Assembly: GCA_027038965.1 (NCBI GenBank)
Contig: JALWFG010000019.1
Span: 1-38,658, forward strand
From: Candidatus Desulfofervidaceae bacterium
GTDB lineage: Bacteria > Desulfobacterota > Desulfofervidia > Desulfofervidales > Desulfofervidaceae
Length of the DNA stretch: 38,658 nucleotides
Direction: 5' to 3'
Part shown: positions 1 to 38,658 of the stretch, piece after piece
Position numbering within the stretch: position 1 is the stretch's first letter
Layout: every line of letters begins with the position of its first letter
Made by a program: the position numbers and the translations under genes
Notes under the pieces: generated by a model
What the model saw: the letters and a program-made list of their open reading frames with translations, nothing else
What the model was told of the DNA's origin: nothing
Databases searched by the model: none

Positions 1-123
1 GACAATGTGAGGGTGGAAGTGAGTTTGCTTGAGCCGATAGCGATGGAAGAGGGTTTGCGGTTTGCTATCAGAGAGGGTGGTAGGACTGTTGGTGCCGGTG
101 TCGTTTCTAAGATATTGGAGTAA
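1..123 (+). CDS. tuf: Elongation factor Tu, 3' end only (second tuf copy)
   Basis: The last 40 codons and TAA stop of an EF-Tu gene whose 5' part lies outside the window. The peptide starts [12 protein letters not shown] and ends VSKILE, the C-terminal beta-barrel domain 3 of EF-Tu. All 123 bases equal 15839-15961, the end of the complete tuf gene in this window, and the match runs 4 bases past the stop. EF-Tu delivers aminoacyl-tRNA to the ribosome as a GTP complex. This copy stands upstream of rpmG and tRNA-Trp, the usual place of the secE-linked tuf. Its identity to the other copy points to gene conversion. Confidence 0.97.
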
Positions 124-126
124 AAA

Positions 127-276
127 ATGCGTGTTATTATCCATTTGGCATGTACAGAATGTAAAAGGCGCAATTATACAACGAAGAAAAACAAGAAAAA
201 GACACCTGATAGGTTAGAATTAAGGAAATATTGTCCTTTTTGTCGTAGACATACTGTGCATAAAGAAGTAAAATGA
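127..276 (+). CDS. rpmG: 50S ribosomal protein L33 (bL33), zinc-binding type
   Basis: A 49-residue basic protein beginning [12 protein letters not shown]. Cysteine pairs C9/C12 and C36/C39 form the zinc ribbon of the C+ form of L33, a large-subunit protein near the E site. The ATG lies three bases after the tuf stop. No good Shine-Dalgarno site is visible between them, so translation probably depends on coupling to tuf. The tuf-rpmG-tRNA-Trp-secE-nusG order is common in bacteria and supports the call. Confidence 0.95.
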
Positions 277-288
277 TGAAGTAAGTGC

Positions 289-365
289 AGGCCAGTAGCT
301 CTAACGGCTAGAGCACCGGACTCCAAATCCGGGGGTTGGGGGTTCGAATCCCTCCTGGCCTGCCA
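289..365 (+). tRNA. trnW: tRNA-Trp (anticodon CCA)
   Basis: Cloverleaf drawn by eye. The acceptor stem AGGCCAG (289-295) pairs fully with CTGGCCT (355-361). The discriminator is G362, followed by an encoded CCA at 363-365. The anticodon stem is 316-320 with 328-332, and the loop CTCCAAA puts anticodon CCA at 323-325, which reads UGG. The T arm contains GGTTCGAATCC. It lies in the 119-nt gap between rpmG and secE with no visible promoter or terminator of its own, so it is probably cut from the polycistronic transcript. Confidence 0.97.
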
Positions 366-395
366 TTTTATTGTCTTCATTAACTGGGAAAAGAT

Positions 396-689
396 ATGCC
401 TAGGAAAGAAAAAAAGGTCAAAAAGAGACTTGATAATAAAAAAGAAAATGTTATTAAGGCATCGACAGATGTTTTGAAATCTGTTAAAACACCAGCCCCA
501 AGTTGGTGGGAACGAGGTAAGCAGTTTTTTAGAGAGGTAAAGGTAGAGCTTAAAAAAGTTACTTGGCCTAGTAAAAGGGAGCTGATAGGCTCTACTATTG
601 TAACTATTATCTTCGTTTTTATTGTAGCCTTTTATTTGGGAGTTATTGATTTTATATATACAACAATTATAGGAAAGCTCTTAGGATAA
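396..689 (+). CDS. secE: Preprotein translocase subunit SecE
   Basis: A 97-residue protein. A lysine-rich cytoplasmic N-terminus of about 35 residues is followed by the SecE amphipathic helix, with REVKVELKKVTWPSKRE near residues 46-62, and then one membrane segment at about 64-83. This is the short single-span form found in most bacteria outside the enterics. SecE clamps SecY (24829-26136, far downstream in the same cluster) to form the SecYEG protein-export channel in the inner membrane. nusG follows after 2 nt, the standard secE-nusG pair. Confidence 0.97.
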   Translation: MPRKEKKVKKRLDNKKENVIKASTDVLKSVKTPAPSWWERGKQFFREVKVELKKVTWPSKRELIGSTIVTIIFVFIVAFYLGVIDFIYTTIIGKLLG

Positions 690-691
690 AA

Positions 692-1246
692 ATGGCGTTT
701 AAATGGTACATTGTTCACACTTATTCAGGGTTTGAAGAGAAGGTTAAGGCGTGGTTAGAGGAACGTATTCGGAATGAAAAAGACCCACGCATAAAGGCCT
801 GTTTTAAAGAAATTCTTGTGCCTACTGAGAAGGTAATAGAATTAGTTAAGGGAGAGAAAGTAACTTCATCACGCAAATTTTATCCCGGTTATGTCTTGGT
901 TTGTATGGATTTTGAGCAAGAAGAACCTTTGAAAAGTTTGCTATGGCATTTGGTTCGTAAAACGCCAAAGGTAACAGGATTTGTAGGCGGTAAGAATCCA
1001 GTCCCTATTCCTGATGAGGAAGTAGAAAAGATTAAATCGCAGATGGAAGAATTTTCAAAGAAACCTAAGCCTAAATTTAGTCTGGAAAAAGGCGACCAAG
1101 TTAGGATTATTGATGGTCCTTTTACAAACTTTATCGGAAGGGTAGATGAAGTTTTCCCTGATAGGGGTAAGGTAAGAGTACTTATTAGTATATTTGGTCG
1201 GGAAACTCCAGTAGAATTAGAGGTAGTTCAACTGGCAAAAATTTAG
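692..1246 (+). CDS. nusG: Transcription termination/antitermination protein NusG
   Basis: 184 residues. The N-terminal NGN domain begins MAFKWYIVHTYSGFEEKVK and carries the RNA-polymerase contact surface. The C-terminal KOW domain (about 127-184) has KGDQVRIIDGPFTNFIGRV, the binding site for Rho or S10. NusG binds RNA polymerase, suppresses pausing, and couples transcription to Rho or the ribosome. Length and domain order are normal. It lies 2 nt after secE and 19 nt before rplK, so it is probably co-transcribed with both. Confidence 0.98.
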   Translation: MAFKWYIVHTYSGFEEKVKAWLEERIRNEKDPRIKACFKEILVPTEKVIELVKGEKVTSSRKFYPGYVLVCMDFEQEEPLKSLLWHLVRKTPKVTGFVGGKNPVPIPDEEVEKIKSQMEEFSKKPKPKFSLEKGDQVRIIDGPFTNFIGRVDEVFPDRGKVRVLISIFGRETPVELEVVQLAKI

Positions 1247-1265
1247 GAGTAAAGAGGTGATTTAG

Positions 1266-1691
1266 ATGGCTAAAAAGATTATTGCTTCTATTCGTTTGCA
1301 GATACCTGGGGGGCAAGCCACTCCATCTCCACCTGTTGGCCCTGCCTTGGGTCAACATGGGGTGAACATTATGGAGTTTTGCAAGGCATTTAATGCTCGG
1401 ACAAAAGATCAGGAAGGGACCATTATCCCTGTGGTGATTACGGTATATGCCGATCGCTCTTTTACCTTTATTACTAAAACTCCACCGGCTTCTGTGCTTC
1501 TTAAACAGGCAGCCAAGATTGTTAAGGGTGCTCACACCCCTAAAAAGGAAATTGTAGGGAAGGTCACTAGAAAACAGGTTGAAGAAATTGCTAAAAAGAA
1601 AATGCCTGATTTAACGGCAGCCACACTTGAAGCCGCTATTAGAACGATAGAGGGAACAGCTAAAAGTATGGGCATTGAAATTGTGGACTAA
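1266..1691 (+). CDS. rplK: 50S ribosomal protein L11 (uL11)
   Basis: 141 residues, the usual L11 length. The proline-rich N-terminal domain carries [18 protein letters not shown], and the C-terminal domain (about 75-141) binds the GTPase-associated region of 23S rRNA. With L10 and L7/L12 it forms the base of the factor-binding stalk. The ATG at 1266 follows AAGAGGTGAT at suitable spacing. It is paired with rplA (11-nt gap), as in nearly all bacteria. Confidence 0.98.
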
Positions 1692-1702
1692 GGAGTGTTC
1701 AG

Positions 1703-2407
1703 ATGGCTAAGCATGGGAAAAGATATATTGAGGCGAAAAAAAAGATAGAAACAGGTAAGGCCTATCCAGTAGAAGAGGCAATTAAATTAGTTTTGGATAC
1801 GGCTACAGCTAAATTTGATGAAACGGTGGAAGTAGCGGTTAACTTAGGTGTAGATCCTCGACATGCGGATCAGATGGTCCGGGGATCGGTGGTGTTGCCC
1901 CATGGAACAGGGAAACAGGTAAGGATATTAGTCTTTGCCCAAGGAGAGAAAGAAAAAGAGGCCAAGGATGCTGGGGCTGACTATGTAGGGGGAGATGAAC
2001 TAATTCAGAAAATAGAGCAAGGATGGCTTGATTTTGATAAAGTTGTGGCAACCCCCGATATGATGAGCAAAGTGGCTAAATTAGGGAGAATTTTGGGCCC
2101 TAGAGGCCTTATGCCAAGTACCAAAACGGGTACAGTCACATTTGATGTGGCAAAGGCCATCAAAGAATTAAAGGGCGGTAAAATTGATTTTAAAGTAGAT
2201 AAAGGCGGGGTGGTTCATGCCCCTATTGGAAAAGTTTCCTTTGGGTCCGAAAAACTTATTGATAACTTTAAGGCCTTGATGGAGACTATTGCGAGGTTAA
2301 AACCATCAAGTGCCAAAGGAACTTATATAAAAGGGGTTACTGTTTCTTCTACAATGGGCCCAGGTGTTAAGATAGATACAACTTCTTTAAGGGACTTTAT
2401 CTCTTAA
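1703..2407 (+). CDS. rplA: 50S ribosomal protein L1 (uL1)
   Basis: 234 residues, beginning [16 protein letters not shown]. The conserved block [19 protein letters not shown] near residue 127 and the C-terminal [11 protein letters not shown] are L1 signatures. L1 forms the mobile L1 stalk that handles E-site tRNA, and in many bacteria it represses its own rplK-rplA mRNA. No L1-binding mimic could be recognised by eye in the short rplK leader. The SD AAGGAG lies 10 nt upstream of ATG. Confidence 0.98.
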
Positions 2408-2434
2408 GATTATAATAAGAGGGGGGGAAGAAAG

Positions 2435-2959
2435 TTGCTGCGACGGAAACAAAAGGCATTTTTAATAGCAGAATTAAGTGAAAAATTTAAAAAGGCCAAG
2501 GCGGTAGTGCTGACCGATTTTAAGGGATTAGAATCAAATGATATGAATGAGTTGCGACGCAAATTAAGAGAGGCAGGGGTGGAATATAAAGTCACAAAGA
2601 ATACTATCATTCGATTTGCAGTTGAAGATACTCCATTAGAGCCTATAAAAGATGAGATTGTAGAAAATAATGCTGTAGCGATCACTTATGATGACCCTGT
2701 TGCCTTGGCAAAAGTTTTAGCTGAGTTTGATAAACAATATGACCCTTTTAAACTGAAAATCGGTTTTTTGGAAGGTAAACTTTTACAGCCAGAAAACATA
2801 AAGGAATTGGCAAAGTTGCCTAGCCGTGAGGTACTATTGGCTCAGCTATTAGGAACTATGAATGCCGTACCTCGCAACTTTGTAAGTTTATTACATGGAA
2901 TTATTGCAAAGTTTTTAAATGTCTTAGAGGCGATAAAACAAGAGAAAGAAAAACAATAA
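2435..2959 (+). CDS. rplJ: 50S ribosomal protein L10 (uL10)
   Basis: 174 residues. The N-terminal rRNA/L11-binding domain includes VVLTDFKGL and VTKNTIIRFA. The long C-terminal helix that carries L7/L12 dimers ends in NVLEAIKQEKEKQ. The start is TTG at 2435, fixed by the GGGGGGG run at 2421-2427 placed 7 nt before it; no ATG stands near. Only 27 nt separate it from rplA, so the long folded L10 leader known from enterics is missing. It is translated with rplL, which follows after 18 nt. Confidence 0.96.
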   Translation: MLRRKQKAFLIAELSEKFKKAKAVVLTDFKGLESNDMNELRRKLREAGVEYKVTKNTIIRFAVEDTPLEPIKDEIVENNAVAITYDDPVALAKVLAEFDKQYDPFKLKIGFLEGKLLQPENIKELAKLPSREVLLAQLLGTMNAVPRNFVSLLHGIIAKFLNVLEAIKQEKEKQ

Positions 2960-2977
2960 TAAGGAGGTTAAAGAGCA

Positions 2978-3370
2978 ATGGCAAAGGAAATTACAAAAGA
3001 GGATGTTGTAGAATTTATTGCCAATATGACAGTTTTAGAACTTTCTGAGTTTATTAAAGAGTTAGAGGACAAGTTTGGAGTTCAAGCTGCAGCCCCAGTA
3101 GTAGCAGCGGCAATGCCCGGAGCGGGTGCAGGAGCTGAAGCTGCCCCGGCTGAAGAAAAAACAGAGTTTGATGTAGTTTTGACTGGCATAGGAAGCAACA
3201 AGATTCAGGTAATTAAAGTAGTGAGGGCTATAACAAACTTAGGGTTAAAGGAAGCCAAAGAGCTTGTTGAGAGTGTGCCAAAGCCAATAAAAGAAGGTGT
3301 GTCTAAAGAAGAGGCCGAAGAAATTAAGAAGCAACTTGAAGAGGTTGGTGCAACGGTAGAAGTTAAGTAA
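2978..3370 (+). CDS. rplL: 50S ribosomal protein L7/L12 (bL12)
   Basis: 130 residues. It has an N-terminal dimerisation domain (1-36), an Ala/Gly-rich hinge (about 37-58, with [17 protein letters not shown]), and a globular C-terminal domain with [20 protein letters not shown] and [14 protein letters not shown], which recruits translation GTPases. A strong AAGGAGG precedes the ATG at the proper distance. This suits a protein made in several copies per ribosome. A hairpin with a T-run lies downstream at 3413-3451. Confidence 0.98.
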
Positions 3371-3412
3371 TAATGCCAATAAGGAACGCTGAAATCTATT
3401 TTGTCTTCTATG

Positions 3413-3451
3413 AAGGGGAGGTGTACAACCGGTGGAGTACATCTCCTTTTT
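3413..3451 (+). terminator. Attenuator-like hairpin between rplL and rpoB
   Basis: Stem GGAGGTGTAC (3417-3426) pairs with GTACATCTCC (3437-3446) through nine Watson-Crick pairs and one G-U. A-T and G-U pairs extend the base out to 3413/3450. The loop is 10 nt (3427-3436) and five T residues follow at 3447-3451. It has the form of an intrinsic terminator, but rpoB starts 38 nt further on with no obvious promoter. It most likely acts as a partial terminator that lowers RNA polymerase genes relative to L7/L12, as known for other rplL-rpoB junctions. The partial strength is inferred. Confidence 0.75.
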
Positions 3452-3489
3452 CGGTTTGTTATATCTTCGCCATTTAAAGGAGCTAAAAA

Positions 3490-6400
3490 ATGGGTGTAGC
3501 CATTCCCGACTTTAAGCTAAGGCGGCAGTTTGGCCGTATAAAGCAAGTTTTAGAAGTGCCCTATTTGCTTGAGTTGCAGAGGAAATCATATCAGCAATTT
3601 TTGCAAAAGGACATTCCCCCAGAGGAAAGAGAAGATGTGGGAATGCAAGCTGTATTTAAAGAGGTTTTTCCTATCGAAGACTTTTCAGGGACGGCGTCTT
3701 TAGAGTTTGTGAAATATGAAATTGGCGAGCCTAGATATAATGAGAGAGAATGTCAGGAAAAGGGTTTAACTTATGAAGCACCAGTACGTCTTACCGTAAG
3801 ATTGGTAGTTTACGATGTGGATAAAGATACCAATCAAAAGAGCATAAGGGATATTAAAGAACAGGAAATTTATTTTGGCACTATTCCTCTAATGACTGAA
3901 CGAGCAACTTTCATTATTAATGGGACAGAACGAGTGATCGTTAATCAACTCCACCGTTCTCCGGGTATCTTTTTTGAGCTTGACAAACAAATGCGCCATG
4001 TTCGGGGTAAAATTCTTTATACCGCTCGTATTATCCCTCTTAGGGGATCTTGGTTGGACTTTGAATTTGACAACAAAGGCTGCCTTCATGTAAGGATTGA
4101 TCGAAGGAGAAAGTTTCCTGTAACTCTCTTTTTGAAGGCCTTAGGATATTCTAGCGAAGAAATTTTGAATCATTTCTATCCTTCTCAAAACGTTAGGTAC
4201 CGTGACGGCTTCTTTTATCTAGAAATTGTGCCAGAGTTCCTTTTAGGAACTAGACTCTCTGAGAACTTAATCCATCCTGAGACAGGCGAGGTGCTTATAC
4301 CTGCCCATACAAGGATTACACGGTTGCATCTTAAGCAACTGGAACATTTGGGAATTAAAGAAACTCCTCTTACAGAAGAAGAATTAAAAACAAAGATTTT
4401 GGCTAGGGATATTAAGACAAATACAGGTGAAGTTATTGCCCGCCATAATGAAAACGTTAACGATGAAATTATAGAGAAGGTAAAAGAGAACAAAATTTCG
4501 GAGTTTAAGGTTTTGTTCATTGATGAATATCACTATGATTCCTCATTGAGAGATACTTTGGCTGAAGACAAGGTTGAGACTCAAGAGGACGCCCTTGTAG
4601 AAATCTATCGCAAAATGAGGCCTACAAGTCCTCCGACAGTAGAAATTGCCCGAGAATTTCTGCAGAATCTATTTTTTAATCCTGAGTATTACGACCTTTC
4701 TCGTGTAGGTAGGTTTAAATTAAATATGCGGTTAGGTCTAGATATTCCTGTGACACAGTGTACATTGCTGAAAGAAGATATCCTTGAGGCCGTTAGGAAG
4801 ATACTGGAGCTTAAGGCCACGCAGGGGCCACCTGATGACATTGATCATCTAGGGAACCGTCGGGTGAGGTCTGTAGGAGAGCTGTTGGAAAACCAATATC
4901 GTATTGGATTGGTGCGTATGGAAAGGGCCATTAAAGAACGGATGGCCTTACAAGAAATAGAAACCCTTATGCCTTATGATTTGGTTAATTCTAAACCAGT
5001 TACGGCTGTAGTAAGGGAATTTTTTGGCACAAGCCAGCTTTCGCAGTTTATGGATCAGACAAACCCGCTTTCAGAAGTGACTCATAAAAGGCGGTTAAGT
5101 GCCTTAGGGCCAGGGGGGTTGAGCAGAGAAAGGGCCGGATTTGAAGTACGTGATGTTCACCCTTCTCATTATGGTAGAATTTGCCCAATTGAGACCCCTG
5201 AAGGTCCTAATATCGGTCTGATTGTTTCTCTTAGCACCTATGCCCGAGTTAACGAGTTTGGTTTTATTGAAACCCCTTATCGTAAGGTAGAAAATGGTCA
5301 AGTAACAGATGAAATTGTTTATCTCACTGCTCTAGAAGAGGGGGACCATCCTATTGCTCAGGCCAATGCTCCTATAGATGAGAAGGGGCATTTTTTGAAT
5401 GAACTTGTTTCAGCTAGAGTCCGAGGCGAGTTTATGATGGTTAAGGCACAAGATGTTAAATACATGGATGTTTCTCCAACCCAGCTTGTAAGTGTGTCTT
5501 CTTCTCTTATCCCCTTTTTAGAGCATGATGATGCCAATAGGGCCCTTATGGGTTCGAACATGCAGCGTCAGGCCGTTCCTTTACTTCAAACAGAGGCTCC
5601 TTTGGTGGGGACAGGAATGGAGAAAATTGTCGCCAGAGACTGTGGAGTTTGTATTTTAGCTGAAGCAGATGGAATCGTGGAAGATGTGGATGCCACCCGT
5701 ATTGTGGTGAGATATTTCGGAGAAAAAGAAAAACCATTAGGGAATTTAGTTAAGGTTTATGCCCTCAACAAGTTTAAACGAAGCAATCAAAATACTTGTT
5801 TTAATCAAAAGCCATTGGTAAGGCCAGGTCAGAGGGTTTATAAGGGCCAAGTTTTGGCCGATGGGGCTGCGACGAAAAACGGGGAATTGGCCCTGGGCAA
5901 AAATGTTTTAGTGGCCTTTATGCCATGGCGAGGATATAACTTTGAAGATGCCATTGTTATTAGTGAAAGGTTGGTACGAGACGATGTTTATACTTCGGTA
6001 CATATTGAAGAATTTGAGATAGTGGCTAGAGAAACAAAACTTGGACCAGAGGAAATTACAAGAGATATTCCTAATGTTGGGGAGGATGCCTTAAAGGATC
6101 TAGATGAGAGTGGTGTGATCCGTATTGGAGCTGAAGTGAAGCCTGGGGACATCCTGGTGGGAAAAATTACCCCTAAAGGAGAAACTCAATATTCACCAGA
6201 GGAAAAGCTTTTAAGGGCCATATTTGGCGAAAAGGCAAGTGATGTTAAAGACTCTTCTTTGCGGGTCCCTCCTGGAATTGAGGGAATTGTTATTGATGCT
6301 CAGGTATTTTCCCGCAAAGGTGAAAGGGAAAAAGATTCCAGAAGTAAGTGGATTGAAGAGCAGGAGGTTAAGCGTTTAATCAGGGATAGGGATACCTCAA

Positions 6401-7605
6401 TCAGTACTCTTAAAAAGGTGGTAGAGGAAAGGTTAAAGGAGCTTTTAGTAGGACAACAGGCAGCGGCAGATCTTAAGGATATTACGGGTGAGGTTATTGT
6501 GGCTAAAGGGGAAAAGATTACTTCTGCCGTTCTTGATTTACCCCTGAGAAGATTAAAGGAAATTCAGCTTGAAGATGCTCACCTCCAGACGGAAGTGAGC
6601 CATTTGATTGATAGTTTCTTTGATGAGGTAGATAGGATCAGAACCTCTTATGAGGCTAAAATAGACAAGATTAAAGAAGGTGATGAACTTCCTCCAGGTG
6701 TGATTAAGATGGTAAAGGTGTATGTGGCCATGAAGAGGAAGCTTTCTATTGGTGATAAAATGTCTGGAAGACATGGGAACAAGGGGGTAGTTTCTAAAAT
6801 TGTGCTTATGGAAGATATGCCTTATTTACCTGATGGGACTCCGGTAGATATTGTCCTTAATCCTTTGGGTGTTCCTTCTCGAATGAATATTGGACAGATT
6901 TTAGAAACGCATCTTGGCTGGGCTTCTAAAGAGCTTGGGAAAAAGGTGAGAAGGCTTGTGGAACAGATGCAGAAACCAGATGTAATTCGAGAATGGTTGA
7001 AGAAAATGTATTCTCCAAAACAATACAAGGAATGTTTTGCAGGATTAACGGATGAGGAACTTTTAGAACGAGTTAAGAAGCTTCAAGATGGTGTCTCGGT
7101 CGCCACGCCTGTTTTTGATGGTGCTAGAGAAGAGGAAATTAAAGAGTGGTTGAGCGAGGCAGGTTTGGAAGAGACAGGGCAAACGGTGCTTTATGATGGT
7201 AAGACAGGAGAGCCTTTTGATCAAAAGGTGACTGTGGGTTACATGTACATGATGAAGCTACACCATTTAGTAGATGATAAAATTCATGCTCGTTCTATTG
7301 GTCCTTACTCCCTTATTACTCAACAACCTCTAGGTGGTAAGGCCCAATTTGGAGGTCAGAGATTTGGGGAAATGGAAGTATGGGTCCTTGAAGCCTACGG
7401 GGCAGCATATACCTTGCAAGAGATGCTTACAGTAAAGTCAGATGATGTTGCTGGTAGGACCCGCATGTACGAAAAGATTGTGAAAGGTGATAACACGCTT
7501 GAAGTTGGTTTGCCAGAATCCTTCAACGTCTTAATTAAAGAATTGCAAGCCCTGGCATTAAATGTAGAGTTATTAACTGAAAACAAGGGGGCAAAGACAA
7601 AATGA
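3490..7605 (+). CDS. rpoB: DNA-directed RNA polymerase beta subunit
   Basis: 1371 residues. The rifampicin-pocket cluster starts at [13 protein letters not shown] (511-523). D522, H532 and S537 match E. coli D516, H526 and S531, so this looks like the sensitive type. Other landmarks are [28 protein letters not shown], the [11 protein letters not shown] active-site block and the C-terminal [18 protein letters not shown] clamp region. Beta forms half of the catalytic cleft. The SD AAAGGAG lies before ATG. It overlaps rpoC by 4 nt (ATGA), so the two are translationally coupled. Confidence 0.99.
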
Positions 7606-10600
7606 CATTAGAGGATCTTTACAATTTGTTTACCAAACCAATGGATCCGGCTGATATTAAAGGAATTAAGATTGGATTGGCCTCTCCTGAGAAAATTCGG
7701 GAGTGGTCCTATGGTGAAGTGAAAAAGCCGGAGACGATTAATTATAGAACCTTTAAGCCCGAAAAGGATGGTCTTTTTTGCGCTCGCATTTTTGGACCAG
7801 TGAGAGATTATGAGTGCCTGTGTGGGAAGTACCGCCGCATGAAACACCGGGGCATTGTGTGTGAGAGATGTGGCGTGGAAGTAATTTCTTCTAAAGTGCG
7901 AAGAGAACGGATGGGACATATTGAGTTGGCTTGTCCTGTGGCCCACATTTGGTTTGTAAAGAGTGTTCCGAGCAAGATTGGGAACTTATTAGATTTAAGT
8001 GTCAAGGATTTAGAAAGGGTAATTTATTACGAATCCTATATTGTGACCAACCCTGCAGATACGCCCTTAAAAAAGGCAGAGGTACTTTCTGAAGAGCAAT
8101 ATCATGAGGCTCGGGTAAAATACGGGACTCGTTTTAAGGCAGGCATGGGGGCTGAAGCAATTAGAGAATTGCTCCGAGATCTGGATTTAGAAGCCCTGGC
8201 TGAAGAAATAAAGGAACAGATAAAAAATACTTCTTCTGAGGCGACCAGAAAGAAACTCTCAAAACGGCTAAGAATCGTAAACGCCTTTTTGGAATCTGAT
8301 AATAAGCCTGAATGGATGATATTGGAAGTAATTCCCGTATTACCTCCAGATTTGAGACCGCTAGTTCCTTTGGATGGAGGGCGTTTTGCTACTTCTGATT
8401 TAAATGATCTCTATCGCCGGGTTATTAACCGGAATAACCGCCTCAAGAGGCTTATGGAGCTTGAAGCCCCAGAGATTATTATTCGAAATGAAAAGAGAAT
8501 GTTGCAAGAAGCGGTAGATGTGCTTTTTGAAAATGGTAGAAGAGGGCGGACTGTTACTGGGAGTAATGGTCGTCCTTTAAAATCCCTGAGCGATATGCTT
8601 AAGGGGAAACAAGGCCGCTTTCGCCAGAATCTGCTAGGTAAAAGGGTAGACTATTCCGGGCGTTCAGTGATAGTAGTAGGCCCTGAATTACGCTTGCATC
8701 AATGCGGCTTACCTAAAAAAATGGCCTTGGAGCTTTTTAAACCTTTTATATACCACCAGTTAGAAAAGAAGGGATTTGCAACTACCATTAAGAGTGCCAA
8801 AAAGATGGTAGAACGTGAGGATTCTGAGGTTTGGGATGCCTTAGAGGAAGTAGTGCGGGAACATCCCGTCTTACTCAATCGGGCTCCTACCTTGCATCGG
8901 CTTAGTATTCAGGCCTTTGAGCCTGTATTGATTGAAGGCAAGGCCATTCAGTTGCATCCCTTGGTGTGTCCTCCATTTAATGCCGACTTTGATGGTGATC
9001 AAATGGCGGTTCATGTTCCTCTTTCGGTAGAGGCCCAGACCGAGGCCCGGGTTCTCATGATGTCTACCAATAATATCCTTTCCCCTGCCCATGGAGACCC
9101 AATTATTTTACCTACTCAGGATATTGTTTTAGGCCTTTATTATATGACGCAGGAAAGACCGTTTGTAAAAGGGGAGGGGATGGTTTTTTCTTCCCCTGAA
9201 GAAGTGCGCATTGCTTATGATCAAGAAGTGGTTGATCTTCATGCCAAGATTAAGGTGCGTATGGATGGAGAACTTGTAGAGACTACGGTAGGTCGTGTTT
9301 TACTTAAGGAGATTATTCCAGAAGAAATTCCCTTTAAATTTATTAATAAGGTGATACGTAAAAAGGATGTAGCTGCTTTGGTGAGAGAATGCTATCAACG
9401 GGCGGGCTTAAAAAAGACCGTAATTGTGTGTGATAAACTGAAAGATTTGGGGTTTGAGCAAGCTACCAGAGGAGGCATTTCCATTGCGATAGACAATCTG
9501 GTTATTCCAAGTCGTAAAGAGGAGATTCTTAATCAAGCTCAACAAGAGGTTCAAGAGATTGAAAGTCAATATCGTAAGGGATTAATTACAGATGGTGAGA
9601 AATATAACAAAGTGATAGATATCTGGACTCGGGTTACAGAACAGGTAGCTGCTGAGATGATGAAGGAATTGTCCGTAGAGATAGTAAAAAACGAAAAAGG
9701 GGAAGAGAAAAAGGCCTCTTCATTTAACCCAATATTTATGATGGCTGATTCTGGGGCCAGAGGAAGTAAAGATCAAATTAGGCAATTGGCAGGAATGCGG
9801 GGATTGATGGCCAAGCCCTCAGGAGAGATCATTGAGACTCCTATTACTGCTAATTTTAGAGAAGGATTAACTGTATTGCAGTATTTTATTTCTACTCATG
9901 GTGCTAGAAAGGGTTTGGCAGATACAGCTCTAAAGACTGCCAACGCGGGGTATTTAACTCGTCGGTTGATAGATGTAGCTCACGAATGTGTGGTTAGAGA
10001 AGAGGATTGTGGGACTATTGATGGAATTGAGATTGAGCCCTTGATTGAATCTGGAGAAATTATCCAAACCTTAGGACAGCGTATTTTAGGTAGAGTTGCC
10101 TTGGAAGATATTGTGGATCCCTATACAGGGGAGGTAATTGTTAAAGCAAATGAGATGATTGATGAAGAGGCAGCCCAACGGATAGAAGAGGCAGGGATTG
10201 AAAAGGTGAGAATCCGCTCAGTCCTTACCTGTCAGACGAAACACGGTGTATGTGCTAAATGCTATGGAAGGGATTTGGCTACAGGTAAGCTGGTCAATAT
10301 CGGAGAGGCAGTAGGAATTATTGCCGCCCAGTCTATTGGTGAACCAGGGACCCAGCTTACTATGAGGACGTTCCATATAGGTGGGACAGCGAGAAAGACA
10401 ATTGAACAAACCACATTGGAAAGCAAATATGGTGGTAAGGTTAAATTTGTAAATCTCAATATAGTAGAGACTAAAGAGGGCGATTTGATTGTCATGAATC
10501 GGAATGGGGAACTAGCTATTGTGGCGGATGGGAGAGAAAGAGAGCGTTATCCAGTTATTTATGGTACCCGGTTGAAGGTAAAAGAAGGGGAGGAAGTAAA

Positions 10601-11735
10601 ATCAGGTCAGCTTTTGGCTGAATGGGATCCTTATGCTGCCCCTATTCTTACGGATGTTGAGGGTAAAGTAAAATTTGAACACATTATTGAAGGTATAACC
10701 ATCCAAGAGAGGGTTGATCCCGTGACTAGTAGGGTAAGTAAAGTGGTTATGGAATATAAAGGAACAACTTATCGTCCTAGAATTGAGATTGTAGATGATG
10801 ATGGGCAGATTGTTAAAACTCCTACTGGAAGTGATGCCATTTATTATCTGCCTGTGGGGGCTTTGATTGTAGTAGAGGATGGCGATAAGGTTTATGCTGG
10901 TGATATCTTGGCTAAGATTTTACGCGAAACAAGTAAGACAAAGGATATTACTGGTGGTTTGCCTCGAGTGGCAGATTTGTTTGAAGTTAGAAAACCTAAG
11001 GAACATGCTATTATTACCGAGATCGACGGCTGGGTATCCTTTGGTAAGGAAGAAAGAGGGAGGAGAAAACTGATTGTTACCCCAGAGGTAGGGGAATCCA
11101 GGACCTATCTTATTCCTCAAGGAGTTCATGTGACTGTTCATGAGGGTGACTTTGTAAAATCTGGAGAGGCACTGACAGAAGGTCCTGTTAATCCTCATGA
11201 CCTGCTCCGGGTCCGAGGTATTAAAGAGACGGCCAAGTATCTATTAAATGAAATTCAAGAAGTTTATCGACTTCAAGGTGTAAGGATTAATGATAAACAC
11301 ATTGAGGTGATTATTCGTCAGATGATGAAGAAGGTAAAGATTGTGGAACCTGGAGATACCGATTTCATAATTGGTGAATTGGTAGAAAGATATAGGTTTG
11401 AGGAAGAAAACGAGAGGGTTTTGGCTAAAGGTGGAAGGCCTGCCCAAGCAGAGCCCGTGCTTGTAGGCATAACTAAGGCCTCTTTGGGAACAGAGAGCTT
11501 TATTTCAGCAGCTTCTTTCCAAGAGACAACAAGGGTTTTAACCGATGCTGCGGTTCAAGGGAAGGTAGACTACTTGCGAGGTTTAAAAGAAAATGTTATT
11601 ATCGGGCGTCTTATTCCGGCAGGTACTGGTCTGGAAGAATACCGTAGGGTTGATATAGAGGGAGAAGAAGCGCCAGAGGAACGGATAGGTGAAGAGTTTA
11701 TTGTAGGTGTGGAAAAGTTGCCTCTTAGGGGTTGA
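7602..11735 (+). CDS. rpoC: DNA-directed RNA polymerase beta' subunit
   Basis: 1377 residues. The N-terminal zinc site uses C72, C74, C87 and C90. The catalytic magnesium loop NADFDGD is at 460-466. The second zinc site uses C803, C877, C884 and C887. The bridge-helix/trigger-loop region is present ([20 protein letters not shown], and later [18 protein letters not shown]). Length is close to the proteobacterial form and there is no split. The start ATG at 7602 overlaps the rpoB stop. The TGA stop at 11733-11735 lies inside a TTGACA hexamer (11732-11737) that may be the -35 box for rpsL. Confidence 0.99.
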
Positions 11736-11758
11736 CAAAAGTGGAGAAAGGCTGTAAT
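11732..11758 (+). promoter_or_regulatory. Candidate sigma-70 promoter for rpsL-rpsG-fusA-tuf
   Basis: A perfect TTGACA at 11732-11737 overlaps the rpoC TGA stop. TGTAAT at 11753-11758 (5/6 match to TATAAT) follows after 15 bp; alternatively TAATAA at 11755-11760 follows after the ideal 17 bp with a poorer match. It sits 40-65 nt before the rpsL start in the only sizeable gap between rpoC and the S10 genes. The -35 box is strong, but the -10 choice is uncertain. Confidence 0.45.
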
Positions 11759-11798
11759 AAAGCGGCCTTGTGTGCCCTAAAAAAAGGGAGGATGAGGA

Positions 11799-12170
11799 AT
11801 GCCGACGATTAACCAGTTAGTAAGAGAAGGAAGGGAAAAGATTGGAGGACGCAGTTCAGCACCAGCACTTAGAGGATGTCCTCAAAAGAGGGGGGTATGT
11901 GTTAGGGTTTATACGACTACGCCTAAAAAGCCTAATTCTGCCTTGCGAAAGGTCTGTCGTGTTCGGTTAACGAATGGAATTGAGGTGACGGCTTATATCC
12001 CAGGTATTGGTCATAATTTACAGGAGCACTCGGTAGTGCTCGTTAGGGGAGGTCGTGTCAAGGACTTGCCTGGAGTGAGATATCAAGTAATTAGAGGGGC
12101 CTTAGATGCGGCTGGGGTTCAGGATAGGCGTAAGAGTCGTTCTAGATATGGTACCAAAAAGCCAAAATAG
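11799..12170 (+). CDS. rpsL: 30S ribosomal protein S12 (uS12)
   Basis: 123 residues, beginning [16 protein letters not shown]. The decoding-centre loops [13 protein letters not shown] (K43) and [13 protein letters not shown] (K88, with D89 the usual methylthiolation site) are intact, as in streptomycin-sensitive S12. S12 monitors codon-anticodon pairing in the A site. GAGG precedes ATG, and a second upstream ATG at 11792 is out of frame. First gene of the str group, 13 nt before rpsG. Confidence 0.98.
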
Positions 12171-12174
12171 CTGA

Positions 12175-12654
<480 letters not shown>

Positions 12655-12656
12655 CC

Positions 12657-14729
12657 GTGGGAAGAATAGTACCGATTGAAAAAGTGAGAAATATTGGGTT
12701 TATGGCACATATTGATGCCGGTAAGACTACTACGACCGAACGGGTGTTATATTACACGGGTCTTACCCATCGGATTGGCGAAGTGCATGATGGCACTGCC
12801 ACTATGGATTTTATGGAACAGGAAAGAGAAAGGGGTATCACTATTACCTCGGCAGCTACAACCTGTTTTTGGAAAAAATACCGCATCAACATTATTGATA
12901 CCCCAGGTCATGTGGATTTTACCATTGAAGTAGAGAGGGCCTTAAGGGTATTGGATGGTGCCATTGGCATTTTTTGTGCTGTGGGTGGGGTAGAGCCTCA
13001 GTCTGAGACGGTATGGAGACAGGCTGAGAAATATCACGTTCCTAGATTAGCCTTCATAAATAAGATGGATCGGGTAGGGGCCGATTTCGATGGTTGTATA
13101 AAGATGATGGTGGAAAGGTTGAATGCCAATCCAGTGGCCATTCAAATGCCTTTGGGAAAAGAAGAAAGTTTTGCTGGTGTAATTGATCTTATTAAAATGA
13201 AGGCCATTGTTTATGATGAAGAGAGTAAAGGCCTCAAATATGAGTATATTGAAATCCCTGAAGAATATAAAGCAGAAGCCGAGGGGCGTAGAGAGGCTAT
13301 GCTGGAGGCCTTGGCAGATTTCGATGAAGTAATTATGGAAAAATATCTAGAAGGGGAAGAAATTTCAGAAGAAGAGATTAATAAAGCCTTAAGGAAAGGT
13401 ACTATTGAACTTAAAATCGTGCCTGTGCTTTGTGGCTCTGCCTTCAAAAATAAAGGTATTCAACCACTTTTGGATGCCATTGTTCAATACTTACCCTCTC
13501 CGGTAGATATCCCTCCTGTGAAAGGTAAAACGCCTGATGGCAAAGAGATAGAAAGGTTGGCCAGGGATGATGCACCCTTTACCGCTCTGGCTTTTAAGTT
13601 AATGACGGATCCTTATGTAGGGCATTTGACCTTTTTAAGGATATATGCCGGAAGCCTTAAGAGCGGTGATACGGTATACAACGCTACCAAGGCCAAGCGG
13701 GAGAAGATTGGTCGTTTACTCAAAATGCATGCCAACAAAAGGGAAGAAATTACAGAGGTTTACGCCGGAGATATAGTTGCTGCTGTAGGCCTTAGAAATA
13801 CTACTACAGGAGATACCCTTTGCGATGAAAGGGAACCTATTATTCTAGAGGCCATAGAGGTTCCTGAGCCTGTAATTTCAGTAGCTATTGAACCTAAAAC
13901 TAAGGATGACCAAGACAAATTGGGCGCGGCCTTGCATAAGATTTCAATTGAAGATCCCTCTTTTAGAGTGAAATATGATGAGGAAACTGGAGAAACGATT
14001 ATTTCTGGAATGGGCGAGCTGCATCTGGAAATCATTGTTGACCGCTTGAAAAGGGAATTTAAGGTTCAAGCCAACGTGGGACGGCCTCAAGTTTCATACA
14101 GAGAAACAATTACCCGTCCTGTGAAGATAGAAGGCAAGTTTATCAAGCAAACGGGGGGACGCGGCCAATATGGTCATGTTTGGTTAGAGCTTGAGCCTAT
14201 GGAATCAGGAAAAGGGTTTGAATTTATCGATGCTATTACTGGGGGCGTGATTCCTAAAGAATATATTCCCGCAGTAGAGAGAGGCGTTAGAGAGGCAATG
14301 GAAAAGGGGGTAATTGCTGGATATCCAGTAACGGATGTGCGGGTTCGTTTAGTAGATGGTTCTTATCATGAGGTGGACTCTTCGGACATGGCCTTTGCCA
14401 TTGCGGCATCTATGGCCTTTAAAGAGGGGGTGAAAAAGGCATCTCCCGTCCTTTTAGAACCTATAATGTTGCTTGAAGTTGTGGTTCCTGAGACATATAT
14501 GGGTGATGTTATGGGGGACATTACTGCGAGGAGGGGTAAGGTTATTGGAATGGAGATGCGCAAAAATGCTCAAGTAATTCGAGCCCATGTCCCCTTGGCA
14601 GAAATGTTTGGATATGCTACAACTTTACGGTCGGCTACTCAGGGGAGAGCTACTTATACCATGCAGTTTTCTCATTATGAGCCTGTGCCGGCCAAGATTG
14701 CCGAGGCTTTAATAAAAGAAAAGCAGTAA
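12657..14729 (+). CDS. fusA: Elongation factor G
   Basis: 690 residues from the chosen GTG. P-loop AHIDAGKTT near residue 18, switch [11 protein letters not shown], and NKMDRVGAD for guanine recognition. Domains II-V follow, including [15 protein letters not shown] in domain IV and the [15 protein letters not shown] region. EF-G drives translocation by GTP hydrolysis. Start: GTG at 12648 would overlap rpsG, whereas GTG at 12657 follows AGGTGG (12646-12651) with 5-nt spacing and gives the family-like [14 protein letters not shown]. Codon use is host-like: of the first 30 isoleucines, 21 are ATT and 4 ATA. This differs sharply from tuf next door. Confidence 0.97.
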
Positions 14730-14761
14730 AGACTTGCAAAATATTGAGGAGGTCAGATAGG

Positions 14762-15961
14762 ATGGCGAAGCAGAAATTTGAGCGTAAGAAGCCGCATGTG
14801 AATGTAGGGACGATAGGACATATAGATCATGGTAAGACGACATTAACGGCGGCGATAACGAGGGTATTATCGAATGCGGCGTTGAGTGATTTTGTGCCAT
14901 TTGAGGAGATAGACAAGGCCCCGGAGGAGAAGGAGCGAGGGATAACGATAGCGACGGCGCATGTAGAATATGAGACAGCGAAGAGGCACTATGCGCATAT
15001 AGACTGTCCTGGTCATGCGGACTACATAAAGAACATGATAACTGGGGCGGCGCAGATGGATGGGGCGATATTGGTAGTAGCGGCGGATGATGGGCCGATG
15101 CCCCAGACGAGGGAGCACATTTTATTGGCCAGGCAGGTTGGGGTGCCATACATAGTGGTATTTATCAACAAGGTAGATATGGTAGATGACGAGGAGCTGA
15201 TAGAATTAGTGGAGTTAGAGGTAAGGGAATTACTGAGCAAATATGAATTTCCTGGGGATGAGGTGCCGGTGATAAAGGGGAGTGCGTTAAAGGCGTTGGA
15301 ATGTGGATGTGGTAAGAAGGAATGTCCGTGGTGTGGGAAGATATGGGAATTAATGGATGCGATGGACGAATACATTCCTGAGCCAGTGCGTCCCTTAGAC
15401 AAGCCATTTTTGATGCCGATAGAAGACGTGTTCAGCATAAGTGGAAGGGGGACGGTAGTTACAGGTAGAGTAGAGAGGGGAGTGATTCACCCTGGGGAAG
15501 AGGTAGAGATAGTGGGATTAGGGCCGACGCGGAAGACGGTAGCGACGAGTATAGAGATGTTTCGGAAGATACTGGATGAAGGTCGGGCTGGAGACAACAT
15601 TGGAGTATTGCTAAGGGGTATAGGGAAGGATGAAGTAGAGAGAGGGATGGTGCTAGCGGCGCCGGGCACGATTACGCCTCACACGAGATTTGAGGCGGAG
15701 GTATACGTATTGACGAAGGAAGAAGGTGGACGTCATACGCCATTTTTTAGTGGTTACAGGCCGCAGTTTTACTTTCGGACGACGGATGTGACGGGAGTAG
15801 TGACGTTGCCAGAGGGAGTGGAGATGGTGATGCCAGGAGACAATGTGAGGGTGGAAGTGAGTTTGCTTGAGCCGATAGCGATGGAAGAGGGTTTGCGGTT
15901 TGCTATCAGAGAGGGTGGTAGGACTGTTGGTGCCGGTGTCGTTTCTAAGATATTGGAGTAA
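14762..15961 (+). CDS. tuf: Elongation factor Tu (complete copy)
   Basis: 399 residues. It has P-loop GHIDHGKTT, switch [15 protein letters not shown] and a GSALKA guanine motif, then beta-barrel domains 2 ([13 protein letters not shown]) and 3. It brings aminoacyl-tRNA to the ribosome. GAGGAGGT at 14746-14753, 8 nt upstream, fixes the ATG at 14762. Oddities: a short insert with C181, C183, C188 and C191 late in the G domain; and codon use unlike every neighbour (of 29 isoleucines, 22 ATA, 5 ATT, 2 ATC, with many GCG, ACG and GTA). Its last 123 bases equal the partial copy at 1-123. Foreign origin or a conversion-spread allele is inferred. Confidence 0.98.
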
Positions 15962-15965
15962 AAAA
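15839..15965 (+). repeat. tuf 3'-end direct repeat, second unit
   Basis: Bases 15839-15965 match bases 1-127 at every position, including four A residues after the stop. The sequences diverge at once beyond that point (T128 against A15966). The repeat certainly extends left of the window into the rest of the other tuf copy. It is a direct repeat about 15.8 kb apart, so it could recombine or convert. Confidence 0.97.
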
Positions 15966-15987
15966 ATAAAAAGGGTTTCGGGCAGCT

Positions 15988-16299
15988 ATGATAGAGACGC
16001 AGAAAATTAGGATAAAGTTAAAGGCATTTGACCATCGGCTTTTAGATCAAGCCGTAACTCAAATTGTGGATACTGCTAAGAAGACAGGTGCGAGGGTAGT
16101 AGGTCCTATTCCTTTACCTACAAGAATAAGGAGGTGGACAGTGCTTCGTTCGCCTCATAAAGATAAAAAATCACGAGAGCAATTTGAACTTAGAACGCAT
16201 AAAAGATTAATTGATATAGTTGAACCTACGGCCCAAACGGTAGATGCCTTAATGAATTTAGAGTTGGCTTCGGGTGTGGATGTAGAGATAAAAATTTAA
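15988..16299 (+). CDS. rpsJ: 30S ribosomal protein S10 (uS10/NusE)
   Basis: 103 residues, beginning [41 protein letters not shown] and [16 protein letters not shown] are S10 landmarks. It belongs to the 30S head and, as NusE, binds NusG (also in this window) to couple ribosome and polymerase. Only 26 nt separate it from tuf, so there is no room for the long S10 leader that binds L4 in enterics. Confidence 0.98.
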
Positions 16300-16314
16300 T
16301 AAGGGTTGAATAAG

Positions 16315-16938
16315 ATGGTCAGAGGAATTTTGGCAAAAAAGGTTGGTATGACTCGTATCTTCGCTGAAGATGGGAGTGTAATCCCAGTGACTGTTTTGGA
16401 AGCGGGGCCCTGCACAGTAGTTCAGAAAAAGACAGTAGATAAAGATGGCTACAATGCGGTTCAGTTGGGTTTTTTGCCCCAAAAAAAATCCCGTGTTTCT
16501 AAACCCTTATTGGGACACTTTGAGAAGGCAGGAACGCCTTGTTTTTACCATCTTAAAGAATTCAAGGTTCAAGATATTGATGCCATAGAGGTAGGCCAAC
16601 AGATAACTGTAGATTTATTTAAACCCGGTGAGAGGGTAACCATAACTGGTAAAACTAAAGGAAGGGGTTTTGCTGGAGTTATCAAGAGGCATGGGTTCAA
16701 AAGAGGCCCAGAAACACATGGCAGCCGGAACCATCGGAGACCAAAGTCCATTGGTTGTTGTGAGTTTCCAGGCCGGGTTATAAAGGGAAAACGGATGCCA
16801 GGGCATTATGGAAATGAGACTATCACGGTTAAAAACCTAAAAGTTGTTGATGTAAGGCCAGAGAGCAATTTGCTTTTAGTAAAAGGTGCGGTGCCAGGAA
16901 GTCGGAATAGTTTAGTGATTATAAAAAAGGTTGGATAA
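16315..16938 (+). CDS. rplC: 50S ribosomal protein L3 (uL3)
   Basis: 207 residues from ATG 16315, which AAGGG at 16301-16305 serves with 9-nt spacing; an in-frame TTG at 16306 is too close to that site. Begins [16 protein letters not shown]. The central loop that reaches the peptidyl-transferase centre includes [20 protein letters not shown]. An early-assembly protein of the 50S subunit. Normal length and place between S10 and L4. Confidence 0.98.
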
Positions 16939-16953
16939 AGAGGTTAGAAAAGG

Positions 16954-17574
16954 ATGCCAGAGGTGAAAGTTTATAACCAGGATGGGCAGGAGACAGGCCA
17001 GGTGACGCTTTCTGATGATGTATTTAATGTCCCTATCAAACCTTATTTGATTTATGAAGTTGTCAAGTGGCAATTGGCCTGTAGACGAGCAGGGACGGCT
17101 TCTACTAAAACAAGGGGTGAGGTTAAAGGTGGTAGCAGGAAGCCTTGGCGTCAGAAGGGAACAGGTCGAGCCAGACAGGGCTCTATTAGAGCCCCTCATT
17201 GGGTTGGAGGGGGTGTTGTATTTGGCCCCAAACCTAGAAGTTATGCCTATTCTTTACCTAAAAAGGTTCGCAAGCAGGCATTGAAAATTGCTTTAACTGC
17301 TAAATTAAAGTCAGGTAGGCTTAAAGTTGTAGAAGGAATAGTCCTCAATGAAATTAAAACCAAAAGTTTTGTGGATATAATGCAAAGACTTCAAGTTCCA
17401 AGTGCCCTTGTTGTTGGTGAGAAGGATAGAAAGTTAGAACTTTCGGCGCGTAATGTTCCCACTTACCAAGTGATGCCTAAAGAGGGTTTGAATGTTTATG
17501 ATATTTTGCGATACGATTACTTGGTTTTGGCTCAAAATGTAATACCAAAAATTGAGGAGTCATTGCGGTCATGA
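16954..17574 (+). CDS. rplD: 50S ribosomal protein L4 (uL4)
   Basis: 206 residues. The extended loop that lines the exit tunnel is recognisable from [19 protein letters not shown] and [16 protein letters not shown]. The C-terminal part ([14 protein letters not shown]) is typical. It overlaps rplW by 4 nt (ATGA at 17571), implying coupled translation. L4 represses the S10 operon in E. coli, but the leader it would need is absent here. Confidence 0.98.
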
Positions 17575-17861
17575 GAAATTTATATCAAATTATAAGGCGT
17601 CCGGTGATTACTGAGAAGACAACTTTACAAAAAGAGGAAATGAATAAAGTAGTCTTTGAGGTTGCCCCTGGAGCGAACAAGATTGAGATCAGAAAGGCGA
17701 TAGAGAAAATTTTTAATGTAAAGGTCCTGGATGTTCATACCATGAGGGTAAAGGGGAAGAAAAAAAGATTGGGTAGATTTGAGGGTAAAGAAAAGAACTG
17801 GAAAAAGGCTATCGTGACATTGAGGCCTGGTGATCATATAGAATTCTTTGAGGGAGTGTAA
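17571..17861 (+). CDS. rplW: 50S ribosomal protein L23 (uL23)
   Basis: 96 residues, beginning [18 protein letters not shown] with the L23 signature RPVITEK. The basic loop [13 protein letters not shown] is present. L23 sits at the tunnel exit and docks signal recognition particle and trigger factor. It starts within the rplD stop (ATGA) and ends one base before rplB. Confidence 0.97.
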
Positions 17862-17862
17862 A

Positions 17863-18684
17863 ATGCCGGTAAAAAGATGTAAACCCACATCACCGGGAAG
17901 GCGATTTCAGAGCTATTCTACTTTTGAGGAAATTACCAAGACAGAACCTGAAAAAAGCCTTGTGGTGCCTTTGAAAAAAACAGGGGGCAGGAATGTTTAT
18001 GGAAGGGTGACCTGTCGCCATAAGGGAGGCGGGCACAAGCGCCTTTATAGAATAATTGATTTTAAAAGAGATAAAGTAGGAATACCTGCTAAGGTGGCCG
18101 CTATTGAATATGATCCCAATCGTTCAGCTCGGATTGCCTTACTTCACTATGCCGATGGGGAAAAAAGATATATTTTGGCACCCTTAGGACTTTCTGTAGG
18201 AGATACAGTAGTTTCGGGAGAAAATGCGGATATTAAGCCTGGCAATTGTTTGCCTTTAAGGAATATTCCTGATGGTACCATTGTACATAATGTAGAACTT
18301 AGGCCCGGAAAAGGAGGGCAAATTGCAAGGAGTGCCGGTGCCTATGCCCAAGTGCTAGCTAAGGAAGAACCTTATGCCCATTTGCGTTTGCCTTCAGGGG
18401 AGATTAGGTTGGTACGACTTGATTGTCGAGCTACTGTAGGTCAGGTAGGCAATCTTGATCATATGCATATCAGTCTTGGCAAAGCAGGTAGAAAGAGGTG
18501 GCTTGGAATCCGGCCTACAGTTAGGGGCGTGGCCATGAATCCTATAGATCACCCGCTTGGTGGTGGCGAGGGGAAAACAGCTGGTGGAAGACATCCGTGT
18601 ACCCCGTGGGGTAAACCTACTAAAGGTTATAAAACAAGAGGCAGAAAACCAAGCGATAAATATATTGTTAAAAGAAGAAAATAA
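17863..18684 (+). CDS. rplB: 50S ribosomal protein L2 (uL2)
   Basis: 273 residues from ATG 17863, which follows the rplW stop by one base and is served by GAGGGAG inside rplW. Begins [14 protein letters not shown]. The conserved C-terminal [20 protein letters not shown] contains the histidine needed for peptidyl-transferase activity. L2 supports subunit joining. An in-frame upstream ATG at 17848 would add five residues and lacks a suitable SD. Confidence 0.98.
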
Positions 18685-18704
18685 TTTTTAGGGAGGGTAT
18701 CCCG

Positions 18705-18992
18705 TTGGGTAGATCTACAAAAAAGGGACCGTTTGTTGATGAGAAGCTTCTGAAAAAGGTTAAGAAGCTCAAAGAGGCTGGCGAAAAAAAGGTGATAAAA
18801 ACTTGGTCGCGAAGGTCAACAATTATCCCTGAATTTGTTGGTTTGACCTTTGCGGTGCACAATGGACGTAAATTTATTCCCGTTTATGTGACGGAAAATA
18901 TGGTAGGTCATAAGTTGGGAGAGTTTGCTCCGACACGATTGTTTCATGGACACGCCGGAGATAAAAAGGGTAAGGTAAAGGGGAAGAAATAA
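18705..18992 (+). CDS. rpsS: 30S ribosomal protein S19 (uS19)
   Basis: 95 residues with a TTG start at 18705, fixed by GGGAGGG at 18691-18697 and the family N-terminus [18 protein letters not shown]. Landmarks are [15 protein letters not shown] and [19 protein letters not shown]19 pairs with S13 in the 30S head near the A site. Its TAA shares one base with the rplV ATG. Confidence 0.97.
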
Positions 18993-19330
18993 TGGAGGCA
19001 AGAGCCATAGCAAAATATGTGCGGATTGCGCCGCGTAAAGTCCGTTTGGTTATTGATTTGGTGAAGGGCAAAAGGGTAGATGAAGCCTTAGCCATCCTTG
19101 ATTTTACCCCTAAAAGGGCGGCAAAGGTGATTAAAAAGTTGGTTAAATCCGCGGTGGCTAATGCGGAGCAAAATCCAGATGTAGATATTGATAACTTGTA
19201 CGTAAAGAAGATTTATGCGGATCATGGGCCGATACTTAAGCGTATTCGGCCAAGGGCTGTAGGAAGGGCTTATTTGATTAGAAAACGAACTAGCCATATT
19301 ACCGTTGTTTTAGATGAGTTAGAGCAATAA
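18992..19330 (+). CDS. rplV: 50S ribosomal protein L22 (uL22)
   Basis: 112 residues. [18 protein letters not shown] at the N-terminus and the C-terminal [18 protein letters not shown] hairpin, which lines the nascent-chain tunnel, identify L22. Starts in the last base of rpsS (TAATG), so reinitiation is likely. Length is usual. Confidence 0.97.
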
Positions 19331-19343
19331 AGGAGGGGGAATC

Positions 19344-19991
19344 TTGGGACAGAAAGTGCATCCAATTGGGTTTAGGTTGGGCATTATAAAGACGTGGGAT
19401 TCTAGATGGTATGCTGAAAGAGAATTTCCGCAGTTTGTCGTAGAAGATAAAAAAATTCGTCGGTTTATAAAAGAAAGGCTTTACCATGCGGGAATTTCCA
19501 AAATAGAGATTGAACGAGCTGCGAACAAGGCTCGGATAAGGATTCATACCGCTAGGCCTGGAATTGTGATTGGTAAAAAGGGAGTCGAAATAGAAAAGCT
19601 TAAAAAAGAGTTAGAAAGATCTATAAATAGGCAGACTTTTATAGATATTATTGAAGTAAAGAGGCCAGAATTAGATGCCCAGTTGGTGGCAGAAAATATT
19701 GCCTTGCAACTCGAAAGGCGGGTAGCGTTTAGGAGGGCTATGAAGAGGGCGGTAGCTACAACACTTAAGTTTGGGGCCGAGGGTATTAAGGTAGAGTGTT
19801 CAGGTCGTTTAGGTGGGGCAGAGATGGCTCGCACCGAATGGTATCGAGAAGGAAGAGTCCCTTTGCATACCTTAAGGGCAGATATTGATTATGGTTTTGC
19901 AGAGGCAAAGACCATTTATGGTGTAATTGGAGTCAAAGTGTGGATATTTAAGGGAGAGATTTTAGATAGGAGACCCTTTCTAGGAATTTAA
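19344..19991 (+). CDS. rpsC: 30S ribosomal protein S3 (uS3)
   Basis: 215 residues. TTG start at 19344, set by AAGGAGGGGG about 5-12 nt upstream and the conserved [16 protein letters not shown]. The KH domain GxxG appears in [16 protein letters not shown]. The C-terminal domain has [19 protein letters not shown]3 lies at the mRNA entry of the 30S and forms part of the helicase site. No truncation. Confidence 0.97.
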
Positions 19992-20010
19992 ATTAAGGTG
20001 GAGAGAAGGC

Positions 20011-20433
20011 ATGCTAGCACCAAAAAAGGTAAAGTATAGGAAGCAACAAAAGGGAAGAAATAGGGGTATTGCATATAGGGGCTGTACGTTGGCATTTGGC
20101 GATTATGGCCTTAAGGCCCTAGGGAGAGGAAGAATTACTTCTCAACAAATAGAGGCAGCTCGTGTGGCTATTACAAGACATGTAAAAAGAGGAGGAAAAA
20201 TCTGGATTCGGATTTTTCCCGACAAACCAGTGACCAAAAAACCGGCTGAAACCAGAATGGGAAGTGGGAAGGGTTCTCCTGAATATTGGGTAGCCATAGT
20301 TAAGCCAGGAAGAATGCTTTATGAAATAAAAGGGGTGCCTGAAGAGGTGGCCTTAGAGGCCTTAAGACTAGCAGCCCATAAATTGCCTATTCCAACAAAA
20401 ATTGTGAAGCGGAGTGAACTCTATGCGGGCTAG
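20011..20433 (+). CDS. rplP: 50S ribosomal protein L16 (uL16)
   Basis: 140 residues, beginning [17 protein letters not shown]. The central [18 protein letters not shown] and [20 protein letters not shown] are L16 hallmarks. L16 positions A-site tRNA in the peptidyl-transferase region. Its last codons overlap the rpmC start by 11 nt in another frame. Confidence 0.98.
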
Positions 20434-20614
20434 TGAACTAAGGAAATTGACGGTAGAGGAATTAGAAGAGAAATTGGCCGAATTGCAGGAAGAGTTGTTT
20501 AAATTGCGATTCCAACATGCCACAGGGCAGTTAGAAAATGTGCGCCGTATCCCATCTGTAAAAAGGGATATTGCTCGGATTAAAACTATTTTAAAAGAGC
20601 AAGAGGTAGCTTAA
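20423..20614 (+). CDS. rpmC: 50S ribosomal protein L29 (uL29)
   Basis: 63 residues from ATG 20423: [18 protein letters not shown], two helices ending in [15 protein letters not shown]. Typical L29, beside L23 at the tunnel exit. An in-frame GTG at 20414 would add three residues. The ATG fits family length and has GCGGAG upstream. It overlaps rplP by 11 nt and ends one base before rpsQ. Confidence 0.95.
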
Positions 20615-20615
20615 T

Positions 20616-20870
20616 ATGGCACGAGGATTAAAAAGGACGTTTGAAGGTGTAGTGGTTAGCGATAAGATGGATAAAACTATAGTGGTGATGGTAGAAAGAT
20701 TGGAGAAACACCCTCGGGTGGGAAAATATATCCGCCGCCGGGTGAAATTTATGGCGCATGATGAGCAAAATGAGTGCAAAATTGGGGACCGAGTCCAGAT
20801 TATAGAAAGCAGGCCCCTTAGCCGCCATAAACGCTGGCGTGTGCTAAAAATAGTGGAAAAAGCTAAATAG
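20616..20870 (+). CDS. rpsQ: 30S ribosomal protein S17 (uS17)
   Basis: 84 residues. Begins MARGLKRTFEGVVVSDKMDKT. It has the OB-fold S17 signature IGDRVQIIESRPLSRHKRW. S17 binds 16S rRNA helices 7 and 11 early in assembly. No independent SD is obvious at the 1-nt junction with rpmC, so coupling is likely. Confidence 0.97.
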   Translation: MARGLKRTFEGVVVSDKMDKTIVVMVERLEKHPRVGKYIRRRVKFMAHDEQNECKIGDRVQIIESRPLSRHKRWRVLKIVEKAK

Positions 20871-20882
20871 GGAGTAGCAGCT

Positions 20883-21251
20883 ATGATTCAAAGACAGAGC
20901 AAACTAGATGTGGCGGATAATTCTGGAGCGAAGAAGGTTTGTTGTATTGGTATCTTAGGTGGTTCAGGTAAGAAGTATGCTAGTATAGGCGATGTTATTG
21001 TAGTTTCTGTAAAAGATGCCTTACCTGATTCTAAGGTTGAGAAAGGATCAGTTCTTAAGGCAGTAGTAGTAAGAACTAAAAAAGAGTTAGGACGTTCTGA
21101 TGGAACTTATGTTAGATTTGATGATAACGCTGTAGTATTGATTAACCAGCATGGAGAGCCTATTGGGACTCGTATTTTTGGGCCGGTGGCCAGAGAGTTA
21201 AGAACAAAAAATTTTATGAAAATTATATCTTTAGCGCCTGAGGTGGTATGA
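20883..21251 (+). CDS. rplN: 50S ribosomal protein L14 (uL14)
   Basis: 122 residues, the standard length. Begins [19 protein letters not shown], with [13 protein letters not shown] near the C-terminus. L14 forms intersubunit bridges with 16S rRNA. It is the first gene of the classical spc set, but only 12 nt separate it from rpsQ and no promoter is visible. Its stop overlaps the rplX start. Confidence 0.98.
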
Positions 21252-21583
21252 TGACACGACCTAAGTTGCATGTAAAGAAAGATGATAAAGTGATGGTAAT
21301 TGCTGGAAAGGAAAAAGGTAAAATTGGTAAAGTATTGAGGGTTTTTCCTGAAAGGCAGCGGGTTATTGTAGAAAAAGTTAACATGGTAAAAAAACATGCC
21401 CGTCCAAGTCCTACTACAGGGCAAGGAGGAATCATTGAAAAAGAGGCGTCGATTCATGTTTCTAATGTGATGGTTATGTGCGATAAGTGTATGAGGCCAG
21501 TGAGGGTCGGTAGAAAGTTTTTAGAAGATGGACGTAAGGTGAGATATTGTAAAAAATGTGGGGAGATTATCGATAAAGTTTAA
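21248..21583 (+). CDS. rplX: 50S ribosomal protein L24 (uL24), with CxxC-CxxC tail
   Basis: 111 residues (or 110 if the second ATG at 21251 is used). The KOW motif [20 protein letters not shown] is near the N-terminus. The C-terminal [12 protein letters not shown]...[10 protein letters not shown] carries two CxxC pairs that could form a zinc ribbon, which E. coli L24 lacks. L24 starts 50S assembly and sits near the tunnel exit. It overlaps rplN by 4 nt (ATGA). Confidence 0.97.
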
Positions 21584-21594
21584 AGGTGATGGAG

Positions 21595-22137
21595 ATGAAA
21601 GCAAGATTGCAAGAATATTATGAGAAAGAAATAATCCCGCAGCTTTTGAAAGAATTTGGTTATAAAAATCCCATGCAGGTTCCGAGACTTGCTAAGATTG
21701 TGATTAATATGGGTTTAGGAGAAGCAGCCCATAACATTAAAATTCTTGATGCGGCCATGGATGAATTAGCCTTAATTACAGGACAGCGACCAATTATGCG
21801 TAGGGCCAAAAAATCCATTGCTGCATTTAAGTTGAGAGCAGGTATGCCTATTGGGTGTAAAGTTACGCTTAGACGAGAACGGATGTATGACTTTTTTGAT
21901 AAATTAGTGCATTTTGCCCTTCCAAGGGTAAGGGATTTTAAGGGTGTGAGCGAAAAGTCATTTGACGGAAGAGGGAACTACACTTTGGGGATAAAAGAGC
22001 ACATAATTTTCCCTGAAATAGATTATGATAAAATTGATAAAGTAAAGGGCATGAATATTACTTTTGTTACTACAGCCGCTACAGATGAAGAAGGAAAGGC
22101 ACTTTTGGAAAAATTAGGGTTACCTTTTAGGAGATAG
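21595..22137 (+). CDS. rplE: 50S ribosomal protein L5 (uL5)
   Basis: 180 residues from ATG 21595. In-frame GTG 21586 and ATG 21589 lie inside the AAGGTG that would serve as ribosome binding site (6 nt before 21595), so the third start is preferred and gives the usual length. Landmarks are [33 protein letters not shown] and [13 protein letters not shown]5 anchors 5S rRNA in the central protuberance. Confidence 0.95.
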
Positions 22138-22141
22138 GCAA

Positions 22142-22327
22142 ATGGCAAGAAAGGCATTAATGATTAAGGCACAAAAGAAGCCCAAGTTTAAAGTTAGGGG
22201 ATATAATCGGTGTCCTTTGTGTGGGCGTTCAAGGGCATATTTGCGTAAATTTGGTATTTGTAGGATTTGTTTTCGGACGATGGCCTTAAGGGGAGAAATC
22301 CCTGGAATAAGAAAAGCAAGCTGGTGA
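22142..22327 (+). CDS. rpsN: 30S ribosomal protein S14, zinc type (uS14)
   Basis: 61 residues, the short zinc form of S14. C24/C27 and C40/C43 lie in [20 protein letters not shown] and bind one zinc. It ends in the typical [13 protein letters not shown]. Located in the 30S head. The long zinc-free paralogue is not in this window. Four nt after rplE. Confidence 0.98.
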
Positions 22328-22339
22328 GGGGAGTGTGTT

Positions 22340-22741
22340 ATGTCTAATATTACAGATCCTATTGCCGACATGTTAACTCGCATTAGAAATGCGATTGTTG
22401 CAAGGCATAAAGAAGTGGAAGTGCCAGCCTCTAAAATGAAGCTCGCTATCACTCGCATTTTAAAGGATGAAGGCTTCATAGAGCAATATAAGTTGATTAA
22501 AGATGGCAAACAGGGCATCATTAAGATTACATTGAAATATGATGAAAACAAAGAGAGTGTTATTTCTGCGCTGAAACGTATAAGCAAGCCCGGAAGAAGA
22601 GTTTATGTAAATAAGAAACAACTTCCTAGAGTGCTGAATGGTCTTGGCATTGCGATTCTTTCTACCTCAAAAGGGGTGATAACGGATAAAGAGGCCAGAA
22701 AGATTGGTGTAGGTGGAGAGTGGATTTGTTCTATTTGGTAG
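22340..22741 (+). CDS. rpsH: 30S ribosomal protein S8 (uS8)
   Basis: 133 residues, beginning [18 protein letters not shown]. The C-terminal [19 protein letters not shown] is the rRNA-binding S8 signature. S8 binds 16S helix 21 and, in E. coli, represses the spc mRNA near rplE. No mimic of that site was tested for here. It is preceded by GAGGGGAG. Confidence 0.98.
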
Positions 22742-22751
22742 GAGGAGTTTT

Positions 22752-23291
22752 ATGTCACGGATAGGCAGAAAACCAATTGAAATACCGGATAAAGTTCAGT
22801 TAGAGCTTTTAAACAACGTGGTTAAGGTGAAAGGACCTAAGGGGGAATTGGAAGAAATGCTTTTGCCCAAAATTAGGGTGGAGAAGGAAGGGAATGTTTT
22901 GCGAGTTTTAAGGGAAAGTGAGGATAAGCGCACCCGGGCCTTTCATGGACTTATGCGCCAATTGATCGCCAATATGGTAAAAGGCGTTACTGAAGGGTTT
23001 AAAAAGGTGTTGGTCATAGAGGGATTGGGATATCGGGCAGAGATGAAAGGTAGTAAACTGGTTTTATCTTTGGGTTTTTCTCATCCCATTGAATATGAAC
23101 CTCCTGAAGGCATAAGGATTAGTGTGGAAGGGAATAACAAGGTAATTGTTGAAGGGATAGACAAGGAGCTGGTCGGTCAGGTAGCGGCTATTATTCGCCG
23201 CTTTCGTCCTCCAGAACCTTATAAAGGGAAGGGAATTCGTTATATTGATGAACAAGTTCGCCGTAAAGCTGGAAAGGCAGGAGGAAAGTAG
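22752..23291 (+). CDS. rplF: 50S ribosomal protein L6 (uL6)
   Basis: 179 residues from ATG 22752, served by GGAGGAG right after the rpsH stop; upstream in-frame starts lie within rpsH. MSRIGRKPIEIPDKV, two L6 repeats, and the C-terminal RRFRPPEPYKGKGIRYIDE are diagnostic. L6 lies near the factor-binding site and the sarcin-ricin loop. Confidence 0.98.
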   Translation: MSRIGRKPIEIPDKVQLELLNNVVKVKGPKGELEEMLLPKIRVEKEGNVLRVLRESEDKRTRAFHGLMRQLIANMVKGVTEGFKKVLVIEGLGYRAEMKGSKLVLSLGFSHPIEYEPPEGIRISVEGNNKVIVEGIDKELVGQVAAIIRRFRPPEPYKGKGIRYIDEQVRRKAGKAGGK

Positions 23292-23294
23292 CCT

Positions 23295-23666
23295 ATGATA
23301 TCGGCTAAAGAGAAAAGACAAGCAAGACTACGTCGCAAAATTCGGGTCAGGAAGAGGGTGCATGGGACTCCCCAAAGGCCTCGTCTTTCCGTGTATAAGA
23401 GTCTCAAGCATATATATGCCCAAATTATAGACGATACCCAGGGGAAGACTTTAGCAGCGGCGTCTTCATTAGATCCGGAATTAAAGACCAAATTGGAAAA
23501 TATAAGTGGCAAGATAGAGGTTGCACGGCTTGTTGGCCAACTAGTTGCTCAAAGGGCCTTGGATAAAGGCATAAAGAAGGTGGTGTTTGACAGAGGTGGA
23601 TTTAAATATCATGGCCGTGTAAAGGCCGTAGCCGATGGAGCAAGAGAAGCAGGGTTAGAGTTTTAA
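23295..23666 (+). CDS. rplR: 50S ribosomal protein L18 (uL18)
   Basis: 123 residues. A very basic N-terminus ([20 protein letters not shown]) is followed by [20 protein letters not shown] and the C-terminal [21 protein letters not shown]18 binds 5S rRNA together with L5. The start is 3 nt after rplF and uses AGGAAAG at its end. Confidence 0.98.
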
Positions 23667-23679
23667 AGGAGGGTAAAGC

Positions 23680-24162
23680 GTGGTTGATGAAAGAATGGAT
23701 ACAAACCAATTGATAGATAAAGTGGTTGATATAAGAAGGGTGGCTAAAGTAGTCAAAGGGGGAAGGCGGTTTAGGTTTAGTGCCTTGGCTGTAGTAGGGG
23801 ATGGACAAGGGATGATTGGTTATGGGCTTGGAAAGGCCCATGAAGTCCCTGATGCTATTCGAAAGGCGATAGAAAAGGCTAGAAAAAGTATGATTAAGGT
23901 GCCAATTAAAGGAACTACCATCCCTCATGAAACTGTTGCTCAATTTGGGGCAGCTAGGGTAATCTTAAGACCTGCTTCAAAGGGAACAGGTATTAAGGCA
24001 GGGGGTGCAGTGCGGGCTATCATGGAAGCGGCGGGCATTCAGGATGTGTTAACTAAGTGTGTAGGTTCAAGAAATCCTCACAATTTAGTTAAGGCGATAA
24101 TCAATGCCTTTTCTAGGATGAAAAGCGCTGAAGAGGTAGCTAAGCAAAGGGGAAAGATATAA
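23680..24162 (+). CDS. rpsE: 30S ribosomal protein S5 (uS5)
   Basis: 160 residues with GTG start at 23680, placed 6 nt after AAAGGAGGG (23665-23673). The double-stranded-RNA-binding N-terminal domain has [19 protein letters not shown]; the C-terminal domain has [21 protein letters not shown]5 acts in decoding fidelity and mRNA unwinding. The start M-V-D-E gives normal family length. Confidence 0.97.
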
Positions 24163-24187
24163 TTTAATTAGAGATAGAGGGTGAGAG

Positions 24188-24367
24188 ATGGCGGAGACAA
24201 TCAAAATAAAACTTGTCAGAAGTCGTAATGGTTGTTCTAAAAAGCAATTGGCTACACTGAAAAGTTTAAAGTTGACTAAATTAAATAAAGTGGTTGAGAT
24301 GCCAGATACTCCTCAGATTCGAGGAATGATAAAGAAGCTGGAACATTTAATTCAGGTTATTCAATAG
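24188..24367 (+). CDS. rpmD: 50S ribosomal protein L30 (uL30)
   Basis: 59 residues starting [20 protein letters not shown], with the L30 pattern [26 protein letters not shown] and a closing helix [14 protein letters not shown] is preceded by GAGGGTGAGAG. It fills the otherwise empty 216-nt space between rpsE and rplO, where rpmD is expected. Its small size makes it easy to miss. Confidence 0.96.
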
Positions 24368-24378
24368 GAGGGGCGAAG

Positions 24379-24825
24379 GTGTTTTCTTTAAATAATTTAA
24401 AACCGGCAGTGGGAGCGATACATCGTAAAAAGCGGGTAGGTAGGGGAGACGGTTCAGGACGTGGAAATACCTCTTGCCGAGGACAAAAAGGGCAAAAGTG
24501 CCGTTCAGGTGGGCAGGTAGCCCCGTATTTTGAAGGGGGGCAAATGCCTCTCTATCGGCGTTTGCCTAAGAGAGGATTTAAAAACATATTTAAGGAAGAG
24601 TTTGCTATTGTTAATATTAAAGATTTGGCGCGTAAATTTAAAGCAAATGAGGAAGTGACACCAGAAGCGTTAGTGGAAAGGAGATTGGTCAGAAAAAAGA
24701 ATTTGAAGATTAAGGTTTTAGGAGAGGGTGATATTTCCTTCCCTTTAAAAGTAAAAGTTCATAAAATCAGCAAACAGGCAAGAGAGAAGATAGAATCCGC
24801 GGGTGGCCAAGTAGAGGTGATATAG
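24379..24825 (+). CDS. rplO: 50S ribosomal protein L15 (uL15)
   Basis: 148 residues with GTG start at 24379 after AGGAGGGGC. Begins [19 protein letters not shown]. The glycine/arginine-rich extension [19 protein letters not shown] threads into 23S rRNA. The C-terminal fold ends [12 protein letters not shown]. Its end carries GAGGTGAT, which serves secY three nt later. Confidence 0.97.
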
Positions 24826-24828
24826 TTT

Positions 24829-26798
<1,970 letters not shown>

Positions 26799-27548
26799 AT
26801 GATTTTTTTGAAGTCTCCCTGGGAAATTGAGAAAATGAGGCGTAGCAATGCCATTGTAGCTGAGACTTTACAGAGGCTCAGGGAGATTGTTAAACCAGGC
26901 ATAACAACGGCAGAGCTTGACCATTTTGCGGAGGAGTTTTGCAGGAAAAAGGGGGCTAAGCCTGCGTTTAAGGGATACCGGGGGTATCCCTTTAGTTTGT
27001 GTGTATCAGTTAATGAAGAGGTGGTGCATGGGTTTCCTTCTAAGAAGCGTATTTTAAAAGAAGGGGATATTGTAAGCCTAGATTTTGGCGTGGTGTGTGA
27101 TGGCTATTATGGAGATGCAGCTATTACTGTTCCAGTAGGTAAAATTTCAAAAAAGGCTCAAATGTTACTGAAAGTGACTGAAATGGCCCTGTACAAAGGC
27201 ATTGAGCAGGCAACGGTTGGACATCGTCTTGGTGATATATCATCTGCAATTCAGCAGTGGGTGGAAACGCATGGGTTTGCGGTAGTGCGTCAATTTGTAG
27301 GCCATGGGATTGGAAAGTCTTTGCATGAAGATCCCCAAGTGCCTAATTTTGGTAGGCCAGGGAAGGGCGTAAAATTAAAAGAAGGGATGGTAATAGCTAT
27401 AGAACCTATGGTGAATGAAGGGACTTATGAAGTAGAAATTCTTGATGATGGTTGGACTGCGGTCACAAAGGATAGGAAATTATCAGCTCATTTTGAGCAT
27501 ACAATTGCGATTACCAAAAATGGGCCAGAAATTTTATCTAGGGTTTGA
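26799..27548 (+). CDS. map: Methionine aminopeptidase, type I
   Basis: 249 residues. Metal ligands D95, D106, H169, E202 and E233 are all present, with H176 also conserved. It removes the initiator methionine from nascent proteins at the tunnel exit. ATG 26799 directly abuts the adk stop, and the SD-like GAAGG lies in adk. The N-terminal SH3-binding extension is absent, so this is the simple type Ia form. Confidence 0.98.
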   Translation: MIFLKSPWEIEKMRRSNAIVAETLQRLREIVKPGITTAELDHFAEEFCRKKGAKPAFKGYRGYPFSLCVSVNEEVVHGFPSKKRILKEGDIVSLDFGVVCDGYYGDAAITVPVGKISKKAQMLLKVTEMALYKGIEQATVGHRLGDISSAIQQWVETHGFAVVRQFVGHGIGKSLHEDPQVPNFGRPGKGVKLKEGMVIAIEPMVNEGTYEVEILDDGWTAVTKDRKLSAHFEHTIAITKNGPEILSRV

Positions 27549-27551
27549 TTT

Positions 27552-27770
27552 ATGCCAAAAGAAGACGCTATTGAAGTAGAAGGTAAAGTAGTAGAAGCTT
27601 TGCCCAATGCGATGTTTAGGGTAGAATTAGATAGTGGACATAGGGTGTTAGCTCATGTGGCTGGAAAGCTACGAATGCACTTTATAAGAATTTTGCCAGG
27701 AGATAGGGTAAAGGTGGAGCTTTCTCCTTATGATTTAACTAGAGGGAGAATTGTATATAGGATGAAATAA
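27552..27770 (+). CDS. infA: Translation initiation factor IF-1
   Basis: 72 residues, exact family length. Begins [20 protein letters not shown] and carries the OB-fold motifs [29 protein letters not shown] and [10 protein letters not shown]-1 blocks the A site during initiation. It starts 3 nt after map; infA followed by rpmJ is common outside the gammaproteobacteria. Confidence 0.98.
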
Positions 27771-27782
27771 GAGGAGTGTGCG

Positions 27783-27896
27783 ATGAAAGTAAGACCTTCA
27801 GTAAAGAAAATTTGTAGTAAGTGTAAGATTATAAAAAGGAAGGGTGTAGTTAGAGTAGTGTGTGAAAATCCTAAACATAAACAAAGACAGGGTTAG
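27783..27896 (+). CDS. rpmJ: 50S ribosomal protein L36 (bL36), zinc type
   Basis: 37 residues: [15 protein letters not shown] then a basic core and [12 protein letters not shown]11, C14, C27 and H32 form the zinc site of C+ L36. ATG is preceded by GAGGAG. Located between infA and rpsM, its normal place. Confidence 0.97.
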
Positions 27897-27920
27897 AATA
27901 TCTATGATAGGGGGTAAGAG

Positions 27921-28295
27921 GTGGCAAGAATAGCAGGTGTGGAAATGCCCAAAGGCAAGAGGGTGGAGATTGCATTGACTTATATTTATGGAATAGGGCG
28001 TTCCTCAGCCCAAAAAATTTTGGAAAAGGCAGGTATTGACTTTAACAAAAAAATGGATGATTTGACAGATGAGGAACTGACACGGGTTAGGGAAATCATT
28101 GATAGGGAATATAAAGTTGAAGGTGACTTAAGGCGTGAAGTATCAGCTAATATCAAGCGATTGATAGACATTGGTTGCTATCGTGGTATGAGGCATGTAA
28201 GGGGACTGCCTGTGAGGGGACAGCGCACAAGGACAAATGCAAGGACGCGAAAAGGACCGAGAGGTTCTGTTTTAGGAAAGAAAAAGAAAAAATAG
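27921..28295 (+). CDS. rpsM: 30S ribosomal protein S13 (uS13)
   Basis: 124 residues. GTG start at 27921, with GGGG/AAGAGG just upstream and the family N-terminus [19 protein letters not shown]. It continues with [14 protein letters not shown] and the C-terminal [20 protein letters not shown] tail, which reaches P-site tRNA. First gene of the alpha set. No promoter could be seen in the 24 nt before it. Confidence 0.97.
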
Positions 28296-28325
28296 TCTTA
28301 AACTTAAATAGGTGAGGGTATAAAG

Positions 28326-28718
28326 ATGGCAAGAAGGGTAAGAGGCAAAAGAAAGAAAAAAGAAAAAAGGTTAGTTGAAGAGGGAATTGCTCATATTCAA
28401 GCAACCTTTAATAATACAATTGTTACAATTACGGATAAGCAGGGTAATGCCGTTGCTTGGTCTAGTGGTGGAGCCAAGGGGATGAAGGGTTCCAGAAAAG
28501 GTACACCTTTTGCGGCCCAGTTGGCTGCGGAAGAGGCAGCGAAAAAGGCTATGGAACATGGGATGAAAAAAGTGGAAGTTTATGTTAAAGGACCTGGTGC
28601 AGGGAGAGAATCCGCTATTAGGGCTATTCAAGCGGCAGGGTTAAAGGTTACTTTAATTAAAGATGTAACCCCAATTCCTCATAATGGGTGCCGTCCACCC
28701 AAAAGAAGAAGAGTTTAA
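28326..28718 (+). CDS. rpsK: 30S ribosomal protein S11 (uS11)
   Basis: 130 residues. A lysine/arginine-rich N-terminus leads into [38 protein letters not shown] and the C-terminal [16 protein letters not shown], all S11 signatures. S11 contacts the Shine-Dalgarno duplex on the platform. ATG follows AGGTGAGGG. Confidence 0.98.
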
Positions 28719-28742
28719 ATTACTAAGATAAGGAGGTTGGCT

Positions 28743-29369
28743 TTGGCTAGATATAGAGGTCCTGTATGTCGTTTATGTAGGCGCGAAGGAGCAAAGTTGT
28801 TTTTAAAAGGCGATAGGTGTTATACAGACAAGTGTCCCATGGAAAGAAGGCCCTATCCACCCGGCCAACATGGCCAGATGAGAAGAAAGAAAACAGAATA
28901 TGCCTTGCTTTTGAGAGAAAAGCAGAAGTTAAAAAGGATATATGGTTTATTAGAGGGCCAATTTCGTTCATATTTTGAGGAAGCAGAACGCCAAAAAGGT
29001 GTTACAGGAGAAAACCTTCTTATTTTATTAGAAAGGCGTTTAGACAATGTAGTTTATCGTTTAGGATTTGCCAATTCTAGGGCGCAGGCAAGACAATTAG
29101 TCAGACATGGACATATACTTGTTAATAATAAAAAGGTAAATATTCCTTCCTATTTGGTCAATATAGGAGACGAAATTGCTATCAAAGAAAAGAGCCGTGA
29201 GATTCCCTTTATTAAAGAAGCATTAGAGGGTATAGCCAGAAGGGGTGTTCCTTCATGGTTGGAAATGGACTATGATAATTTTAAGGGCAGAGTAAAGACT
29301 AAGCCTACCCGAGAAGAAATTGCGATTCCGGTTCAGGAACAGTTGATTGTTGAGTTCTATTCAAAATAA
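28743..29369 (+). CDS. rpsD: 30S ribosomal protein S4 (uS4), zinc type
   Basis: 208 residues from TTG 28743, 6 nt after AGGAGG (28731-28736). An earlier in-frame TTG at 28737 abuts that site and is rejected. C9, C12, C26 and C31 form a zinc site. [15 protein letters not shown] and [17 protein letters not shown] are the S4 domain. S4 starts 30S assembly and in many bacteria regulates the alpha operon. Its TAA shares a base with an ATG at 29369. Confidence 0.96.
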
Positions 29370-29389
29370 TGATTTTGAGGGAATCAATT

Positions 29390-30415
29390 ATGGAAAAAGG
29401 CTATACATTTTTAATAAAACCGCAAAAGATGGAAAAAGACGAAAAGTCGTATTCTGCTACCTATGGGAAGTTTACATATGAGCCCTTAGAACGAGGATAT
29501 GGGATAACTATTGGAAATGCATTACGTCGTGTTTTATTATCTTCGATAGAAGGGGCGGCGATTACTTCAGTCAGAATAGAGGGTGTAGCTCATGAATTTT
29601 CTGCTTTACCAGGTGTTATAGAGGATGTGACGGATATTATTTTGAATTTAAAACAAGTTCGGTTCAAGCTTCATAGCGAGGCACCTAAAGTAGTACGTAT
29701 TGAAAAAGAAGGGGAAGGGGAAGTAACGGCTGGTGATATCATAGGAGATGGTACAATAGAGGTCATAAATCCCGCTCAACATATTGCTACCTTAACTAAG
29801 GAAGGGAAGCTTTATATGGAATTGAGTGTTAACAAAGGGCGAGGATATGTTCCAGCAGAAAGGAATAAAAATGAAGAACAACCGTTGGGAACTATCCCAA
29901 TAGACTCCATTTTTTCTCCGATTAGAAAGGTTAATTTTACAGTACGTAACGCTCGTGTGGGGCAAATTACTGACTATGATAAACTCATTTTAGAGGTTTG
30001 GACAGATGGGAGCATTACCCCAGAAAAGGCCATTTCTCAAGCAGCAAGGATTCTGGTAGAACAACTAGAGTTCTTTCTTGTTCCTGAGGATAAGTTGCGG
30101 TCTCAGCCAAAGGAAGAAGAATCAGAAGAAGAGAAAGAAGCATTTCCTGTAGACCTTTTATATCAGTCTATTGATGAGCTTGATTTGTCAGTTCGGGCCC
30201 TTAATTGTTTAAAGAATGCCAATATAAATCTTATAGGTGAATTGGTGCAGAAAACAGAGGCAGAATTGTTAAAAACAAAAAATTTTGGACGTAAGTCATT
30301 GATGGAAATAAAAAATATTTTGGCTCAGATGGGCTTGAACTTAGGGATGAAATTAGATAATTTTCCTGATCCAGAAATTTTAGAAAAGGTGAGGAAGGAG
30401 AGCGATGAGGCATAG
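29390..30415 (+). CDS. rpoA: DNA-directed RNA polymerase alpha subunit
   Basis: 341 residues from ATG 29390, chosen because TGAGGG (29376-29381) lies 8 nt upstream. ATG 29369 overlaps the rpsD stop and would add seven residues. The N-terminal domain has [20 protein letters not shown] for dimerisation and beta/beta' assembly. An acidic linker (EEESEEEKE) leads to the C-terminal domain with [13 protein letters not shown] and [13 protein letters not shown], which binds UP elements and activators. It overlaps rplQ by 11 nt. Confidence 0.96.
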
Positions 30416-30782
30416 AAAGCAAGGCAGAAAGTTGGGGCGTAGTGCTAGCCATAGGAGAGCTATGTTGCGAAATATGGTGTCTTCGTTTTTTATTCATGAA
30501 AGGATAGAAACCACAGAGCCCAAGGCAAAGGAATTGCGTCGGGTGGCGGAGAGGCTAATTACCTTGGCTAAGCAGGGCAATTTGCATGCAAGAAGGCAAG
30601 TTTTAGAAATAGTGAGGGATAAAAAGGTTGTAAAAAAACTTTTTGATGAAATTGCCCCTCGCTTTCAAGCAGTAAATGGGGGATACACCCGAATCATTAA
30701 AGTAGGTTTTAGAAGGGGGGATGCAGCCCCTACGGCTCTGATAGAACTGAGTAGAAAAGAAGTTAAAGTATCTTCCGAATAG
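30405..30782 (+). CDS. rplQ: 50S ribosomal protein L17 (bL17)
   Basis: 125 residues. Begins [20 protein letters not shown], followed by [20 protein letters not shown] and the C-terminal [21 protein letters not shown]17 lies near the tunnel exit. It starts inside rpoA in another frame, served by GAAGGAGAG. It is the last gene of the supercluster, and an intrinsic terminator follows 24 nt later. Confidence 0.98.
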
Positions 30783-30805
30783 TAGTTACTGCTAACTTAG
30801 GTACA

Positions 30806-30836
30806 AGGCCGTGGCGTTTGCCACGGCTTAATTTTT
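30806..30836 (+). terminator. Rho-independent terminator after rplQ
   Basis: A perfect 8-bp GC-rich stem, GCCGTGGC (30808-30815) with GCCACGGC (30820-30827), has the tetraloop GTTT. It is extended by G-U and A-T pairs at the base and followed by TTAATTTTT. This is the strongest terminator visible in the window and closes the secE-rplQ supercluster. Confidence 0.93.
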
Positions 30837-30848
30837 AAGGGGGTCGTG

Positions 30849-32201
30849 ATGGAAGCAAAGATACTTCTTTCAGAAAAAGATTTGCCAGAAGTTTGGTTTA
30901 ATATCCAGCCATTTTTACCTAAGCCCTTAAAGCCCCCGTTGCACCCTCAAACAAAAGAGCCTATTAAACCCGAGGACTTATATCCAATTTTTCCTAAGGG
31001 GTTGATAGCACAGGAGGTGACTCAAGAGCCTTATGTGCCGATCCCTGAACCTGTAAGGGAAGTTTATAAGCTCTGGCGTCCCACTCCCCTGAGAAGGGCC
31101 TATCGTTTAGAAAAGGCCTTAAAGACGCCAGCCCGAATTTATTATAAAGATGAAAGTGTAAGTCCTCCAGGCAGTCACAAGCCAAATACGGCTGTAGCCC
31201 AAGCTTACTATAATAAACTTGAGGGTGTGGAGAGGCTGGCTACAGAAACAGGAGCTGGGCAATGGGGAAGTGCACTTTCCTTTGCGTGTAAGCTGTTTGG
31301 GCTTAAGTGTACTGTTTATATGGTTAAAGTAAGCTATGAACAAAAGCCATACCGAAAAACCTTAATGGAGATCTGGGGAGGCGAGGTTTTTCCTTCCCCA
31401 AGTGGTAATACTAATGTTGGCCGTGAAATATTGGCTAAAGATCCTGACAATCCAGGGAGTTTGGGAATTGCCATTTCTGAGGCCATTGAAGACGCAATGC
31501 AGCATGAAAATACTAAGTATGCCTTAGGAAGCGTTCTGAATCATGTCCTTTTACATCAAACCGTAATAGGACTTGAGGTCAAAAGACAAATGGAATTAGT
31601 AGAGGATTATCCTGATATCATTATTGGGTGTGTCGGGGGAGGAAGTAATTTTGCTGGATTGGCTTTCCCCTTTGCTAAAGATAAAATTGAAGGGAAGGAA
31701 ATGGATATTATTGCTGTAGAACCTACTTCATGTCCTACGTTAACCAAGGGGCTTTATCGCTATGATTATGGGGATACAGCCAAGATGACACCTCTTATTT
31801 ATATGCATACTCTAGGTCATACTTTTATCCCGCCAGGTATTCATGCTGGAGGGCTACGTTATCATGGAGATGCTCCTCTTTTATGTGCTTTAGTAGATGA
31901 AGGCGTGATTCAAGCCCGGGCTTATACCCAAAATCCGGTTTTTGAGGCAGCGGTGTTATTTGCTCAAACTGAAGGGATTGTGCCGGCTCCAGAGACGGCC
32001 CATGCGATTAAGGCCGCTATTGACGAGGCCCTTAAGTGTAAGGAAACAGGTGAAGAAAAAACGATTGTTTTTGGTTTTAGTGGCCATGGCCACTTTGATT
32101 TAGCTGCATATGAGGCCTATTTGCAGGGTCAATTGAGCGATTATGAATATCCAGACGAAAAGATTAAAGAAGCATTGAAGGATTTGCCGCAGCTTTGTTG
32201 A
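30849..32201 (+). CDS. trpB2: Tryptophan synthase beta chain, TrpB2 type
   Basis: 450 residues. The N-terminal extension and the PLP-lysine motif [10 protein letters not shown] (K111) mark the TrpB2 subgroup; classical TrpB1 has a GAHKIN-type motif. ETGAGQWG (E133 start) and the glycine loop [11 protein letters not shown] are intact. It is expected to make L-tryptophan from serine and indole on PLP. No trpA or other trp gene is adjacent, so it may salvage free indole; this is inference. ATG 30849 follows AAGGGGG at 5 nt; GTG 30846 is less well spaced. No own promoter is evident after the rplQ terminator. Confidence 0.93.
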
Positions 32202-32226
32202 CTTTTGATTTAGAGCCCATTATAAT
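32198..32226 (+). promoter_or_regulatory. Sigma-70 promoter for rpsU-yqeY
   Basis: TTGACT (32198-32203, 5/6 match) and a perfect TATAAT (32221-32226) are separated by exactly 17 bp. This is the best promoter in the window. The -35 box contains the trpB2 TGA stop (32199-32201). Initiation near 32233 would give a leader of about 33 nt before the rpsU ATG. Confidence 0.85.
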
Positions 32227-32265
32227 GGTTATTAATAATCTAGAATAGAGAGGGGGGATTTATGC

Positions 32266-32475
32266 ATGGCCGGAGTGAGGGTAGAGCCGAATGAGCCCTT
32301 TGAACTGGCGCTGAAGCGGTTTAAAAAGGAAGTGGAAAAAGAGGGCATTTTATCAGAGCTTAAGAAAAGGCAATTTTATGAGAAGCCTAGCGTACGCCGG
32401 AAAAAGAAGCAAATGGCAGCTAGGAAGCGTCTGCTAAAACGGCTGAAGAGATTAGGGTTACTCCAGAGGGATTAG
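32266..32475 (+). CDS. rpsU: 30S ribosomal protein S21 (bS21)
   Basis: 69 residues. [20 protein letters not shown] and a basic C-terminal helix [19 protein letters not shown] mark S21, which contacts the 16S 3' end and helps initiation. ATG 32266 lies 8 nt after a G-rich SD (AGGGGGG, 32251-32257). An ATG at 32262 is out of frame. yqeY follows after 8 nt. Confidence 0.95.
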
Positions 32476-32483
32476 AGGAAAAA

Positions 32484-32930
32484 ATGGATTTCTATCAAGA
32501 AATCGATGTCAAATTGAAAGCAGCCTTGAAGAATAAAGATAAGCTTGCATTGAATACTTTAAGGGGGTTAAGAGCTGCTATTAAAAACAGGGAGATAGAG
32601 TTACAGCGCAAGTTGACAGAAGCAGAGTTTATTCAGCTTGTCTCTAGGCAGATTAGGCAAAGAGAGGATTCTATTATTCAATTTAAAAGGGGTAACCGTT
32701 TTGATTTGGCTGAAAAAGAGCAACAAGAGCTTCAAATTTTAAAACAATTTATGCCGCCCCCACTTTCTGAGACAGAATTAAAGCAACTAGTGTTGCAAGT
32801 AATTACAGAAGTGGGGGCTAAAGGCCCTAAAGATATGGGGCAGGTGATGAAAAGGGTAATGGCCCAAGTAGGTGGTCGGGCCGAAGGAAAGCGGGTAAGC
32901 GAGTTAGTAAGACACCTCCTGAATAGCTAA
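32484..32930 (+). CDS. yqeY: GatB/YqeY domain protein
   Basis: 148 residues, the full length of YqeY. The helical N-terminal part has LNTLRGLRAAIKNREIELQR and the C-terminal domain has GPKDMGQVMKRVMAQVGGRAEG, similar to the tail of GatB of the tRNA amidotransferase. It may bind tRNA, but its exact role is not settled. The rpsU-yqeY pair is widespread. The dnaG and rpoD genes that often follow are absent here. Confidence 0.93.
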   Translation: MDFYQEIDVKLKAALKNKDKLALNTLRGLRAAIKNREIELQRKLTEAEFIQLVSRQIRQREDSIIQFKRGNRFDLAEKEQQELQILKQFMPPPLSETELKQLVLQVITEVGAKGPKDMGQVMKRVMAQVGGRAEGKRVSELVRHLLNS

Positions 32931-33160
32931 GCATCTGAAAATCTGTCTTTTAGCCTTCTTGTTTTAAACTTGTTTGGTTCTACGGTTTTTTTCCTATGAT
33001 AGTAAGCGACGGGTAAATGGCGCTGTCACGTAGCTCAATATCCACTCAACTATTATCCAACCGGATAGTAGAATCTTGGCTTGCATTCTTTGTCTTTTCT
33101 TGATATATACTTTCAAGGTCTGTTTTTCGTTTTTTTCATTTTGTTGACAAGGCGGTAGCG
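32931..33160 (+). other. 230-nt non-coding leader region before pyrG, with a hairpin
   Basis: No credible gene on either strand. A stem of nine pairs (33050-33058 with 33063-33071, one T-G wobble, loop AACC) lies in the middle. It has no T-run after it, so it is not a terminator. T-rich tracts lie at 32986-32992 and 33122-33137. A possible promoter is entered separately at 33081-33109. The function of the hairpin is unknown. Confidence 0.6.
33081..33109 (+). promoter_or_regulatory. Possible pyrG promoter (extended -10)
   Basis: TTGCAT (33081-33086, weak) is followed after 17 bp by TATATA (33104-33109), which has TG one base upstream, giving an extended -10. It lies 52 nt before the pyrG ATG. 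A second weak candidate is TATGAT at 32995-33000 without a good -35. This is an eye-based call. Confidence 0.4.
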
Positions 33161-34810
33161 ATGAAAAGAAGGAATTTGAAAACAAAGTTTATTTTTGTCA
33201 CAGGGGGGGTGTTGTCGTCTTTAGGAAAAGGGTTGGCTTCGGCCGCCATTGGCGCCCTAATGGAGAGTAGAGGGCTTACTGTTACCTTCCAGAAGCTTGA
33301 TCCTTATATCAATGTGGATCCTGGGACTATGAATCCCTTTCAGCATGGGGAAGTATATGTAACCGACGATGGGACCGAAACAGACTTGGACTTGGGTCAC
33401 TACGAACGTTTTACTTCTGCTCGAATGGGCAGTAAGAATAATTATACCTCTGGGAAAATCTATTATTCAGTAATTTTGAAAGAGAGGCGGGGGGAGTATC
33501 TTGGTGGCACGGTTCAGGTAGTTCCTCATGTGACAGACGAAATCAAAAACGCCATTTTGAGTGTTGCTGGCGATGCCGATATCGCCATTATTGAAATTGG
33601 TGGTACGGTAGGGGATATTGAAGGTTTGCCTTTTTTGGAGGCTATAAGGCAATTTCGTTTAGATGTGGGTAAAGAAAATGCCATTTATATCCATTTAACC
33701 CTTGTGCCTTATATCAGGACGGCAGGGGAACTGAAGACTAAACCCACTCAGCACAGTGTAAAGGAGCTTAGGGCTATTGGAATTCAACCAGATATCATTC
33801 TTTGTCGAACTGACCGATTTTTGCCCCAAAATATCAAAAAGAAAATTTCCCTTTTTTGTAATGTTGATGAAGATGCAGTCATTACTGCCAAAGATGTGGA
33901 TTGTATTTATGAAGTTCCCCTTGTATTCCACAGAGAGGGGTTAGATAACAAGATTATTGAATTGCTGAATATCTGGACCCGAGAGCCTCAACTTAAAGCA
34001 TGGGAAGAACTTGTTTATAAAATTAAACACCCTCAGGATGAGGTTACTATTGGTATTGTAGGGAAATATGCCAATCTCAAAGATTCCTACAAAAGCCTTC
34101 ATGAGGCCCTAATGCATGGAGGTATTGCTAATAATGCTAAGGTAAACTTAAAATACATAGAAGCCGAGGATTTAGAGGAAGGTAGTACCCAAGAACTATT
34201 GCATGATGTAAATGGTATTCTTGTCCCAGGTGGATTTGGAAGCCGAGGCATTCAAGGAAAGATGATGGCTATTCAATATGCCAGAGAAAACAAGATTCCA
34301 TTTTTTGGTATCTGTCTTGGGATGCAACTAGCAGTAATTGAATTCACAAGACATGTGGTTGGAATTGAAGGGGCAGATAGTACTGAATTTAATTCCAATA
34401 CCACTGATCCGATCATTTATTTAATGAAAGAATGGTATGACTTTCGCACTGGAAGGGTTGAAAAAAGGGATGAAACTACCGAAAAGGGAGGCACCATGAG
34501 GCTGGGGGCCTATCCTTGTAAGTTGCAAAAAGGCACCCTTGCCTATCAGGCCTATAAAAAAGATGAAATCTTTGAACGCCATCGACATCGGTATGAATTT
34601 AATAACGCCTATCGAGAACAGTTAATAAGACACGGAATGACAATTAGTGGACTTTCTCCAGATGGAGAACTAGTAGAAATTGTAGAGTTGAAAGACCACC
34701 CTTGGTTTTTAGGATGTCAATTCCATCCTGAATTTAAATCACGGCCCATGGAGCCACATCCGCTATTTAGAGAGTTTATTAAGGCTGCTTTAAACAACAA
34801 GACAAGTTAG
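33161..34810 (+). CDS. pyrG: CTP synthase
   Basis: 549 residues. The N-terminal synthetase domain has [19 protein letters not shown] (P-loop) and [19 protein letters not shown]. The class I glutaminase domain (about 290-545) has the nucleophile C385 in GICLGMQLA, and H522/E524 in CQFHPEF. It converts UTP to CTP using glutamine ammonia and ATP. The start has a modest SD AAGGCGG 5 nt upstream. A PilZ gene follows after 12 nt. kdsA, a frequent pyrG neighbour in proteobacteria, is not seen. Confidence 0.98.
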
Positions 34811-34822
34811 GTAAGGGCGAAA

Positions 34823-35539
34823 ATGCCTCCCCCAGATATAAAAAGAGTTATTCAGCCTTCTACGAAGTTAGACCTTATAATAGGTGCAAATGAGGACAGA
34901 AATTGGGTAGATGTGAGGAGTACTATCATCTATGATGTTTTTCCAAATGACGGGTATTTTATAGTGGCCCAAACCGATCCCCCAATACTAAACTCAATGG
35001 AAGGAGAAACAATAGAAGCGAGTTTTTTATGGTATGAAGACCCTACATCTGAACCCAAACGATATGCCTTTTCTTCCATAATTCAAGGGTTGGAAGACTA
35101 CGAACTTTCTCGGGGTAATAGTGTAAAAGCAGTGCGTCTAAAATACCCCAAATATTTTTATCGAAGAAATCTCCGCTTTTTTTACCGAGTAACACCTGTA
35201 AACGAATATCCGATAGAATTATACGTTCCAGGGTATCCTGAATCTTTACCTATTATTGATATTTCTGGAGGAGGAATTTGTTTTTCTCACCCAAAGCTGG
35301 ATTTTTTGGAAAGATTAAAAAAGGGAGAAAGGTTCCGTTTGGTTATTAACTTTAACGAAGAAAAAAAAATGAAGGTTTTGGTAGAAGTGGTAAGAAAATT
35401 TGCTAAACCTGAGATGCCCAAAATTTCATTTATGGCAGTAAAATTTTTAGACCTTCCTCCTACCGATAGAGAATTTTTGGTGACAGTAGTTAAAAGGATA
35501 GAAAGAATAATTCTGAGGAAGAGAGCTGGTTTAATTTAA
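34823..35539 (+). CDS. PilZ domain protein (likely c-di-GMP receptor, YcgR-like)
   Basis: 238 residues, no signal peptide or membrane segment. The N-terminal half (about 10-105) is beta-rich and resembles the YcgR/PilZN-type domain, though this is only a weak likeness. The PilZ domain starts at RRNLRFFYR, where R114-R118 and R118-R122 both fit RxxxR, and D146-x-S148-x-x-G151 completes the c-di-GMP site. Such proteins pass the second-messenger signal to motility, exopolysaccharide or enzymes. The target is unknown. It lies 12 nt after pyrG and is probably co-transcribed with it. Confidence 0.85.
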   Translation: MPPPDIKRVIQPSTKLDLIIGANEDRNWVDVRSTIIYDVFPNDGYFIVAQTDPPILNSMEGETIEASFLWYEDPTSEPKRYAFSSIIQGLEDYELSRGNSVKAVRLKYPKYFYRRNLRFFYRVTPVNEYPIELYVPGYPESLPIIDISGGGICFSHPKLDFLERLKKGERFRLVINFNEEKKMKVLVEVVRKFAKPEMPKISFMAVKFLDLPPTDREFLVTVVKRIERIILRKRAGLI

Positions 35540-35567
35540 ATTTTATTTATTAAGAAAGGATTAACAA

Positions 35568-36227
35568 ATGGCATTATACAAAGATAGAAAAGAAGCAGGT
35601 GCGCTATTAGCTGAGACCTTGGGCAATTATACCCTTGAAGACCCGATTGTGTTGGCTATTCCTAACGGGGGTGTAATCATAGGCAAACAAATTGCGAACC
35701 GTTTAGGATGTCCTTTAAAGCTTGTAGTGGTAAAAAAAATTCCTATTCCCGATAACCCTGAAGCGGGTTTTGGTTCAGTGACAAGTTCAGGCATTACTAT
35801 TTTGAACTCTTCAATGTTGCCCAATTTAAATTTAACGCCCCAGCAAATCAGGCAATTAGCTAAGCAAACCTTGGAACGTATAAAGGAAAGGATGCAGGCT
35901 TACGGAATTGATGGCGATTATAGCGATATTCAAGGCAAAACTGCCATTTTGGTAGATGATGGGTTGGCCTCCGGCATTACTATGGAAGCAGCCTTGAGGA
36001 CGATAAAGCCTTTTAACCCCAAACGAATCATTATAGCTGTTCCTACCGCTTCAACTCAAGCCTTTGAAAAACTGGGATATGAAGTAGATGCAATTATTTG
36101 TCCGGACATAAAATACAAACTTCCATTTGCGGTTGCCGAGGCCTATGACAATTGGTATGATGTGAAGGATGAAAAGGTAAAACAAATTTTGGCACTTGCA
36201 AAGGGGTTTGATTTTGGGCTAAAATAA
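35568..36227 (+). CDS. Predicted phosphoribosyltransferase, COG1926 type
   Basis: 219 residues. LYKDRKEAGALLAETL at the start, AIPNGGVIIGKQIA, then the PRPP-binding loop ILVDDGLASGITM (D130, D131) typical of type I phosphoribosyltransferases. The opening motif matches the family often annotated as predicted phosphoribosyltransferase, whose substrate is unknown. The usual LPRGGV appears here as IPNGGV. AAAGGA precedes ATG. A 28-nt AT-rich spacer separates it from the PilZ gene. Confidence 0.85.
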   Translation: MALYKDRKEAGALLAETLGNYTLEDPIVLAIPNGGVIIGKQIANRLGCPLKLVVVKKIPIPDNPEAGFGSVTSSGITILNSSMLPNLNLTPQQIRQLAKQTLERIKERMQAYGIDGDYSDIQGKTAILVDDGLASGITMEAALRTIKPFNPKRIIIAVPTASTQAFEKLGYEVDAIICPDIKYKLPFAVAEAYDNWYDVKDEKVKQILALAKGFDFGLK

Positions 36228-36263
36228 GACTGTTCTTAGAATAAAAGAGAATGGAGGAAGGCA

Positions 36264-36401
36264 ATGAGTTTCAAATCCATCTTTTTTCTGATTATCTTTT
36301 GCTGGTTCATTTTAATTGCCTTTGGGGCATTTAAACCTGACAAGGTGGTGGATTTTAACGCCACTTTGGATTGGCCTACTACGGCCCAAATTGATAGTTA
36401 G
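36264..36401 (+). CDS. 45-residue membrane microprotein, unknown function
   Basis: ATG at 36264 with GGAGGAAGG directly upstream (36253-36261) opens a 45-codon frame ending TAG at 36399-36401. The product has a hydrophobic helix at about residues 5-22 (IFFLIIFCWFILIAFGAF) followed by a polar tail FKPDKVVDFNATLDWPTTAQ. It would be a single-span membrane protein or a secreted peptide with an uncleaved anchor. I do not recognise it. It fits neatly between its neighbours (36-nt and 9-nt gaps), which supports a real gene. Confidence 0.65.
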   Translation: MSFKSIFFLIIFCWFILIAFGAFKPDKVVDFNATLDWPTTAQIDS

Positions 36402-36410
36402 GGAAGCAAG

Positions 36411-36935
36411 ATGTCTCCTAAAAAGGTAGTTATTTTGGTAGCCGATTTATATCAAGACCTTGAGGTTTGGTATCCATGTTTACGGCTTAAAGAGGCCGGT
36501 CATGAGTCCCTAATTGCAGGGCCAGAAGCGGAAGTGGTGTACAAGAGTAAACATGGTTATCCTATTAAATCAGAGATTGCTATTAAAGAAGTAAATGTAG
36601 ACCGGATTGATGGTGTAATTATTCCTGGGGGATATGCGCCAGATATCTTGAGGCGGTATCCAGAGTCCATTAAATTGGTTAAGGATGTCTATGAAAAGGG
36701 CAAAATCATAGCCGCTATTTGCCATGGAGGCTGGCTTTTGGCCTCAGCTAGGATTATTGCTGGCAGGACTGTAACTAGTTTTTTTGCCATTAAAGACGAC
36801 TTGGAAAATGCCGGGGCGAACTATGTGGACTCAGAAGTCGTTGTGGATGGTAATATCATTACCTCACGAATGCCAGAGGATTTACCTCTTTTTATGACTG
36901 AGATTTTGAGGGCCTTGCAGGAATACAAAGGTTAA
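36411..36935 (+). CDS. DJ-1/PfpI family protein
   Basis: 174 residues, single class I glutamine-amidotransferase-like domain. The nucleophile elbow is AAICHGGWLLASA with C104 and H105; E18 in DLEVWYP is the matching acidic residue; GVIIPGGYAPD is typical of PfpI/YhbO. Members are described as intracellular proteases or as glycation-repair/glyoxalase-like enzymes, and the sequence cannot decide between these. It follows the microprotein gene by 9 nt. Confidence 0.92.
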   Translation: MSPKKVVILVADLYQDLEVWYPCLRLKEAGHESLIAGPEAEVVYKSKHGYPIKSEIAIKEVNVDRIDGVIIPGGYAPDILRRYPESIKLVKDVYEKGKIIAAICHGGWLLASARIIAGRTVTSFFAIKDDLENAGANYVDSEVVVDGNIITSRMPEDLPLFMTEILRALQEYKG

Positions 36936-36967
36936 AGTTGGACAATAACACTTAAGTCAGTGAGCCA

Positions 36968-37726
36968 ATGCCGCAGGTAAAACCGAAAGTTTCTCTTCTT
37001 TCTATGACCCCAAATGCCCTGGCTGTGATTTATGCCGCCTGCAAGCAGTGTTATTCAGAGGGATATGCAGATGCCTTATTTGAAAAGGCGGTAAATAGCG
37101 AGATTCCCACAGAGAGGCAAGAAGCCCTTGTGAGAAGGGTTTTGGCTTCAGGGCACGAAAGTGTTTGCGAGCATGTCTCCTTCACATTCAGTATCTCTGG
37201 CATTTCGAGGGCTTGCAGTCATCAACTGGTCAGGCATCGTATTGCTTCTTATTCCCAGCAGAGCCAGCGTTATGTGAAAATGGAAGATTTTAACTACATT
37301 GTACCTCCCACCATTGAAGAGAGGCCGCACATTAAAAAGATATATGAAGGGATTATGAAACATATCCAGGAGGCCTACAATCGCATCGTGGCTGAACTGG
37401 AAAAAGAAGGCCTTAAAGGCGAAAAGGCCCATCAGGATGCCCGTTTTGTCTTACCAAATGCTTGTGAAACCAGAATTGTAGTGACCATGAATTGTCGGAG
37501 TTTGCTTAATTTCTTTTCTTTGAGGTGCTGTGAGCGGGCCCAATGGGAAATCAGAGAGGTGGCCTGGCAGATGCTTAAAATTTGTAAAGAAAGACTGCCG
37601 TGTGTGTTTGAAAATGCAGGGCCAAAGTGTGAGAGACTTGGATACTGCCCGGAGATAAAAGGCTGCGGCAGAAAACCACCCAAAGAAGTGTTTTTTAAAA
37701 GTGTGGGGAAAACTCAAAATAATTGA
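36968..37726 (+). CDS. thyX: Flavin-dependent thymidylate synthase ThyX
   Basis: 252 residues. The ThyX motif RHRx7S is R89-H90-R91 to S99, within RHRIASYSQQSQRYV. ESVCEHVSFTFSISG and NFFSLRCCERAQWEIREVA are further signatures. It makes dTMP from dUMP with FAD, NADPH and methylenetetrahydrofolate and replaces ThyA. The C-terminal tail has C206, C212, C221, C227 and C233, possibly a metal site. Only a weak SD precedes ATG. The DNA-precursor role fits with CTP synthase nearby. Confidence 0.96.
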   Translation: MPQVKPKVSLLSMTPNALAVIYAACKQCYSEGYADALFEKAVNSEIPTERQEALVRRVLASGHESVCEHVSFTFSISGISRACSHQLVRHRIASYSQQSQRYVKMEDFNYIVPPTIEERPHIKKIYEGIMKHIQEAYNRIVAELEKEGLKGEKAHQDARFVLPNACETRIVVTMNCRSLLNFFSLRCCERAQWEIREVAWQMLKICKERLPCVFENAGPKCERLGYCPEIKGCGRKPPKEVFFKSVGKTQNN

Positions 37727-37760
37727 ATGCCTTTAGGAGGGCCTTGTAGGAGTTTCTTAA

Positions 37761-38417
37761 ATGAGAGAAAGAGACATATTTGCCATCGCTCGTGAGCGAA
37801 TGGTAAAGGAACAGATTGAGGCTCGAGGCATCCGAGACCCTCGCGTGCTTGAGGCAATGAGAAAGATCCCCCGACATCTCTTTGTGGATGAGGCCCTTAT
37901 ATCTCAGGCCTATAATGATTATCCCTTACCGATAGGGGAGGGCCAAACCATTTCTCAACCTTACATTGTGGCCTTAATGACCTCTGCTTTGGAATTAAAA
38001 GGAGATGAAAAGGTTTTAGAAATAGGAACTGGGTCTGGATACCAGACTGCCATTTTAGCAGAGCTTGCCAAAAGTGTATTCACTGTAGAACGAATGGAAG
38101 GCCTTATGTTGAGGGCCAGAAAAATACTTGACCGTTTAGGATATTTTAACGTAGCTTATAGGGTGGGAGATGGGACCTTAGGATGGCCTGAAATGGCGCC
38201 TTTTCAAGGGATTATTGTCACTGCTGCCGCCCCTCAAATTCCTCCTCCGTACCTAGAACAACTGGATGTGGGCGGAAGGCTTATAATGCCTATTGGTGAC
38301 AAATTGGCTCAGGTGTTGTATAAAATAGTGAAACTTCCAGACGGAAGTCTTGAGAAAATAGACTTAGGCGGATGTCGTTTTGTTCCGTTAGTGGGTGCTT
38401 ATGGTTGGCCAGAATAA
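37761..38417 (+). CDS. pcm: Protein-L-isoaspartate O-methyltransferase
   Basis: 218 residues. The pre-motif [18 protein letters not shown]-binding motif [12 protein letters not shown] (from E87) and [16 protein letters not shown] are those of PCMT. It methylates isoaspartyl residues in ageing proteins so that they can revert to aspartate. GTAGGAG precedes ATG. Its last 17 nt overlap the start of the next gene. Confidence 0.97.
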
Positions 38418-38658
38418 TCCTTTAAGGTCTATTTACAATTGGGTTATTTCTTGGGCAGAGACTTCGCATGCCAGTGTGGCCTTGTTTTTTGTTGCCTTAG
38501 CAGAATCCTCCTTTTTCCCTATTCCTCCAGATGTGCTTTTGATGCCCATGAGCATTGCTAGACCAAAGAAATCCTTTTCTTTTGCGGCTGTTTGTAGTGT
38601 AGGGTCAGTTATAGGAGGTGTTTTGGGGTACTTTATTGGATGGCAGTTGATGGCAAGT
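38401..38658 (+). CDS. YqaA/DedA-like membrane protein, 5' part
   Basis: An open frame of 86 codons from ATG 38401 runs off the window end. It overlaps pcm by 17 nt in another frame. The region [20 protein letters not shown], then a second hydrophobic stretch ([15 protein letters not shown]), matches the YqaA branch of the DedA/SNARE-associated membrane family, which are putative lipid or ion transport-related proteins. pcm next to yqaA is a familiar pair. An SD is not obvious, and translation is likely coupled to pcm. Confidence 0.8.

Follow-up and report, generated by a model that had tools for sequence, protein, structure and literature searches.

A conserved gene for a predicted single-helix membrane microprotein directly ahead of a DJ-1/PfpI gene in Candidatus Desulfofervidaceae

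The window analyzed here is the whole stretch of 38,658 nucleotides from contig JALWFG010000019.1 of a Candidatus Desulfofervidaceae bacterium, a small family of thermophiles placed in Thermodesulfobacteriota. The genome, referred to as G000, comprises 2.19 Mb in 21 contigs. The locus of interest is a small open reading frame followed by a series of enzyme genes; elsewhere the window carries a large cluster of genes for ribosomal proteins and rpoBC. A tRNA at positions 289-362 was the only Rfam match across the whole window. Beyond the window, on the G000 contig (L024:10812-12000), we noticed by eye a helicase-like frame resembling the start of reverse gyrase, an enzyme expected of a thermophile.

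The frame is an ATG frame of 45 codons with its TAG stop at 36399-36401, located between genes of the phosphoribosyltransferase and DJ-1/PfpI families (Table 1). This is exactly where the initial annotation had placed it, with its good Shine-Dalgarno sequence and its distance of 9 nt (36402-36410) to the DJ-1/PfpI start codon, and Pfam identified both neighboring families as proposed. The Shine-Dalgarno sequence of the DJ-1 gene abuts the stop codon of the small frame. The DJ-1 protein belongs to the PfpI/YhbO subfamily according to TIGR01382. A gene for a VTT-domain protein was identified by Pfam further downstream and a PilZ gene further upstream. The promoter-like site has little weight as evidence: four such sites were found compared to 3.0 in shuffled sequence, and by the same rule a comparable site was found in G001 and none in G003 or G004.

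Table 1. Features of the microprotein locus, in window coordinates.
Feature	Position	Strand	Basis
Phosphoribosyltransferase-domain gene, upstream neighbor	35568..36227	+	Pfam PF00156 1e-19
Weak promoter-like site TTGCAA-18-TAAAAT	36196..36225	+	9/12 matches to promoter rule
Shine-Dalgarno GGAGG, 6 nt 5' of ATG	36253..36257	+	sequence; GGAGG also ahead of other three homologs
45-aa membrane microprotein gene, ATG..TAG	36264..36401	+	frame, homologs, substitution pattern
Predicted transmembrane helix, codons 5-23	36276..36332	+	Kyte-Doolittle; AlphaFold
Juxtamembrane motif G-A-F-x-x-D-x-V-V-D-x-x-A, codons 21-33	36324..36362	+	invariant columns, 4/4 homologs
DJ-1/PfpI gene, PfpI subfamily, directly downstream	36411..36935	+	Pfam PF01965 4e-52; TIGR01382 1e-51
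ThyX-type thymidylate synthase gene, constant downstream neighbor	36968..37726	+	Pfam PF02511 1e-72
Protein-L-isoaspartate O-methyltransferase (PCMT) gene	37761..38417	+	Pfam PF01135 3e-63

A tblastn search of related genomes with the 45-aa protein, the check proposed with the initial annotation, covered 39 genomes including G000 itself. Homologs were detected in three of the four other genomes of the family, G001 (64% identity, 6e-16), G004 (48%, 6e-12) and G003 (42%, 7e-5), all at the syntenic place and with frame and Shine-Dalgarno site intact; the carriers span three genera. Five further matches (E 0.04-0.36) were inside frames of 73-291 aa. A profile of the four sequences found the same four genomes convincing, which is four of the five in the family (G000 included) and four of the six in the class. 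Weak family matches at E 0.04-0.6 in this search were set aside as chance, and so were the two borderline matches that joined the same four genomes when the profile was searched against 395 genomes of the phylum, G230 (E 0.0045) and G195 (E 0.0079); these two lie inside long frames of 480 and 491 aa. Only one copy of the microprotein gene is convincing, and its position in the gene cluster is fixed.

A scan of genome contigs gave two loci, both from Desulfofervidaceae, while none of 90 pattern stretches from a scan of viral contigs was confirmed as a relative. No family in Pfam or NCBIfam matched the microprotein above cut-off, PHROGs gave no match below E 0.05 (best E 0.066), and no relative was found among PDB sequences (best E 0.42). 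There is no convincing relative outside Desulfofervidaceae in the genomes and libraries searched, where each species is represented by one genome and short distant relatives can be missed. Searches of the open-licence literature found nothing on this microprotein or on Desulfofervidus small proteins.

In all four carriers the microprotein frame ends 4-9 nt before the DJ-1 gene and is followed by DJ-1, ThyX, PCMT and VTT-domain genes in the same order. The upstream neighbor varies, yet the adjacency to DJ-1 persists throughout: two carriers (G000, G001) have a phosphoribosyltransferase gene there, G004 has one for a LonB-like protease and G003 a PilZ gene. The phosphoribosyltransferase gene is a patchy member of the cluster as well, with a match in only three of the six class genomes (G000, G001, G004) and none in G002, G003 or G005. 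LonB/LonC-like protease genes (AAA_32, LonB LID, Lon_C) were found at L023:3585-6002 and L021:3671-6055. In G004 such a LonB-like gene lies directly 5' of the pair of microprotein and DJ-1 genes, in G002 directly 5' of DJ-1 itself, and no full-length copy was found in G000, G001, G003 or G005. The LonB-like protease was therefore rejected as the true partner of the microprotein; it adjoins the microprotein in one carrier only and is not required.

Alignments of the frame in G000, G001 and G004 are of identical length and gap-free over all 45 codons, and each homolog keeps the start, the stop and the GGAGG site. Differences at codon positions 1/2/3 were 17/6/26 for G000-G001, 20/8/24 for G000-G004 and 13/8/22 for G001-G004, with 20-22/15-19/27-30 in the pairs with G003. 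Nei-Gojobori proportions over the six pairs were pN 0.21-0.49 versus pS 0.66-0.92; these cannot be turned into a reliable dN/dS ratio because synonymous sites are saturated, with infinite dS in four of the six pairs. In all six pairs amino-acid identity was above that obtained when the same substitutions were scattered at random over the same codons, although these pairs are not independent and finding homologs by protein similarity somewhat favors this outcome. None of 2000 shuffles reached the observed identity in three pairs, and 0.7% (G000-G004), 0.3% (G001-G003) and 0.6% (G004-G003) were as high in the others. That the homologs have position, start, stop and ribosome site in common is independent of ascertainment by protein similarity. 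The other forward frames contain 2-6 stops in each homolog. The 60 nt upstream also align at 48-60%, with gaps, and raw DNA identity did not separate frame from flank in pairs including the far diverged G003.

Within this sample of four sequences, neither a broken frame nor free divergence was seen among the carriers, while G002 lacks the gene entirely. Given the syntenic homologs, intact frames, good ribosome-binding sites and third-position-biased changes, the frame is a real, very small gene for a predicted one-helix membrane peptide, and the substitution pattern supports selection at the protein level. The earlier proposal of an undescribed membrane microprotein gene is supported by this conservation and selection, by the predicted helix and by the lack of a family match in the libraries searched.

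One N-terminal membrane-spanning helix, as the initial annotation had suggested, is predicted both from hydrophobicity and by AlphaFold. Residues 5-23 form the most hydrophobic 19-residue stretch, uncharged and with a mean Kyte-Doolittle value of 2.68; across the four homologs, the best 19-residue stretch averages 2.4-2.8. The AlphaFold model, calculated from a four-row alignment and with a mean pLDDT of only 68, places a helix at residues 3-22 (pLDDT about 85-87 in blocks 1-20) and leaves the tail mostly disordered (pLDDT 49-56), with a second helix of just five residues at low confidence. M1, K4, G21, A22, F23, D26, V28, V29, D30 and A33 are invariant in all four homologs. The polar tail KPDKVVDFNATLDWPTTAQ had been described as conserved-looking but is conserved only in part: what the homologs share is the juxtamembrane motif rather than the entire tail, and LDWP is kept in three homologs only and is lost in G003 along with what follows. 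The tail is acidic in three of the four. Positive residues behind the helix outnumber those in front of it in G000, G004 and G003 and are fewer in G001, while net charge is more positive ahead of the helix in G000, G001 and G004 and equal in G003 before the amino terminus is added. Since the positive-residue count and the net-charge rule disagree, membrane orientation as judged from charges is ambiguous.

DJ-1 matches were detected in 97 of the 395 phylum genomes, and the best 30 loci, five from the family and 25 from other families, were compared, with DJ-1 located in all 30. In G002 (one contig) the DJ-1 gene starts within 8 bases of the LonB-like stop, a gap too short to hold the microprotein, and the profile did not find it elsewhere in that genome either (best E 0.28). 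The DJ-1 protein of G002 shares 71-80% identity with those of the carriers, the values for G003 and G004 being 79-80%. A DJ-1 tree, for which 29 of the 30 rows were used (the aligned piece of L039 held a stop and was left out), shows G002 as the sister of the four carriers with support of 96/91, whereas in an unrooted tree of four genes G002 groups with G003 (0.98). Because the two trees disagree, the pattern can be either one gain of the gene or one loss in G002.

The small gene had also been suggested to encode a partner or anchor of the DJ-1/PfpI protein. The helix would then sit in the membrane, and a cytoplasmic tail would hold DJ-1/PfpI there for methylglyoxal detoxification or repair of glycated proteins. 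The constant adjacency under three different upstream neighbors puts DJ-1/PfpI first among the candidates. The larger number of positive residues after the helix in three homologs would allow a cytoplasmic tail. However, the net charge difference favors a periplasmic tail in three homologs and vanishes in G003, the linkage of ThyX and PCMT is equally constant, DJ-1 occurs without the microprotein at the same place in G002, and no similar ORF is in front of DJ-1 at any of the 25 other-family loci among the best 30. The adjacency part of this suggestion stood, while DJ-1 is not always accompanied by the microprotein, and we consider such anchoring possible but on balance unlikely. Short hydrophobic ORFs precede DJ-1 at two of the 25 loci, L053 (50 nt) and L055 (38 nt), and neither is alike. 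The one at L053, from another family of the phylum, is a frame of 87 aa about 50 nt before DJ-1/PfpI; its start resembles a signal sequence and it contains CxxCH, as in cytochrome c. PfpI of P. aeruginosa and YhbO of E. coli have been described as dimeric methylglyoxalases, and the passages of their description considered here mention no membrane partner (PMC11987610). Open-licence literature searches found no membrane partner of PfpI and nothing on PfpI in Thermodesulfobacteriota. A more specific version, in which a lineage-specific adaptor would use G-A-F-x-x-D-x-V-V-D-x-x-A to hold a methylglyoxalase/deglycase of the PfpI type at the inner membrane, is a rather doubtful proposal; if true, we would know of no earlier case of a bacterial DJ-1/PfpI protein with a dedicated partner in the membrane.

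Other readings place less in the peptide or give it another fate. Translation of a leader frame could couple ribosomes onto the DJ-1 start, with the peptide itself being secondary, and the 4-9 nt gaps in all four carriers together with the DJ-1 Shine-Dalgarno sequence abutting the stop would fit this. Yet amino-acid conservation in helix and motif exceeds random placement of substitutions, coupling would not need a conserved motif, and DJ-1 in G002 directly follows another gene, making the leader improbable. The helix might instead serve as a signal sequence, with cleavage around residues 21-22, where small residues (G21-A22) follow the hydrophobic run in all four homologs, to release a tail of about 23 residues. 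Such a secreted peptide is quite improbable, as no convincing small-x-small site is common to the four homologs, the helix is predicted to continue through residue 22 and just one lysine is ahead of it. Size and single helix resemble those of small hydrophobic toxins of a type I-like kind; against this, the Rfam search of the window turned up no antisense RNA of a known family (lineage-specific antisense RNAs would escape it), the gene is a single convincing copy at a fixed cluster place and the PHROG match is poor, and a toxin appears very improbable. Finally, several frames of similar length arise by chance in the same region, but syntenic conservation in three genera and a codon-like substitution pattern led us to reject a chance open frame, the probability of which is close to negligible.

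The explanation we regard as probable is that of a genuine, selected, family-specific single-pass membrane microprotein whose motif docks a partner in an accessory or modulator role. Its translation would immediately precede that of the PfpI-type gene within a single cluster of microprotein, DJ-1/PfpI, ThyX, PCMT and VTT-protein genes, and its one helix would sit in the inner membrane. The motif G-A-F-x-x-D-x-V-V-D-x-x-A would be the working part that docks one partner protein, so that the peptide would assist or modulate a larger partner at the membrane. This partner may be encoded elsewhere: a membrane protein from another part of the genome is no less likely a candidate than DJ-1. The G002 lineage manages without the gene. 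Desulfofervidaceae are syntrophic partners of methane- and alkane-oxidizing archaea, and the family gains here a well-supported orphan microprotein family, along with a conserved short motif and a specific pairing to test. If DJ-1/PfpI is bound, a carbonyl-damage enzyme would be placed at the membrane; if not, the peptide is an ordinary small membrane protein of a single lineage.

Known systems offer several points of comparison. Similarity to DJ-1/PfpI systems of the PfpI/YhbO type lies in the neighbor of the microprotein, which is a clear PfpI-subfamily protein. As in TatA, an N-terminal helix is followed by FG-like residues. TatA has a long amphipathic helix after its membrane helix, whereas the tail of the microprotein is short, acidic in most homologs, predicted to be mostly disordered and devoid of a long amphipathic helix; the TatA profile NF002402 matched one of the four homologs at E 0.16, with 11.6 bits compared to a cut-off of 71. 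Small single-pass membrane modulators such as CydX, AcrZ, KdpF, MgtS, SgrT and the like share with the microprotein a length below 50 residues, one helix, a short polar end and an own ribosome-binding site, although the microprotein matches no curated family searched and is located beside DJ-1/PfpI, ThyX and PCMT instead of a membrane complex. It is a short coding gene as in these systems, with its single helix given by prediction. The microprotein may bind and modulate a larger partner, and we interpret it as an orphan specific to this lineage that belongs to a widespread type, small accessory peptides crossing the membrane once.
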